Source: Brevundimonas sp.
GTDB taxonomy: Bacteria; Pseudomonadota; Alphaproteobacteria; Caulobacterales; Caulobacteraceae
Reading direction: 5' to 3'
Assembly: GCF_013912065.1 (NCBI RefSeq)
Contig: NZ_JACESA010000003.1
Span: 1 to 64,000 of the forward strand
Length of the DNA stretch: 64,000 nucleotides
Shown here piece after piece: positions 1 through 64,000 of this stretch (position 1 is its first letter; the number at the start of each line of letters is the position of its first letter). The notes under the pieces were generated by a model. That model did no database searches. It had not been told where the DNA came from and worked only from the letters and a program-made list of their open reading frames with translations. Position numbers and translations under genes: made by a program.

Positions 1-341
1 GGGCGGGAGGCGGGGCGGGCGGCAAGGCCGACGTCGAGGCGCGGGTGGACGAGTTGAAGGCCCTGCCGGTCGTGCTGGCGCGGGTTCGGCGGGTGTTCGA
101 TCTCGCCGCCGACCCCGAAGCGATCACGCGCGACCTGTCGTCCGATCCGGCCTTGCGGGTCGCGCTCGCCGCGCGGCCGGGATTGCGGCCGCCGGGCGAC
201 TGGCTGGACGCGGGAGAGGACGCCCCCAGCGACCGGCTGAAGACGGAAGACGCCGCCCTGCTGGCGCGCGCCGAGCGCTGGCGACCGTGGCGCGCCTATG
301 GGGCGCTGTACTGGAACCTGATCGAGGAGACGGGACGATGA
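1..341 (+). pseudogene. AlkA-like DNA-3-methyladenine glycosylase, 3' end, with apparent internal deletion
   Basis: The reading frame is open from base 3, so the gene begins before the window. The visible residues match two separate parts of the AlkA family. LARVRRVFDLAADP and ARPGLRPPG resemble the stretch just before the helix-hairpin-helix glycosylase domain. AERWRPWRAYGALYW resembles the extreme C-terminus. In AlkA about 105-115 residues lie between these blocks, including the HhH-GPD motif; here only about 25 residues separate them, with no frameshift. AGED may be the remnant of the catalytic-Asp segment. The domain comparison is from memory of the family; the short linker is seen directly. 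A protein like this would probably be unable to excise alkylated bases, so I treat it as a likely broken gene. It overlaps the next gene by ATGA, as in intact alkA-ogt pairs. Confidence 0.6.
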
Positions 342-877
342 TCGAGACCAAGACCAAATCGACGCCCCTGGCGCTGACCCTGGACCGGATCGCCTCGCCG
401 GTGGGCGAGATGCTGGTGGCGACGGATGCGGACGGGGCCGTGCGGGCGCTGGACTTTCATGATTACGAAGACCGGATGCGCCGGCTGCTGCGTCGCCACT
501 ATGGCGAGGTGGCCCTGACGGAGGGGCGGGCGCCGGAGGCGGTGCGTGCGGCGGTGGCGGCCTGGTTCGAGGGCGACCTGACAGCCTTCGACCGGATCGA
601 GGTGAAGACCGGCGGCACGGCTTTCCAAAAAATGGTCTGGGCGGCGCTGCGAACCATTCCGGCCGGCGAGACCTGGACCTACGGGCGGCTGGCGACGGCG
701 ATCGGATCGCCGAAGGCGATGCGGGCGGCGGGGCTGGCGAACGGCGCCAATCCAGTCGCCATCATCGTGCCCTGCCACCGAGTGATCGGGGCGAACGGGA
801 CCCTGACGGGCTATGCGGGCGGGCTGGAACGCAAACGCTGGCTGCTGGCCCACGAGGCGGGCGGCAAGCTGCTCTGA
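338..877 (+). CDS. ogt: Methylated-DNA--[protein]-cysteine S-methyltransferase
   Basis: Suicide repair protein of 179 residues that moves the methyl group of O6-methylguanine onto its own cysteine. The active-site motif PCHRVI is present with the acceptor Cys at residue 146, followed by the usual GYAGGLERKRWLLAHE ending; TYGRLA and GSPKAMRAAGLANGANP form the DNA-binding helix-turn-helix. The ATG at 338 is chosen because it overlaps the stop of the upstream AlkA-like gene (ATGA), giving the family length; a longer in-frame start at 287 would lie inside that gene. Co-translation with an alkylation glycosylase gene fits a shared alkylation-repair role. Confidence 0.93.
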   Translation: MIETKTKSTPLALTLDRIASPVGEMLVATDADGAVRALDFHDYEDRMRRLLRRHYGEVALTEGRAPEAVRAAVAAWFEGDLTAFDRIEVKTGGTAFQKMVWAALRTIPAGETWTYGRLATAIGSPKAMRAAGLANGANPVAIIVPCHRVIGANGTLTGYAGGLERKRWLLAHEAGGKLL

Positions 878-969
878 TCGGGACGGCCGAGTCGAGACCT
901 TGGAAACAGGGGGCAACGGCCTGGCCTCGGGACCGTTACCCAAGGCCATAGTCTGAGAGAGTATCGACG

Positions 970-1368
970 ATGAAACTATCCAACGGCGCCCTCGTGGCGG
1001 TGGTCGACGGCGAGAAGCTGGCCCTGTTCAAGAACACCAACGGCAGCGAAATCCGCCTGTCGCCGCTTGATGTTCCCGAGATCGAGGACCGGGTTTCGGG
1101 CTCGGCGGGTCGACGCTCCAGCGAGGCCAATCCTGACAACGACACCCAGGCGGAGGACGGGTTCGCCATGGGCGTGGCCGGGGTGCTGAACAAATGGTCG
1201 GTCACCAACAAGATCGACGAACTGCTGGTGATCGCCGCGCCCCGGACCCTGGGGGAGCTGCGCAAACACTGGCACAAGGAGCTGCAGGGGCGACTGGTCG
1301 GCGAGATCGCCAAGGACCTGACCGGCCACAACAGCGACCAGATCGCGGCGGCCATCGACAAGGCTTGA
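970..1368 (+). CDS. baeRF family 12 / host-attachment family protein
   Basis: Protein of 132 residues resembling the family once called 'protein required for attachment to host cells', now grouped with bacterial archaeo-eukaryotic release factor domains (baeRF_family12). Visible family features are an N-terminal VAVVDGEKLALFKNT strand pair, a variable middle rich in acidic residues, then LLVIAAPRTLGELRKH and VGEIAKDLTGHNSDQI at the C-terminus. The molecular function is not established; a ribosome-linked role has been proposed for the superfamily. A GAGAGAG purine run lies about 8 bases before the ATG. It sits alone, convergent with ilvA, with only 2 bases between the stop codons. Confidence 0.8.
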   Translation: MKLSNGALVAVVDGEKLALFKNTNGSEIRLSPLDVPEIEDRVSGSAGRRSSEANPDNDTQAEDGFAMGVAGVLNKWSVTNKIDELLVIAAPRTLGELRKHWHKELQGRLVGEIAKDLTGHNSDQIAAAIDKA

Positions 1369-1370
1369 GC

Positions 1371-2885
1371 TCAACCCCCGTCCAGGAACAGGCGGCAGGC
1401 GGGATTGGCGGTTTCGTCGACGTAGGGGTAGCCCAGGTCGGCGAGGGCGGCGGTGAGTTGGGCCTGTTCTTGCGGCGGGACGCTGACGCCGGCCAGCACC
1501 CGGCCGACGTCGTCGCCGTGATTGCGGTAGTGGAACAGGGTCAGGGCCCAGGCGGGCTGGAGGCTGTTGAGGAAGCGCAGGAAGGCGCCGGGGCGTTCGG
1601 GGAACTGGAAACGCAGGATGCGCTCGTGGGGCAGGCCGACGGTGCGGCCACCGACCATGTAGCGGACGTGCAGCTTGGCGGTCTCGTTGTCGCTCATGTC
1701 CTCGACGGCGTAGCCGCCGGAGCGAAGGGCGGCGATCAGGTCGTCGCGCTCGTGCGGGCCGTTGCGCAGGGCGACGCCGACGAAGATCTGGGCCGCGCCG
1801 TCGCCGGACCAGCGATAGTTGAATTCGGTCACCGAGCGGCCGTCCAGGCTGTCGAGGAAGCGGCGGTAGTCATCGCGGTCGTCCTTCATCGCCACGGCCA
1901 GCAGGGCCTCGGCGCCCTCGCCGATCTCGGCCCGTTCGGCGACGTGACGCAGCCGGTCGAAGTTCAGATTGGCGCCCGAGTTGACGGCGACCAGGGGCCC
2001 GGCGCCCGGATGGGCGGCGGCCCAGGCCTTGAGCCCGGCCAGGGCGACCGCGCCCGAGGGTTCGGCGATGGCGCGGCTGTCGTCGAAGATGTCCTTGATG
2101 GCGGCGCAGATGGCGTCGGTGTCGACCAGGACGATCTCGTCCAGCAGGTCCTTGCACAGGCGGAAGGTGTGATCGCCGGCGCGGCGCACGGCGACCCCGT
2201 CGGCGAACAGGCCGACCTCGTTCAGGGTCACGACCTCGCCGGCGTCGATGGCGGCCTTCATGGTGGGGGCGTCGACCGGCTCCACGCCGATGACGCGGGT
2301 GTCGGGGCGCAGGAACTTGACGATCGCGGCGACGCCGGCGGCCAAGCCCCCCCCGCCGATGGGGACGAAGACGGCGTCGATGGGGTCGGCGTGCTGGCGC
2401 GCGATCTCAAGACCCACCGTGCCCTGGCCGGCGATCACATCGGGGTCGTCGAACGGGTGGATGAAGGCGGCGCCGGTCTGGCCTTCCAGATGGCGGGCGT
2501 GGGCGTAGGCCTCGTCGAAACTGTCGCCGTACAGGACCACTTCGCCGCCCAGGGCGCGGACGGCCGCCACCTTGATGCCGGGTGTGGTGGTCGGCATGAC
2601 GATGACGGCGGGAATGGCGCGGCGCGCGGCGGCCAGGGCCACGCCCTGGGCGTGATTGCCGGCCGAGGCGCAGATCACCCCCCTGGACAGTTCCGCCTGG
2701 GTCAGGCCGGCGATCTTGTTGTAGGCGCCGCGAATCTTGAACGAAAACACCGGCTGCAGATCCTCGCGCTTCAGCAGCACGGGCCGGTCGAGCCGAGCCG
2801 ACAGGCGACGCAGCGGATCAAGAGGCGTTTCCTCGGCCACGTCATAGACGCGGGCGGTGAGGATGCGGCGGATGGTGTCTTGCAT
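1371..2885 (-). CDS. ilvA: Threonine ammonia-lyase, biosynthetic
   Basis: PLP enzyme of 504 residues converting threonine to 2-oxobutanoate, the first step toward isoleucine. The catalytic lysine is K50 in FSFKIRGAYNKI, with SAGNHAQGVA and GGGGLAAG forming the cofactor pocket. The C-terminal third carries two ACT-like regulatory modules (FPERPGAFLRFL is one core), so this is the allosteric biosynthetic form and not the short catabolic enzyme. The ATG at 2885 gives the normal N-terminus; the frame stays open upstream to 3113, but that extension is low-complexity and unlike the family. Isoleucine feedback inhibition is expected from the family. The upstream region holds repeated TTTGGC motifs (separate entry). 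Confidence 0.95.
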   Translation of the reverse strand: MQDTIRRILTARVYDVAEETPLDPLRRLSARLDRPVLLKREDLQPVFSFKIRGAYNKIAGLTQAELSRGVICASAGNHAQGVALAAARRAIPAVIVMPTTTPGIKVAAVRALGGEVVLYGDSFDEAYAHARHLEGQTGAAFIHPFDDPDVIAGQGTVGLEIARQHADPIDAVFVPIGGGGLAAGVAAIVKFLRPDTRVIGVEPVDAPTMKAAIDAGEVVTLNEVGLFADGVAVRRAGDHTFRLCKDLLDEIVLVDTDAICAAIKDIFDDSRAIAEPSGAVALAGLKAWAAAHPGAGPLVAVNSGANLNFDRLRHVAERAEIGEGAEALLAVAMKDDRDDYRRFLDSLDGRSVTEFNYRWSGDGAAQIFVGVALRNGPHERDDLIAALRSGGYAVEDMSDNETAKLHVRYMVGGRTVGLPHERILRFQFPERPGAFLRFLNSLQPAWALTLFHYRNHGDDVGRVLAGVSVPPQEQAQLTAALADLGYPYVDETANPACRLFLDGG

Positions 2886-3260
2886 GAAAATATCGGGAAG
2901 TCGGCATTCTGCGGAATGAAGTCGGCCGTTGTCTAGGCGAACCTGTGGAGTTTGGGAACGGTTCTTGCTGTCTGCGGCGGCGGCGTTTGGCGCAAAAACA
3001 TGGTGACAAAGCGCCAAAGGCGCCAAACCTGCCAAACCTCCCCCAAGGGACGGCTCCCGATGAAGGCGATCAGGCGCGGAACTGGAAGACGCGGTTTTCA
3101 TCGCGTCTATCATAAGGGTGGTCCGCGCTCAGGCTGGAAACGCGCCTGAACAATTCCGCAAGGCGTTGAAATCACGAGGCGGAGACCAGCGACATTGTGG
3201 GCGATGGGCGGTTGAACCTCTCATAGACGATCGCATCAGAAGCGGGGGCGCCAAGCGCTC
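2886..3260. other. Intergenic region upstream of ilvA, with repeated GCCAAA motifs
   Basis: No convincing gene is seen. An inverted repeat TTTGGCGC (2986-2993) / GCGCCAAA (3011-3018) is followed by two more partial copies, CGCCAAA (3021-3027) and GCCAAACC (3031-3038). On the ilvA strand these lie about 100-150 bases upstream of the start codon and could form a hairpin or a multi-site operator. An open frame at 2952-3149 on the plus strand has no ribosome site or recognisable protein features. Confidence 0.35.
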
Positions 3261-3290
3261 TTGACGCGCCGTGTAACCTGCGGGTTATAT
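3261..3290 (+). promoter_or_regulatory. Sigma-70-like promoter of the membrane protein-XRE operon
   Basis: TTGACG at 3261-3266 and TTATAT at 3285-3290 are separated by 18 bases, close to the vegetative consensus. The predicted transcription start lies near 3297, about 20 bases before the ATG at 3318. Operator palindromes overlap both the -10 box and the start point. Confidence 0.6.
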
Positions 3291-3305
3291 GTCACCTGTA
3301 GGTGA
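3274..3305. promoter_or_regulatory. Tandem operator palindromes, probably for the XRE repressor
   Basis: Two 14-bp palindromes share one consensus, TnACCTGynGGTnA: TAACCTGCGGGTTA (3274-3287) and TCACCTGTAGGTGA (3292-3305). Their centres are 18 bp apart, and they cover the -10 box and the likely transcription start. Two matched half-symmetric sites over a promoter whose operon encodes a small Cro/CI-type protein is the usual arrangement for autorepression. Which protein binds is inferred. Confidence 0.65.
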
Positions 3306-3317
3306 CGCGAGGCGGTG

Positions 3318-4061
3318 ATGGACGATCAGGAAAGACGAGAAGGGCCGACCGTGGGTGAGGCGGACTGGAATGCGGAGCGGGTCGCTCTATCGAAGTCGAG
3401 AGCGCGGGCGCGGTTGAAGCGCATAAAGCGCGAGGGATTCTTTCTGGTCGGCCTGGCCGTGGCCGCCTTCGGGTTGATGATCGTGGCGGCGACGATGAGG
3501 GCGTCCGCGCTCTTGTCGATGGCGGGAGTCGGGCTCGGTCTCGCCGTCCTGGGTCTGACACTGGTTTTAGCGTTCGATCTTTGGGGGCGACGCGAAGCGG
3601 ATCTCGAGACCGCAGCGGGCGGGTTGGACAGGGACAAGGTTCAAAGCGCGGAGGCGTTGAACCTGGTCTGTTTGTCAGCGCTTGGTCTGCTTTATACGGC
3701 CTTCGGGGTGGAAGCGGCCAGGCGGATCGCGTCCGGCGTGGGCGATTTCGACGACTGGAAGCCGGCGGTGGCGTCCCTGGCGATGCCTCTCGCCGTCATG
3801 AGCGTGATGTTAGGGGGCAAGGTGTGGCGAAGGCGCGCCGGGGCCAAGCCCGAGGCTGCGGACGAACTCACGATCCATTTCCGCGGAAGCGCGACGGCTT
3901 GGGCCTTCCGGGTGTCGCTGGCGTCGGTCGCCGCCCTCTACATCGCCGGTCTCTTTCAGGCGCCCCTGACGGTCGCGGGGATGCCTGCTGTGTTCGAGGT
4001 CGCCGCCCTGACCGCCGCGCTGCGCTACTGGTGGCTGGATCGGCAGGCGTCGCGTGGCTGA
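3318..4061 (+). CDS. Multi-pass membrane protein of unknown function
   Basis: Protein of 247 residues that I do not recognise. After a charged N-terminal region rich in Arg and Lys (about residues 1-40) there are roughly six hydrophobic segments: a pair near residues 40-90, one near 115-135, one near 150-170 and a pair near 195-235. It ends RYWWLDRQ. A GAGG ribosome site ends 5 bases before the ATG at 3318; a GTG one codon earlier is too close to it. The gene overlaps the following XRE regulator by 8 bases, so the two are co-translated. Pairs of a small XRE regulator with a multi-spanning membrane protein are common and often sense an envelope or cytoplasmic signal; the function here is unknown. 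Confidence 0.75.
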   Translation: MDDQERREGPTVGEADWNAERVALSKSRARARLKRIKREGFFLVGLAVAAFGLMIVAATMRASALLSMAGVGLGLAVLGLTLVLAFDLWGRREADLETAAGGLDRDKVQSAEALNLVCLSALGLLYTAFGVEAARRIASGVGDFDDWKPAVASLAMPLAVMSVMLGGKVWRRRAGAKPEAADELTIHFRGSATAWAFRVSLASVAALYIAGLFQAPLTVAGMPAVFEVAALTAALRYWWLDRQASRG

Positions 4062-4263
4062 GCCCCGGCTGGCCGTGCGGCTGAAGGAGGTTCGGACGGC
4101 CGCCGGCCTGACGCAGCAGGAACTGGCGGACCGGGCCAGGCTGTCGCGCAAGACGGTGAACACCATCGAAAACCGGGTCTTCACCCCCTCGGTGGTGGTG
4201 GCCCTGACGCTGGCGCGGGCCCTGGATGTGCCCTTGGGCGATCTGTTCGAACTGATCGACTGA
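4054..4263 (+). CDS. Small XRE-family (Cro/CI type) transcriptional regulator
   Basis: A 69-residue protein that is almost entirely one helix-turn-helix domain: RLKEVRTAAGLTQQELADRA then LSRKTVNTIENRVFTPSVVVALTLARAL and DVPLGDLFELID. It resembles the compact YozG-type XRE regulators that dimerise and bind short palindromes. Translation starts at a GTG inside the end of the membrane protein gene (8-base overlap). The two palindromes over the operon promoter at 3274-3305 are the natural candidates for its binding sites, which would make the operon autoregulated; that link is inference. Confidence 0.88.
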   Translation: MAEPRLAVRLKEVRTAAGLTQQELADRARLSRKTVNTIENRVFTPSVVVALTLARALDVPLGDLFELID

Positions 4264-4307
4264 ACAATCCCCTTGCGCCCGGCTCCCATCGGCCTACATT
4301 GGATGTG

Positions 4308-4330
4308 CTTATGCTAACTTTGAGCATAAG
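4308..4330. promoter_or_regulatory. Inverted repeat upstream of nadA, candidate NAD-pathway operator
   Basis: Perfect 8-bp arms CTTATGCT (4308-4315) and AGCATAAG (4323-4330) with a 7-base spacer, ending 17 bases before the nadA ATG and just before its AGGAGAAGG ribosome site. Position and symmetry suggest a repressor operator at the start of the nad operon. Alphaproteobacteria are known to control de novo NAD genes with NadQ- or NrtR-type repressors; whether this matches either site cannot be settled here. Confidence 0.5.
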
Positions 4331-4347
4331 GTCGATAGGAGAAGGTC

Positions 4348-5427
4348 ATGGCTGACGGCGCCTTTGGTCTGACGAAGGAATTGGAGCGGGAGACCGCCGG
4401 AGTGTGGGCGAAGGTCAAGGACCATGTCACGCCTCTGGAGTGGCCCCGGCAGGCGGCGTTGATCAGCGAGATCAACCGGCTGAAGCGCGAGCGCGACGCC
4501 GTGATCCTGGCCCACAACTATATGACGCCCGAGATCTTCCACGGGGTCGGCGACTATGTCGGCGACAGCCTGGGCCTGGCCAAGGAGGCCGCGCGGTCGG
4601 ATGCGAAGGTGATCGTCCAGGCGGGCGTGCACTTCATGGCCGAGACCTCGAAGATCCTGAGCCCGGAAAAGACGGTGCTGATCCCCGATCTGCGGGCGGG
4701 ATGCTCGCTGGCCTCGTCGATCACGGGGGCGGATGTACGGCTGATCAAGCAACGCTATCCGGGCCTGCCGGTCGTGACCTATGTAAACACCACGGCCGAT
4801 GTGAAGGCCGAGACCGACATCTGCTGCACCAGCGCCAACGCCGTTCAGGTGGTGGAATGGGCAGCGAAGGAATGGGGCGTGGACCGGGTCATCCTGATCC
4901 CCGACGAATATCTGGCGCGTAATGTCGCGGCCCAGACGACGGTCGGCATCATCGCCTGGAAGGGCCGGTGCGAGGTGCACGAGCGGTTCACGGTGGACGA
5001 CATCGCCGAGATGCGCGCCGCCTATCCGGGGGCCGAGATCCTGGCCCACCCCGAATGCCCGGAAGACGTGCTGGCGGCGGCGGATTTCGCCGGATCGACG
5101 GCGGCCATGACCGACTATGTCGAGGCGCGGCGGCCCAAACAGGTGGTGATGATCACCGAATGTTCGATGGCCTCGAACGTGGCCGGCGACGTGCCGGGGG
5201 TCCAGTTCATCGGCCCGTGCAACCTGTGCCCGCATATGAAGCGGATCACGCTGGAGAATATCCGCGACTGCCTGTTGCACATGCAGTTCGAGGTGACGGT
5301 TCCGGCCGAGATGATCGATCGCGGGCGGATGGCCGTGCAGCGGATGATCGACCTGCCGCCGCCCGCTGTTCCCGCCCGTTATGACCTGGTCAAGGCCCGG
5401 CATCACGTCGATGTGGAGCTGATCTGA
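4348..5427 (+). CDS. nadA: Quinolinate synthase A
   Basis: A 359-residue iron-sulfur enzyme that condenses iminoaspartate with dihydroxyacetone phosphate to quinolinate, the second step of de novo NAD synthesis. The likely [4Fe-4S] ligands are C119 (DLRAGCSLA), C208 ([11 protein letters not shown]) and C294 ([11 protein letters not shown]). AHNYMTPEI near residue 55 and [23 protein letters not shown] are typical substrate-pocket segments. AGGAGAAGG directly precedes the ATG. First gene of a nadA-protease-nadB-nadC run; the palindrome at 4308-4330 is a likely control site. Confidence 0.96.
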
Positions 5428-5485
5428 GCGTGACGCGGCGATCGGTCCCGGCGACGGGACGGTCGACGGCGCCCATCTGAACCCC

Positions 5486-6352
5486 ATGAGCAATACAGAC
5501 ACACCCGCCCGCACGCCCGGTCACGCCCCCGGCCCCTGGGACATCAAGCCCGAGGAGGCCGCCGCGCGCGAGGCGGCTCAGGTCCAGGCGGCCGAGGTCG
5601 ATACGCCCGTCGAAAAGGGCCAGAGCCTGATCTGGGTCCTGCTGTCCACGGCCCTGATGGGCGGCTTCCTGTGGTGGATCACGGGCAGCGCCATCGTAGC
5701 GGGGGCGGTGCTGATCGGCCTGTTCGTGCACGAGGCGGGTCACGCCCTGGCGATGAACAGGTTGGGGATGGGGCCGGCGCGCGTCTATATCATTCCCTTC
5801 CTGGGCGGCCTAGCCAAGGCGCAGCGCGCGCCGCGCAGCGAGTGGGACGGGGTGCTGGTGTCGCTGGCCGGACCGGCCTTCGGTCTGCTGGCCATGATCC
5901 CCTTCGTCGGGGTCTGGGCCGTGACCGGGCAGGGGGAGTGGCTGATGGGCGCCTTCTTCATCGCCATGCTGAACCTGGTGAATCTGGTTCCCGCGCCGCC
6001 GCTGGACGGATCAAAAGCCCTGGGGCCGGTGCTGACGCGGGTGCATCCTCGGCTGGAGCAGATCGTGCTGCTGGCGATCGGCGTGGCCGTGGTCTGGTGG
6101 GGTCTGTCCACGGGGCGGTTCATCCTGGCCGTGTTTCTGGCTCTGTCGGTGTTCAGCCACCTGAAGCGCGGCGTCTGGCGCGCGGCCTGGGGGACGCTGA
6201 GCTGGCCCGAGGCGGGCAAGAGCCTGGCCCTCTATCTGTTGACCCTGGCCCTTTGCGCGGCGGCGGCCGTGGGCGCGCTGACGCCGATGACCGAGGGCGA
6301 CCCGGTCGGGGCGGTGCGGCTGGGCCTGAACTATCTGGGAGTAGGTCGATGA
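5486..6352 (+). CDS. Site-2 protease family (M50) integral membrane metallopeptidase
   Basis: A 288-residue membrane protein with the zinc motif HEAGH in FVHEAGHALAMNRLG (about residues 80-90) and the second family motif NLVPAPPLDG (about residues 168-178) supplying the third zinc ligand. A soluble, acidic, Ala- and Glu-rich stretch of about 50 residues precedes the first membrane helix, and several further helices reach the C-terminus. Family members cut substrates within or near the membrane. The gene lies 58 bases after nadA and overlaps nadB by ATGA, so it is inside the NAD operon although no NAD-synthesis role is known for it. The substrate is unknown. Confidence 0.88.
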   Translation: MSNTDTPARTPGHAPGPWDIKPEEAAAREAAQVQAAEVDTPVEKGQSLIWVLLSTALMGGFLWWITGSAIVAGAVLIGLFVHEAGHALAMNRLGMGPARVYIIPFLGGLAKAQRAPRSEWDGVLVSLAGPAFGLLAMIPFVGVWAVTGQGEWLMGAFFIAMLNLVNLVPAPPLDGSKALGPVLTRVHPRLEQIVLLAIGVAVVWWGLSTGRFILAVFLALSVFSHLKRGVWRAAWGTLSWPEAGKSLALYLLTLALCAAAAVGALTPMTEGDPVGAVRLGLNYLGVGR

Positions 6353-7863
6353 ACCGAACGCGGCATGACGGCCCCCTGATCGTCGGCGGAGGCCTGGCAG
6401 GCCTGTCGGCGGCGCTGGAGGCGGCGCGGGCCGGGGCGAAGGTTCTGGTGGTGACGCCCGAGCCGCTGTTGAACGCCTGTTCGTCGGCCTGGGCGCAGGG
6501 CGGGATGGCGGCGGCCCTGACGGCGGCGGATTCAGCGGAGTTGCATGCGAAGGACACCGAGGCGGCCGGGGCGGGTCTGGTCAAGCCGGACGCGACGCGG
6601 GCCCTGACGGCGGCCGGGCGCGAGACGGTGGAATGGCTGGCGGCCCTGGGCGCGCCGTTCGACCGGGACGCCGAGGGCGGCTTCGTCGTCAGCCTGGAGG
6701 CGGCCCATTCGGTGGCGCGGGTGGCCCGGGTGGGCGGCGACGGCGCCGGACGGGCCATCCTGTCGGCGGTGGTCGCGGCGGTGCGGGCCGAGAAGCTGAT
6801 CGAGGTCTGGGACGATGCGCGGCTGAAGGGCCTGGCGCAGGACGAGGACGGCCGGGTGGTCGGGGCGGTGGTCGCGCGCGGCGACCGGCTGGTCGAGATC
6901 ACGGCCACGGCGGTGGTGCTGGCGACCGGCGGGGCCGGCGGACTGTTTGCAGCGACGACGACGCCGGCGGCGCTGAAGGGCGAAGGCCTGGCCCTGGCGG
7001 CGCGGGCGGGGGCGGAGATTCTGGATCCCGAGTTCGTGCAGTTTCACCCCACGGCGATTGATGTGGGCCTGGACCCCGCGCCCCTGGCGACCGAGGCGCT
7101 GCGGGGCGAGGGCGCGCGCCTGATCGACGGGGCGGGCCAGTTCCTGCTGGGCGCCGAGGACGACGCCGACCTGAAGCCGCGCGACGTCGTGGCGCGGGCG
7201 GTCCATGCGGCGAGGAGCGACGGCCGTGGCGCCTATCTGGATGCGCGCACGGCCATAGGCGAGGCGTTTCCGCACGAGTTTCCCGCCGTCTTCGCCGCCT
7301 GTATGCGCAGCGGTCTGGACCCGCGCGTCAGCCCCATACCGGTGATGGCGGCCTGTCATTATCACATGGGCGGGATCGCCGCTGACGCGGACGGGCGCAC
7401 GACGGTCGCGGGCCTCTATGCCGTCGGCGAATGCGCGGCGACTGGGGTGCACGGGGCCAACCGACTGGCGTCCAACTCCCTGCTCGAGGCGGCGACCTTC
7501 GGCCGGCGCGCGGGGGCGGCCGTGGCGGGCGAGACGGGGGGCGGACGACCTCTGCCCGTCGTCGTGTCGCCGGACCTGCCCGAAGCGGCCATGGCCGACC
7601 TGAGGACGGCGATGACGGCCCATGCGGGGGTGGTGCGCGATGCGAACGGCCTGTTGAACCTGATCGCCCTGATCGACCAACTCGAGAGCCGGCACGGGGC
7701 GACGGCGTCGCTGCTGGCGGCGCGGCTGATCGCCCAGGCGGCGCTGGATCGGCGCGAGAGCCGGGGCGGCCATTATCGCGCCGACTATCCCCAGACGGAT
7801 ACCGCGGCGGAGCATACGCGCATCCGGCTAGCCCAGCCGGCGACGCTGGAGGCGGCGGAATGA
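6349..7863 (+). CDS. nadB: L-aspartate oxidase
   Basis: A 504-residue flavoenzyme that oxidises L-aspartate to iminoaspartate, the substrate of NadA. The N-terminal IVGGGLAGLSAALEAARAGA is the FAD dinucleotide fold, followed by NACSSAWAQGGMAAAL. QFHPTAID, LATEALRGEGARLID, HYHMGGIAADADGRT and GVHGANRLASNSLLEA are succinate dehydrogenase/fumarate reductase-family motifs that also bind the dicarboxylate. The ATG at 6349 overlaps the stop of the protease gene, and the stop overlaps the nadC start, so translation is probably coupled along the operon. Confidence 0.95.
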   Translation: MNRTRHDGPLIVGGGLAGLSAALEAARAGAKVLVVTPEPLLNACSSAWAQGGMAAALTAADSAELHAKDTEAAGAGLVKPDATRALTAAGRETVEWLAALGAPFDRDAEGGFVVSLEAAHSVARVARVGGDGAGRAILSAVVAAVRAEKLIEVWDDARLKGLAQDEDGRVVGAVVARGDRLVEITATAVVLATGGAGGLFAATTTPAALKGEGLALAARAGAEILDPEFVQFHPTAIDVGLDPAPLATEALRGEGARLIDGAGQFLLGAEDDADLKPRDVVARAVHAARSDGRGAYLDARTAIGEAFPHEFPAVFAACMRSGLDPRVSPIPVMAACHYHMGGIAADADGRTTVAGLYAVGECAATGVHGANRLASNSLLEAATFGRRAGAAVAGETGGGRPLPVVVSPDLPEAAMADLRTAMTAHAGVVRDANGLLNLIALIDQLESRHGATASLLAARLIAQAALDRRESRGGHYRADYPQTDTAAEHTRIRLAQPATLEAAE

Positions 7864-8720
7864 GCCGGACCTTGCCCGATCTGCTGATCGAGCCGGTCGT
7901 GCGCCTGGCCCTGGCCGAGGATCTGGGCCGGGCCGGAGACGTGACGGCCCAGGCCTGTATCCCTGAGGGGGCGCGGATGAAGGCGGCCTTTGTCGCAAGG
8001 AAGCCGGGCGTGCTGGCGGGGATCGATTGCGTGCGGCTGGCGGTGCTGGCCCTGGACCCGAAGGCCTCGGTCGATCTGCGGCTGAGCGATGGCGCCGCCT
8101 TCGAGGCAGGGGCCGTGCTGGCGGTGGTCGAGGCCGACGCCCGCGCCTTCCTGTCGGCCGAGCGGACGGCGTTGAACCTGGTCGGGCGGCTGAGCGGCGT
8201 GGCGACCCTGACGCGGGCCTATGTCGAGGCGGTCGCCGGGACGAAGGCGCGCATCGCCGATACCCGCAAGACCACGCCGGGCCTGCGGGCGCTGGAGAAA
8301 CATGCGGTGGCGTGCGGGGGCGGGATGAACCATCGCTTCGGCCTGGATGACGCCATCCTGATCAAGGACAACCACGTCGCCGTCTGCGGCGGGGTCGCCG
8401 AGGCCGTGCGTCGCGCCAGGGCCTTCGCCCCCCATCTGATGAAGGTCGAGGTCGAGGTCGATGGGCTGGATCAGCTGGACGACGTCCTGGCCCTGATCGA
8501 CGAGGGGGTGGCGCCGGACGTGGTCATGCTGGACAATTTCAGCCTGGACGACCTGCGCGCCGCCGTCGCGCGCGTCGCCGGGCGGATCACGCTGGAGGCC
8601 TCGGGCGGGGTCGATCTGACGACGGTGCGCGGCATAGCCGGGACCGGGGTCGATGTGATCTCGGTCGGCGCCCTGACCCATTCGGCCCCAGTGCTGGACA
8701 TCGGCCTGGATGCGCTGTGA
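7860..8720 (+). CDS. nadC: Nicotinate-nucleotide diphosphorylase (carboxylating)
   Basis: A 286-residue quinolinate phosphoribosyltransferase that turns quinolinate and PRPP into nicotinate mononucleotide, completing the module begun by NadB and NadA. Recognisable motifs are ERTALNLVGRLSGVATLT, ARIADTRKTTPGLRALEKHAV (a PRPP/quinolinate-binding arginine and lysine cluster), NHRFGLDDAILIKDNH, and the C-terminal LEASGGVDLTTVRGIAGTGVDVISVGALTHS. The start overlaps the nadB stop by ATGA. A weak stem-loop near 8733 lies between this gene and the convergent hydrolase gene. Confidence 0.96.
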   Translation: MSRTLPDLLIEPVVRLALAEDLGRAGDVTAQACIPEGARMKAAFVARKPGVLAGIDCVRLAVLALDPKASVDLRLSDGAAFEAGAVLAVVEADARAFLSAERTALNLVGRLSGVATLTRAYVEAVAGTKARIADTRKTTPGLRALEKHAVACGGGMNHRFGLDDAILIKDNHVAVCGGVAEAVRRARAFAPHLMKVEVEVDGLDQLDDVLALIDEGVAPDVVMLDNFSLDDLRAAVARVAGRITLEASGGVDLTTVRGIAGTGVDVISVGALTHSAPVLDIGLDAL

Positions 8721-8746
8721 CCGGGCCGATGTCTGATCGGTTCTGA

Positions 8747-9925
8747 TCAGGCCGGTTTGGCGGCGTCCGCGGCTTCGGGCTTGCCGGAGATGGCGGCCGA
8801 GGCGGCGTCGGCGGTCGTGACCGGGCGCGCGGTGCGGACCGGGGCCTCGACCGGCCGGGCGGCCGGGCGAGCGGTCGACTGGATCGCAGCCGGAGCGCGG
8901 GGCGCGGTCGCCTCGGGCTGGGCCGGGGCGGGGGCTTCCGGAGCCGACAGGCCTTCCTGGGCCAGGACCAGCGAATAGGCCACGGCCTGTCCCGCCTGCC
9001 GTGCAGCCTCGACCGGGTTCAGGCCCGCCTGGATCAGGCGCGGCTGATCATTGGCCGTCGAGGGGCTGGCGGCGTAGGTGAAGGATGCGCTGGAGCCCGA
9101 ACGACCGCCGAAGCGGTAGAAGAGGTGGCTGCCGACCTGATTCACGCGGATCAGCGAGTTGCGCCAGGTGGGCGATACGCCGGTCGTGTGGAAATGGGTG
9201 GCGTTGCCGACGCCGGCATAGACCGAGCCCGACAGGGCGCCCGATGCGATGGTCCGGGCGCGGTTCCAGGCGGCCTGGTTCACCCGGCCGCGCATCGCGC
9301 CGTTGCAAGTGAACGAGAACTGGCAGCCGGTGCGGCGGGCGGCGCCCTGATAGACGACGCCGCAGATGGTCTTGGGGAAGGCCGGGTGACGGACGCGGTT
9401 CAGCACCACCTGGGCCACGGCCTGCATGCCGGACCGGCCTTCGCCGCGGGCTTCGTAATAGACGACCTGGGTCAGGCAATCGAGATCGCGGCTGGCGTCG
9501 AGCGCGTGATCCATGCGGAACGGCTTGGCGCCGACGGGCGTGGTCAGATTGGCGCGACGCAGGTTGGGATCGCGGTTGTCGCTCAACTGGTCCAGACGGG
9601 CGGCCAGGAGTTCGGCCTGGCGGTCGCGCTGAGCGGACCCGGCGCTGGTATAGGGATCGTGTCGGCGAGCGATCGACAGGGCGCTGGCGTCCAGGCCGCC
9701 GGCGGCGGCCGAGAGGGCTTCTTCGGTGAAACCGGCGGCGGTGGCACCCTGAATCCGTTCGGCCTGGGCGTGCAGCGTCGTCGCGCGCGCCATGGTCCCG
9801 CCCAGATAGGCGCCGCCGATCGCCAGTCCCACCAGACCGCCAAAGGCCGCTGCGGCCGTCATGGGCTTGATTTTAGCCACACGATCGGCGCGCGAAACGG
9901 CGCGCGTCTGCGAGGAATGCGACAA
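8747..9925 (-). CDS. SleB-like cell wall hydrolase (Hydrolase_2 family), paralogue 1
   Basis: A 392-residue envelope protein. A short basic N-terminus and one membrane segment (AAAAFGGLVGLAIGGAYLGG) precede a periplasmic region. The hydrolase domain runs from about residue 150 to 270 with DCLTQVVYYEARGEG (the Glu is the expected catalytic residue), AVAQVVLNRVRHPAFPKTICGVVYQ, GCQFSFTCNG and GNATHFHTTG. A Pro/Ala-rich tail of about 100 residues follows. The family cleaves peptidoglycan as a lytic transglycosylase or glucosaminidase. I chose the TTG at 9925 because AGGA lies 8 bases before it; the frame stays open to a GTG at 10024. It is convergent with nadC and has a paralogue at 15664. Confidence 0.83.
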   Translation of the reverse strand: MSHSSQTRAVSRADRVAKIKPMTAAAAFGGLVGLAIGGAYLGGTMARATTLHAQAERIQGATAAGFTEEALSAAAGGLDASALSIARRHDPYTSAGSAQRDRQAELLAARLDQLSDNRDPNLRRANLTTPVGAKPFRMDHALDASRDLDCLTQVVYYEARGEGRSGMQAVAQVVLNRVRHPAFPKTICGVVYQGAARRTGCQFSFTCNGAMRGRVNQAAWNRARTIASGALSGSVYAGVGNATHFHTTGVSPTWRNSLIRVNQVGSHLFYRFGGRSGSSASFTYAASPSTANDQPRLIQAGLNPVEAARQAGQAVAYSLVLAQEGLSAPEAPAPAQPEATAPRAPAAIQSTARPAARPVEAPVRTARPVTTADAASAAISGKPEAADAAKPA

Positions 9926-10024
9926 CGAGTTAGTCCTGTTCAGCAGGGCGAGAAACGCTGCCCCCGGGTAGTTTCGCCTGCGGGGCGACTCTGACGGTCG
10001 CGTTCCGGCCTGCGATCGACGCAC

Positions 10025-10318
10025 GGCTCATTCAGCCCTGACATCGACGAGGGGGCTGTATAGCGAAGTTTGTGACCCGAATGTGGCTGATTCGCAAGCG
10101 GGCGGTTAAGGGTTCGAAAGGATTAGGTATTTTTGCTGTAACGCAGGGCGGCCGTGACAATCCGACGGGATGCCGGAAAGTCTATGACGGGAATACTGTA
10201 TTCAGTTGCATCATATCTTAATTGTCGGCTGTCACAATCCAGGACATCAGCTAAACGGCAGGGCGGCGTCTGTTTACGGGGCAGCCTCGGCGCGTATTCG
10301 CAACTTGGCTGACGATAG
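10025..10318. other. Intergenic region between the divergent hydrolase and lipoprotein genes
   Basis: No gene is supported. The stretch is less GC-rich than its surroundings, with ATTAGGTATTTTTGCTG near 10122-10138 and an AT-rich patch near 10195-10225, so it probably holds promoter elements for the hydrolase gene. GTGACAATCC (10154) and GTCACAATCC (10231) are near-copies. An open frame crossing 10206-10787 has no family features and runs over the lipoprotein gene out of frame. Confidence 0.4.
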
Positions 10319-10343
10319 GGAACCTGAAGGGCGACGCAGCGTT
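10319..10343 (+). promoter_or_regulatory. Sigma-EcfG-type (general stress response) promoter
   Basis: GGAAC at 10319-10323 and CGTT at 10340-10343 are separated by 16 bases, matching the alphaproteobacterial general-stress consensus GGAAC-N16/17-CGTT. The expected transcription start near 10350 leaves a leader of about 20 bases containing the GGAGGAAG ribosome site of the small lipoprotein gene. The match and spacing are seen; use by SigT/EcfG is inference from known consensus. Confidence 0.6.
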
Positions 10344-10369
10344 CAAGCTCCACCTTTGGAGGAAGTCAC

Positions 10370-10555
10370 ATGTCGCGCATCATCGTCACGACGTTTGCGG
10401 TCGCTGGAGCCCTGGCCCTGGCCGCCTGCGGAACCACTATCGAACAGAAGGCCGCCAGCGGCGCGGTCGCCGGGGCCGTGGTCGGCGGACCTGTGGGCGC
10501 CGCAGTGGGCGGAGCCGCCGGAACCGCCGTCGGCCAGGCTCAGAAACCGAACTAG
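10370..10555 (+). CDS. Small glycine-zipper lipoprotein
   Basis: A 61-residue precursor with a lipoprotein signal: IIVTTFAVAGALALAAC, with Cys20 as the lipidation site (lipobox LAAC). The mature part is GTTIEQKAAS followed by a Gly/Ala/Val-rich stretch with regularly spaced glycines (AGAVVGGPVGAAVGGAAG), a glycine-zipper pattern typical of small proteins that associate with membranes. A strong GGAGGAAG ribosome site precedes the ATG. It is a single-gene unit behind a sigma-EcfG-type promoter, so it is likely made under general stress. The biochemical role is unknown; it recalls entericidin-sized lipoproteins, but no homology is claimed. Confidence 0.85.
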   Translation: MSRIIVTTFAVAGALALAACGTTIEQKAASGAVAGAVVGGPVGAAVGGAAGTAVGQAQKPN

Positions 10556-10574
10556 GCCCGGCCTAGGCAAGCCA

Positions 10575-10598
10575 GCGCCCTTGCACCAGCGAGGGCGC
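10575..10598 (+). terminator. Possible stem-loop terminator after the lipoprotein gene
   Basis: Inverted repeat GCGCCCT (10575-10581) / AGGGCGC (10592-10598), 20 bases after the stop codon, with a 10-base loop. There is no T-run after it, so termination is uncertain. Confidence 0.3.
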
Positions 10599-10796
10599 GA
10601 CCTATCTGCATCACTGGCCGGACGATGCGTGCAATCAGCACGCCAAACTCACGGTCTGCCCGATTTCGCCGCGCTGAACCTTGCTTTTGGCGCGCTTATC
10701 GGCTTTGTGCCCCCCGCTTCGGGACGTGCTTTTTCGTCGCCGCCCGACCCCCGATGGCCGCCCCTGGCCGATCACAAGGAACCCTGACGCTTTCGC

Positions 10797-11153
10797 ATGA
10801 AAGATCTGAAGACCGGATTTACCGACCGCCTGACCGCCCAGCAGGACGCCAAAAAGGCCCTGCTCGCCAAATTCAAGCCGAAGGCCGCCGCCCCCGACCC
10901 CGAATTCGAACGCCTTGCCGAAAAGCGCGCCGCCGAAAAGGAAGCCCTGCGTCAGCAACATGAGCTGGCCAAGGCCGAACAGCGCCGTGAGAAGGCCGAG
11001 AAGGAGGCCGCCCGCATGGCCGCCGACCTGGCCGCCCAGGAAGAGATCGACGCCGAGAAGCGCGCCGATCGCAAGGCGCGCAAGCAATTGACCAAGGAAG
11101 AGCAGAAGGCCAAGCGGGACGCCCGCTACGCCGCCCGCAAGGCGCGCCGCTAA
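10797..11153 (+). CDS. DUF6481 family protein
   Basis: A 118-residue, highly charged, mostly helical protein. The N-terminus (KTGFTDRLTAQQDAKKALLAKFK) matches the DUF6481 pattern of an FxDR-like motif followed by AKKALLxKF. The remainder is a long Lys/Arg/Glu/Ala coiled coil ending in a basic tail (QKAKRDARYAARKARR). The family has no assigned function; the basic ends suggest nucleic-acid or ribosome association, which is only a guess. It is a single gene followed by a strong terminator. Confidence 0.75.
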   Translation: MKDLKTGFTDRLTAQQDAKKALLAKFKPKAAAPDPEFERLAEKRAAEKEALRQQHELAKAEQRREKAEKEAARMAADLAAQEEIDAEKRADRKARKQLTKEEQKAKRDARYAARKARR

Positions 11154-11177
11154 GCGGCAAGCCCTTCATCGAGATTG

Positions 11178-11210
11178 GCGCGTCGCGGTCTCCGCGGCGC
11201 GCTTTTCTTT
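11178..11210 (+). terminator. Rho-independent terminator after the DUF6481 gene
   Basis: An 11-bp stem (11178-11188 with 11192-11202, one T-G pair in the middle) and a TCT loop, followed by TTTTCTTT. Confidence 0.85.
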
Positions 11211-11237
11211 GTCTGGTCCTGTCCCGGCTGCCAGGGA

Positions 11238-14200
11238 CTATTCAGCAGGAAGGGCGGACCGTCCGTCGATGACGCCGCGCAGCTGTTCCGTCGAATAGGG
11301 TTTGCGCAGGAAGGGCCAGGGCGTGTCGGCCAGAACCTGGTCCACGTCGTCGCCGACATAGCCCGAGGTGAGCGCGATACGCATGTCCGGCCAGGTCTTG
11401 GCCGCCTCGCGAGCCAGTTCCACACCGCTCATGCCGCCCGGCATGACGACATCGGTCAGCATCACGTCGAAGCGGGCGGCCCGCAGCGCCTTCAGGGCGT
11501 CGGGTCCGCTCTCGGCCAGCTCCACCTCCAGGCCGAAACCCGTCAGGATGTCGAGAGCCACGGCCGCGACGCTGGCGTCGTCTTCGACCAGCAGCATGCG
11601 GCTGCCCTTGGCGAATGGAATATCGGCCGCCGCCGGCGGGGCCGCGGCGACGGTCGCCTCCTGGGCGGCGAGCGGCGGCAGATAGAGGCGGATCTCGGAT
11701 CCACGTCCGACCGTCGAGGCGATATGAACGCCGCCGCCGGATTGGCGCGCGAAGCCATAGACCTGACTGAGGCCCAGACCGGTGCCCTTGCCGATCGCCT
11801 TTGTCGTGAAGAAGGGTTCGAAGACACGGTCGATCACATCCGGCGGCATGCCCGAGCCGTTGTCCGACACGGTGACGCAGACATAGTCGCCGGGCGTGAG
11901 CTCGGGAACCTGTCCCGGCTCCACCGAACAGGCCATGGTCTGGACCGTGATCCGGGCGCCCTCGCGGACCTGCCCGTCGAGAACCCTGGATGACCCGGCG
12001 GTGACGTCGCCCAAGGCGTCTCGGGCGTTGACGACCAGATTCAACAGAGCGGCTTCGAACTGGGCGGCGTCGACGTTCACGCGCGCGCCGCCGCGCTTCA
12101 GCTTGACCTTGAAATCGACGGCCTCGCCGACGGCGCGGCGCAGAAGGGGCAGGCCCTCGCGGATCAGTCCGTTCAGGTCGATGGCCTCGGGCCGCAGGGC
12201 CTGACGACGGGAGAAGGCCAGCAACTGGTGGGTCAGGCTCTCGCCCCGACGGGCGGCGGCCAGGGCGGCCTCGCCCAGCTTCTTCTTCTTGGCGGGATCG
12301 TCCGAGCGCAGGATGATGTCCAGGGCCCCAATGACGACGGTGAGCAGGTTGTTGAAGTCGTGCGCCACCCCGCCGGTCAGGCGGCCGACGGCCTCCATCC
12401 GCTGGGCGTGCATCAGATGGGCCTCGGCGGCGTCTTTTTCGGTCAGGGCCTCGGCGACCCGTTCTTCGAGCAGTTCGTTGATGCGTTTGAGATCGTCTTC
12501 CGCCCGCTTGGCGTCGGTGACGTCGAGGCTGGCGCCGACATAGCCCTGGAAGGCGCCGGCGGCGTCGAAACGGGGCACGCCCTCGGTGCGGATCCAGCGC
12601 AGGCCCAGCGTCGGATGATTGACCCGGGTCAGGGCCTCAAACCGATCACGCGCCTCGAAGGCGCGCATGAAGGCGGCGTCGAACACGGTTTCGTCGTCGG
12701 GATGGATCAGCCTGCGCCAGGCGTCGGCCAGCTCGCGGTTCGAACGGATGCCGCAGAAGATGCGATAGCGCCTGTTGGCGAAGACCATCCGGGCCGTGGC
12801 GTCGGTCATCCAGATCAGGGCCGGGGCGCTGTCGGCGACGGTGCGGAAGCGAACCTCCGATTCCGTCAGGCGGGCCTGGGCCTCGCGCATGTCGGTGACG
12901 TCGAAGGCGACCCCGACGAAACCCACGACCTCGGACCCGGTCAGGCGAGGGCGGGAAAAGGACTTCAGCCAGCGCCATTCGCCGTCATGGCGACGATAGC
13001 GAGCTTCCAGCGAGAAGGGTTCGCCCGTGGCCTCGCCGGCCAGGGATTCCCGCAGAATGCGGTCGTGGTCATCGGGGTGCAGGGCCGAGCGCCAGTCCGC
13101 GGACCGGGCGGCCTCGTAGTCTGCCCCGAAGAACTCGACGTAGGATTGGTTGACGAAGGCGCGTTCGCGGTCCTGGCGCGTGACCCAGATCAGCACCGGG
13201 GCGGTGTCGGCGATGGCGCGGAACCTCTCCTCGCTTTCGCGGGTCTCTATCTCGGCGCGGGCGCGTTCCACCTCGGTCCAGGTTCGGGCGGCGACCCCTT
13301 CGATCAGCCGGGCCTCGGCCTCGGTCCAATGGCGCGGCGCCGAAGCATGGACATAGAGGAAGGCGCGTAATCGGCCCGCGCGGATCAAGGGCGCGCGAAT
13401 CAGGGCGCGGGTGTGGATCGTATCGAAGGCCTCGGTGAAGTCGGCGGTGCGAGGATCGTCCCGCACGTCGTCGATCCGGATGGTGCGCCCTTGAGCGAGA
13501 TCTGCGATCAGCCCTTCGCCGAAGGACTCCAGGCCGATTTGTTTTCGGGCGTCGGCGCCGGCGACGGTCCACTCCTGGGTCACGAAAACCAGGCCCGTGT
13601 CCGGATCGACTTCACCATAGCCCACGCGGTCAGCCTGGATCAGGCGACCGAGGGAAGACTCGACCTCGACCATGATGCGCTCGGGGTCCGAAAGGTCGCG
13701 CAACCGGTCGCTGAGGCTGAGCAGGAAGGCCTGTTGACGTTCGGCCCTGGCGGCGGCTTCCACCGCCTCGCGGTTTTCGGTGACGTCGAAGGAAATGCCG
13801 GCGTAGCCGAGGAAGTCTCCGGTTCTGTCGAAACGCGGCTCGACGGCGACGCGCATCCACCGCCAAGTCCCGTCGTGACGTCGGAACCGAGCCTCGAACC
13901 CATAGGGGCGGCGTGCGGGTCGGGCCTCGGCCTGGGCGGCTTCAACCAGGGCATGATCATCGGGATGGATCGTCTGTTTCCACCCGTGTCCCGACAGGAC
14001 CTCGGCGTTCGCCCCGTAGAAGTCGGTCAGGGCGATGTTGGCGAACTCGACCGCGCCGTCGACATCGGTCAGCCAGATGGGAGAGGGGGCGGTGTCCGCC
14101 AGAAGGCGGAAACGGGTCTCGCTGTCGCGCAGGGCGGCTTCCGCGGCCCGCGCTTCTGTCACGTCGATATTGACGCCGATCATGCCCATGAACCGCCCCT

Positions 14201-14954
14201 CGGCGTTCAGACGCGGGCGGGCCTCGGTGCGCAGCACGCGCCATTCGCCGTCGTGGCGCCGGTGGCGTCCCTCGACCTCATAGGCGACGCCCTCCCTGTC
14301 GGCCTTCTGCTTGACCTTGATGACCCGCTCGCGGTCTTCGGGATGAAGAACGGTTTCGACGGAGAAATCCTGAAGGTCGACCAGCCCGCCCCAGAACAGG
14401 CGCTGGTCGTTGTTCAGGTGAACGACGGCGCCCGTCTCATCGGTCATCCAGAGCATGACGGGGGCCAGTTCGCTGATGATCTGCAGCCGCCCCTCGGTCT
14501 CGTCGACCCGCGCGTTAGACAGGGACAGGGCCGAGACGACCGAATCCAGTCGCGCCAGGGTCCGGCGTAGCGACGCGCCGACCCAGGTGCAAAACAGGCC
14601 GACGATGACGAAATTCACGGTGGCGACGGCGTTGAGGCCGGGGACCATCGGGGAGTCCGGCCCGCTGCTGAGCATGACCAGACACCAGCCGCCGATCAGC
14701 GCGGTCGCGACGGCCACGGCGCCGGACAACCTGCCGCCGGCCAGGGCCGCGAGGATGACGCCTGGCAACAGGATCATGAAGCCGGTGATCTCGCCGTAGA
14801 AGGCGGCGCCGGCAGCGCGCAGCAGCAGGGCGGCGCCCGCGCCGATCACGCCGATGAGGAGCCGGCTCCGAAGCGTTTCCGACTTCAGCCGGGCGAGCGC
14901 CAACAGGCCGCCGTCGGCATCCAGAAATCGTCTGAAGAACGCAACTGCGTTCAT
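11238..14954 (-). CDS. Hybrid sensor histidine kinase with multiple PAS and one GAF domain
   Basis: A 1238-residue membrane-anchored kinase. Residues about 30-140 hold several membrane helices. Next come two PAS/PAC units, a GAF domain ([23 protein letters not shown] region), two further PAS units, then the kinase core with phospho-acceptor H865 in [12 protein letters not shown]-box [11 protein letters not shown] and G-boxes [10 protein letters not shown] and [15 protein letters not shown]-terminal receiver (LLVEDDASV) carries the acceptor D1168 in TDVVMPGG. The repeated PAS units share HPDDxxxV and RRHDGEWRW segments, indicating internal duplication. The ATG at 14954 lies about 42 bases after the predicted start of a sigma-EcfG-type promoter, suggesting stress-induced synthesis. 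Signal and phosphorylation partner are unknown. Confidence 0.92.
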
Positions 14955-15002
14955 GCTGCCCCGGCCCTCGCCACGCCAATCTAATGCAGCGCTTGGTGAT
15001 GC

Positions 15003-15027
15003 AACGCTTGTGCGTGATTCGCGTTCC
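15003..15027 (-). promoter_or_regulatory. Sigma-EcfG-type promoter of the hybrid kinase gene
   Basis: Read on the minus strand, GGAAC (15027-15023) and CGTT (15006-15003) are separated by exactly 16 bases. The predicted start near 14996 gives a leader of about 42 bases before the kinase ATG at 14954. It matches the general-stress consensus as well as the site at 10319-10343 does. Confidence 0.55.
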
Positions 15028-15087
15028 TTCCTGCCATACTCGGACGGGGCCCGTTCGACGTAAAGACATTCACTGATGGAGCGAAGC

Positions 15088-15567
15088 ATGACCGCAACGA
15101 TCGACACCGGCCTGTCTCAAGCCGAGCGCGGCGACGTCGCCGAACAATTGACACGTGTCCTGGCGGACGCTTACGCCGTCTATTTGAAGACCCACGGCTA
15201 TCACTGGAACGTGCGCGGCCCGGAATTCTTCGCCCTGCACAATCTGCTGGAGCAGCAATATCGCGATCAGTGGGAGGCGCTGGACGACATCGCCGAGCGC
15301 ATCCGGGCCCTGGGAGAATTCGCGCCTCAAGGCTATGGCACCTTCGCCAATCTCACCAGCATACGAGACGGGGATCCTGAAAAGGAGGCGCCGGAAATGT
15401 TGCGCGAACTGATGCGCGACCACGAGACCCTGATCGCTACAATGCGGTCGGCACTCGATGTCGCGGACAGCGACGGCGACGACGTCACCGTCGATCTGCT
15501 GACCCAACGCCTCGGCGCGCACGAGAAGTTCGCCTGGATGTTGCGTTCGACCCTGGGTGGCCGGTAA
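15088..15567 (+). CDS. dps: Dps family DNA-protecting ferritin-like protein
   Basis: A 159-residue subunit of the dodecameric iron-storage and DNA-protection protein, which oxidises ferrous iron with peroxide. The ferroxidase signature is complete: KTHGYHWNVRGPEFFALHNLLEQQY, then DQWEALDDIAERIRALG (His, Asp and Glu ligands shared between subunits). The ATG at 15088 is preferred over the one at 15076 because GGAG ends 6 bases before it. The gene is divergent from the stress-linked hybrid kinase and is followed by a hairpin terminator. I saw no EcfG box on its own strand. Confidence 0.94.
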   Translation: MTATIDTGLSQAERGDVAEQLTRVLADAYAVYLKTHGYHWNVRGPEFFALHNLLEQQYRDQWEALDDIAERIRALGEFAPQGYGTFANLTSIRDGDPEKEAPEMLRELMRDHETLIATMRSALDVADSDGDDVTVDLLTQRLGAHEKFAWMLRSTLGGR

Positions 15568-15619
15568 CGCGGTTCTCCGGCGCCTGAAAACCGCCCCGAA
15601 GTTCAGACATGTTCCTTAC

Positions 15620-15660
15620 AAGGCGACGTTCCGATGTTCGGAGCGTCGCCTTCTTGGATT
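15620..15660 (+). terminator. Hairpin terminator after dps
   Basis: A 9-bp stem AAGGCGACG (15620-15628) / CGTCGCCTT (15644-15652) with an inner 5-bp stem TCCGA/TCGGA, followed by a T-rich stretch (CTTGGATTT). Confidence 0.7.
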
Positions 15661-15663
15661 TGA

Positions 15664-16770
15664 ATGACGCTCACCCACTGGAAGACGATCTGGACGGCGC
15701 TGAAGCGCACGGCGGCGGCTCTGCCCGCGGCCGGCGCGGTGCTGGGCGTGGCCATGGCGGCCGGGTCGAGCGTGCGGCCCGATGTGGATCGCACCGCCGA
15801 GGCCGTGGCGCGGGCGACCGGCGGCGACCTGAGCGCTGATGGGATGGACGCGATCCAGCGCCGTCTGACGCCGTCGCAACTGGCCCTGGCGCAACGCCAT
15901 GATCCCAGCCTGCTGAAACAGGCGATGTTCACCAAGGATGCGCCGATCATGACGGCGGGCGCCCTGCGACCGGCGCGGCCTTTCGTGTTCCAGGGAACCG
16001 CCGAAGATCGTCGTCGCGCCCTGCGCTGCCTGACCCAGGCCGTCTATTTCGAGGCGGCGCTGGAGCCGGACGCCGGCCAGGCGGCCGTAGCCCAGGTGGT
16101 GCTGAACCGCGTCCGCGATCCCAACTACGCCGACACCGTGTGCGGGGTGGTGTTCGAGGGGGCGGAACGGATCACCGGCTGCCAGTTCAGCTTCACCTGC
16201 GACGGATCGTTGTCCCAGGCGCCGGTCGCCTGGGCGTGGGAGCGCGCGCGCAAGGTCGCCGAGAAGGCGCTGAACGGCGAGGTGGCGCGCGACGTGGGGA
16301 CCGCCACCCACTATCACGCCGACTATGTGAACCCCTGGTGGTCGCCAACGGTGGCCAGGGTGACCAAGATCGGCGCCCACGTCTTCTATCGCTGGAAGGG
16401 GATCTATGGCGAAACCGCCGCCTTCCGCGCCGTCTACAAGGGCCACGAGCCCCGGATAGACGAGGCGCGCTTCTCGAGGCCCCGTCCGGGCGTCCAGCCT
16501 GGTCAGGCGACCGGAGGCGCGGATCCCGACGCGGCGGTCGAGATCGCGGACGCCACGCCGCTCAAGACGGTCGAGATCGACGGACAGACACGCGTCGTCG
16601 GCGTCGCCAGCCTGGGCGGACGCCGCCTGCCCACCCATGACGAGGTGGCCGCCATCAACGCTCGCCTTCAGGCGTTGGAGCCGGCCAAGCCCACATCGCT
16701 CGCGACCGAAACCGCGCCGGAGGGCGTCGTGTCGATGCCGGTTGAAGAAGTCGGTCGGCCTTCGAATTAG
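15664..16770 (+). CDS. SleB-like cell wall hydrolase (Hydrolase_2 family), paralogue 2
   Basis: A 368-residue protein with an N-terminal membrane or signal segment (AAALPAAGAVLGVAMAAG) and the same catalytic domain as the gene at 8747: RCLTQAVYFEAALEPDAGQAAVAQVVLNRVRDPNYADTV, with Glu in YFEAA as the expected catalytic residue, then GCQFSFTCDG and GTATHYHADYV. The stretch before the domain also matches paralogue 1 (LALAQRHDP versus LSIARRHDP), so the two are full-length paralogues and not just shared domains. It probably acts on peptidoglycan in the periplasm. It starts 12 bases after the dps terminator stem. Confidence 0.85.
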   Translation: MTLTHWKTIWTALKRTAAALPAAGAVLGVAMAAGSSVRPDVDRTAEAVARATGGDLSADGMDAIQRRLTPSQLALAQRHDPSLLKQAMFTKDAPIMTAGALRPARPFVFQGTAEDRRRALRCLTQAVYFEAALEPDAGQAAVAQVVLNRVRDPNYADTVCGVVFEGAERITGCQFSFTCDGSLSQAPVAWAWERARKVAEKALNGEVARDVGTATHYHADYVNPWWSPTVARVTKIGAHVFYRWKGIYGETAAFRAVYKGHEPRIDEARFSRPRPGVQPGQATGGADPDAAVEIADATPLKTVEIDGQTRVVGVASLGGRRLPTHDEVAAINARLQALEPAKPTSLATETAPEGVVSMPVEEVGRPSN

Positions 16771-16859
16771 GTCCGGGCGCACATGCTGATTGCAACGCTT
16801 CGAAGGATCCGGGCATTTATGACGACGACCGGGCCGACCGGCCCAGAGAGGACGCCTGT

Positions 16860-18797
16860 TTGACCTACCCCGATGCTGAATGTCCGCAGTGGGATGAGTC
16901 CGAACGTCTGGCGGCCCTTAGAGATTACGGAATCCTGGACAGCGAGCGGGAAGCCGCGTTCGACGATCTGGCGGCCCTGGTCGCCCGCATCTGCGAAACC
17001 CCGATCGCCGTGGTCAATCTGATCGACGCCGACCGCCAGTGGTTCAAGGCCGAGGTGGGGCTGGGCGTACGCGAAACGCCGCTGGAGACCTCCTTCTGCG
17101 CGCACGCCCTGCTGCAGGAGGACGGCATGGTCGTCCCCGACGCCTCGGTGGATCCTCGGTTCGACGGCAATCCTCTGGTGACCGGAGAGGCGCATCTGCG
17201 CTTCTACGCCGGTCGGCTGCTGAAGACCCGTGACGGACTGCCGCTGGGCACTCTTTGCGTGCTGGACACCGAACCCCGGCCCGAGGGCCTGAACGAATTG
17301 CAGGAAATGGCCCTGCAGACCCTGGCGGGGCAGGTCATGTCCCAGATGGAGCTGCGGCGCGCCCTGCGTCAGCGCGACGAGAGCGAGAACGCCATCCGCC
17401 GGGCGTTGGAGGCGTCGAACTATGTCGGCGCTTGGGACTGGGACATCGTCGCCGATCGGGTGGTGGCCGACGAGCGGTTCGCGGCGGTGTTCGGCGTAGA
17501 TCCGGCGGTGGCGCGCGCCGGTGCGCCCATCATCGCCTTCACCGGAGCGGTTGACCCGGACGATCAGGAGCGCGTCCAGGCCGAAATCGACACCGCCCTG
17601 TCCGGCGACGGCGCCTTCCAGAGCGAATATCGCGTGCGCAGCAGCGAGGGTCGCGTTCGCTGGATCGCGGCTCGAGGGCAGGTCTATTTTGACGATCACG
17701 GCGCGCCCACCCGCTTCCCCGGCATCGTCGTCGACATCACGGAGCGCAAACAGGCGGACGCCGATCTGGAGGCGATCGCCGCCCGGCTCCGCGCCAGCGA
17801 AGCCCAGTTCCGGGTTCTGGCCGACGCCATGCCGCAGATGGTTTGGTCGACGCGCCCGGACGGTTTTCACGACTACTACAACGCGCGCTGGTACGAGTTC
17901 ACGGGCGTGCCCGCCGGTTCGACCGACGGCGAAGGTTGGAACGATATGTTCCATCCGGACGATCAGACCCGAGCCTGGGAACGTTGGAACCACTCGCTCG
18001 CGACCGGGGAGCCGTACGAGATCGAGTATCGGCTCAAGCATCACTCGGGCGTCTACCGCTGGACCCTGGGCCGGGCGGTCGCGATCCGCAATGACGCGGG
18101 GGAGATCACCCGGTGGTTCGGCACCTGCACGGACATCGACGATCTGAAACGGCTGGAGCAGGGGCGCGAACTGGTCAGCCAGGAGCTGAGCCACCGGATC
18201 AAGAACATCTTCGCGGTGATCACCGCCCTGGTGGCGCTGTCGGCCCGGCAGTATCCCGAGGCGCGGGCGTTTTCGACCTCTCTACGCACGCGCATCACCG
18301 CCCTGGCCCGTGCGCACGAGTTCGTGCGGCCCCATACGGAGACCTCGCGTCCGACCGTGGGCGCCACAACCCTGCACGCCTTCCTTTCGGATCTGTTCAA
18401 GGCCTATGCCGATGACGCGGGCCGGTCGCGGGTCGCCATCGACGGCGACGACGCGGTGTTCGACGATCAGGCCGCGACCTCGGTGGCCCTGCTGTTCCAC
18501 GAACTGGCGACCAATGCCGCCAAATACGGGGCGTTGTCGAACGACGCGGGGAAGATCGAACTGACGACCCGGGCCGACGGCGAACGGTTCGTCCTGACCT
18601 GGACCGAAACCGGCGGTCCTCCACTGTCCGGCCCGCCGACCACCACGGGTTTCGGATCCTCGCTGGCCCAGTTGTCGGTCGAGGGGCAGCTGGGCGGCCG
18701 ACTGGAGCGCCAATGGCGCGCCGAAGGCCTCAAAATTGTGGTGGATTTGCCATCCACGGCGCTTTCTCGCCGACGCGCTGCTGAAAAAGCTCTCTGA
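16860..18797 (+). CDS. HWE-family sensor histidine kinase (GAF-PAS-PAS)
   Basis: A soluble 645-residue kinase without membrane helices. Order: N-terminal GAF (about 20-165, LPLGTLCVLD), two PAS/PAC units (about 180-300 and 310-430), then an HWE/HisKA_2 core with phospho-acceptor H445 in SQELSHRIKNIFAVI, the Arg/Glu-type motif ARAHEFVRP and the N-box LLFHELATNAAKYGALS. The start is a TTG at 16860 with AGAGAGG ending 8 bases before it; no in-frame ATG or GTG fits. HWE kinases in this group feed general-stress or light/redox responses. The single-domain receiver 70 bases downstream is the probable partner. Confidence 0.9.
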   Translation: MTYPDAECPQWDESERLAALRDYGILDSEREAAFDDLAALVARICETPIAVVNLIDADRQWFKAEVGLGVRETPLETSFCAHALLQEDGMVVPDASVDPRFDGNPLVTGEAHLRFYAGRLLKTRDGLPLGTLCVLDTEPRPEGLNELQEMALQTLAGQVMSQMELRRALRQRDESENAIRRALEASNYVGAWDWDIVADRVVADERFAAVFGVDPAVARAGAPIIAFTGAVDPDDQERVQAEIDTALSGDGAFQSEYRVRSSEGRVRWIAARGQVYFDDHGAPTRFPGIVVDITERKQADADLEAIAARLRASEAQFRVLADAMPQMVWSTRPDGFHDYYNARWYEFTGVPAGSTDGEGWNDMFHPDDQTRAWERWNHSLATGEPYEIEYRLKHHSGVYRWTLGRAVAIRNDAGEITRWFGTCTDIDDLKRLEQGRELVSQELSHRIKNIFAVITALVALSARQYPEARAFSTSLRTRITALARAHEFVRPHTETSRPTVGATTLHAFLSDLFKAYADDAGRSRVAIDGDDAVFDDQAATSVALLFHELATNAAKYGALSNDAGKIELTTRADGERFVLTWTETGGPPLSGPPTTTGFGSSLAQLSVEGQLGGRLERQWRAEGLKIVVDLPSTALSRRRAAEKAL

Positions 18798-18867
18798 TTA
18801 AACCAAGTTTGAAACTCTTCCCCATAGTCTGCGTTGTGTCCGCTCCCGAACATAAGTTCCAACCCAA

Positions 18868-19275
18868 ATGAACGCGCGTATCCTCATCATCGAAGACGAA
18901 GCCCTGGTAGCGATGGAGCTGCGCTTCGTGCTGGAAGATCTCGGGCACGAAGTCGTCGGCGTCGCCGCCACGGCCAAGGTCGCGCGCGACATGGCGCGTG
19001 AGATCGACGTCGATCTGGCCCTGGTCGATATCCACCTGTCCGACGGCCCCACCGGCATCGGTCTGGGGCGCGAGCTGGGGCAGGACATGGGGGTGACGGT
19101 GCTGTTCATGACCGCCAATCCGGGCATGGTGCGCGAAGGCGTCGCCGGCACGATCGGCGTCCTGTCCAAGCCGACCGACGAACGCGCCGTTCAGACGGCG
19201 ATCGACTATGCTCTGCGCCGCCGACATGGCGAACCGGTGCAATATGCGCCGCCCGGTCTTCAGCTCTTCGCCTGA
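18868..19275 (+). CDS. Single-domain response regulator
   Basis: A 135-residue receiver with no output domain. Phosphorylation site D54 lies in LALVDIHLSDG, acidic pocket residues in ILIIEDEALVAMEL, the conserved Thr in LFMTAN and Lys in GVLSKPTDE. Receivers of this type next to HWE kinases usually act as phosphate sinks or relays. Its position 70 bases after the kinase supports a pair; the gap suggests either a shared transcript or a short promoter. Confidence 0.9.
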   Translation: MNARILIIEDEALVAMELRFVLEDLGHEVVGVAATAKVARDMAREIDVDLALVDIHLSDGPTGIGLGRELGQDMGVTVLFMTANPGMVREGVAGTIGVLSKPTDERAVQTAIDYALRRRHGEPVQYAPPGLQLFA

Positions 19276-19318
19276 CAGAGACGCGCCCGGCCTTCAGCCT
19301 TCCGAATGAGCCAGAGGC

Positions 19319-20326
19319 TCACCAGACCCCGATCTTCTCGGCTTCCTTGTGGCTGATCGGGCGGTTGGCCTTGGCATGGTCCTCTTCGGCCAGGAAACGG
19401 CTGGCTTCCAGCGCGGCCATACAGCCCATGCCGGCGGCGGTGACGGCCTGACGATAGACGTCGTCGGTCACGTCCCCGGCGGCCCAGACGCCCTCAATGG
19501 CGGTCGAGGCCGTGCCCGGCTTGACCCGCAGATAGCCGCCGGAGTTGACCTCCAACTGTCCCTTGAACAGTTCCGACGACGGGGCGTGGCCGATGGCGAT
19601 GAAGACGCCGTCCGCAGGAATCTCCGTCGTCGAGCCGTCTTTGACATTCTTCAGGCGCACGCCGGTGACGTTGCGGGCCATGCCGTCCACCACGCCGACG
19701 ATCTCTTCGATGGCGACGTTCCAGATCACTTCGACCTTGGGATTGGCGAACAGGCGGTCCTGCAGAATCTTTTCGGCGCGGAACTCGTCCTTGCGGTGGA
19801 TGATCGTGACCTTGGCGGCGAAATTGGTCAGGAACAGCGCTTCTTCGACGGCGGTGTTGCCGCCGCCGACGACGACGACGTTCTTGCCGCGATAGAAGAA
19901 GCCGTCGCAGGTCGCGCACGCCGAGACGCCGAAGCCCTGGTAGGCGGCCTCGGATTCAAGACCCAGCCATTTGGCCTGGGCGCCGGTCGAGATGATGACG
20001 GTCTCGGCCAGAATCTCGTCGCCGCCGTCCAGCTTCAGCTTGAACGGGCGTTGCGACAGGTCGGCGGAGACGACGATGTCATGGATCACTTCTGTTCCAA
20101 CGTGCACGGCCTGGGCCTGCATCTGCTCCATCAGCCAAGGCCCCTGGATGGTCTCGGCGAAGCCGGGATAGTTCTCGACGTCGGTGGTGATGGTCAGCTG
20201 GCCGCCGGGCTGCAGGCCGGCGATGACGACGGGGTTCAGCGAGGCGCGGGCGGCGTAGATGGCGGCGGTCCAGCCGGCGGGGCCGGAACCGATGATGGCG
20301 ACGCGGACGGTACGAGCTTGGGTCAT
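19319..20326 (-). CDS. trxB: Thioredoxin-disulfide reductase
   Basis: A 335-residue NADPH-dependent flavoenzyme that reduces thioredoxin. FAD motif GSGPAGWTAAIYAARA at the N-terminus, redox-active pair in SACATCDGFFYRGK, NADPH-binding VVVGGGNTAVEEALFL, and C-terminal AAGDVTDDVYRQAVTAAGMGC. Length and motif order match the low-molecular-weight bacterial type. It is divergent from a small membrane protein gene. Confidence 0.96.
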   Translation of the reverse strand: MTQARTVRVAIIGSGPAGWTAAIYAARASLNPVVIAGLQPGGQLTITTDVENYPGFAETIQGPWLMEQMQAQAVHVGTEVIHDIVVSADLSQRPFKLKLDGGDEILAETVIISTGAQAKWLGLESEAAYQGFGVSACATCDGFFYRGKNVVVVGGGNTAVEEALFLTNFAAKVTIIHRKDEFRAEKILQDRLFANPKVEVIWNVAIEEIVGVVDGMARNVTGVRLKNVKDGSTTEIPADGVFIAIGHAPSSELFKGQLEVNSGGYLRVKPGTASTAIEGVWAAGDVTDDVYRQAVTAAGMGCMAALEASRFLAEEDHAKANRPISHKEAEKIGVW

Positions 20327-20395
20327 GCGCCTATTTAGGGGCTGATTCCCGTTTGCGCGATGTTAGTCTCGCCTTGGGAGCAAAGGGAGACGGGG

Positions 20396-20674
20396 ATGAG
20401 CGAGAACAAGTCGGCTTTTTTGCCGATCTGCATAGGCGCGGGGATTTCGATGGGTGTGGCGCTGGGCCTGGCCATGGACAATCTGGTCCTGGGCATCTCT
20501 CTGGGCGTGGCCATCGGCGCCGGCCTGGGCGTGTCTCTGAGCAGCGAGAAAGCCAGGTCAAAGAAGGACGACGGGTCAGATGGCGGCGGCCCAGTGGTCC
20601 CGGACGGGGATACCCGTGATCAGGGCGGTCCCGGCGGAAACTCCGACGGCGGCGGAGACGGGGGAGGCGACTAA
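20396..20674 (+). CDS. Small membrane protein with Gly/Asp-rich tail
   Basis: A 92-residue protein of unknown function. Two short hydrophobic glycine-rich segments (FLPICIGAGISMGVALGLAM and LVLGISLGVAIGAGLGVSL) form a probable hairpin, then a charged turn (SSEKARSKKDDG) and a disordered tail rich in Gly, Asp and Pro ending in GGGDGGGD. A GGGAGA ribosome site precedes the ATG at 20396, which is preferred over an in-frame start at 20360. The stop overlaps the end of the convergent ELM1-like gene by 4 bases. Confidence 0.7.
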   Translation: MSENKSAFLPICIGAGISMGVALGLAMDNLVLGISLGVAIGAGLGVSLSSEKARSKKDDGSDGGGPVVPDGDTRDQGGPGGNSDGGGDGGGD

Positions 20675-21663
20675 CGCGCCGTCATAGCCTCCAGCACCGC
20701 GCGAGCGGCGCGCTCGGTTTCGGCCAGCGGGGCATAGGTCCAGCTTTCCAAGGCTCCGTCGAAGGGGCGCGTCGCGCCGCGTTCGCTCAGGTCGTCGTGC
20801 AGACGGGTGAACTTGTCGCCGGACTTCAGCGGGACCATGGGCAGGACGTAGACCGGCTTCCCGGTCGAGGCGGCCTCGGCGGCCATGTTGGCGCTGTCTT
20901 CCGTGACCAGGACCTGGTCGGCGAAGTGCAGGAAGCCGAACAGGGGGTTGTCGCCGCTCCCGTCCCAGATCCAGCCGGGCAGGTCCGACAGGCGCGCGAT
21001 CATGACGGCCTTGGCCGCCTCGGGCGTGCGACGCGAGAAGGTCAGCATCAGCGATCCGCCGGATGTCTGCACGGCGGCGGCGATCCGGTCGGCCAGATCG
21101 GCGGCGTGGGCCTCGGTCAGGTCGAAAGCCTTCGACTTGCCCCCGACCAGGACGGCGACACGGGGATGGGGCAGAGGATCGATCCGGGCCGCGAAGGCCG
21201 ACGCGGCTTCGGCGACGCGATCTGGCGTGATGCGGTGAGGCGAGCCGGTGATCTCGAAGACGTTGTCGCCCGACAGGCCGTCATGGGCCGGGGCGACGAT
21301 CATGTCGTAGCGGTGGTTGGCCCAGCGCGGGTCTTGAGTCTGGACGACGAAGGTCTTGCCGTCGCTCCAGGATTTGACGCGGGTCGAAAGGGGAAGAGTG
21401 GCGCGGCCGGCGGCGATCCACAGGTCAGGCCAGGGCGCGGTCAGGCGCGCAGAAGCCAGCATCGCCGGCGTCTTCAACGCCGACGGCAGGCGGTCGAACA
21501 CCGGCCGCCAGCGGACATGTCGGATCGTGATCTCGGCCGGAGTCAGGCGTTGAACGGCCTCGGCGAGGCCCAGCGCCTGGTTCTCGATCCCGGCGCGGCC
21601 GTCGGAGACGACCCAGATGGAGAGGGGGTCAGAAAAGCGGGGACGAGCGTTCGCCCCCGCCAT
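20671..21663 (-). CDS. ELM1/GtrOC1-family putative glycosyltransferase-like protein
   Basis: A 330-residue protein of the COG3660 'mitochondrial fission ELM1' family. Typical segments are IWVVSDGRAGIENQALGLAEAV at the N-terminus, VVQTQDPRWANHRYDMIVAPAHDGL in the middle and VTEDSANMAAEAASTGKPVYVLPM near the C-terminus, a glycosyltransferase-B-like nucleotide-sugar pocket. In bacteria the family is presumed to act in envelope polysaccharide synthesis; the name comes from a plant paralogue. The ATG at 21663 avoids overlapping greA; another in-frame start lies at 21678. Probably co-transcribed with greA, 5 bases upstream. Confidence 0.82.
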   Translation of the reverse strand: MAGANARPRFSDPLSIWVVSDGRAGIENQALGLAEAVQRLTPAEITIRHVRWRPVFDRLPSALKTPAMLASARLTAPWPDLWIAAGRATLPLSTRVKSWSDGKTFVVQTQDPRWANHRYDMIVAPAHDGLSGDNVFEITGSPHRITPDRVAEAASAFAARIDPLPHPRVAVLVGGKSKAFDLTEAHAADLADRIAAAVQTSGGSLMLTFSRRTPEAAKAVMIARLSDLPGWIWDGSGDNPLFGFLHFADQVLVTEDSANMAAEAASTGKPVYVLPMVPLKSGDKFTRLHDDLSERGATRPFDGALESWTYAPLAETERAARAVLEAMTAR

Positions 21664-21668
21664 CGGAC

Positions 21669-22142
21669 TTATTTCCACTCGACCTTGAGGATCTCGTACG
21701 CCTTCACCCCACCGGGGGTGTTGACCTCGACCACGTCGCCGACCTCTTTCGAGATCATGGCGCGGGCGATCGGCGAGGCGATGGAGACCTTGCCCTTCTT
21801 CACATCGGCTTCGTGTTCACCGACGATCTGGTAGCGGCTCTCGTCCTCGGTGTCCTCGTCCACGACCGTGACCGTGGCGCCGAACTTGACCTGGCTGCCC
21901 GACAGTTTCGACACGTCGATGACCTGGGCGCGGCTGATCTTGTCCTCGATCTCGGCGATCTGGCCTTCGATCCAGCCCTGACGCTCCTTGGCGGCGTGGT
22001 ATTCGGCGTTTTCGGACAGATCGCCATGTTCGCGGGCCTCGGAGATGGCCGCGATGACGCTCGGCCGTTCGACCGACTTCAATTGCTTCAGTTGATCGTC
22101 GAGGACGCGATAGCCCTCGGCCGTCATCGGCACTTTTTCCAT
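21669..22142 (-). CDS. greA: Transcription elongation factor GreA
   Basis: A 157-residue protein that rescues backtracked RNA polymerase by stimulating transcript cleavage. The N-terminal coiled coil carries the acidic tip [21 protein letters not shown], and the C-terminal globular domain has [25 protein letters not shown]. The ATG at 22142 gives the standard [11 protein letters not shown] start; an upstream extension to 22199 is not conserved-looking. Confidence 0.96.
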
Positions 22143-22199
22143 TGGTGTCGTGATTTTTCTGGTTCGCCCGGAGACTGGAAAGACGCGAAATAGGCACAC

Positions 22200-22224
22200 A
22201 AAAGGCCGCGGGGCGGGCGCGGCC
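22200..22224 (-). terminator. Intrinsic terminator between the small membrane protein gene and greA
   Basis: Stem GGCCGCG (22204-22210) / CGCGGCC (22218-22224) with a 7-base loop; read on the minus strand it is followed by TTTTGTG. It sits 65 bases after the end of the 22289-22489 gene and separates it from greA. Confidence 0.65.
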
Positions 22225-22288
22225 GGGCATCAATACTAGGCGTTATCGCTCGAGATTTCAAGCGCCCGGCCGCGATGCATGGCGAAGC

Positions 22289-22489
22289 TCAGGCGCGGGC
22301 GGGCGGCTTGGCCTTGGAATCCCGACGCAGGACGCCCTTGATCAAGCTGTAGGCCAGCCAGCCCACGGCGGCCAGGCCCGCCAGCATGAACAGGGTCGAC
22401 AGGACGGCCGCGCCGGCGGCCATGAAGGCCAGGACGAAGGCCACGGCCGCCGTCAGACCGGCCACGATCTGAATGGTTCTAAACTGCAT
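22289..22489 (-). CDS. Small membrane protein, 66 residues
   Basis: Unrecognised protein with two hydrophobic segments (IVAGLTAAVAFVLAFMAAGAAVLSTLFML region and LAAVGWLAYSLIKGVL) and a basic tail (RRDSKAKPPARA), so probably an inner-membrane hairpin with a cytoplasmic C-terminus. It forms its own unit between a GST gene and an intrinsic terminator. Confidence 0.6.
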   Translation of the reverse strand: MQFRTIQIVAGLTAAVAFVLAFMAAGAAVLSTLFMLAGLAAVGWLAYSLIKGVLRRDSKAKPPARA

Positions 22490-22542
22490 GAGGCCTTAAC
22501 GGCCATGGGCGCGCGAGGTTGCCTCCAAACTCGCGATCGCCG

Positions 22543-23208
22543 TCAGGCGTAGCTGTAGGGCCCGCCCCGCTGCAGGGCCCGCTGATAGGCGGGGCGGTCA
22601 TGGATACGGTGTAGGAAGGCGTTCAGGCGGGGCTTGGTGGAGGCGTCGAAGGCGCGATCGGCCCCGGCCTCGACCGGGAAGCTCATCATGATGTCCGCCG
22701 CCGTGAAATCATCCCCGGCGAACCATTCCGACCGGCCCAGTTCGTCTTCCCAGAAACCGATGTGAGCGCGCAGTTGCGGCTCGACGAAACCGGCCAGGGC
22801 CTTGGCGGCGACGCTTTTGACCAGGGGTTTCAGCAGGGCCGGGGCGCGGCGCGGCAGCATGGAGAACACCAGTTTCAGCAGCAGCGGCGGCATGGCCGAG
22901 CCTTCGGCGTAGTGGAGCCAGTAGGTGAAACGGCGGCCGTCCTCGGTTCCGGCCGCGGGGCGCAGCCGACCCTGGCCGTAGGTGTCCAGCAGATAGTCGA
23001 CGATGGCCCCGGTCTCGGCCACCTTGACGGCGCCGTCCTCGATAACAGGCGATTTGCCCAGCGGGTGGACCGCGACGAGCGCCGGCGGGGCCAGACGGCT
23101 GGCGGGATCACGCTCGTAGCGGATCACCTCGTATTCCAGGCCCAGTTCTTCCAGCAGCCACAGCACCCGCTGGGAACGGCTGTCGTTCAGATGGTGGACC
23201 TTGATCAT
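22543..23208 (-). CDS. Glutathione S-transferase family protein
   Basis: A 221-residue GST. The N-terminal thioredoxin-like domain begins IKVHHLNDSRSQRVLWLLEELGLEYEV, with Ser in NDSRSQRV as the probable catalytic or glutathione-contacting residue, and has GKSPVIEDG and VAETGAIVDYLLDTYG around the cis-Pro and glutathione-binding site. The C-terminal helical domain ends ADIMMSFPVEAG and RIHDRPAYQRAL. The substrate is unknown. A second GST of a different subgroup lies at 59707. Confidence 0.88.
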   Translation of the reverse strand: MIKVHHLNDSRSQRVLWLLEELGLEYEVIRYERDPASRLAPPALVAVHPLGKSPVIEDGAVKVAETGAIVDYLLDTYGQGRLRPAAGTEDGRRFTYWLHYAEGSAMPPLLLKLVFSMLPRRAPALLKPLVKSVAAKALAGFVEPQLRAHIGFWEDELGRSEWFAGDDFTAADIMMSFPVEAGADRAFDASTKPRLNAFLHRIHDRPAYQRALQRGGPYSYA

Positions 23209-23366
23209 GAGGCGGCTCCGTTCGACCAGCCGTGACTATTCCGCGCCGCCGCAGCGGAAGTCCAGACCCATAGGGACGTCCGCCCTGGCCTGCGGCGACA
23301 TCCGCTGATGACCGGCTGCAGAAGGTTTGACGCGCGCGATGGTCAAAGCGATGCTAGCCGTGGGTG

Positions 23367-24659
23367 ATGAGCAGATTCCGACTTCCCGCCTTTTTCACCT
23401 CCCTCAGCTTCGTCGTCGTTTCGGCCCTGGTCGCGGGCGTGGTCGTCGGCGCCCTGGCCCAGGGCGCGGACGCGCCGTGGCTGACCGGCTCTCTGGGCGT
23501 GGTCGAGAGCCTGGGCCAGGTCTGGTTGAACGCGCTACGGATGACCGTCATCCCCCTGGTGTTCAGCCTGTTGGTGACGGGGATCGTCTCCATCGCGGAT
23601 GCGGCCGCAACCGGGCGGATCGCGGCGCGGTCGCTGATGGTGTTCGGCCTGCTGCTGGTCGGGGCGACCCTCTATGCGATCCTGGCGGGACTGGGTCTTC
23701 TGGCGCTGTGGCCGATCAGTCCGGAGGCGGGGCAGGCCCTTCTGGCGGGCGTGCCCGCGGACGTGGCCGCAACCGTCGGCGAGGCGGCGCGGACCGACGG
23801 TCTGCGCGCCTTCCTGGCCAGCCTGGCGCCGTCCAATCTGATCCGGGCGGCGGCCGACGACGGGGTGCTGGCGGTGGTGGTGTTCGCGGTCGCCTTCGGT
23901 TTCGCCGCGACCCGGATCAGGACCGAACTGCGCCGGCCGCTGGCGGGCTTTTTCGAGGCGGTGGCCGAGACCATGGTGGTGATCGTCCACTGGGTGCTGC
24001 TGGCCGCGCCGTTCGGGGTCTTCGCCCTGGCGCTGGGGGTCGGCTTGCGCGCCGGACTGGGCGTGGCGGGCACCCTGGCCCATTATGTCGCCATCGTCTG
24101 CCTGAGCCAGATCGGCCTGATCCTGATCATCTATGTCGTGGCGGTCGTCTGGGGTCGGATATCCCTGCCCAGCTTCGCCCGCGCCGTGGCGCCGGCCCAG
24201 GTGGTGGCGGTCTCGACCCAGTCCTCCCTGGCCAGCCTGCCGGTGATGATCGAACGGGCCCGCGACTGGCTGGGCGTGCCCCAGGCCTCGGCCGGGCTGG
24301 TCCTGCCGCTGGCGGTGGCGGTGTTCCGCATCACCAGCCCGGTCGCCAATCTGGCGGTCTGTCTCTATGTGGCCCAGCTGAACGGGATCGAACTGGGCCT
24401 CGGCGCCCTGGTCGCGGGCGGGCTGACAGCCATCGCCGTCTCCATCGCCTCGGTCGGCCTGCCGGGCCAGGTCAGCTTCTTCGCCGCCATCGGCCCCATC
24501 TGCCTGGCCATGGGCCTGCCGCTGGGGGTGCTGCCGCTGTTGCTGGCGGTCGAGGTCATTCCCGACATCTTCCGCACCGTCGGAAACGTCACCGCCGACC
24601 TGGCGGCGACGCGGATCGTTCAGGGACGAGACACGGTGGAGCCGGCCGAGCCCGCCTAG
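23367..24659 (+). CDS. Dicarboxylate/amino acid:cation symporter (DAACS family)
   Basis: A 430-residue inner-membrane transporter related to GltP/DctA. Eight or more hydrophobic segments are visible, with family features NALRMTVIPLVFSLLVTGI, the serine-rich reentrant loop VVAVSTQSSLASLPVMIERA and substrate-site segments RITSPVANLAVCLYVAQLNG and PGQVSFFAAIGP. It should import acidic amino acids or C4-dicarboxylates with protons or sodium. An ATG at 23367 directly follows an in-frame GTG. Its stop overlaps that of the convergent M20 gene within CTAG. Confidence 0.9.
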   Translation: MSRFRLPAFFTSLSFVVVSALVAGVVVGALAQGADAPWLTGSLGVVESLGQVWLNALRMTVIPLVFSLLVTGIVSIADAAATGRIAARSLMVFGLLLVGATLYAILAGLGLLALWPISPEAGQALLAGVPADVAATVGEAARTDGLRAFLASLAPSNLIRAAADDGVLAVVVFAVAFGFAATRIRTELRRPLAGFFEAVAETMVVIVHWVLLAAPFGVFALALGVGLRAGLGVAGTLAHYVAIVCLSQIGLILIIYVVAVVWGRISLPSFARAVAPAQVVAVSTQSSLASLPVMIERARDWLGVPQASAGLVLPLAVAVFRITSPVANLAVCLYVAQLNGIELGLGALVAGGLTAIAVSIASVGLPGQVSFFAAIGPICLAMGLPLGVLPLLLAVEVIPDIFRTVGNVTADLAATRIVQGRDTVEPAEPA

Positions 24660-25987
24660 TTCGTCTTCGGCATCAGGCCTTCGGCGGCGGCGACCGAGGC
24701 TTCGACCCCCAGGGTGACGGCGGGTTCGGGGGTGATCTTGAACAGGGGCGAATGGTGGCCGGCGGCGGTCTCCACCTCGGCCTCGGGCGTGCCGCCGACG
24801 TTGAAATAGACCCCTTTCACGCCCGTCTCGGGCTGGACGAAATTGGCGAAATCTTCGGCGCCCATGCCCGAACGGGGGGTGTCGCGCAGCACCTGCGGGC
24901 CGAAGGTTGCGGCGAAGATGTCTCGCACTCGCTGGGCGGTCTCGGCGTCGTTGATGGTCGGCGGCGTCGTCTGGACAGAGGAGCGGACGACGATCGGCAG
25001 CCGGTCTTGGGGCACGTTCAGGGCCAGGGCGGTGTTGCGCGCGACCCGGTCTATGCCGTCCAGCAGTTTGGTTCGGACCTCGGGACTGTCGGCGCGGACT
25101 GTCAGCTGAAGTTCGACCTCTTCGGGAATGATGTTGTGCTTGACGCCCCCGTGGATCGAACCGACCGTGACCACGGCGCCCTCCAGGGGATTGACCTCGC
25201 GGCTGCGCAGGGTCTGCAACGAGACCACGATCTGGGAGGCGACGAGCACGGGATCGACGCCCATATGGGGCGATGCGCCATGGGCCCCGACGCCGCGAAC
25301 GGTGATGTCCACGCTGTCCGAGCTGGAATAGGCGATGCCCAGCGGCGCCTCGATCTGACCGGTCGGCGTGTCGGCCGAGACGTGGAAGGCCAGGGCGTAG
25401 TCGGGCTTGGGGAAGCGGGTGTAGAGGCCGTCCTGGATCATGGCGCGCGCGCCGAATATCCGCTCTTCCGCCGGCTGGCCGATCAGGACCAGGGTCCCGG
25501 ACCAGTTGGCCTTGCGCGCCATCATCTGGCGGGCCGTCCCGACCAGAGCGGTGATGTGAACATCATGGCCGCAGGCATGCATCACAGGCTTCTCCACCCC
25601 GTCGGAGTCCATCTGGCGCGCCGTGGAGGCGTTGGCGAGGCCCGAACGTTCCTCCAGCGGCAGACCGTCCATGTCGGCGCGGATCATGACGGTGGGGCCG
25701 GCGCCGTTCTTCAACACGGCGACCACGCCCGTGCCGCCGACCCCGGTGGTGACGTCGTAGCCGAGCGCCGTCAGTTCGCGGGCGAGGCGCGCCGAGGTCT
25801 GGGTCTCTTGCCCCGACAGTTCGGGATTGCGGTGGAACCAGTCGAATAGCTCGGCGAGGTTGGCGTCGTAGTCGGCCTTCACCGCCGCCTTCAGTTCAGG
25901 GGCCTGGGTCTGGGTCTGGGCCTGCGCAGCGCCTGCGCCGGATGCCAGCAACACCGCCATGCTCGCCATTAGTATAGCGCGTTTCAT
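24656..25987 (-). CDS. Secreted M20 family amidohydrolase
   Basis: A 443-residue zinc hydrolase with a cleavable signal peptide (KRAILMASMAVLLASGAGAAQA, about residues 1-24). Metal and catalytic motifs are ADMDGLPLEE, MHACGHDVHITALVG and the carboxylate in QPAEERIFGA; SGMGAEDFANFVQ carries the last ligand region. This is the hippurate/IAA-amino-acid hydrolase subgroup, which removes acyl groups from amino acids, here in the periplasm. Next to an amino-acid/dicarboxylate importer, it could release substrates for uptake (inference). The mature N-terminus begins with a short QTQTQ run. Confidence 0.9.
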   Translation of the reverse strand: MKRAILMASMAVLLASGAGAAQAQTQTQAPELKAAVKADYDANLAELFDWFHRNPELSGQETQTSARLARELTALGYDVTTGVGGTGVVAVLKNGAGPTVMIRADMDGLPLEERSGLANASTARQMDSDGVEKPVMHACGHDVHITALVGTARQMMARKANWSGTLVLIGQPAEERIFGARAMIQDGLYTRFPKPDYALAFHVSADTPTGQIEAPLGIAYSSSDSVDITVRGVGAHGASPHMGVDPVLVASQIVVSLQTLRSREVNPLEGAVVTVGSIHGGVKHNIIPEEVELQLTVRADSPEVRTKLLDGIDRVARNTALALNVPQDRLPIVVRSSVQTTPPTINDAETAQRVRDIFAATFGPQVLRDTPRSGMGAEDFANFVQPETGVKGVYFNVGGTPEAEVETAAGHHSPLFKITPEPAVTLGVEASVAAAEGLMPKTN

Positions 25988-26048
25988 ATCGACCCCCGAT
26001 GTCCCTGCGACGACCTTAAACCGCGAACGTCGTGTGGCAAGGGGGGCG

Positions 26049-26588
26049 TCAGCCTCGGGCAACGACGAACTGGTCGGCCGCGACGATGGCGGTGACGGCG
26101 ACGGTGGAGACCAGATAGGTCATGAGATTGGTCTTCCAGCCCAGGCGCAGGCGTCGGCTCGCGATGACGGTCAAGATCAGCAACACGCCCACCATGATCA
26201 ACGGCAAGGCGTAGAGGCCCAGCCCCAGCGCCAGGCTGATCCTGGCCTCGTCGTTCGGATTGATCAGGCTGATCACCGCCGCCATGAACCGCATGAACAG
26301 GGCGAAGAACAGGACGCCGTAGGCGGTCAAGCTGTCGCGGGTGAGGATCAGCACAAAGGCGATCAATCCGCCGGCCAGCGTGACCAGGGGGCCGGCGGCC
26401 GCGATCATGAGGTCGTGCTCGCGCGGCACGGCGCCGACCGGCGCGCTGCTGTTCAGCGTAACTGTCATCTCGTGCCCGAGCGCGACGCCGGCCAGCCAGT
26501 GCGCGCCTTCGTGCACAACGAAGGTCGCGGCGGCGATGAGCAGCAGCAGGGCGTAGAAGCCAGGTCCGACGCGTCGCGATCCAGTCAT
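26049..26588 (-). CDS. Membrane protein with HEGAH zinc motif (M50-like)
   Basis: A 179-residue protein with about five membrane segments. The first helix contains TFVVHEGAHWLAG, an HExxH zinc-protease motif placed in the membrane as in M50 peptidases. A later segment, FMAAVISLINPNDEARI, has NPND where site-2 proteases have NxxPxxxLDG, so the third ligand is uncertain. It may be a short atypical intramembrane protease or an inactive relative. The ATG at 26588 is the start that places the first helix near the N-terminus. No clear operon partner. Confidence 0.65.
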   Translation of the reverse strand: MTGSRRVGPGFYALLLLIAAATFVVHEGAHWLAGVALGHEMTVTLNSSAPVGAVPREHDLMIAAAGPLVTLAGGLIAFVLILTRDSLTAYGVLFFALFMRFMAAVISLINPNDEARISLALGLGLYALPLIMVGVLLILTVIASRRLRLGWKTNLMTYLVSTVAVTAIVAADQFVVARG

Positions 26589-26682
26589 GACCCATCCCCC
26601 TCGTCGATATCGACGACGAAGAGGATCATGAGGCCGCGGGACGCGTCCAGTTAAGCTTTGCTCATGATCCCCGGAGCGTGGG

Positions 26683-29982
<3,300 letters not shown>

Positions 29983-30007
29983 CGCCAGCTCTTCTTCTTA
30001 TTGAACG

Positions 30008-30370
30008 CTAATGGGTCACGACCGCGCAGTCCCAGCCGTCATAGTCCAGCTGGAAGGCCGCGGCCCAGGTCTGCATCATGGCGGAGGTCGCCGCGAAGGA
30101 CGCCTCGTCCACCGCCATGGTGGTCTCGAGTGTGGTGGAATCGTCGGCGCCGCCGGTCAGGAAGCCGGCGCGCCGCGCGACCTCGTTCAGATCGCCGTGG
30201 TCGCCTTCGCCATAGAAGAAGAATCGCGTGTGCCGCGGGGTCACGCCGCTGTCGCCCTGTTCGGCCAGCGCCGCGCGCACCATGGCGTCGCGTTCGTCAT
30301 GACTGATGTCCGAGGCGTCCAAGGGGCGACGGCTTCCTTCGTTCTTTGCGCGCGCGAGATATCCCCGCAC
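30008..30370 (-). CDS. RraB-like ribonuclease E inhibitor family protein
   Basis: A 120-residue protein whose C-terminal half fits the RraB fold: RHTRFFFYGEGDHGDLNEVARRAGF, a central TTLETTMAVDEASFAATSAMMQTWAAAF and the hallmark ending YDGWDCAVV (YDGWET in RraB). RraB proteins bind and restrain RNase E in some bacteria; activity here is unproven. The listed start is a GTG at 30370; a TTG at 30322 or ATG at 30283 would give shorter proteins that keep the domain. It is 25 bases upstream of carB on the same strand, so the two may share a transcript. Confidence 0.72.
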   Translation of the reverse strand: MRGYLARAKNEGSRRPLDASDISHDERDAMVRAALAEQGDSGVTPRHTRFFFYGEGDHGDLNEVARRAGFLTGGADDSTTLETTMAVDEASFAATSAMMQTWAAAFQLDYDGWDCAVVTH

Positions 30371-30448
30371 GGCTCGGCCATGCGGTGTTCGCGTCGGGTT
30401 GTCGGTTAAGCGGCCCGTTTAGAGAGGGAGGGGCGGGGGGGCAAGACC

Positions 30449-31150
30449 TTATGCGTCGGCCATAGCCGCGATCCAGTCCGGCAGTTCGCCGATCCGGGAC
30501 AGCGATACGTAGCGGGGCTCGTTGACCGGGGCGTCGGCCAGTTCGTGGGCCCAGGTGACGTGATAGGGGATGTGCACGCCGAAGGCGCCGGCGGCGATGG
30601 CCGGAAGCACGTCGGACTTCATCGAATTGCCGGCCATGACGGCCTCGTTCGGTCCGGTGCCGTGGCGGGCGAAGACGCGGTCGTAGGTGGCGCGGTCCTT
30701 TTCCGAGACGATCTCGACGGCGCTGAAGCGTTCGCCCAGGCCGGAGGCGGCCAGCTTGCGCTCCTGGTCCAGCAGGTCGCCCTTGGTGATCAGGATCAGG
30801 CGATAGGTCTCGGCCAGTTCGGCGACGACCTCGTTCACGCCGGGCAGGGTCTCGACCGGGTGGGCCAGCATCTCGCGCCCGGCGGCCAGGATCTCGCGCA
30901 CCACCTCGGGCGGCGCGCCGCCGTCGCACAGCTCCATCGCCGTCTCGATCATCGACAGGGTGAACCCCTTCACCCCATAGCCGTAGAGACGCAGGTTGCG
31001 CTGTTCCGTCTCGGCCAGACGCGCCTCGATGGTCGCGGCGTCGCCGTGGTCGTCCAGCAGGTCGACGAACCGGGCGTGGGTCAGACGGAAGATCGTCTCG
31101 TTGTGCCAGAGGGTGTCGTCGGCATCGAGGCCGACCGTGGTGATGGGCAT
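30449..31150 (-). CDS. HAD family hydrolase
   Basis: A 233-residue haloacid-dehalogenase-type phosphatase. Motif I is GLDADDTLWHNE (both Asp residues present), motif II is LILITKGD, Lys of motif III lies in SEKDRATYDRVF, and motif IV is AGNSMKSDVLPAIAAG. A helical cap lies between motifs I and II. The family commonly dephosphorylates small metabolites; the substrate is unknown. The ATG at 31150 gives the normal N-terminus, and a longer frame to 31207 is not supported. Confidence 0.88.
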   Translation of the reverse strand: MPITTVGLDADDTLWHNETIFRLTHARFVDLLDDHGDAATIEARLAETEQRNLRLYGYGVKGFTLSMIETAMELCDGGAPPEVVREILAAGREMLAHPVETLPGVNEVVAELAETYRLILITKGDLLDQERKLAASGLGERFSAVEIVSEKDRATYDRVFARHGTGPNEAVMAGNSMKSDVLPAIAAGAFGVHIPYHVTWAHELADAPVNEPRYVSLSRIGELPDWIAAMADA

Positions 31151-31275
31151 GGGCGCGGTCCGCAGGATTTCGCAGCGGCTCTTGGCCCGCGCGTGCGGCG
31201 AACGCAAGGCGGCGGAGACCGCGCGCGACTCTTCGTGATTTGCACGACGAGCGGGGTTCGGCCAAGGATCGCCGG

Positions 31276-32604
<1,329 letters not shown>

Positions 32605-32611
32605 GCTCGAG

Positions 32612-32866
32612 CTAGCAGCATTTGAAGGCGCCGGAACCGCCGAAGCGGCGCTGCTCGTGCAGGCGGAAGAAGGCGATCTTGTCCAGCGGCGGCTGATCCG
32701 GATGGGTCGTCGCCGCATGGGCGACATAGGCGTCGTAGTCCGGTTGACCGATCATGGCCCCCGCCGTCCGCCGGACGCCGCGACCCCACCGCAGGGCGGC
32801 GTCGCGGCACAGGCAGAGCAGGTCGTCCTGATTGTCGGGTTCGGACCTGGCTCCAGACTTAGGCAC
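32612..32866 (-). CDS. ybdD: YbdD/YjiX family protein
   Basis: An 84-residue protein of the DUF466 family. Signature segments are GQPDYDAYVAHAATTHPDQPPLDKIAFFRLHEQRR and the terminal FGGSGAFKCC with two adjacent cysteines. Members almost always follow cstA-type peptide/pyruvate transporter genes and are thought to modulate or assist them. Here it overlaps cstA by 8 bases, so translation is coupled. Its stop lies 7 bases from that of the convergent S41 gene. Confidence 0.9.
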   Translation of the reverse strand: MPKSGARSEPDNQDDLLCLCRDAALRWGRGVRRTAGAMIGQPDYDAYVAHAATTHPDQPPLDKIAFFRLHEQRRFGGSGAFKCC

Positions 32867-34946
32867 GGGCCGTGTCCATGGCTTCGTCGGCCGGGGTCAG
32901 GTCGTGCGCCTCGGGATATTCCCGCGCTGTCGGTCGGTTGTTGCGGTAGGCCTTGAGGCAGGCCAGGACGCCATAGACCACCATGGTCACCACCACGAAC
33001 AGGAAGCCCGCCGTCAGGCTCGAGTTGACGTAGTCGTTGACGATGATCCGGTGCATGTCGCCGGCGGTCTTGGCTGGGGCGATCAGGTCGCCGGCGCCCA
33101 GAGCCTCCTGATATTTCCGGGCGTGCGACAGGAAGCCGATGCGGACTTCGGGGTGGAACAGCTTCTGGAAGCCGGCGGTCAGGGTGCAGATCAGCAGCCA
33201 GATCGCCGGAACGACCATGACCCAGGCGAACTTCTCGCGCTTCATCTTGAACAGAACCACCGTGCCCAGGATCAGGGCGATGGCGGCCAGCATCTGGTTG
33301 GCGATGCCGAACAGCGGCCACAGGCTGTTGATGCCGCCCAGCGGATCGACCACGCCGGTGTAGAGGAAATAGCCCCACAGGGAGACGGTCAGGGCCGTGG
33401 CGACGACATTGGCGGCCCAGGACTTGGTCTCGCGCATTTTCGGCACGGCGACGCCCAGCAAATCCTGGATCATGAAGCGACAGACGCGGGTGCCGGCGTC
33501 GACGGTGGTCAGGATGAACAGGGCCTCGAACAGAATGGCGAAGTGATACCAGAAGGCCATCATGGCCTTGCCGCCGATCACCCCCGACAGGATGTGGGCC
33601 ATGCCGACCGCCAGGGTCGGGGCGCCCCCCGCGCGCGACAGGATCGAGTGTTCGCCGACGTCGCGGGCCAGCTGTTCAAGCTCGCCGGGGGTGATGTGGA
33701 AGCCCCACTGGGCCACGGCTGCGGCGGCCGAGACCGCGTCATTGCCGATGACGGCGACCGGGCTGTTCATGGCGAAATAGACCGCCGGGTCCAGGACGGT
33801 GGCGGCGATCAGGGCCATGACCGCCACGAAGCTTTCGCACAGCATGGCGCCATAGCCGATCAGCGGGATCTGGTTCTCGTTCTCCAGCAGCTTGGGCGTG
33901 GTGCCTGACGAGATCAGGGCGTGGAAGCCCGAAACGGCGCCGCAAGCGATGGTGATGAACAGGAAGGGGAAGAGGGCGCCGGCGAAGACCGGACCGGTGC
34001 CGTCGATGAAGGGGGTGACGGCCGGCATCTGCAGGTGCGGGCGGACGATGAGGATGCCGACGGCCAGGGCGAGGATGGCGCCGATCTTCAGGAAGGTCGA
34101 CAGATAGTCGCGCGGCGCGAGCAGCAGCCAGACCGGAATGACCGAGGCGATGAAGCCATAGACCATCATCAGTATGGCCAGGGTCGGGCCGGTCAGGGTG
34201 AAGGCGGGGCCCCAGAAGGGGTCGGCCGCGACATGCCCGCCGCCGATGATGGCCAGGATCAGCAGGACGACGCCGATGACCGATACCTCGCCCACGCGGC
34301 CGGGGCGCAGGAAGCGGGTGTACAGGCCCATGAAGATGGCGATGGGGATGGTGGCGGCGACGGTGAAGGTTCCCCACGGGCTTTCGGCCAGGGCCTTGAC
34401 CACGACCAGCGCCAGCACGGCCAGGATGATGACCATGATCATCAGCACGCCGATCTGGGCGATGATGCCGGGAATATTGCCCATCTCGGTGCGGACCATG
34501 TCGCCCAGCGACTTGCCGTCCCGGCGCGTGGACATGAACAGGACCATCATGTCCTGCACCGCGCCCGCCAGCACCGCGCCCACCAGGATCCACAGCACGC
34601 CGGGCAGATAGCCCATCTGGGCGGCCAGCACCGGCCCGACCAGCGGTCCCGCGCCGGCGATGGCGGCGAAATGGTGGCCGAACAGGACGTTCCTGGGCGT
34701 CGGCACATAGTCGAGGCCGTCGTTGCGGCGCACCGCCGGCGTCGGGCGCGACGGCTGCAGCTGCATCACCTTGTTCGCCAGGAAGCGACTGTAGAAGCGA
34801 TAGGCGATGGCGTAGGTGCAGACCGCCGCCACGACCATCCAGACCGCGCTGATGCTTTCGCCCTGGTGCAGGGCGATGACGCCCAGGGACACGGCTCCCA
34901 ATATGGCGATGGCGCCGAAAATCAGGGAGGTCTTCAACTTGCCCAC
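32859..34946 (-). CDS. cstA: Carbon starvation protein CstA family transporter
   Basis: A 695-residue inner-membrane protein with about 16-18 hydrophobic segments. Conserved family segments include GLDYVPTPRNVLFGHHFAAIAGAGPLVGPVLAAQMGYLPG, MSTRRDGKSLGDM, ACGAVSGFHALISSGTTPK and GINSLWPLFGIANQMLA. CstA-type proteins import peptides or pyruvate during carbon limitation. The start is a GTG at 34946 with GGAG seven bases before it; the upstream frame lacks a better start. Followed by ybdD in the standard pairing. Confidence 0.93.
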   Translation of the reverse strand: MGKLKTSLIFGAIAILGAVSLGVIALHQGESISAVWMVVAAVCTYAIAYRFYSRFLANKVMQLQPSRPTPAVRRNDGLDYVPTPRNVLFGHHFAAIAGAGPLVGPVLAAQMGYLPGVLWILVGAVLAGAVQDMMVLFMSTRRDGKSLGDMVRTEMGNIPGIIAQIGVLMIMVIILAVLALVVVKALAESPWGTFTVAATIPIAIFMGLYTRFLRPGRVGEVSVIGVVLLILAIIGGGHVAADPFWGPAFTLTGPTLAILMMVYGFIASVIPVWLLLAPRDYLSTFLKIGAILALAVGILIVRPHLQMPAVTPFIDGTGPVFAGALFPFLFITIACGAVSGFHALISSGTTPKLLENENQIPLIGYGAMLCESFVAVMALIAATVLDPAVYFAMNSPVAVIGNDAVSAAAAVAQWGFHITPGELEQLARDVGEHSILSRAGGAPTLAVGMAHILSGVIGGKAMMAFWYHFAILFEALFILTTVDAGTRVCRFMIQDLLGVAVPKMRETKSWAANVVATALTVSLWGYFLYTGVVDPLGGINSLWPLFGIANQMLAAIALILGTVVLFKMKREKFAWVMVVPAIWLLICTLTAGFQKLFHPEVRIGFLSHARKYQEALGAGDLIAPAKTAGDMHRIIVNDYVNSSLTAGFLFVVVTMVVYGVLACLKAYRNNRPTAREYPEAHDLTPADEAMDTARA

Positions 34947-35136
34947 TATGGCGCTCCTACGCGATGGCCTTACTGGCGGCCTCGACGCCTGTTTGCACGA
35001 CAAGCCCACATAAGGCCAATCGACTAAAGTCTGGGGCGGAACGCACAACAACGGTTTCGGACGCGCGTCTCGAAACCCACGCCGAGCCTTCGAACTCCCC
35101 CGTGCATTCCGCCTGATCCCTTGCTAAGCGCATCGG

Positions 35137-36549
35137 ATGATCGCTCGCCTTCGCCCCGTCCCGTTTGACCTCGGTCCCGTCCATTTCGTCGGCATCGGCG
35201 GCATAGGCATGAGCGGCATCGCCGAGATCATGCTGAAGATCGGCTATGCGGTTCAGGGCTCGGACGCCAAGGTCAGCGCCAACACCGAACGGCTCGAACA
35301 GCTGGGCGCCCGGATCCACATCGGCCATGACGCCGCCCATGTCGGCGACGGCGTTTCGGCGGTGGTCTATTCGACGGCGGTCAAGGGCGACAATCCCGAG
35401 ATGAAGGCCGCCCGTGCGCGCCGCATTCCCCTGGTGCGCCGGGCCGAAATGCTGGCCGAGCTGATGCGGCTGCAGTTCTCGATCGCGGTCGGCGGCACCC
35501 ACGGCAAGACCACGACGACCTCGATGGTCGCGGCCCTGCTGGACGCGGCGGGGCTGGATCCGACGGTGGTCAACGGCGGCATCATCAACGCCTATGGCAC
35601 CAACGCCAAGGTCGGCGACGGCGACTGGATCGTGGTCGAGGCGGACGAGAGCGACGGCAGCTTCCTGCGCCTGAAGTCCACCGTCGCCATCGTCACCAAT
35701 ATCGACCCCGAACACCTGGACCACTACGGCGACTTCGATGCGGTGCGGAAGGCCTTCGTCGATTTCGTCGAGAACATCCCCTTCTATGGTTTCGCCGCCG
35801 TCTGTCTGGACCATCCGGAGGTGCAGAAGCTGGTCGCCTCGATCGATAACCGGCGCCTGGTCACCTATGGGATCAATCCCCAGGCCATGGTGCGGGCCGA
35901 GAACTGCCAGATGGGGCCCGACGGCTGCCGGTTCGACGTGGTGATCCAGAACGGCGAGGCGCACCGGATCGAGAACCTGCACCTGCCGATGGCCGGTTGG
36001 CACAATGTGTCGAACGCCCTGGCCGCAATCGCCGTGGCGCGCGAACTGGACGTGTCGGACGAGGCGATCCGTCAGGGTCTGGCCGGCTTTGGCGGGGTCA
36101 AGCGGCGGTTCACCACCACGGGCGTGGTCAATGGGGTCCGTATCGTCGACGACTATGGCCACCATCCGGTCGAGATCGCCGCCGTGCTGAAGGCCGCGCG
36201 TCAGGTGACAGAGGGTCGGGTCATCGCCGTAGTCCAGCCGCACCGCTACACCCGCCTGCGCGACCTGATGGACGAGTTCTCGACCAGTTTCTCGGACGCC
36301 GACAGCGTCATCGTCGCCGACGTCTATCCGGCCGGGGAACAGCCGATCGAGGGGGTGGACAAGCACGCCCTGGCCGACGGCGTCCGCCGCTATGGCCACC
36401 GTCAGGTTCAGGCGCTGGAGAACGCCGCCGTCCTGCCGCGCCTGATCAAGGAAGAGGCCAGGCCGGGCGACGTGGTCGTGCTTCTGGGCGCGGGCGACAT
36501 CACCAGCTGGGCCTATGGCCTGCCGGCGCAGTTGGAGGCGCTGGGGTGA
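35137..36549 (+). CDS. murC: UDP-N-acetylmuramate--L-alanine ligase
   Basis: A 470-residue cytoplasmic Mur ligase that adds L-Ala to UDP-MurNAc. N-terminal UDP-binding [19 protein letters not shown] loop [18 protein letters not shown], metal-site EADESDGSF and C-terminal [15 protein letters not shown] are all present. It opens the division cluster at this end; murG and ftsW, which often precede it, are not here (cstA is divergent upstream). The stop overlaps the GTG of a DUF4375 gene. Confidence 0.97.
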
Positions 36550-36962
36550 GCTATTGGGACTTAGTCAAACCTTACTGGGACAACGTCCGCATACATGATG
36601 ATCCAAAGACGTTCTCGGCTCAGTTCGCGAGACTGCCGATAGCTTCCCAACATCTGTTCGCGACCCACTGGACACAATCCGAAGTTCAGAATGGGGGACT
36701 CGGTCAGTTCTTCGGCAACGACACGGGCATTCTCGCTCCTGAGGCCGTCGTGGGTTTCAGGGAGCTCGGAATGCCGGAAGCCTCGGCCCAACTTGCGCAA
36801 GTCATGCGGATATTCGGAGAGCCATATCCGAGGGAGCGTGCCGCTCGTGAACTTGCGATACCCCCTATAGAAATCGAAAACCGTTTTGCGGAATTGTTGG
36901 AAACCGAGGCCGGAGGCTTTTGGGAAGCAGCCGACCGCTTCGCGATGAAGAACTCTAAATGA
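36546..36962 (+). CDS. DUF4375 (DMP19-like) protein inserted between murC and murB
   Basis: A 138-residue protein resembling DMP19 of Neisseria, a dsDNA-mimic of the DUF4375 family: [20 protein letters not shown] is the family core (compare a NNGGFxQFF pattern), followed by the helical segment [17 protein letters not shown]. About 55% GC by hand count against nearly 70% around it, with rarer codons (AAA, TTA, ATA), so probably acquired. It begins with a GTG overlapping the murC stop and ends in an ATGA overlap with murB, so it is translated as part of the operon. Acidic residues are common, as expected for a DNA mimic, but function is unproven. Confidence 0.8.
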
Positions 36963-37870
36963 CCTGGCGTGACAACCTCCCCACCGTGCGCGGCAAGCTG
37001 CTGCGCGACGAATCCCTGGCGCCCTTCACCTGGTTTCGGGTGGGCGGGACGGCCGAGACGCTGTTCATTCCGGCGGACGCCGAGGACCTGGCTGACTTTC
37101 TGAGGGCGCTGGACCCGGCAGTGCCCGTGACCGTGCTGGGAGTCGGATCAAACGTGATCGTGCGCGACGGCGGGGTCGAGGGCGTAGTCATCCGCCTGGC
37201 GGGCCGGCCCTGGGCGCAGGTGACGACGGACGGGGACATGATCACGGCCGGTGCTGGCGCGCTGGACTCCATGGTCGCCAAGGCGAGCGCCAAGGCGGGG
37301 ATCGCCGGACTGGAATTCTACGCCGGCATTCCGGGCACCGTGGGCGGCGCCCTGACCATGAATGCGGGCTGTTATGGGGCGGAGACCAAGGACGTTCTGG
37401 TGTCGGCCTGGGGGCTGACGCGGGCGGGCGAGCGGGTCGATTACGCCCTGGCCGACTTCGGCTACACCTATCGCCATTCGCAGGCGCCGGCCGACATCAT
37501 CTGGGTCGAGGCCGTCTATCGCGGAATGCCCGACGAACCGGCCGCCGTTCAGGCCCGTATCGACGAGATCACCAGCCGCCGCGAAACCACCCAGCCGATC
37601 CGCGAAAAGACCGGCGGCTCGACCTTCAAGAACCCGCCCGGCCATTCGTCGTGGAAACTGGTCGACGAGGCCGGCTGGCGCGGCAAGCTGCACGCCGAAA
37701 CCGGAGGAGGGGCCATGTTCAGCGACCTCCATTCCAACTTCATGATCAACCCGGGCGAGGCCACGGCCGCCGATATCGAAGGCCTGGGCGAGGCGGTGCG
37801 CGCCGATGTCCTGTTGAAGACCGGCGTTCAGCTGGACTGGGAAATAAAGCGGATCGGCCGGCGCCTCTGA
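36959..37870 (+). CDS. murB: UDP-N-acetylmuramate dehydrogenase
   Basis: A 303-residue flavoenzyme that reduces UDP-GlcNAc-enolpyruvate to UDP-MurNAc. FAD-binding [20 protein letters not shown] and [20 protein letters not shown]; the proton-donor Ser is in [14 protein letters not shown], and [12 protein letters not shown] is near the C-terminus. The short form without the extra E. coli loop is normal for alphaproteobacteria. It begins in an ATGA overlap with the DUF4375 gene. Confidence 0.96.
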
Positions 37871-37957
37871 GCGCCGGATTTCGACGCACAAATTTCACGT
37901 CGCGCGGGCGACAAGGTTGACGGCCTGTTAAACATGTCGGCCGCAATCGGAGACGTC

Positions 37958-38899
37958 ATGACCCGCGCTTTCAAAGACCTTCACGTCGCCGTCCTGATGG
38001 GCGGTCTTTCCGCCGAACGGGAGGTCTCCCTGTCGTCCGGCGAGCAGTGCGCCAAGGCGTTGGAGCGGCAGGGGGTGCGCGTCAGCCGCGTGGACGCGGG
38101 GCGCGATCTGGCCAATGTGCTGGCGGGGCTGATCAAGCCCGACGTGGTGCTGAACTGCCTGCATGGCGCCTGGGGCGAGGACGGCTGCGTCCAGGGCGTG
38201 CTGGAGACCCTGGCCATCCCCTATAGCCATTCCGGGGTCCTGGCCTCGGCCCTGGCCATGGACAAGGACAAGTCCAAGGCGGTGTTGCGGGCGGCGGGGA
38301 TCAAGGTTCCCGGCGGCGGGCTTTATGACCGCCACGATGTGGCCAGCCGTCACGTCATCGATCCGCCCTATGTGGTCAAGCCGAACGCCGAAGGCTCGTC
38401 CGTCGGCGTCTTCCTGGTGCGCGAGGGCGCCAATCGCCCCGTCGCCGAGGTCGGCGAGCCGGGCTGGGCCTATGGCGAACAGGTGGTGGTCGAGCCCTAT
38501 ATCGCCGGCAAGGAGCTGTGCGTCACCGTGCTGGGCGAACCAACCGGCCCGCGCGCCCTGACCGTCACCGACATCACCCCGACCAAGGGCTTCTACGACT
38601 ACGAGGCCAAGTATGCGCCGGGCGGGTCGGTCCATGTCTTGCCGGCGGTCCTGCCGCCGCCTGTGTTCGAGGCCGCCCTACGTCAGGCCGAGCGCGCCCA
38701 CGCCGCCATGGGTTGCAAAGGCGTGTCCAGAAGCGACTTCCGTTATGACGATGTTAAGGACGATCTGGTTCTGTTGGAGGTCAATACTCAGCCGGGCATG
38801 ACGCCGACCTCGCTCGCTCCCGAGCAGGCCGCCCATACCGGAATGAGCTACGAAGAACTGGTACGGTGGATGGTGGAGGACGCCTCATGCCCGCGGTAG
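37958..38899 (+). CDS. ddl: D-alanine--D-alanine ligase
   Basis: A 313-residue ATP-grasp enzyme that makes the D-Ala-D-Ala terminus of the peptidoglycan stem. N-terminal [17 protein letters not shown], serine loop [13 protein letters not shown], Arg in GVSRSDFRY and metal/substrate residues in [20 protein letters not shown]. The ATG at 37958 is preferred because GGAG ends 5 bases before it; an earlier in-frame ATG at 37934 has no ribosome site. The 3' end overlaps ftsQ by 13 bases. Confidence 0.96.
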
Positions 38900-39768
38900 T
38901 TCGCGGCGGTCGGCGACAGAGTACGGGTTCCTCGCGCGGTGCGGCGTCCAAGAAGGGGCGTACGCGCGGCGGCGCGCCCAAGACTGCGTCCGCCATCCCC
39001 GGCAAGATGGCCGCCATCGGCCGTGTCGATATCTCTCCCCGGACCGCCATAATCGCCCTGGGCGCCAGCGCCCTGCTGGTGATCGGCGTGCTGGCGACCG
39101 GCGCGCGCGCCGAGCGGATCAGCCAGTCGGTCTCGCACGGGATCGACGGGGTCACCGCCGGCATGGGGCTGACGCTGAAGCGGGTGCATATCACCGGCGC
39201 CTCGGCCGAGGCCGAGCCGGCGATCCAGCGGTCGCTGGGTCTCTATTCCGGCCAGCCGATCACCAGCCTGGATCTGGATTCGATCCGCGACCGGGTCCAG
39301 GGCGTGGGCTGGGTCAAGTCGGCCCGCGTGGTGCGCCTGTTGCCCGACACCCTGATCATCGAGGTCAAGGAGCACGACCGGCTGGCCGTCTGGCAGGAGG
39401 CCGGCCAGATCAAGGTGATCGACGCGCGCGGCCAGGTGATCAAGGGCGCCGACGCCCGCCGCTATCCCACCTTGCCGCTGGTCGTCGGCAAGGGCGCGGA
39501 TCAAGCCGCCGCCGAGATACTGCCGCTGCTGGCCCAGAGGCCGCGGCTTATGGGCCGGATCGACGCCCTGGTGCGGGTGGACGAGCGCCGCTGGGACCTT
39601 CGTCTGAAGGACGGCAGCCTGATCCAGCTGCCCGCCACCGAACAGGAGGCGGCCCTGATCCGCCTCGACGCGCTGGATCAGCGCGAACGCCTGCTCGACC
39701 TGGGCTTCGCCCGGGTCGATCTCAGAACGCCGGACGAGGTCGCCGTGCGACCCGCCGCCGACGCTTAA
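38887..39768 (+). CDS. ftsQ: Cell division protein FtsQ
   Basis: A 293-residue bitopic divisome protein. The cytoplasmic N-terminus of about 50 residues is very basic ([21 protein letters not shown]); one membrane helix, [20 protein letters not shown], follows; the periplasmic POTRA domain starts at [22 protein letters not shown] and the beta domain carries [20 protein letters not shown]. The ATG at 38887 follows GGAGGA by 6 bases. It recruits later division proteins, and ftsA lies 15 bases downstream. Confidence 0.93.
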
Positions 39769-39783
39769 AGGACCGGAAAGACC

Positions 39784-41121
39784 ATGGCGGGAAAGCAGCG
39801 CGGATCGGCGACCGACCAGGGCCGGGGCATGGACCCCCGCGCCGGCCGCGCCCCCGTGATCGCCGCGCTGGACATCGGCCAGTCCAAGGTCTCGTGCTTC
39901 ATCATGAAGCCTGACGGCGTGCGTCACGCCGACCGCACCATCCGTGTCGCCGGCGCCAGCCACGTCCAGTCCAAGGGCGTGAAGGGCGGGGCCATCATCA
40001 ATATGGATGAGGCGGCCCAGGCCATCGGCCACGCTGTCGAACGCGCCGAGCGCGCGGCCCAGAGCCCGGTCTCCGGCGTCGTCGTCACCACCGCCATCGG
40101 CCAGATGGCCAGCCACCGCGTCCAGGCCCGAGTGTCCCTGGGCGTCAATCCGGTCGGGGACGCCGATCTGGCGCGCGCCATCGGCATGGCCCTGGCCCAG
40201 ATCCGCCTGCCCAACCGTCGTCCGATCCACGTCCTGCCGATCGCCTGGTCGGTGGACGGGGCGCGCGGCGTCCATGATCCGCGATCGATGCGCGGCGGCT
40301 CGCTGGGGCTGGACCTGCTGGTCGTCTCCATGGCCGAGAACGTCTTCACGACGCTGAGCCACTGTCTGGAGCTGGCGCACCTGGACCTGCAGGGCGTGGC
40401 CGCGGCGCCGGTGGTGTCGTCGCTGGCCGCGCTGGAAGAAGACGAGATGGACCTGGGCGCCGTCTGCATCGACATGGGCGGCGGCTCGACCAGCGCCGCC
40501 GTCTGGGGCGGCCGGTCCCTGCTGCATATCGAGAGCCTGAACGTCGGCGGCGACCATGTCACCTCCGACATCGCGCGCGGCCTGTCGACGTCCAAGGCGG
40601 GCGCCGAACGGCTGAAGACCCTGCACGGCTCGGCCATGGCCAGCGCCAACGAGGACCGCGAAATGCTGGAGGCCCCGCCACGTGGCGAGGACGCCTCGGC
40701 CGGCCCCGTCATCGTCCCGCGCGCCATGCTGAAGACCGTCATCGCCCCACGCGTCGAGGAAACCCTCGAACTGCTGCGCGACCGGCTGAAGAACGCCGGC
40801 GTGGGTCTTGAGCCCGGCGCGGGCCTGGTCCTTACCGGCGGCGCCAGCCAGCTGAACGGCGTGCGCGAATTGGCGGTGCGCGTGTTCGACCGCCCCGTTC
40901 GCCTCGGCAAACCGCAACGCGCCCCTCACCTGGCCGACGCCGCCTCCGGCCCCGCCTTCTGCGCCACCGCCGGCGTCCTGCTCCGCGCCGCCTACGGTCC
41001 GCGCGAAGCGGTATCGGCGAGAAAGCTGATGCAGCGCCAGATCACGGCGGCCGATGCACCGCGGGTGCACCGGGGGAATGTGGTGGGGCGTGTGGCCGGG
41101 TGGCTGCGGGATAACCTCTAG
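39784..41121 (+). CDS. ftsA: Cell division protein FtsA
   Basis: A 445-residue actin-like protein that tethers FtsZ to the membrane. Phosphate-1 loop AALDIGQSKVSCFIM, phosphate-2 CIDMGGGSTSAAVW and adenosine motif LVLTGGASQLNGVREL are visible, and the C-terminal amphipathic helix GRVAGWLRDNL is intact. An N-terminal extension of about 25 residues is rich in Gly and Arg. In most relatives ftsZ follows directly; here a terminator and an inverted S9 peptidase gene intervene, so ftsA and ftsZ must be transcribed separately. Confidence 0.96.
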   Translation: MAGKQRGSATDQGRGMDPRAGRAPVIAALDIGQSKVSCFIMKPDGVRHADRTIRVAGASHVQSKGVKGGAIINMDEAAQAIGHAVERAERAAQSPVSGVVVTTAIGQMASHRVQARVSLGVNPVGDADLARAIGMALAQIRLPNRRPIHVLPIAWSVDGARGVHDPRSMRGGSLGLDLLVVSMAENVFTTLSHCLELAHLDLQGVAAAPVVSSLAALEEDEMDLGAVCIDMGGGSTSAAVWGGRSLLHIESLNVGGDHVTSDIARGLSTSKAGAERLKTLHGSAMASANEDREMLEAPPRGEDASAGPVIVPRAMLKTVIAPRVEETLELLRDRLKNAGVGLEPGAGLVLTGGASQLNGVRELAVRVFDRPVRLGKPQRAPHLADAASGPAFCATAGVLLRAAYGPREAVSARKLMQRQITAADAPRVHRGNVVGRVAGWLRDNL

Positions 41122-41145
41122 GCTAGAGGTCTGATCAAGAATAAA

Positions 41146-41169
41146 GGCCCGCCTCTCAGCGGGCCTTTT
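41146..41169. terminator. Bidirectional terminator between ftsA and the S9 peptidase gene
   Basis: Perfect 7-bp stem GGCCCGC (41146-41152) / GCGGGCC (41159-41165), loop CTCTCA, with TTTT on the plus strand and TTTATTCTT on the minus strand, between two convergent stop codons. Confidence 0.85.
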
Positions 41170-41188
41170 GCGTTCGGGAAGGTCGGGG

Positions 41189-43222
41189 TCAGAGACCCGA
41201 GCCGCCGCAGCCGGTGCGCAGGTAGTCGTCGATATAGCCGAGCTGTTCCGCCATGATCTCGCGGGTCCAGGCGGGGCCGTGGGCATAGTCCTTGATCAGG
41301 TGATATTGGATGTCTTGCCCGCTGCCGCGCGCGCGGCCCACGAACAGATCCGAGTGATCCTGGGTCACGGTGCGGTCGCGATCACCGGTGAAGACCATCA
41401 TCGGGATCTGGACCTGGTTCGCCCGGCTAATCGGGTTGAGGCCATTGACCGTGTCGCGCTGGGCTTCCCGCGTATAGGGGTTCTGGAACATGCTTGACCT
41501 GATCTTGGTCAGGTCCGAGACGCCGGCCCCAGCGATGGCGCATTTGTACAGGCCCTCCGGGCGGATGCCCGCCACCATGGCCGCGTAGCCGCCGTAGGAG
41601 AAGCCGAACATGGCGATCCGGCCCTGCTGCGCGACGCCCTGCTCGATCAGCCATTTGGCGCCGTCGTCCTTGTCGTCCTGCATCTTCTGGCCCCACTCGT
41701 TGTCGCCGGCCATCCAGAGGCGTTTGCCCCAGCCGTCGGAGCCCCGGTACTGAGGTTGCAGGACCGCATAGCCGCGCGAGGTCATCATGGCGCGCCACGA
41801 CGAATAGTCCCAGGTCATCTCGTCGCGCGCCCACGGGCCGCCGTGGGGCATGATGACGGTCGGATAGGGACCGGCGCCGAAGATTTCCGCCGGCGGCTTG
41901 CTGAGGAAGGCCGGAATGTCGAGGCCGTCGCGAGCTTTGTAATAGACGAGTTCCGTCTTGCCGATCGTCGCGGGATCGATCTGCGGGAAGGGTTCGCCCA
42001 GCGGCGTCAGTTGGCCGTTTCGGAAGATGGAATAGGAGCCGGGATCGTTCGAAGCGCCTGACCAGACGACGACGGTGCCCCAGTCCTGCGAAGCGGCGGT
42101 CACATTCATGTAGCGATCGGTCTGGTAGGCGATGGTGCGGGTCGTCCCCGTCGCCGGATCAGTGACGCGCAGTGGGTGAGATTCCACTTTCAGCGCCTGC
42201 TCGAGGCCGGCGATCAGACTTTCATAGCCTGGAGAGATCGGGAATTCGGTTTCGCGCGGACCATTGTAGCTGAAGGACCGAACTTCGCCGAAGTTGGGGC
42301 CGTGTATGCGGTTGATGCTCATACCGGTGGCTTCGAACAGCGGATGTTCGAAAATGACCTCGCCGAGCTGTCGCGCGTTGATATTGTACTCAAAGACCGC
42401 TGCCTTGTCGCGGCCGCGGTTGGATATGACATAGGCGATGTTCGGGTCGGTGCTGAAGCCAACAACCGCGAAGACCTCGCGATTCTTGACGTGGCTGCGG
42501 AAGTGTTCGTCCCAACCGCTGTCGGCGTTCTTGAACTGGGTCGCGATATACAGGCCCTCGGCGTCGCGATCGGCGATGTTCCGGACCCGTAGATCTCCAT
42601 TCAAATCTGTATCATAGCCGATGACCCGCTCACTGGAGCGTTGGATCCGTTCAGCACGATTGGTGCGGACGTTGAGGCGCAGGACGTCGCCGTTGATCTC
42701 GATCAGGATATTGTCCGGGTCGTTGGGCAGGGAATCGAGAACCGAAGGGCTCTGGGTCTTCAGGAATTCCTCCTCGTCCTGCGAGCGGGGGCGGAACGAG
42801 GAGATGGGGTCGCGCCAATTTCGACCTTGAAGATCGGTCAGCATGAACTTGCCCAGGAAGGTCTTGATGATGGTGCCCTGGGCGGCGTCGTAGGGCTGCC
42901 ATAGCGAAACGCCCAGTACGTCGTTTTTCACGAAGCTGACGCCCTGAAGCTTCATCTGCGACGATCCGATCACCGTCGGCGCGCGATCCAGATGTTCAGC
43001 GTCCCAGACTAGTATGACCCGATCTTCTCCCCGCGCCTGAAGGGCGGCGATGTGTTTTCCGTCGGGCGAAACCGTGAAGCTGGACATCAGGGGGAAGGCC
43101 GCAAACTGCTCGATCGTCGGCGCGGCGGAAGGTGCAGGCGCGGCCGTGGAAGCTTGGGCGATACCGCTCATCGAACCAAGTAGAAAAACAGCGCTGAACG
43201 CCGCGACGGATACTCTCTTCAT
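41189..43222 (-). CDS. Secreted S9 family (prolyl oligopeptidase-like) peptidase
   Basis: A 677-residue serine peptidase with a signal peptide (VSVAAFSAVFLLGSMSGIAQA). A beta-propeller-like region spans about residues 40-420 and an alpha/beta-hydrolase domain about 425-675. The nucleophile lies in MFGFSYGGYAAMV, an oxyanion segment is VIMPHGGPWARDEM, and the acid and His are near FTGDRDRTV and YAHGPAW. It probably degrades peptides in the periplasm. The ATG at 43222 follows GGGAG by 7 bases. GC is somewhat lower than the cell-division genes, and it is inverted between ftsA and ftsZ, suggesting later insertion. Confidence 0.9.
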   Translation of the reverse strand: MKRVSVAAFSAVFLLGSMSGIAQASTAAPAPSAAPTIEQFAAFPLMSSFTVSPDGKHIAALQARGEDRVILVWDAEHLDRAPTVIGSSQMKLQGVSFVKNDVLGVSLWQPYDAAQGTIIKTFLGKFMLTDLQGRNWRDPISSFRPRSQDEEEFLKTQSPSVLDSLPNDPDNILIEINGDVLRLNVRTNRAERIQRSSERVIGYDTDLNGDLRVRNIADRDAEGLYIATQFKNADSGWDEHFRSHVKNREVFAVVGFSTDPNIAYVISNRGRDKAAVFEYNINARQLGEVIFEHPLFEATGMSINRIHGPNFGEVRSFSYNGPRETEFPISPGYESLIAGLEQALKVESHPLRVTDPATGTTRTIAYQTDRYMNVTAASQDWGTVVVWSGASNDPGSYSIFRNGQLTPLGEPFPQIDPATIGKTELVYYKARDGLDIPAFLSKPPAEIFGAGPYPTVIMPHGGPWARDEMTWDYSSWRAMMTSRGYAVLQPQYRGSDGWGKRLWMAGDNEWGQKMQDDKDDGAKWLIEQGVAQQGRIAMFGFSYGGYAAMVAGIRPEGLYKCAIAGAGVSDLTKIRSSMFQNPYTREAQRDTVNGLNPISRANQVQIPMMVFTGDRDRTVTQDHSDLFVGRARGSGQDIQYHLIKDYAHGPAWTREIMAEQLGYIDDYLRTGCGGSGL

Positions 43223-43531
43223 AACCATACTCCCCACACCGGCCGGGCCGGCCAAAATCTCGCCACAATGAACCAAATCGTTCCGGTCACGGCAAGAGCT
43301 AGGGCGCTAGGCCTGCGGCGGCGGCTAGAAAGATCATTTCAAGGCAAGATTTCCCCGATTTTGTGCGGCAAGGCTTCGATAGGGGCCTTCACTTAGGCCC
43401 GACTCACATTATCGCCGTAACCTTCTCTTAACCCTCGTGGGCGCAATCATTAACGCGCTCATAACCAAAGCGATTCGGCGGGGTATTCGCTTTGGAGCCA
43501 GGGGCCAGGGTCGGAAGGTCGGAAAAACAGA
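43223..43531. promoter_or_regulatory. ftsZ upstream control region
   Basis: A 309-base region between the divergent S9 peptidase and ftsZ genes. It holds a CtrA-like box GTAA-N7-TTAAC (43417-43432), a further TTAAC half-site near 43451, a CcrM-type GATTC (43472-43476), and an inverted repeat CCAAAGCGA (43465-43473) / TCGCTTTGG (43487-43495) about 37 bases before the ftsZ ATG. In Caulobacter, ftsZ is repressed by CtrA and influenced by GANTC methylation, so the same logic is likely here (inference). Confidence 0.6.
43417..43432 (+). promoter_or_regulatory. CtrA-like binding box upstream of ftsZ
   Basis: GTAACCTTCTCTTAAC matches TTAA-N7-TTAAC at all fixed positions except the first T. It lies 100 bases before the ftsZ ATG. 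Confidence 0.5.
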
Positions 43532-45145
<1,614 letters not shown>

Positions 45146-45167
45146 CCGACTGAAATCCTGACCGTCG

Positions 45168-45197
45168 CGCCCCGGAGCCCAGGCTCCGGGGCGTTTT
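45168..45197 (+). terminator. Rho-independent terminator after ftsZ
   Basis: CGCCCCGGAGCC (45168-45179) pairs perfectly with GGCTCCGGGGCG (45182-45193), followed by TTTT at 45194-45197. It separates ftsZ from lpxC. Confidence 0.88.
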
Positions 45198-45330
45198 CGT
45201 CGGCGGCGTGCCAGAACGAAACAATCCGAAACCCGACTTTCATTTCGTGCTTGCGGCTTGGCCGCTAGATCGGTCGGTAGGCGAAATCCGCACCCCTGGG
45301 GCGGAGCGCAGAGTTGAAGCGAGTTTAAGT

Positions 45331-46230
45331 TTGCCGGTCAGAAACGACCATCACGAACGCACCATCGTCGCCCCGGCCATCATCGCCGGCGTCGGCGTGC
45401 ACACCGGCCGCCGCGTACGGCTGGCGGTTCGTCCCGCGCCCGCGGGCATGGGAATCGTCTTTGTGCGTACGGACGTGACGGACCGCGACAACCGTATCCC
45501 GGTCTCGGGCGAGGCGGTCGTCGACGCCCGTCTGAACACCATGATCGAGAACGCCGCCGGCGTTCGCCTGTCGACCATCGAACATCTGATGGCGGCCTTC
45601 TGCGCCCTGGGCGTGTCGAACGCCGTGGTCGAGGTGGACGGGCCGGAACTGCCGATCCTGGACGGTTCGGCGCTGGAGTTCGTCAAACTACTGGACCGCG
45701 CCGGCTTCCGGCCCCAGGCCCAGCCGCAGCGCTATATCGAGATCCTTGAGACGGTTCATGTGACCGAGGGCGACAAGCACGCGGCCCTGCTGCCGTGCGA
45801 CCGTTACGAGATGCGGTTCGAGATCGATTTCCCGTCGGCCGTGATCGGCAACCAGGTCATCGACTTCGTCGTCGACGAACAGACCTTCCGCGACGAGATC
45901 ATGGCCTGCCGCACCTTCGGCTTCGCCCATGAGGTCGAGGCGCTACGTCAGGCGGGTCTGGCCCGCGGCGGTTCGCTGGAGAACGCCGTGGTCATCGACG
46001 GCGACGAGATCCTGAACCCCGGCGGCCTGCGCATGGAGCGCGAGTTCGTGCGTCACAAGGCGCTGGACGCCATCGGCGACCTTTACGTCCTGGGCGCCCC
46101 CCTGCTGGGCCGGTACGAAGGCTACAAGGCCGGTCACGCGGTCAACAACAAGCTGGTCCGCGCCCTTCTGGCGGCGCCCCATGCATGGCGCGAAGTGACG
46201 CGCGTCCCGGAACTGGCGCAGGCGGGGTAG
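45331..46230 (+). CDS. lpxC: UDP-3-O-acyl-N-acetylglucosamine deacetylase
   Basis: A zinc deacetylase of about 299 residues catalysing the committed step of lipid A synthesis. Metal and active-site motifs: LSTIEHLMAAFCALG, PELPILDGSALEFV, ACRTFGFAHEVEAL, HKALDAIGDLYVLG and GYKAGHAVNNKLVRALL. The frame is open to a GTG at 45208, but that lies 11 bases after the ftsZ terminator, leaving no room for a promoter. The family N-terminus (NDHHERTIVAPAIIAGVGVHTG) supports the TTG at 45331. The start is uncertain; the identity is not. Confidence 0.93.
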   Translation: MPVRNDHHERTIVAPAIIAGVGVHTGRRVRLAVRPAPAGMGIVFVRTDVTDRDNRIPVSGEAVVDARLNTMIENAAGVRLSTIEHLMAAFCALGVSNAVVEVDGPELPILDGSALEFVKLLDRAGFRPQAQPQRYIEILETVHVTEGDKHAALLPCDRYEMRFEIDFPSAVIGNQVIDFVVDEQTFRDEIMACRTFGFAHEVEALRQAGLARGGSLENAVVIDGDEILNPGGLRMEREFVRHKALDAIGDLYVLGAPLLGRYEGYKAGHAVNNKLVRALLAAPHAWREVTRVPELAQAG

Positions 46231-46288
46231 GCGTCGGGCGGGGCAGGCCCTTTAAATGGCTGAAGGGCTCGCGCGGCTATTTCAACAT

Positions 46289-46393
46289 CGTCATCCTAGG
46301 CCTTGCGCCTAGGATCCATACTCCCGGTGTCGGCAGCGTGCGCACCATCTTCGAACGAGTCTATGGATCCTAGGCACAAGGCCTAGGATGACG
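46289..46393. repeat. Palindromic intergenic repeat (REP/MITE-like) between lpxC and pgeF
   Basis: Two 32-bp arms (46289-46320 and 46362-46393) are inverted copies of each other with one mismatch, separated by 41 bases. Each arm contains its own small palindrome built on CCTAGG, and the element begins CGTCATCCTAGG and ends CCTAGGATGACG. This organisation is typical of dispersed palindromic repeats in Caulobacterales and may also end transcription from both sides. Only one copy was noticed in the window. Confidence 0.8.
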
Positions 46394-46419
46394 GATTAGG
46401 AGAAGGGTGAGGCTGCGGG

Positions 46420-47190
46420 TCAGGCCCCGATCACCGAAATCAACCGCCCGAAATCCGGCTCGCCGCGCTGGAACGCCCGGCGGTTCGAGTAGAAGCGGTC
46501 CTCGTCGGCGCAGGTGTCGTGGCCGGTCCAGACGGCCTGGCCGACGCCGGCCTGTTGCAGCCGCCACAGGACGAATCCGGGCAGGTCGAACTGGCGTTTG
46601 TCGTCGGTCCCGCCGGGGTGGAAGAAGCGCCGGCTGCCCGGATCGTGATGGGCGAACCGCTCCTCGAAATCGACGCCGACCTCATAGCTGGCCTGGGCGA
46701 TACAGGGTCCGACGACCGCCCGGATGCGGCGGAGATCGGCGCCCAGGGCCTGCATGGCCGCGACGGCGGAATGGACCACGCCACCCAGGGCGCCCTTCCA
46801 GCCGGCGTGGACGGCGGCGACGATCCGGGTCTCGGGATCGGCCATCAGCACAGGCGCGCAGTCGGCGGTCAGGACAGAGCACAACAGGCCGGGCTCGGCG
46901 GAGACGACGGCGTCGCCTTCCGGCCGGTCGCCGTTCCACGGCGCCTCGGCGACGCGGGCGACGGCGGAATGGATCTGGTAGCAGCCGTTCAGATGACCGG
47001 CCTCGGCGCCGAAATGGGCGGCGACCCGGCGGCGGTTCTCGGCCACGGCCACGGGATCGTCCTTCGATCCCACCCCGGCGTTCAGGCCTTCATAAATTCC
47101 GGTCGAGACGCCGCCCGCGCGGGTGAAGAAGCCGTGGTCGATCCCGGCGGCGGTCAGCAGCGGATGGGTGAGGGGTGCGAGGTCGGTCAC
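46420..47190 (-). CDS. pgeF: Peptidoglycan editing factor PgeF (YfiH/DUF152 family)
   Basis: A 256-residue copper/zinc-type protein of the former polyphenol-oxidase family. Metal-site motifs are QIHSAVA, LTADCAPVLM and AAVHAGWKGAL. In E. coli the homologue removes mis-incorporated L-Ser from UDP-MurNAc precursors, which suits its place near the mur genes. The ATG overlaps the stop of the upstream methyltransferase gene by 4 bases. Confidence 0.93.
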   Translation of the reverse strand: MTDLAPLTHPLLTAAGIDHGFFTRAGGVSTGIYEGLNAGVGSKDDPVAVAENRRRVAAHFGAEAGHLNGCYQIHSAVARVAEAPWNGDRPEGDAVVSAEPGLLCSVLTADCAPVLMADPETRIVAAVHAGWKGALGGVVHSAVAAMQALGADLRRIRAVVGPCIAQASYEVGVDFEERFAHHDPGSRRFFHPGGTDDKRQFDLPGFVLWRLQQAGVGQAVWTGHDTCADEDRFYSNRRAFQRGEPDFGRLISVIGA

Positions 47191-48272
47191 AGGTCCCAGC
47201 CCGGCACGATCAGCGAACGGGGCGAGAAGATCGCGGCGGCCTTGAACAGGTGTCCCATCTGGTCCTCGGCGGTCAGGCGGTTCAGTTGGCGGTCGATGAC
47301 CGGAGCGGCGTCAGGTCGCCCCGACTTCAACCTTTCGGCGCGAGCTTCGATCCCGAGCCGGCGCAGGAACTCGCCCTGGGGCAGGCAGCCGGTGACGTCG
47401 GCGCCGGCGCGGACGGCGGCCTCGAGAACACGGGGGAAGTCGGCCCACTGGGTCAGGTCGGCCTCGCCGGGCGCCGCCAGGGGATCGACCTTCTGATGGC
47501 GGCGCAGGGCCTGGAGGGTGTCGCCCGCCTCGGGCCGGGCGCGGCCGTAGTCGACCAGCAGGGCGGCGCCCGAGGCGGCCTTGATCATCAGGGCCAGGTC
47601 GCGACCGAAGATCGCCTGCTGTTCGGAGATTTCGAAGATGGCTCCCGGCGTCATTTCGAACGGGGGCTTTTCGAAACCGCCGGAGACGGCGGTCAGGCCG
47701 AAGATCAGGTCATTGTCGTCGGTGACGCCGATCCGCCGCTCGGCCCAGCCGTCCTCGGTGCGGACGAACTGACGCGCGGGCAGACAGTCCAGCACCTCGT
47801 TGGCGATCAGGATGACGGGAGCGTCGGTCTCGATCCGCGTCAGATCCCGGACCCAGCGCGGCGACAGATCGGCGCCGGCCAGGGCCCTGACCTGAAGGTG
47901 GCGCAAAGGGGCGCTAGGTTCGATCAGGATCAGGTCGCAGGCTTCCAGGAAGCCGGGCGCCAGCCGCGCCGCACGCAGGGCGTCGCTCATCAACGTGCCG
48001 TCGCCGGGGCCGACCTCGACCAGTCGGAACCGCTCGGGCGCGCCCAGCCGGTTCCAGGTCTCGACCGCCCACAGGCCGATCAGCTCGCCGAACATCTGGC
48101 TGACCAGGGGCGCGGTGATGAAGTCGCCGCCTTCCCCTAAAGCTGGCCGTGACGCGTAGTAGCCGCCCTTGGGGTCATGCAGGCAGCGGGTGACATAGTC
48201 GGCGACCGTCATCGGTCCCGTCAGGGCGATCTCGCGCGCCAGACGGGTCTTCAGGGTTTCGCCCGCGCTCAT
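47187..48272 (-). CDS. Class I SAM-dependent methyltransferase, MidA/NDUFAF7 family
   Basis: A 361-residue protein with the COG1565 pattern: N-terminal GPMTVADYVTRCLHDPKGGYYASRPALGEGGDFITAP, SAM-binding LVEVGPGDGTLMSDALRA, LIANEVLDCLPARQFV and LLVDYGRARPEAGDTLQALRRH. The eukaryotic homologue methylates an arginine of a complex I subunit; the bacterial target is not established. It overlaps lgt upstream and pgeF downstream by 4 bases each, forming an lgt-midA-pgeF operon common in alphaproteobacteria. Confidence 0.92.
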   Translation of the reverse strand: MSAGETLKTRLAREIALTGPMTVADYVTRCLHDPKGGYYASRPALGEGGDFITAPLVSQMFGELIGLWAVETWNRLGAPERFRLVEVGPGDGTLMSDALRAARLAPGFLEACDLILIEPSAPLRHLQVRALAGADLSPRWVRDLTRIETDAPVILIANEVLDCLPARQFVRTEDGWAERRIGVTDDNDLIFGLTAVSGGFEKPPFEMTPGAIFEISEQQAIFGRDLALMIKAASGAALLVDYGRARPEAGDTLQALRRHQKVDPLAAPGEADLTQWADFPRVLEAAVRAGADVTGCLPQGEFLRRLGIEARAERLKSGRPDAAPVIDRQLNRLTAEDQMGHLFKAAAIFSPRSLIVPGWDL

Positions 48273-49138
48273 GCCGCAACGGGCGGCCGGTTCCAGGCAC
48301 GCCAGATCAGCCAGGCGCCGACCAGGATCATCGGGATCGACAGCATCATCCCCATGGTCAGGCCCAGCGGGAAGTCGGGCATGCCGAAGTCGGGCTCACG
48401 CACATTCTCCAGCAGGGCGCGGCAGACGCCGTAGCCGACCAGGAACAGGCCGGTGATATAGCCCGGCTTCTTCAGCAGATCGAACTTCCAGATGCCTAGC
48501 GACAGGATGGACAGGAGCACGATCCCTTCCAGCCCGGCCTCGTATAGCTGGCTGGGGTGGCGCGGCGCGTCGCCGGCGGGGCAGAAGCCGTACATCTGCT
48601 GGATGCGGGCGTTGCAGAAGCGTATGGCCCAGGGAACCGTCGTCTCGCGGCCCCACAGCTCGCCGTTGATGAAGTTCGCCAGTCGCCCGAACATCAGGCC
48701 GATGGGCACAACCGGCGCGACGACGTCGCCCAGGCGCAGCATGTCGATCTTCTGACTGCGGGAATAGAGGACGATGGCCAGGCAGACGCCCAGGAAGCCG
48801 CCGTGGAAGCTCATGCCGCCGGTCCAGAGCTGGAACAGTTCGAACCGCTCGGCCAGGGTCTGACCGGTGAACAGCTGAGCGTACATGATCGGCTTGTAGA
48901 AGAGGGCGTAGCCCAGACGGCCGCCCAGGATGATGCCCAGCACGATCCAAAGCACCAGGTCGTCCAGCTGGGTCGTGTTGATGGGCGGCTTGCCCGGCGC
49001 CCACAGGCGTTCGGTCTTCACCAGACGGGCGGCGTACCACCAGCCCAGGACGATGCCGGCGACATAGGCCAGGGCGTACCAGCGGATCGGAAGCGGTCCG
49101 AGATGAAGCAGGACCGGATCGAATTCGGGAAAGGGCAA
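48269..49138 (-). CDS. lgt: Prolipoprotein diacylglyceryl transferase
   Basis: A 289-residue inner-membrane enzyme that attaches diacylglycerol to the lipobox cysteine of prolipoproteins. About seven helices; hallmark segments are GGMSFHGGFLG (catalytic His region), PVVPIGLMFGRLANFINGELWGRET (the Lgt signature) and HPSQLYEAGLEG. The start is a TTG at 49138 with AGGA seven bases before it; the longer frame to 49228 begins with an implausible poly-Arg stretch. Confidence 0.95.
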   Translation of the reverse strand: MPFPEFDPVLLHLGPLPIRWYALAYVAGIVLGWWYAARLVKTERLWAPGKPPINTTQLDDLVLWIVLGIILGGRLGYALFYKPIMYAQLFTGQTLAERFELFQLWTGGMSFHGGFLGVCLAIVLYSRSQKIDMLRLGDVVAPVVPIGLMFGRLANFINGELWGRETTVPWAIRFCNARIQQMYGFCPAGDAPRHPSQLYEAGLEGIVLLSILSLGIWKFDLLKKPGYITGLFLVGYGVCRALLENVREPDFGMPDFPLGLTMGMMLSIPMILVGAWLIWRAWNRPPVAA

Positions 49139-49271
49139 GGGGCGTTCCTGTAAGGCCAGTCCGAGAGGGCAGTCTGTGATGGCGTTTAGCAAGCGTCGCC
49201 GCCTGCGTCGCCTGTGAAGACGTATCACGACGCCTTGATGGCGCCCCCGAAGCAGCAGAAAGAAAGGTTTC

Positions 49272-49291
49272 GTTCACCATACTGGGTGAAC
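49272..49291. promoter_or_regulatory. Palindrome upstream of the UbiK-like gene
   Basis: GTTCACC (49272-49278) and GGTGAAC (49285-49291) form a 7-bp inverted repeat with a 6-base centre, 32 bases before the ATG at 49324. A GTTAACG half-site and a GAGTC methylation site follow. A regulatory role is possible but untested. Confidence 0.35.
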
Positions 49292-49323
49292 CTTCGTTAA
49301 CGACGTTTGAGTCGGAGCCTTCG

Positions 49324-49635
49324 ATGCAGACCCGCAATCCCATCCTGGACGAGTTCGCCAAACTGACCACCGGCGCGATGGGCCTGGCCCAGGCCGCCGG
49401 CGAAGAGGCCAAGACGGCCTGGCGCGCCCAGACCGACCGGATCGTCGCCGAGATGGACCTGGTCCGCCGCGACGAGTTTGATGTTCTGAAGGACGAGATC
49501 GCCGCGCTGCGGGCCGAGATCGCCGAGCTGAAGGCGGCCCAGAAACCCGCAAGCAAGCCAGGCGGCAAGGCTTCGAGCAAGCCAGGGGCGGGAACGTCCA
49601 CAGATGGAACTCAACCCGGGGACGCAGCCGGTTGA
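49324..49635 (+). CDS. UbiK/BMFP (DUF526) family accessory protein
   Basis: A 103-residue protein with a helical N-terminus (NPILDEFAKLTTGAMGLAQAAGEEAKTAWRAQTDRIVAEMD) and a coiled coil (VLKDEIAALRAEIAELKAAQ), the layout of the BMFP family. E. coli UbiK is an accessory factor for aerobic ubiquinone synthesis. The tail, rich in Lys, Ser, Gly and Pro, is probably disordered. Divergent from lgt. The family is confident; the ubiquinone role is inferred. Confidence 0.85.
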   Translation: MQTRNPILDEFAKLTTGAMGLAQAAGEEAKTAWRAQTDRIVAEMDLVRRDEFDVLKDEIAALRAEIAELKAAQKPASKPGGKASSKPGAGTSTDGTQPGDAAG

Positions 49636-49711
49636 GCCGAATCCGCGAACAGGCTTACCACTCTGTTAACGGCCGCGATTCTCGCGGACGCAGCTCGAAT
49701 CGAGAGACTTG

Positions 49712-50215
49712 ATGGACATCGCCCGGCCCGAGGAAACGGACGTGCCCTTCGATCCGCTGGAAGTCGTGGAACATGTTCTCACGGCCGAGAATCTGCCGTT
49801 CGACCGCACCGACGACGGCGATCTGGCCTTCGCCCTGGCGGGGGACTGGAAGGATTACGAGCTGTGGTTCGCCTGGCGGCCGGAAGGGGATTGCCTTCAG
49901 CTGTGCTGCGCGTTGGACCTGAAGGTGGCAAAAAGCCGCAAGAAGGCCGCCCATGAACTGGTCGGCCTGATCAACCAACGCACCTGGATGGGTCATTTCG
50001 AGGTCTGGGCCGAGGACGGCGAAGTCGTCTTCCGCCATTCCCTGGCCCTGCCGATGGGCGAGCGTCCGACCTTGGCCCAGGCGGCCTCGATGATCGACGC
50101 GGCTATCGAGGCGGCGGACCGCTATTATCCCGCCTTCGACTTCATGGTGCGCGGCAACAAGAATCCGCAGGAGGCGATCGACGCCTGCCTGTTCGAGACC
50201 GTCGGCAACGCCTGA
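49712..50215 (+). CDS. YbjN domain-containing protein
   Basis: A 167-residue protein with the YbjN / type III secretion chaperone-like fold: LEVVEHVLTAENLPFDRTDDGDLAFAL, then DYELWFAWRPEGDCLQLCCALDLKV, and a helical second half (INQRTWMGHFEVWAEDGEVVFRHSLAL). In alphaproteobacteria this gene commonly precedes proC, as here, with the two coupled by TGATG. Function is unknown; YbjN of E. coli is a stress-related regulator. A GAGAGA ribosome site precedes the ATG at 49712. Confidence 0.85.
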   Translation: MDIARPEETDVPFDPLEVVEHVLTAENLPFDRTDDGDLAFALAGDWKDYELWFAWRPEGDCLQLCCALDLKVAKSRKKAAHELVGLINQRTWMGHFEVWAEDGEVVFRHSLALPMGERPTLAQAASMIDAAIEAADRYYPAFDFMVRGNKNPQEAIDACLFETVGNA

Positions 50216-51021
50216 TGTCGGCCCCTGTCCCGTCTCGCGGTCCGGTCGTGCTGGTCGGCTGCGGCCGGCTGGGGTCCGCCATTCTCGAAGGCTGGCTGCT
50301 GACCGATAGCGTCGCGGCCGCCGACCTGATCATTCTCAACCCCTCGGAAAAACCGGCCGCCGAGGTGGCGCGGGCCCAGGGCGCACGGATCAATCCGCCT
50401 CTGGAGGCCCTGACCGAGGCCGAGGTGATCGTGCTGGCGGTCAAGCCGGCCCTGTGGCGCGAGGTGATGACGCCGCTTCTGCCCTTCCTCGGCGATCGGG
50501 CGGTGATCCTGTCGGTGATGGCGGGGGTGACGGCGCCGACCCTGGCCGAGGGGATCGGCGGCTGGCCCATCGTGCGGGTGATGCCGACGACGGGCGTGTC
50601 GCGCGGACGCGGCGTGGCCTCGATCTGGTCGGCCGACGACCGGGCCCGCTCCATAGGCCGGGGCCTGTTCGAGCCCATGGCCGAGACCGTCGTTCTGACC
50701 GACGAAGCCTTGATGGACGCGGCGACGGCGGTGGCCGGATCGGGCGCGGCCTATTTCTACGCCTTCACAGAAGCCCTGGCCCGCGCCGGCGAGGCCAGCG
50801 GACTGGACGCGGCGACGGCCGACGTTCTGGCTCGCGCGACGCTGCGGTCGGCGGCTGACTCGATGGGCGACGATGGGCTGGAGGCCCTGATCGGTCGCAT
50901 CGCCTCGCCCGGCGGCTCGACCCGCGCCGGGCTGGACGCCATGGCGAAGGACGGCCGCCTGACGGCGATGCTGAACGAGACGGTGGCGGCGGCGGTCAAA
51001 CGCAATCGCGAGATGGGCTGA
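50215..51021 (+). CDS. proC: Pyrroline-5-carboxylate reductase
   Basis: A 268-residue NADPH-dependent enzyme for the last step of proline synthesis. N-terminal Rossmann motif VGCGRLGSAILEGWL, LAVKPALWREVM, PIVRVMPTTGVSRGRG, and the C-terminal substrate region AVAGSGAAYFYAFTEAL and SPGGSTRAGLDAM. The A of its ATG is also the last base of the ybjN-like stop codon. Confidence 0.95.
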   Translation: MSAPVPSRGPVVLVGCGRLGSAILEGWLLTDSVAAADLIILNPSEKPAAEVARAQGARINPPLEALTEAEVIVLAVKPALWREVMTPLLPFLGDRAVILSVMAGVTAPTLAEGIGGWPIVRVMPTTGVSRGRGVASIWSADDRARSIGRGLFEPMAETVVLTDEALMDAATAVAGSGAAYFYAFTEALARAGEASGLDAATADVLARATLRSAADSMGDDGLEALIGRIASPGGSTRAGLDAMAKDGRLTAMLNETVAAAVKRNREMG

Positions 51022-51042
51022 CGGCCACCGCAGCCGGGCGCC

Positions 51043-51522
51043 TTAGTAGACGCCGCGTTCGATCTGGGCGCCGAAACGCTCGAACGCGCGTTCGGCGTCG
51101 CGCCAGACGCCATAGCCCCAGACGTCGCGGATGTTGGGCGAGAAGTAGGAGAAGTCGACCGGCCGGGCTTCCCCGTTCGCCGTTACGATTTCACCCTTGA
51201 TCGCCGCGCCGCCGATGGAGACGCTGCGGATCGGGTCCAGGCCGGGATTGGTGCGGACCTGTTCGATCGTCGGGCGGTTGGGCTTCAGATCGACCAGGAT
51301 CAGATTGGCGGTCGCGCCGGGATAGCGCTGGTCCAGGGCCTTGCCGACCTCGGCCTGAAGTCTGACGATCTGTTCGTCGACCTCGCGCTCGCCCAGTTTT
51401 TCGACCTGGCGGTGCAGTTCGGGGCCGACCGTGACATTGACCGTCGGGCTTTGCGCCTGGGCCATGGCGGCGACGGCGAGGGTCGCGGCCAGGGGGGCGA
51501 AGAAGGCGAGTTTACGCATCAT
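51043..51522 (-). CDS. Secreted hypothetical protein downstream of the two-component pair
   Basis: A 159-residue protein with a clear signal peptide (KLAFFAPLAATLAVAAMAQA) and no recognised family. The mature part begins QSPTVNVTVGPELHRQVEKLGEREVDEQIVRLQAEVGKAL and includes IRSVSIGGAAIKGEIVTANG, suggesting a compact periplasmic domain. The start at 51522 follows GGAG by 6 bases. It lies 37 bases after the kinase gene on the same strand and may be a regulatory target or accessory protein of that system (inference). Confidence 0.7.
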   Translation of the reverse strand: MMRKLAFFAPLAATLAVAAMAQAQSPTVNVTVGPELHRQVEKLGEREVDEQIVRLQAEVGKALDQRYPGATANLILVDLKPNRPTIEQVRTNPGLDPIRSVSIGGAAIKGEIVTANGEARPVDFSYFSPNIRDVWGYGVWRDAERAFERFGAQIERGVY

Positions 51523-51559
51523 ATTTGTCTCCATGCCCTGTCGGCGTGGAAGATGCGCC

Positions 51560-52942
51560 TTACGGCGCCGTTTCGCTAGAGGGTGCGGCGATCGAAACCT
51601 GACCCGGAATGCGGATTATGGCCTTGAGACCGCCCATGTCGCTGCGGTCCAGGGTGACGTCGCCGCCGTGGGCCCGCGCCACGTCGCGGGCGATGGCCAG
51701 GCCCAGGCCGACGCCCTTTCGATTCTGGTTTCGCGACTCGTCCAGTCGGGAGAAGGGGCGGAAGGCCTCGTCGTACATGTCCTCGGGGATTCCCGGCCCG
51801 TCGTCCTCGACCGCGATCTCCAGACCGCCCGAGGTCAGGGGGCGGGCCGAAAGTCGCACCCGGTCGCCGTGGGCGGCGGCGTTGCCGGCCAGGTTGACCA
51901 TGGCGCGCTTGAAAGCGAGGGCGCGCAGCGAGGCCGTCAAACCGTCGGGCGCCGACAGTTCGACCTCGGCGCCCGCGCGTCTGGCGTCTTCCGCGGCCGA
52001 CTTCAGCAGATCGGTGATAGACACCGGCTGAGGCGGCTCTCCGGCCTCGCCGCGAGCGAAGTCCAGATATTCGTCGATCATATGCTCCATCTCGTCCAGG
52101 TCGCCGCGCATGGCGGCTTGACGCTTGAACGGCGGAGCCAGAGCCAGTTCGAGCCGCAGCCGAGTCAAGGGGGTGCGCAGGTCGTGGCTGACCGAGGCGA
52201 GCAGGACGGTGCGCTGGTCGATATGGCGCTGGATGCGGTCGCGCATGGCCAGGAAGGCGACGGCGGCGGCGCGGACCTCGCGAGCGCCGTGCGGCTTGAA
52301 CCGGGGCACGGTCTCGCCTCGACCAAAGGCTTCGGCCGCGTCGGCCAGGCGTTCGATGGCGCGGACCTGGTTGCGGATGAACAATATGGCCACCCCCATC
52401 AGCAGTATGGTGGCCACGGCCAGCCACAGGACGAAGATATGGGCCTGGGTCGCCACGGCGCGCTCGCGCGGGGCGATGATGCGCAGCACCCCTTCGGGCT
52501 CCTGCACCTGGATATCGACATAGGCGGGGTATCGGGTGGTGTCGAACCAGTAGGGCCGGTCCAGCCGCGCGTTCAGCGCACGGTCCAGCACCCGGTCGAC
52601 GACGCCGATCGGACCGCGTCGCGTCTCCTTCGGCAGGGTGCGGCCCTCCTGAAGGACGATGGACAGCGACATGGAGCGTTCGGCGCGGTCGGCCAGCCGG
52701 TCGAGATTTCTCTGGCTGGGATCGTCCTCATAGCTCTCCACGGCCCAGGCGATGTCGCCGGCCAAGCCTTCGGACAGGCGCGCGGTCACCGTCTGCCAGT
52801 GGGCGTCGAAGAAGATCCACGTCACCACCACCTGCATGATCAGGATCGGCAGGACGATGATCAGCAGCGACCGCCCCCACAGCGAGGTCGGCAGGCGCCG
52901 CTTCAGGAAACGCGGCCACAGGGGGGCGGGCAGCAGCCGCAT
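51560..52942 (-). CDS. EnvZ-like sensor histidine kinase
   Basis: A 460-residue membrane kinase: one helix near residues 22-45, a periplasmic domain of about 120 residues, a second helix near 170-190, HAMP, then phospho-acceptor His in LLASVSHDLRTPLTRLRLEL, N-box LAGNAAAHGD and G-boxes DDGPGIPEDM and GVGLGLAIARDV. It is 16 bases downstream of an OmpR-type regulator and surely its partner. The layout resembles EnvZ/PetS kinases of alphaproteobacteria; the signal is not identifiable. Confidence 0.92.
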   Translation of the reverse strand: MRLLPAPLWPRFLKRRLPTSLWGRSLLIIVLPILIMQVVVTWIFFDAHWQTVTARLSEGLAGDIAWAVESYEDDPSQRNLDRLADRAERSMSLSIVLQEGRTLPKETRRGPIGVVDRVLDRALNARLDRPYWFDTTRYPAYVDIQVQEPEGVLRIIAPRERAVATQAHIFVLWLAVATILLMGVAILFIRNQVRAIERLADAAEAFGRGETVPRFKPHGAREVRAAAVAFLAMRDRIQRHIDQRTVLLASVSHDLRTPLTRLRLELALAPPFKRQAAMRGDLDEMEHMIDEYLDFARGEAGEPPQPVSITDLLKSAAEDARRAGAEVELSAPDGLTASLRALAFKRAMVNLAGNAAAHGDRVRLSARPLTSGGLEIAVEDDGPGIPEDMYDEAFRPFSRLDESRNQNRKGVGLGLAIARDVARAHGGDVTLDRSDMGGLKAIIRIPGQVSIAAPSSETAP

Positions 52943-52958
52943 GGGATCCTTCGCAGGC

Positions 52959-53696
52959 TCAGTCGGGTGCGAGCATATAGCCCACGCCCCGCACGGTCTG
53001 GAGGTAACGAGGATTCTTGGGATCGGCTTCCAGCTTGCGGCGCAGGCGCGTCACCTGGACGTCCACGGCGCGGCCGGTGATGTCGGCGGTGTCGGGCGAC
53101 AAGCTCATCCGTTCGACGGGCGCATGGGCGTGAAGGGCCAGGGTCTTCAGAAGCTGGGCCTCGGCCTCGGTCAGACGCTGGGGCGCGCCGTCGCGGATCA
53201 GCTCCAGTCGCTCCATGTCGAAGACGGCGGTGCCCAGCTTGATCTCGCGCGGGCCGATAGGCTTGCCGCCGGTGCGGCGCAGGATGGCCTCGATACGCAG
53301 CACCAGTTCACGCGGCTCGAACGGCTTGGCCATATAGTCGTCGGCGCCGCGCGACAGTCCCTCGATCCGGTCCTCGGGATCGCCCCGCGCGGTCAGCAGC
53401 AGGACCGGCGTCTTCGACAGTTCGGCCTTGTTGCGAACCCATGAGGTCAGGTCCAGGCCGCTTTCGCCCGGCATCATCACGTCCAGAACGACCAGGTCGA
53501 ATTCGATCAGCTCCATCATCCGCTTGGCGGCCGCCGCGTGTGCGGCGCCGGTCACGCGATAGCCTTCGCGCGCCAGATATTCCTTGAGCAGTTCGCGGAT
53601 CCTGTCGTCGTCGTCGACGATCAGCAGATGCCGGCCCACGCCGGGGCCGGCGATAGGGCCGGAGCGGCCCTGCGGACGATATTCGGTGACGCTCAT
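52959..53696 (-). CDS. OmpR-family response regulator (PetR-like)
   Basis: A 245-residue DNA-binding regulator. Receiver: LIVDDDDRIRELLKEYLA with phospho-Asp in LVVLDVMMPGESGLDL, Thr in LLLTARG and Lys in YMAKPFEPREL. Winged helix: LTEAEAQLLKTLALHAHAP and GRAVDVQVTRLRRKLEADPKNPRYLQTVRGVGYML. An extra N-terminal tail of about 20 residues precedes the receiver. Operon order regulator-kinase-secreted protein. It resembles PetR of Rhodobacter, but targets cannot be assigned. Confidence 0.92.
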   Translation of the reverse strand: MSVTEYRPQGRSGPIAGPGVGRHLLIVDDDDRIRELLKEYLAREGYRVTGAAHAAAAKRMMELIEFDLVVLDVMMPGESGLDLTSWVRNKAELSKTPVLLLTARGDPEDRIEGLSRGADDYMAKPFEPRELVLRIEAILRRTGGKPIGPREIKLGTAVFDMERLELIRDGAPQRLTEAEAQLLKTLALHAHAPVERMSLSPDTADITGRAVDVQVTRLRRKLEADPKNPRYLQTVRGVGYMLAPD

Positions 53697-53778
53697 GCGA
53701 CTTTCCCCGCGATCAGGGCGTTGACCTGAGCGATTCGGGGGGCTCTAACACCGTCAGTTCTGCGGGAGACGTGTTTCA

Positions 53779-54657
53779 ATGGCCTTCGTTCCTTTCGACG
53801 ATCGTGATGGGTGGATCTGGTTTGACGGCGAATTCGTGCCCTGGCGGGAAACGAAAACGCACATTCTGACCCATGCCCTCCACTATGGCTCGTCGGTATT
53901 CGAGGGTGAGCGTATGTATGGCGGCGAAATCTTCAAGCTGACGCCGCATTCGGAGCGCCTGAAGCGGTCCGCGAACCTGCTCGATTTCGAGATACCTTAC
54001 AGCGTCGCTGAAATCGACGCCATCTGTAACGAAACCTGCGCCAAGAACGGTCTGACGGACTGTTATGTGCGTCCGGTCGCCTATCTCGGCCCGGAACAGA
54101 CCAGCGTCTCGGCCCTGCACAACAAGGTTCATCTGGCGGTGGCCGTCTGGGACTGGCCCAGCTATTTCGACCCCGAGGTCAAGGCGCGCGGCCTTAAGCT
54201 GGAATGGTCCAAGTGGCGCCGGCCTGATCCCGCGACCGCTCCGACCACGGCGAAGGCGGCCGGCCTGTACATGATCTGCACCATGTCCAAGAACACGGCC
54301 GAGCGGAACGGCTTCGCCGACGCCCTGATGCTGGACTGGCGCGGCTATGTGGCCGAGGCGACCGGCGCCAACGTCTTCTTCGTCAAGGACGGCGTGCTGC
54401 ACACCCCCAAGGTCGACCATATCCTGGACGGCATCACCCGCCAGACGGTGATCGAGATCGCCCATTCCAAGGGGATCGAGGTCGTGGTGCGCGAAATCCT
54501 GCCGGAAGAACTGTCCGATTTCAGCGAATGCTTCCTGACCGGCACCGCTGTCGAGGTGACGCCGGTGGCCGAGGTGGGCGATTATCGCTTCACCCCCGGC
54601 GCCCTGTCGTTGGACATGATGGAAACCTACGGCAAGCTGGTGCGCGGCCAGCTGTAA
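53779..54657 (+). CDS. ilvE: Branched-chain amino acid aminotransferase
   Basis: A 292-residue fold-type IV PLP enzyme interconverting Val, Leu and Ile with their 2-oxo acids. N-terminal HALHYGSSVFEGERMYG, a Lys in TTAKAAGLYMICTMSK at the cofactor-lysine region, GYVAEATGANVFFVKDG with the cofactor Glu, and ITRQTVIEIA plus CFLTGTAVEVTPVAEVG. It works with IlvA in isoleucine synthesis. Its stop lies 4 bases from the end of the convergent nrsF gene. Confidence 0.94.
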   Translation: MAFVPFDDRDGWIWFDGEFVPWRETKTHILTHALHYGSSVFEGERMYGGEIFKLTPHSERLKRSANLLDFEIPYSVAEIDAICNETCAKNGLTDCYVRPVAYLGPEQTSVSALHNKVHLAVAVWDWPSYFDPEVKARGLKLEWSKWRRPDPATAPTTAKAAGLYMICTMSKNTAERNGFADALMLDWRGYVAEATGANVFFVKDGVLHTPKVDHILDGITRQTVIEIAHSKGIEVVVREILPEELSDFSECFLTGTAVEVTPVAEVGDYRFTPGALSLDMMETYGKLVRGQL

Positions 54658-54661
54658 GCCG

Positions 54662-55297
54662 TCACCAACGCAGGGCGAAGCGGCCGATCACGGCGCCGAT
54701 CAGGCCCGCGGCCGCGACGCCCAGCGTATACCAGGTGGCGACGAAGGCGGCGGTCGCTTCGCCGCAATGCAGCAGGCCATAGGCGGTGGCGGCGACGCCG
54801 CCCGCCGCCACGCCCAGCGCCAGGCCGGCCGCCGACGGCCGCGTCGGCGCCAGGCGGCGCGCCGACAGGAAGACCAGGGGCCCGGCGAAGGCCGAAACCA
54901 GCAGGATATTGCGGCCGCAGATGTCCCAGGTCCGGCCCAGCCAGCCGGCCATCCGTTGGTCCGGGGGCGTCATGGCCGTCTCGATTCCGCCCCAAGCCAC
55001 GGCGATCCCGACCACCGCCAGCAGGGCGAACAGCGCCGGGCGCGGATTCACGCCGGGCCGGCCTAGCCGCGTCGCCAGCCAGATCGCCGTCCCGGCCAGG
55101 GCGGCGGTATAGACCCCCTTCAGCCATGGTATGGGCGCCTGCAGGGCCTGGGTCAGGTCGGGGCGAACCCCCAGCAGAAGGGCGACCGCCGCTGCGGCCG
55201 CCGCGCCGGCCCAGGCCAGCAGCGCCGGATCCAGCCGCGCGGGGCGGACGGGCTCGATCCCGGCGGACAGGGCGTCGATCAGGTCGTCAGTCTTCAT
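54662..55297 (-). CDS. nrsF: NrsF-type (DUF1109) membrane anti-sigma factor
   Basis: A 211-residue protein with six membrane helices and a short cytoplasmic N-terminus ([19 protein letters not shown]) that would hold the sigma factor. Two cysteines, C127 (TWDICGRN) and C178 (LLHCGEAT), lie 51 residues apart, nearly the spacing of the two metal-sensing cysteines known in Caulobacter NrsF. This supports a heavy-metal or thiol-reactive signal releasing SigF. It overlaps sigF by 11 bases and is transcribed with it from the GTAACC box at 55841-55866. Confidence 0.9.
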   Translation of the reverse strand: MKTDDLIDALSAGIEPVRPARLDPALLAWAGAAAAAAVALLLGVRPDLTQALQAPIPWLKGVYTAALAGTAIWLATRLGRPGVNPRPALFALLAVVGIAVAWGGIETAMTPPDQRMAGWLGRTWDICGRNILLVSAFAGPLVFLSARRLAPTRPSAAGLALGVAAGGVAATAYGLLHCGEATAAFVATWYTLGVAAAGLIGAVIGRFALRW

Positions 55298-55829
55298 CGG
55301 GCGATACGCTGGCGGTCAGCGTCTTCATGCTGCGGTGGACGCTGACCTTGGCCGCGCCTTCGGTGAAACCATTGCGGGCGCCGGCCTCGGCCAGGCTGTA
55401 GCCGCCTATGCGGACGTCCTCGATCAGCCTGCGCTGGCGCAGCGGCAGGATGGACAGAACCTTCTTCAGGTCGCGGCGGACGGCGCCGTCCTCGACCGTA
55501 TGTTCGGCCAGCAGGACCGACGCCTCCTCCAGTGGCACGTCGGGGCGGCGGCCCTGGCGGCGGAAATGATCGATCAGCTTGTAGCGCGCGATCGCATAGG
55601 CCCACGCAGTGAAGGGCAGCGACCGGTCATAGGTCGCGCGCTTGGCGTGAATGGCGATCAGACAGTCCTGCACGAGATCCTCCGCATCGGCCTCGCAGCC
55701 GATCAGGCGACGTTTGAAGAAAGGGGTCAGGGCGCCGCGCATTTCGGACAGCAGGGCGCGCCAGGCCACGGGGTCGCCGTCGAGACCCCGCAACATCAGA
55801 CGTTTGAGCTCGGCTTCCTTGTCGACCAC
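55287..55829 (-). CDS. sigF: ECF RNA polymerase sigma factor, SigF-type
   Basis: An ECF sigma factor of about 180 residues: region 2 in [48 protein letters not shown] and region 4 in [47 protein letters not shown]. It pairs with the DUF1109 anti-sigma downstream. The frame's ATG at 55841 cannot be the start if the SigF box is used, because the -10 CGAA (55844-55841) overlaps it. I list the GTG at 55829, which implies an almost leaderless message; an ATG at 55796 is the alternative. Autoregulation is expected, since its promoter matches that of the divergent buf operon. Confidence 0.88.
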
Positions 55830-55840
55830 GCCCCATCCCA

Positions 55841-55866
55841 TTCGCGTCGGACAGGGCGAAGGTTAC
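55841..55866 (-). promoter_or_regulatory. SigF-type promoter of sigF-nrsF
   Basis: On the minus strand GTAACC (55866-55861) and CGAA (55844-55841) are separated by exactly 16 bases, identical in motif and spacing to the promoter of the divergent bufA gene. It agrees with the GTAACC-N16-CGAA motif I recall for Caulobacter SigF targets. Confidence 0.75.
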
Positions 55867-55912
55867 AGGATCGGCGGCGCGCGGCGACGAATTCTTTTTC
55901 CGAGCCGGCGGC

Positions 55913-55938
55913 GTAACCTTCGAGGGGCCGAGGCCGAA
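55913..55938 (+). promoter_or_regulatory. SigF-type promoter of the buf operon
   Basis: GTAACC (55913-55918) and CGAA (55935-55938) with a 16-base spacer. The expected start near 55946 gives a leader of about 48 bases with AGGAAAC before the bufA ATG. Confidence 0.78.
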
Positions 55939-55993
55939 CCCTTTCCTGTCTAGCTGGTCCGTCCCGGACGGCTGTCACACAGGAAACGATCCC

Positions 55994-56287
55994 ATGAACA
56001 CCTCCGCCAAGATCATGATCGGCGCCGGCGCCCTGCTGGCCCTGGGCGCCAACGCCGCCGCCGCGCAGAACCATCCCACGGCCCAGCAGGAAAACGCCAT
56101 GGAGAAATGCTATGGCGTGGCCAAGGCCGGTAAGAACGACTGCGCCGCCGGCCCCGGCACCACCTGCGCCGGCACCTCGGTGCGCGACTATCAGGGCAAT
56201 GCCTGGAAACTGGTCGCCAAGGGCACCTGCACCTCGATCCAGACGCCCAAGGGCAATGGTTCGCTGACCGCGATCCCGAACCGCTGA
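55994..56287 (+). CDS. bufA: BufA1-type bufferin precursor (DUF2282)
   Basis: A 97-residue precursor with a cleavable signal peptide ([19 protein letters not shown], cut near residue 24) and four cysteines, C39, C50, C58 and C79, in [24 protein letters not shown] and AKGTC, the DUF2282 pattern. DUF2282 peptides next to MNIO and DUF2063 genes are now known as bufferins: ribosomal peptides whose cysteines are converted to heterocycles and which sequester copper in the periplasm. First gene of a SigF-driven operon; the stop abuts the bufB ATG. Family assignment is firm; the metal bound here is inferred. Confidence 0.9.
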
Positions 56288-57135
56288 TGTCCCCCCTTCC
56301 GTCCGCCGGACTGGGTCTGAAGCCCCAGCATTATTCGGAGGCCGCGGCCTGTCCGGCGGTCGGAGCCCAGCGCGGCCTGTGGTTCGAGGTTCACCCCGAG
56401 AACTACATGGTCGCCGGCGGCCCCCGCCTGTCGTGGTTGGAGACGATCCGGGCCGCCCGGCCCCTGTCGCTGCACGGCGTGGGTCTGTCCCTGGCCGGGG
56501 ATGAACGCCCGGACCTCGAGCATCTGGCCCGCTTTCGCGCCCTGATCGACCGGTTCGAACCCTTTGTGGTGTCCGAACACCTGGCCTGGTCGCGTCGCGG
56601 CGGCGTCTATCATCCCGACCTGCTGCCCGTACCCCGAAGCCGCGAGATGCTGAACCTGGTCTGCGACCATCTGGACGAGGCGCAGCAGGCCCTGGGGCGA
56701 CGGATGCTGATCGAGAACCCGTCCGCCTATCTGGCCCTGGCCGACCACGACTGGAACGAGGTCGATTTTCTGGTCGAGATCGCCCGACGCACCGGCTGCG
56801 GCCTGCTGATCGACGTCAACAACGTCCATGTCAGCGCCTCGAACATGGGGTTCTCGGCCGAAGCCTGGCTGGACGCCGTGCCGGGCGAACTGGTGGGCGA
56901 AATCCATCTGGCGGGGCATCGTCCCGATCCGGTCTGGGGCGAGGCCCTGCTGATCGACAGCCACGACGCCCCTGTGTCGGAGGCGGTCTGGACCCTGCAC
57001 GATCGGCTGGTGGCCCGCATCGGCGCCCGTCCGACCCTGGTCGAGTGCGACGGCGACGTCCCCGACTTCCCGGTCCTTCTGGCCGAACAGGCGCGCGCCG
57101 CCCAGGCGCTGGCCGCCGTGGAGACCTCGTCATGA
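56287..57135 (+). CDS. bufB: MNIO (DUF692) peptide-modifying iron enzyme BufB
   Basis: A 282-residue TIM-barrel multinuclear non-haem iron oxidative enzyme. His, Glu and Asp metal-ligand motifs recur around the barrel: WFEVHPENYM, LSLHGVGLSL, VVSEHLAWSR, MLIENPSAYL, LLIDVNNVHVSASNMG, GEIHLAGHR, LLIDSHDAPVS and LVECDGDVPDF. MNIO enzymes oxidise cysteines of precursor peptides; here the neighbour bufA is the obvious substrate. Start and stop both overlap their neighbours by a few bases, so the operon is translationally coupled. Confidence 0.92.
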   Translation: MSPLPSAGLGLKPQHYSEAAACPAVGAQRGLWFEVHPENYMVAGGPRLSWLETIRAARPLSLHGVGLSLAGDERPDLEHLARFRALIDRFEPFVVSEHLAWSRRGGVYHPDLLPVPRSREMLNLVCDHLDEAQQALGRRMLIENPSAYLALADHDWNEVDFLVEIARRTGCGLLIDVNNVHVSASNMGFSAEAWLDAVPGELVGEIHLAGHRPDPVWGEALLIDSHDAPVSEAVWTLHDRLVARIGARPTLVECDGDVPDFPVLLAEQARAAQALAAVETSS

Positions 57136-57896
57136 CTGCCTTTCACGCTGCCTTCGACGCCGCCCTGAGCGGGGATTTCGACGCCCTGTGGCCTCATATC
57201 GAGCCGGGCGAACGGACGCTGGGGGCCCTGGCCGTCTATCGCAACACCGCGATCAAGGGCCGGATCGACGCCCTGGAAGCCAATTATCCGACCGTATTGC
57301 AGATGGTGGGCGAGGACTGGTTCCGCGCCGCCGCCCGCGTCTTCGTCGAGGAACAGCCCGGCGAGGGGCCAGTCCTGACCGACTATGGCGCGGGCTTCCC
57401 CGACTGGCTTGCGCGGTTCGAGCCGGCGCGGGACATGGCCTATCTGGCGCCCTGCGCCCGGCTGGACCGGGCCTGGACCGAGGCGCATCTGGCCGAGGAC
57501 GCCGAGCCCCTGAGCGCGCGCCAGGCCGCCGATCTGGGCCTGGGTCTGGCCGGTCTTGTCGGGCGGCTGCACCCCTCCGCCCGGCTGTTCTGGTTCGATT
57601 GGACGGCGCCGTCGCTGTGGTTGGGCCATCGCTATCCTGAGACGGACGCTGCTCTGGAATGGCGCGCGGCGCCCGAGGGCCTGCTGATCTGCCGCCCCGT
57701 CGCGGCCGTCGAGGCGGCGCGGCTGACTCGCGCCCAATGGGTCTTTCTGGACGCCTGCCGTCAGGGACGCCCGTTCGGCGCCGCCGCCGCCGCCGCCCAG
57801 GGCGCCCAACCGGGCGTCGATCTGCCGGCCCTGTTCGGCGGCCTGATCGCGCTCGGCGTCTTCGATTCCCTCTCCATCACAAAGGTCCGGTCATGA
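57132..57896 (+). CDS. bufC: DUF2063 (BufC) partner of the MNIO enzyme
   Basis: A 254-residue protein. The N-terminal domain (FHAAFDAALSG, ALAVYRNTAIKGRIDALEANYPTVLQMVGEDWFRAAARVFV) is the DUF2063 putative DNA-binding/partner domain, and the C-terminal half carries a likely peptide-recognition wing. DUF2063 proteins form complexes with DUF692 enzymes and present the precursor peptide. The ATG at 57132 overlaps the bufB stop (ATGA). A longer frame to 57045 is rejected because it runs through bufB. Confidence 0.9.
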   Translation: MTAFHAAFDAALSGDFDALWPHIEPGERTLGALAVYRNTAIKGRIDALEANYPTVLQMVGEDWFRAAARVFVEEQPGEGPVLTDYGAGFPDWLARFEPARDMAYLAPCARLDRAWTEAHLAEDAEPLSARQAADLGLGLAGLVGRLHPSARLFWFDWTAPSLWLGHRYPETDAALEWRAAPEGLLICRPVAAVEAARLTRAQWVFLDACRQGRPFGAAAAAAQGAQPGVDLPALFGGLIALGVFDSLSITKVRS

Positions 57897-58321
57897 ACCC
57901 CGTCGCCCGTATTCATCAGCGCATCACCGAAGCCGTGCCGGAGGCGGGGCTGGCCCTGCTGCTGCGCGTCGGGATCGCCACGCCCTTCTTTCTTTCTGGT
58001 CGGACCAAGGTCGAGGGGCTGCTGACGATCACGCCCTCGACCCAATACCTGTTCGCCGAGGAATACCGTGTCCCCCTGTTGCCGCCCGACCTCGCGGCCC
58101 ATCTGGCCACCTATTCCGAACACCTGTTCCCGATCCTGCTTGTCGTGGGTCTGGCGACCCGTCCGGCGGCGGCGGCCCTGCTGCTGATGACGCTGGTGAT
58201 CCAGCTTTTCGTCGAGCCGGGCGGCTGGCCGGTCCATCTGCTTTGGGCCGGGCCTCTGGCCTATCTGATCGCGCGGGGACCGGGCGCGCTCAGCCTGGAC
58301 CGTGTACTGAAGATCGACTGA
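57893..58321 (+). CDS. DoxX family membrane protein
   Basis: A 142-residue protein with four hydrophobic segments and DoxX features: ALLLRVGIATPFFLSGRTKVEG in the first helix region, YSEHLFPILLVVGLATRPAAAALLLMTLVIQLFV in the middle and a C-terminal WAGPLAYLIARGPGALSLDRVL. It is the last gene of the buf operon (ATGA overlap with bufC). DoxX genes commonly accompany these operons, perhaps for redox balance or membrane delivery; the exact role is unknown. Confidence 0.9.
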   Translation: MNPVARIHQRITEAVPEAGLALLLRVGIATPFFLSGRTKVEGLLTITPSTQYLFAEEYRVPLLPPDLAAHLATYSEHLFPILLVVGLATRPAAAALLLMTLVIQLFVEPGGWPVHLLWAGPLAYLIARGPGALSLDRVLKID

Positions 58322-58404
58322 TCCGGCCGTCCCTCTTGTCAGCCGCCTCGCTTTGCCCTTGAAGCGGGTGAAACCGGCGCGGGCCGGGCAGGGATCGCCT
58401 TTTC

Positions 58405-59679
58405 ATGTTCAGTCTTCTGAACCTCCAGAGCCTGTTCGGCCTGGTCGTCATCGTCGCCGTCTGCTGGGCGATCTCCGAGAACCGGCGGGACTTCCCGTGG
58501 AAGCTGGCGATCGGCGCCGTGGCCGTTCAGGCGACGCTGGTGCTGGCCCTGTTCGCCATTCCGGGCTCGCGCACCGTGCTGGCGGCGGTGACCGGCGCCA
58601 TCGACGGCCTTGCGGTCGCGACGGCCCAGGGCACGCGCTTCGTCTTCGGCTACCTGGCCGGCGGGGACCAGCCCTATGCGGTTCAGAACGAGGGCGCCCT
58701 GTTCACCTTCGCCTTCAACGTCCTGCCGCTGATCATGGTGATCTCGGCCCTGTCGGCCCTGTTGTGGCACTGGAAGATCCTGAAGTGGCTGATCCGGGGC
58801 TTCGGGGTGCTGTTTCAGCGGACGATGGGCCTGGGCGGCGCCTCGGCCCTGGCGGTGGCGGCCAACATCTTCCTGGGCACGATCGAGAGCCCGATCGTCA
58901 TCAAGGCCTATCTGGACAAACTGAGCCGGTCCGAAATCTTCCTGATGATGACCGTGGGCCTGGCCACCGTCGCCGGTTCGACCATGGTCGCCTACGCCAG
59001 CATCCTGTCCCAGACCCTGCCCAACGCCGCGGGCCACGTCCTGGTCGCCTCCATCGTCTCGGCCCCGGCTGGCGTGCTGCTGGCGCGGATCATCGTGCCT
59101 GAGCCGGACAAGGAAGCCATCCAGTCGATCAGCTATGACTCGGCCCTGAAATACGACAGCGCCATCGACGCCATATCCAAGGGCACCTCGGACGGTCTGA
59201 TGGTCGTGCTGAATATCTCGGCGGTGCTGATTGTCTTCGTGGCCCTGGTGGCCCTGGTCAATCTGATGCTGGGCGGCTTCATCGTCTTCGGCGAGCCCCT
59301 GACGGTCGAGCGGATCCTGGGCGTCCTGTTCACGCCCCTGGCCTGGCTGATCGGCGTCGATGCGCGCGAGGCGGGGGTCGGCGGCTGGCTGCTGGGGGTC
59401 AAGCTGACCCTGACCGAGTTCGTGGCCTTCATCGACCTCGGCAAGATCCCGACCGACGCCATGAGCGAGCGGACGCGGATGCTGATGACCTATGCCCTGT
59501 GCGGCTTCGCCAATATCGGTTCAGTCGGCATCACCGTGACCGGCCTGTCGGTGCTGATGCCCGAGCGCCGTCACGAGGTTCTGAGCTTGATCTGGAAGGC
59601 GCTGTTCGCCGGCTTCATGGCCACTTTGATGAGCGCCGCCATCGTCGGCGCCTTGCCAGCGGCGGTGTTCGGGCAGTAG
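58405..59679 (+). CDS. Concentrative nucleoside transporter (NupC/CNT family)
   Basis: A 424-residue inner-membrane symporter with about ten hydrophobic segments. Signature parts: VFGYLAGGDQPY, FAFNVLPLIMVISALSALLWHWKIL, GGASALAVAANIFLGTIESPIVIKAYL, MTVGLATVAGSTMVAYASIL and ALCGFANIGSVGITVTGLSVLMPERR. It imports nucleosides with protons or sodium. Monocistronic or co-transcribed with the GST gene 27 bases downstream. Confidence 0.93.
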   Translation: MFSLLNLQSLFGLVVIVAVCWAISENRRDFPWKLAIGAVAVQATLVLALFAIPGSRTVLAAVTGAIDGLAVATAQGTRFVFGYLAGGDQPYAVQNEGALFTFAFNVLPLIMVISALSALLWHWKILKWLIRGFGVLFQRTMGLGGASALAVAANIFLGTIESPIVIKAYLDKLSRSEIFLMMTVGLATVAGSTMVAYASILSQTLPNAAGHVLVASIVSAPAGVLLARIIVPEPDKEAIQSISYDSALKYDSAIDAISKGTSDGLMVVLNISAVLIVFVALVALVNLMLGGFIVFGEPLTVERILGVLFTPLAWLIGVDAREAGVGGWLLGVKLTLTEFVAFIDLGKIPTDAMSERTRMLMTYALCGFANIGSVGITVTGLSVLMPERRHEVLSLIWKALFAGFMATLMSAAIVGALPAAVFGQ

Positions 59680-59706
59680 CGTTTCTCAAAACAACGGAGA
59701 CGCCTG

Positions 59707-60327
59707 ATGAAGCTCTATACGTCGCACCGCGCGCCCAATCCGCGCCGGGTCCGCTGGGTGATGGCCGAAAAGGGCATCACCGACGTCGAGATGGTCGAGA
59801 TCGACATCATGACGGGCGAACACAGAAAGCCCGAGTATCGGGACAAGGTGGGCGTCCCGCACCTTCCGGCGCTTGAGCTGGACGACGGCATGACGATTTC
59901 GGAATCGGTGGCCATCTGCCGCTATCTGGAAGCCCTCTATCCCGAACCGAACATGTTCGGCGGCGACGCGTGCGAGCAGGCGGTGGTCGAGATGTGGACC
60001 CGTCGGTGCGAGTTCTATCTATCCAATCCGATCATGTTGAACGTTCGCCACTCGCACCCCGCCCTTGCGGCGCTGGAGGCGACGCAAATTCCGCAGGTGG
60101 CCGACTACAACCGTGTGTCCGCCGAGCGTTTCATGAAGACCCTGGACCGCCATCTGGCGGAGCATGAATTCATCGCCCTGGACCGGTTCACCATCGCCGA
60201 CGTGGTCGCCGTCGTCGGCCTCGATTTCGCGCGGATGGTCCGTTATCGGCCGCCCGCCGAGTTCGAGAACCTGCATCGCTGGTTCGACGCCTGCCGGGAG
60301 CGGCCGGCGGCCAAGGCGGGGGTCTGA
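59707..60327 (+). CDS. Glutathione S-transferase family protein
   Basis: A 206-residue GST: KLYTSHRAPNPRRVRWVMAEKGI starts the thioredoxin fold, VGVPHLPALELDDGMTISESVAICRYLEALYPE holds the cis-Pro and Glu-Ser pair that grips glutathione, and FTIADVVAVVGLDFARM is the helical-domain N-capping motif. The N-terminal SHRAPNPRRVRW is typical of YfcG- or theta-like bacterial GSTs. Substrate unknown; it belongs to a different subgroup from the GST at 22543. Confidence 0.9.
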   Translation: MKLYTSHRAPNPRRVRWVMAEKGITDVEMVEIDIMTGEHRKPEYRDKVGVPHLPALELDDGMTISESVAICRYLEALYPEPNMFGGDACEQAVVEMWTRRCEFYLSNPIMLNVRHSHPALAALEATQIPQVADYNRVSAERFMKTLDRHLAEHEFIALDRFTIADVVAVVGLDFARMVRYRPPAEFENLHRWFDACRERPAAKAGV

Positions 60328-60333
60328 GCGGCC

Positions 60334-60972
60334 ATGCGGTCGCTGGCGCCCTCCCATCGCTGGCTGGCCCTGCTGCTGGCGGGACTGGCCGGTTATGTGG
60401 ACAGCCTGGGCTTTCTGCAGCTGGGCGGCGTCTTCGTCTCCTTCATGAGCGGCAACTCGACCCGGTTCGCGGCCAATGTGGCCGAGGGGAATTGGGCGGC
60501 GGCGGCTCATCTGGCCGCCATACTGGGCCTGTTCGTCCTGGGGTCTTTCGCCGGCGCCCTGGTCGCGGGCGGAGAAAGCGCGCGCTCCCGCAGCCGGGTC
60601 CTGATGTTCGAGGCCCTGCTGCTGGCTCTGGCGGCCGCTGCGGCGGGGTTCGGGCTGATCCCGGCGACCATCGGCCTGATGGTTATGGCCATGGGGGCCG
60701 AGAATTCGGTCTTCCTGAGAAACGGAGAGGTGGGCGTCAGCCTGACCTATATGACCGGAACCCTGGTCAAGCTGGGCCAGGCTCTGGCGGGGGCGGTCAA
60801 GGGCGGCGATCGATCCGCCTACCGGCACTATCTGACGCTGTGGGCCGGGTTGACGTTCGGCGCGGTGTTGGGCGCCTTGACGTTCGGTCGGCTGGGGCTG
60901 GCGGCCCTGTGGCCGGCCGCCGTCTTCGCCCTGATCATGGCGGGACTCGTGCGCGTCAGCCGCGTGGCGTGA
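60334..60972 (+). CDS. YoaK/DUF1275 family membrane protein
   Basis: A 212-residue protein with about six membrane helices. Family segments: LLLAGLAGYVDSLGFLQLGGVFVSFMSGNSTRFAANVAEG at the N-terminus and MAMGAENSVFLRNGEVGVSLTYMTGTLVKLGQALA in the middle. Function of the family is not established, though a transport role is likely. It starts 6 bases after the GST stop. The 3' end overlaps the convergent thioesterase gene by 17 bases. Confidence 0.88.
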   Translation: MRSLAPSHRWLALLLAGLAGYVDSLGFLQLGGVFVSFMSGNSTRFAANVAEGNWAAAAHLAAILGLFVLGSFAGALVAGGESARSRSRVLMFEALLLALAAAAAGFGLIPATIGLMVMAMGAENSVFLRNGEVGVSLTYMTGTLVKLGQALAGAVKGGDRSAYRHYLTLWAGLTFGAVLGALTFGRLGLAALWPAAVFALIMAGLVRVSRVA

Positions 60973-61390
60973 ATTTGCGGATCACGCCCGAGAAGGTCAT
61001 CAGCAGCCGCTCGCCGGTATTGATCTGACCGCGCACGAAGATCAGGCTCTTGCCGGCCTTGGTCACCTGGCCCGTCGCCTCGATCAGTTCGCCGACATAG
61101 GCGCCGTCGATGAATGTGGAATCCAGCTGGACGGTCACGCCCGAGGCGCCCTCCATCTCCTGATAGGCGATCTGGAACATGGCGATATCGGCGAAGGTCA
61201 TCAGACAGCCGCCGTGCATCCGCCCGCCCGCATTCATGTGTTTCTGCTCGGCGCGGAAGGCGCAGCGCATGTGCCCGTCCGGGTCCAGCCGGCCATAGAA
61301 GGGGCCGACCACCACGTCGAAGGTGTCGTGCAGATCATAGGTCTGCCAGCCGGCGAACTCGCCTTCGGTGACGGTGATTTTCTTCGGCAT
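60956..61390 (-). CDS. PaaI-like hotdog-fold thioesterase
   Basis: A 144-residue hotdog protein. The catalytic region is NAGGRMHGGCLMTFADIAMFQIAYQ, with a substrate-side strand GASGVTVQLDSTFIDGAYVGELIEATGQVTKAGKSLIFVRGQI. It hydrolyses acyl-CoA thioesters in related proteins; the acyl group is unknown. Single gene, divergent from the DUF3253 gene. Confidence 0.85.
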   Translation of the reverse strand: MPKKITVTEGEFAGWQTYDLHDTFDVVVGPFYGRLDPDGHMRCAFRAEQKHMNAGGRMHGGCLMTFADIAMFQIAYQEMEGASGVTVQLDSTFIDGAYVGELIEATGQVTKAGKSLIFVRGQINTGERLLMTFSGVIRKFTPRG

Positions 61391-61437
61391 GACGACTCGG
61401 CCTTACTTCTGGTCTCGCGGTGCAGCATATAGGCGCA

Positions 61438-61740
61438 ATGAGCGATCCGATCGAAACCGCAATTCTGAACAAACTGGCTGGCCTGGAGCCGGGCAAGAGC
61501 ATCGAACCCGCCGAGGTGGCGAAAGAGCTGCAGCCGGAGCAGTGGCAGCGCATGCTGCCCAAGGTGCGGGCCACGGCCCTGGGCCTGATGCGTCAGGGCA
61601 AGCTGACCATCACCAAGAAGGGCAAGCCCGTCGATCCCGACAATTTTCGCGGCGTGACGCGCCTGCGCCAGCCGACCGAGGAAGAGACGGCCCTGGCCCT
61701 CAGTCGCCGTCCGCCGGTCGTCGAGGACGATGACGACTGA
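61438..61740 (+). CDS. DUF3253 domain protein
   Basis: A 100-residue winged-helix-like protein: ETAILNKLAGLEPGKSIEPAEVAKEL, EQWQRMLPKVRATALGLMRQGKLTITKKGKPVDPDNFRGVTRLR matches the DUF3253 pattern (PSEVA, then a KGKPVDP-type strand turn). It ends with an acidic DDDD tail. Function unknown. The ATG at 61438 is chosen over a GTG at 61420. The stop lies inside the next gene (11-base overlap), so it is coupled to the UDG-like gene. Confidence 0.82.
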   Translation: MSDPIETAILNKLAGLEPGKSIEPAEVAKELQPEQWQRMLPKVRATALGLMRQGKLTITKKGKPVDPDNFRGVTRLRQPTEEETALALSRRPPVVEDDDD

Positions 61741-62317
61741 TCTCGACGCGGTTCTGAACGACATCCGCGCCTGCCGCGCCTGCGCGGGCGTGCTGCCGCA
61801 CACGCCTCGCCCTGTGGTGCGGGTCTTTTCCGAGACGCGGCTGCTGATCTGCGGCCAGGCGCCGGGACGGCGGGTGCACGAGAGCGGCCTGCCGTTCACC
61901 GATCCGTCGGGCGACCGGCTGCGCGACTGGATGGGCGTGGACTACGAAACCTTCTACGCCGATCCTAGGATCGGGGTCGCGGCCCAGGCCTTCTGTTATC
62001 CTGGAACGGCTCCGAAAGGCGGGGACTATCCGCCGCCGCCCCGCTGCGCGGACCTGTGGCGGCCCCGGCTGATTGAGGCCCTGCCGGCGATGGAACTGAC
62101 CCTGCTGGTCGGCGGATACGCCCAGGCCTGGGCGCTGGGCGGACGCGCGAAGCAGAACATGACGCAGACCGTCCACGCGTGGCGGGAATATGCGCCGGAC
62201 TTGTTAGTCCTGCCCCATCCGTCCTGGCGCAATACGGCCTGGCTGAGGAAGAACGCCTGGTTCGACGACGAGGTGGTTCCATACCTGCGCCGGCGGGTGA
62301 GGGAGATATTGTCATGA
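61730..62317 (+). CDS. Uracil-DNA glycosylase family protein
   Basis: A 195-residue protein of the UDG superfamily: N-terminal cysteines CRACAGV, motif LICGQAPGRRVHESGLPFTDPSGDRLRDWMG and a C-terminal LLVLPHPSWRNTAWL resembling the leucine/His loop. It lacks the four-cysteine iron-sulfur set of family 4 (cysteines are C15, C18, C89 and a later Cys), so the subgroup is unsure. It likely acts on damaged or uracil-containing DNA, but activity is not certain. Overlaps the hydrolase downstream by ATGA. Confidence 0.82.
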   Translation: MTTDLDAVLNDIRACRACAGVLPHTPRPVVRVFSETRLLICGQAPGRRVHESGLPFTDPSGDRLRDWMGVDYETFYADPRIGVAAQAFCYPGTAPKGGDYPPPPRCADLWRPRLIEALPAMELTLLVGGYAQAWALGGRAKQNMTQTVHAWREYAPDLLVLPHPSWRNTAWLRKNAWFDDEVVPYLRRRVREILS

Positions 62318-63330
62318 TCCCGGTTCGGATTGCAGCCTTCGGCGCCGCCTTGGCCCTGTCCGCCTGCGTCTCGCCTCACATCCAGCCGCCGTTGACCCCG
62401 CCTGCCGGGTTCGCCGGACCGAATGTTCAGGATCAGGCACTGGTCATGTCCGACGGCGCGCGGCTGCCCTATCTGCGTTGGGGGCCGCAGGATCGGGCGC
62501 CCTGGGCGGTGATCGTGGCCCTGCACGGCATGAACGACCACGACGCCAGCTTCCGACTGGCGGGGCCGTGGTGGGCCGAACAGGGGATCGAGACCTGGGC
62601 CTATGATCAGCGCGGGTTCGGCGCGGCGCCGGGGCGGGGCGTCTGGGCCGGGCAGGCGCGGATGACCGACGATCTGCGCGAGGTCACGGCCTTGGCCCGC
62701 GCCCGTTATCCACACGCCGTCATCGCCGTGGTGGGCGAGAGCATGGGCGGGTCGGTGGCGGCGGCGACCTTCGGTTCTGACAACCCGCCCGACGCCGACC
62801 GGTTGGTGCTGCTGGCGCCGGGCGTCTGGGGCTGGTCGACGCAAGGGCCGTTGAACAGCGCGGCGCTCAACATCGCTGCGAGAGCCTTGGGCGATGTGGC
62901 GCTGGAGCCGCCCGAGTTCATCACCCGCGACATCCACGCCTCGTCCAACACGCTCGAGCTGATCCGCAACGGACGCGATCCGATGAGCATTCTCGCGACC
63001 CGGTTCGACACGATCTACGGGCTCGTGGATCTGATGGAGACGTCGTCGCTCAGTCTCGGCCGTATTCGGGGCGACGCCATCCTGATGTACGGGGCCCATG
63101 ACGAGGTGGTTAAGCGGGGGCCGATGCGACTCGCGCTTGAACGGGCTGAGAGGGAGGGCAGGACCCTTCGCACCGCCTGGTATCCGGACGGCTGGCACCT
63201 GCTGAACCGCGACCTCGACGCAGAGGTGGTTTATCGCGACGTCGTGTCCTGGCTGAAAGATCCGAAAGCCCCCCTGCCTTCAGGGGCGCCGCCGGTTCTG
63301 CCTGAACTGGAGCGGGCGGGGCGGAAGTAG
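62314..63330 (+). CDS. Lipoprotein alpha/beta hydrolase (monoacylglycerol-lipase-like)
   Basis: A 338-residue serine hydrolase with a lipoprotein signal (VRIAAFGAALALSAC; Cys18 is the lipidation site). The hydrolase fold shows VALHGMNDHDASF, YDQRGFGAAPG, nucleophile Ser in VVGESMGGSVAAA, acid near MYGAHDEVV and His in DGWHLLNRD, the order of monoacylglycerol lipases. It probably sits at the outer or inner membrane facing the periplasm. The ATG at 62314 overlaps the stop of the UDG-like gene. Confidence 0.88.
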   Translation: MIPVRIAAFGAALALSACVSPHIQPPLTPPAGFAGPNVQDQALVMSDGARLPYLRWGPQDRAPWAVIVALHGMNDHDASFRLAGPWWAEQGIETWAYDQRGFGAAPGRGVWAGQARMTDDLREVTALARARYPHAVIAVVGESMGGSVAAATFGSDNPPDADRLVLLAPGVWGWSTQGPLNSAALNIAARALGDVALEPPEFITRDIHASSNTLELIRNGRDPMSILATRFDTIYGLVDLMETSSLSLGRIRGDAILMYGAHDEVVKRGPMRLALERAEREGRTLRTAWYPDGWHLLNRDLDAEVVYRDVVSWLKDPKAPLPSGAPPVLPELERAGRK

Positions 63331-63352
63331 AGGCTCGACCCGAGGCTCCGCG

Positions 63353-63478
63353 TCAGGGCATCAGGCTGGCCAGCGCCGCCCAGACACCGATGGAAACCAC
63401 GGCGGCGGCCGCATAGCCAAGGGCGGCGCGCAGGCCCTCTGATTTCAGAGGGCGGTGGTCGGGGTTCCAGAACGTCAT
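63353..63478 (-). CDS. 41-residue small membrane protein
   Basis: A short ORF with the sequence features MTFWNPDHRPLKSEGLRAAL followed by GYAAAAVVSIGVWAALASL and MP: a short polar N-terminus and one membrane helix. A GGAGGA ribosome site ends 4 bases before the ATG, which is stronger than most in this window and supports real translation. No family recognised. It sits between the lipoprotein hydrolase gene and the divergent fliF promoter region. A perfect 20-bp palindrome (63434-63453) lies inside its coding region. Confidence 0.6.
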   Translation of the reverse strand: MTFWNPDHRPLKSEGLRAALGYAAAAVVSIGVWAALASLMP

Positions 63479-63609
63479 CGTTTCCTCCAGGCCCCTCTAG
63501 CGGGAGCGTGTACGGAAGGTACGTCCGAATCTCGTCACAGGTTCGGTCACGATAGATCACAAACCCGCGAACGCTGTTTTCCGCCTGTTCGAGAGCCTGG
63601 GGCGTGCTC

Positions 63610-63625
63610 GTAAACGTCTCTTAAC
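63610..63625 (+). promoter_or_regulatory. CtrA-like box upstream of fliF
   Basis: GTAAACGTCTCTTAAC fits TTAA-N7-TTAAC except for the first base, the same deviation as the ftsZ site. It lies 47 bases before the chosen fliF start. In Caulobacter the early flagellar operons, including fliF, are CtrA-dependent. Confidence 0.5.
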
Positions 63626-63671
63626 GCCACGTTTACCATCGAGGCGGCATTTTCTGCCTAGCGGGGCGTCA

Positions 63672-64000
63672 GTGTCTTCCGCGAGTTTGGGGCGGGAACG
63701 CGTGGGCGGCTTTACGGCGGCGTTGCAGAAGTTCGGGATCGGCCGTCTGGCCGCGGTCCTCGGCGTCGCCGCGGGCGTGACCGCCGTGCTGGTGGCCGTC
63801 ATGCTGCGCATGGGCCAGGCGCCCGACGCCTTGCTCTATTCCAATCTGGATCTGCGCGAAGCCGGCGAGATCACCAGCGCCCTGCAACAGGCGGGCATCA
63901 AATATACGTCGAAGGGCGACGGTTCGACCGTGATGGTCAATCGCGACGACGTCGGCACGGCGCGGATGCTGATCGCCGAGAAGGGGCTCGTGACCTCCGG
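63672..64000 (+). CDS. fliF: Flagellar MS-ring protein FliF, N-terminal part
   Basis: The first 109 residues of FliF; the gene runs off the window. An N-terminal segment ([34 protein letters not shown]) holds the first membrane helix, then comes the periplasmic ring-building motif domain: [53 protein letters not shown], the YscJ/FliF signature. The start is taken as a GTG at 63672 (family-like [10 protein letters not shown]-terminus, GGGG before it); a GTG at 63702 is possible. FliF anchors the flagellar basal body in the inner membrane. Confidence 0.85.

Follow-up and report, generated by a model that had tools for sequence, protein, structure and literature searches.

The divergent locus analysed here raises the question of whether a sigma factor and its anti-sigma factor form a closed switch with the bufferin operon next to them, and which signal sets this switch off. 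The locus lies in a window of 64,000 nucleotides, i.e., the whole stretch of DNA that has been analysed (positions 1–64,000, forward strand, of contig NZ_JACESA010000003.1), from Brevundimonas sp. (GCF_013912065.1, genome size 3.54 Mb). Two operons run in opposite directions, sigF-nrsF on the minus strand and bufA-bufB-bufC-doxX on the plus strand, with the following features (scores from profile searches, cut-offs in brackets):

54662..55297, minus strand: nrsF, anti-sigma factor, 211 aa, Cys127 and Cys178; PF06532 178.9 bits (26.8)
55287..55829, minus strand: sigF, ECF sigma factor, 180 aa from the revised, likely GTG start at 55829, longer frame from ATG 55841; NF009191, Sigma70_r2
55841..55866, minus strand: predicted SigF-type promoter of sigF-nrsF, GTAACC-N16-CGAA
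55913..55938, plus strand: predicted SigF-type promoter of the bufferin operon, GTAACC-N16-CGAA
55994..56287, plus strand: bufA, DUF2282 bufferin-1 precursor, 97 aa, signal-peptide-like N-terminus, Cys39, 50, 58 and 79; PF10048 86.6 bits (22.4)
56287..57135, plus strand: bufB, MNIO bufferin maturase, 282 aa; NF050167 MNIO_BufB 344.3 bits (310)
57132..57896, plus strand: bufC, DUF2063 partner protein, 254 aa; PF09836 70.7 bits (27.2)
57893..58321, plus strand: doxX, DoxX-family membrane protein, 142 aa; PF07681 65.6 bits (23.6)

The genes and promoter sequences, as well as their conservation and co-occurrence described below, are direct observations. According to the coordinates, the gene order, the divergence and the overlaps are just as the initial annotation gave them: nrsF and sigF overlap by 11 nt, bufA and bufB by 1 nt (TGATG), and both bufB/bufC and bufC/doxX by 4 nt. 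These overlaps suggest that translation of the buf genes is coupled, as had been proposed, but a fixed stoichiometry does not follow from them. BufA would presumably be needed in excess over its enzymes.

At the protein level, NrsF scores too low for the strict NCBIfam equivalog NF042994 (145 bits against a cut-off of 300). Its two cysteines do lie 51 residues apart, as had been noted, and both are invariant in an alignment of 39 sequences (38 of the 50 collected loci plus the window). That is, an NrsF-family anti-sigma factor with a cysteine pair is encoded beside the sigma factor, as in the SigF/NrsF group (ECF16). SigF itself is barely over the cut-off of NF009191 (171.7 against 171) and also matches Sigma70_r2. 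The four cysteines claimed for BufA as a DUF2282 protein are likewise in place; they are at least 97% conserved in 37 aligned sequences, being present in all 37 by eye, and the first 25 residues of BufA read by eye like a Sec signal peptide. BufB reaches 306.5 bits for the MNIO family (cut-off 25) and has relatives in the PDB (3bww, 8hci, 7dz9), while BufC does not reach the NCBIfam HvfC equivalog (23.5 against 142) and the NCBIfam HvfX match of DoxX is under its cut-off. The DUF2282 precursor with four cysteines, the BufB-type MNIO and the DUF2063 partner are all features of a bufferin-1 cluster. The whole genome holds one MNIO, one DUF2282 and one NrsF. The profile PF00174 (Oxidored_molyb) has no match anywhere in this genome, and for this reason we do not file the locus under the SigF/NrsF-MsrPQ oxidant-defence regulon.

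We consider it highly probable that the locus is a self-contained switch for envelope stress. NrsF, which has six helices in C. crescentus and is probably located in the inner membrane, would hold SigF until a thiol-reactive agent in the envelope, likeliest copper or another soft metal, disturbs Cys127 and Cys178. The freed SigF would then transcribe its own operon and bufABC-doxX from the two outward GTAACC-N16-CGAA promoters, BufB together with BufC would turn BufA precursor cysteines into thiooxazoles, and the bufferin, once exported, would trap periplasmic copper. The steps of sensing, release, thiooxazole formation and copper binding are modelled on C. crescentus. The initial annotation had likewise proposed that SigF/NrsF drives itself and the bufferin operon and senses through the two NrsF cysteines, and this part is strongly supported by homology, co-occurrence in the genus, promoter conservation and the publications on C. 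crescentus. The inducer named there, copper or another thiol-reactive metal, is a candidate beside a hypochlorite-type oxidant: a related sigma/NrsF-family pair responds to hypochlorous acid in Brucella (PMC8315932), and the sigma factor of many Brevundimonas appears to be connected to an operon of the oxidant-repair type.

We have carried out profile searches on 131 Brevundimonas genomes. NrsF is present in 55 of them, and BufB and DUF2282 in the same 38 (36 over the BufB cut-off). All 38 BufB genomes carry NrsF, and none of the 76 NrsF-less genomes carries BufB (Fisher p 5e-20, a value that ignores kinship). In 33 of the 38, the NrsF and BufB genes are divergent and no more than 3 kb apart; in four they are convergent, and in one they are on separate contigs. 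The four convergent genomes still have a box before bufA, at the distance seen elsewhere; it is of the N16 type in one genome and of the N15 type in three, and three of these boxes contain one mismatch. As bufferin is absent from 17 of the 55 NrsF genomes, the switch is not dedicated to bufferin across the genus.

A second candidate payload is an operon of cytochrome b561 and the PF00174 oxidoreductase. Within ~750 bp upstream of PF00174, no N16 box was found in 35 NrsF-positive genomes (G168 and G242, with another type of PF00174 hit, were omitted) or in 27 NrsF-negative ones, and there was one N15 near-match. This test was misleading, because the operon begins with the cytochrome b561 gene, so that the box is ~1.1 kb upstream. 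With the search widened to 2.3 kb, in 20 of the 35 and 20 of the 27 genomes, the N16 box is found in 15/20 NrsF-positive versus 2/20 NrsF-negative genomes, the cytochrome b561 gene being present in all 40. The 15 split into 13/13 bufferin-lacking genomes (from 14 with PF00174, G183 omitted) and 2/7 bufferin-bearing ones (from 23), and the boxes mostly contain one mismatch (12 of the 13). Perfect boxes also precede MoaA-type, DUF417, DUF1223 and Met-rich lipoprotein genes in bufferin-lacking NrsF-positive Brevundimonas, in one to three genomes each; G164 and G183, among the 17 bufferin-lacking NrsF genomes, were left out of one follow-up set.

We would put even odds on the view that the SigF/NrsF cysteine switch of Brevundimonas is a module whose payload can be exchanged. 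It would drive either copper-buffering bufferins or a set for oxidant repair (cytochrome b561/molybdo-oxidoreductase, joined in some genomes by MoaA, DUF417 and Met-rich lipoprotein genes), rarely both in the genomes examined, and the window strain would stand at the reduced end, with a closed circuit of one locus that has the bufferin as sole output besides itself. In genomes that keep neither payload, sigF-nrsF may decay: nrsF is truncated in G164, and an orphan bufC-doxX adjoins sigF in G159. Counter to such decay, nrsF is matched in two pieces in G149 despite the bufferin genes there. In G150 it is BufB that is matched in two pieces, and assembly errors are possible; in G183 nrsF is interrupted, yet a PF00174 match is present.

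The boxes in bufferin-lacking genomes also favour the alternative that the signal for the switch is reactive chlorine or another oxidant, not a metal. NrsF cysteines would then be oxidised, bufferin and DoxX would form one envelope thiol defence, and the older output of the regulon would be the repair of oxidised envelope proteins. Both the box ahead of the cytochrome b561/PF00174 operon and the perfect boxes before the other genes fit this, as does the report that Brucella BcrS/AbcS (NrsF family), with twin boxes before a Met-rich peptide and MsrQP, is induced by HOCl; C. crescentus SigF is also said to respond to ROS (both PMC8315932). However, this genome has neither a PF00174 match nor another perfect site in a clear promoter context, so that the circuit looks bufferin-only, and the bufferin operon seems to be its only target besides sigF-nrsF. 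We regard oxidant sensing as possible, though rather improbable.

It is less probable still, and in our opinion quite unlikely, that the genes are intact but serve another metal or thiol stress such as cadmium, chromate or gold, with copper incidental. Chromium and cadmium induction has been reported in C. crescentus (PMC3511200), and the Cupriavidus gig cluster is induced by gold, silver and copper as told in PMC8224329, yet the latter source also reports that sigF inactivation in C. crescentus hurt growth in copper, unlike chromate and cadmium.

In the preferred reading, SigF acts on both operons through the two boxes, which are exact, face outward and share motif and spacing, as initially described. 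We have also compared such boxes genome-wide: only three perfect N16 sites exist in the 3.54 Mb, two of them being those of this locus, while the reversed-pattern control gives 0. The third (C12:220585) is rejected as a promoter, since it is inside a long helicase-like frame. Of the two perfect N15 sites, C41:102364 is inside an ORF, and C2:13658 has neither a clear gene context nor an Rfam match. In the window, four one-mismatch matches are unexceptional (7/100 shuffles reach four), and the significance of the boxes comes from the paired perfect sites, their genome-wide rarity and their conservation in the genus, not from this count. Among 32 distinct Brevundimonas bufA upstreams fetched (window included), 26 have a perfect N16 box, 29 have N16 with at most one mismatch, and the remaining three have the N15 version, so that the box is present in 32/32; other spacers (12–14, 17–20) give 0 perfect and at most two one-mismatch matches. 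Upstream of sigF, the box (N16 or N15, at most one mismatch) occurs in 46 of 49 distinct regions, window included. Four duplicate loci and L142, whose bufA upstream is too short, were left out of the upstream count. As in ECF16, a GTAACC-N16-CGAA promoter is predicted before both sigF and its target operon. It is hardly credible that both boxes are chance matches and that the operons use other promoters: common one-mismatch matches and the perfect sites that NrsF-less genomes also contain would allow it, whereas two of the three perfect sites sit within 98 bp, the box position is near-fixed upstream of bufA and other spacers give next to no matches, and 5' RACE or primer extension has located the corresponding promoters in C. 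crescentus (PMC3511200).

The box before sigF further bears on its start codon. The A of ATG 55841 is also the final base of the -10 CGAA, and this ATG is not conserved, while the in-frame GTG 55829 is the aligned start codon in 38 of the 39 loci (not de-duplicated, the window among them); the 39th, L072, has the same CGTGG with the alignment shifted by one base. In the loci with a box (38), the GTG falls 9–14 nt past the -10 element. This suggests that sigF likely starts at GTG 55829 rather than ATG 55841, which would give a SigF of 180 aa and correct the likely annotation. As the ATG overlaps the -10 box and the conserved GTG is close behind, the sigF mRNA is probably near-leaderless. Strong autoregulation should not be taken as given despite the shared motif: C. 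crescentus sigF is reported not to be strongly autoregulated (Kohler et al.), though its promoter has the same motif (PMC3511200).

Compared with known systems, the locus resembles C. crescentus SigF-NrsF with CC3254-CC3257 (the bufferin-1 operon), for which sigF-nrsF, the DUF2282-DUF692-DUF2063-DoxX operon, GTAACC-N16-CGAA-type promoters and the NrsF cysteines are described, the latter 50 residues apart against 51 in this strain (PMC3511200). Copper induction and a copper-sensitive sigF::Tn5 mutant are reported as well (PMC8224329). In C. crescentus, in contrast to this genome with its single MNIO, single DUF2282 and missing PF00174, SigF controls a second buf operon as well as an Oxidored_molyb (YedY) target. 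With layout, motif, cysteine pair and metal/copper induction already published there, the locus adds little new biochemistry. It is also like Brucella melitensis BcrS-AbcS/bcrXQP (ECF16), where an NrsF-family anti-sigma factor has two conserved cysteines (C129/C179) and opposite-strand GTAACC-N16-CGAA boxes precede both operons; the Brucella pair responds to hypochlorous acid and its payload is a Met-rich peptide with MsrQP (PMC8315932), while the payload here is the bufferin operon. Finally, the locus matches the Buf1 (DUF2282) bufferin clusters, or captophorins, in its four-cysteine DUF2282 precursor, MNIO, DUF2063 and DoxX; we have found no difference in gene content. Such clusters are reported to include sigma/NrsF genes, and bufferins to be periplasmic copper-binding thiooxazole RiPPs (PMC12452194, PMC13097082). 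Overall, since the SigF regulon of this strain is apparently limited to sigF-nrsF and the bufferin operon, while sister species without bufferin are apparently wired to oxidant repair, metal and oxidant signals can be compared with few confounding targets, and the question of the real signal of NrsF becomes cleanly testable.

The initial annotation had described a SigF/NrsF module facing a bufferin operon across twin divergent promoters, and re-checking the window bore out its coordinates, its gene order and overlaps, the boxes and the cysteines:

54662..58321, minus strand for nrsF (anti-sigma factor of SigF) and sigF, plus strand for bufA (DUF2282 bufferin-1 precursor), bufB (DUF692, MNIO maturase), bufC (DUF2063) and doxX
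55841-55866, minus strand, SigF-type promoter box GTAACC-N16-CGAA (-35/-10)
55913-55938, plus strand, the same box

These outward-facing boxes both contain the longer common string GTAACCTTCG. Judging by the organisms with the closest NrsF matches, the window comes from a Brevundimonas genome. In the whole genome (3.54 Mb, 45 contigs) we have found only three perfect N16 sites, two of which are the sigF/bufA pair. The rough chance of finding any two among three randomly placed sites within 98 bp of each other is 2e-4, with orientation not yet counted. The third site was rejected as a promoter, as it falls within a helicase-like frame. Since perfect sites are not rare in the genus (at least one in 108/131 Brevundimonas genomes), single ones prove nothing, and box conservation is stronger evidence against chance than site rarity.

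For bufA, we have compared the 32 distinct upstream regions of the genus that were fetched, the window included. A perfect N16 box is present in 26 of them, an N16 box with at most one mismatch in 29, and the form with a 15-nt spacer (N15) in the remaining three, while the control spacers of 12-14 and 17-20 nt give no perfect and at most two weak matches. The N16 boxes with at most one mismatch begin 69 to 94 nt 5' of bufA. The predicted leader of bufA is ~50 nt long and includes an AGGAAA sequence. Upstream of sigF, 46/49 distinct regions have a box of either spacer length, N16 or N15, and no more than one mismatch; here matches for the control spacer of 12 nt reach 7, which makes single weak sigF sites less certain.

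In the survey of 131 genomes, NrsF is present in 55, BufB in 38 (36 above the BufB cut-off) and DUF2282 in 38. The BufB and DUF2282 sets are identical and lie entirely inside the 55, so that neither was found in any of the 76 genomes lacking NrsF (Fisher p = 5e-20 for NrsF and BufB, a figure that takes the genomes as unrelated). Of the 38 genomes, 33 have NrsF and BufB divergent within 3 kb, four convergent within 3 kb, and one on separate contigs. All four convergent genomes keep the bufA box at its usual distance (N16 in locus L124; N15 in L123, L125 and L126; one mismatch in three of the four), which argues for a box serving bufA itself.

At the protein level, Cys127 and Cys178 are invariant among 39 aligned NrsF proteins. 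The four cysteines of BufA are at least 97% conserved in 37 aligned sequences, and by eye are present in 37/37. BufB scores above the NCBIfam bufferin-maturase cut-off and also matches solved MNIO structures.

The comparison bears on the sigF start as well. The -10 CGAA ends on the first base of the longest-frame ATG (55841), and this ATG is unconserved, small indels between box and frame shifting the register in relatives. The GTG at 55829 is aligned with the SigF start in 38/39 loci, the 39th having identical letters one base off, and wherever a box was found (38 loci) it lies 9 to 14 nt 3' of the -10 element. Judged from these alignments, the start taken from the longest frame should be corrected, with GTG 55829 as the putative start in place of ATG 55841. 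If transcription starts ~7 nt past the -10, as we infer, the sigF leader would be a few nucleotides only.

NrsF is present and BufB absent in 17 genomes. In genome G234 (loci L064 and L120), sigF-nrsF is flanked as it is in the window (aminotransferase/response-regulator side and NupC side), and the entire buf operon is missing; L064:5025-7630 is otherwise syntenic with window 54662-59679 and keeps sigF, nrsF and the sigF box. In G159, bufC and doxX still adjoin sigF, with bufA and bufB absent, and in G164 nrsF is matched in part only. In the bufferin-lacking G183 (L112:5601-6705), sigF is open and nrsF is broken by an internal stop, possibly a sequencing error; in C. crescentus, excerpts of PMC3511200 report that nrsF could not be deleted with a functional sigF. 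In three other bufferin-lacking loci (L111, L114, L122), the gene preceding sigF-nrsF on the same strand is of the 2OG-Fe(II) oxygenase or short-chain dehydrogenase type, with no divergent bufferin operon.

A search of 15 of those 17 genomes (all but G164 and G183) gave 57 perfect boxes vs 29 for the reversed pattern, so roughly half may be background. A rough gene caller placed 12 of the 30 checked within called frames (one being sigF's own box, L207) and 18 outside. Ten downstream genes were scanned, giving DUF417 (three), MoaA-type (two), DUF1223 (two), and one each of FMN reductase, cytochrome b561 and a family-less Met-rich lipoprotein-like protein. The DUF417 membrane-protein genes stand directly 3' of perfect boxes near the locus centre in L210, L219 and L231, from three bufferin-lacking genomes. 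Some small lipoprotein-like proteins, encoded near a SigF-type box or adjoining sigF, carry repeated Met-Ala-Pro motifs (L234:302-577, minus strand; similar genes beside sigF at L119:4794-5108 and L113:4763-5065). By eye, they look like the Met-rich peptides found in relatives that respond to HOCl.

The cytochrome b561 gene lies 5' of PF00174 (Oxidored_molyb) in 40/40 genomes examined; PF00174 had no match in the window's genome. An N16 box with at most one mismatch, 33 to 84 nt 5' of the gene, occurs in 15/20 NrsF-positive vs 2/20 NrsF-negative genomes (p 7e-5), and among the former in 13/13 without bufferin vs 2/7 with bufferin (p 1e-3), both p values treating genomes as unrelated. Only 2/17 of these boxes are perfect, the others having CGTA in place of CGAA at the -10, and the noise level is four NrsF-positive genomes for spacer 17 and four for spacer 13 on the reverse strand. 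We predict, mostly from such one-mismatch boxes, that across the genus SigF/NrsF may drive either copper-buffering bufferins or an oxidant-repair operon.

A literature search combining Brevundimonas and NrsF found no paper in the collection searched, and Brevundimonas is not mentioned in the DUF692/MNIO/bufferins literature among the matches listed. Neither the revised sigF start, nor the genus-wide pattern in which bufferins depend strictly on NrsF, nor the predicted exchange of payload was found in the SigF/NrsF-bufferin literature compared. The excerpts of Kohler et al. 2012 on C. crescentus (PMC3511200) describe the same operons and the same motif, with NrsF C131/C181, SigF freed under dichromate and weak autoregulation. 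In the same species, copper induces the SigF regulon and sigF::Tn5 is copper-sensitive, according to portions of PMC8224329. Buf1 clusters include sigma factor and NrsF genes among their parts (PMC12452194, in part), and 5-thiooxazoles have been assigned in Caulobacter bufferin 1 (PMC13097082, in part). The system in the part of PMC8315932 compared has an identical twin-box sigma/anti-sigma layout, but its payload is a Met-rich peptide plus MsrQP, induced by HOCl. Overall, the window's system is real, well conserved and for the most part already explained, and it belongs to the C. crescentus SigF/NrsF-bufferin kind.
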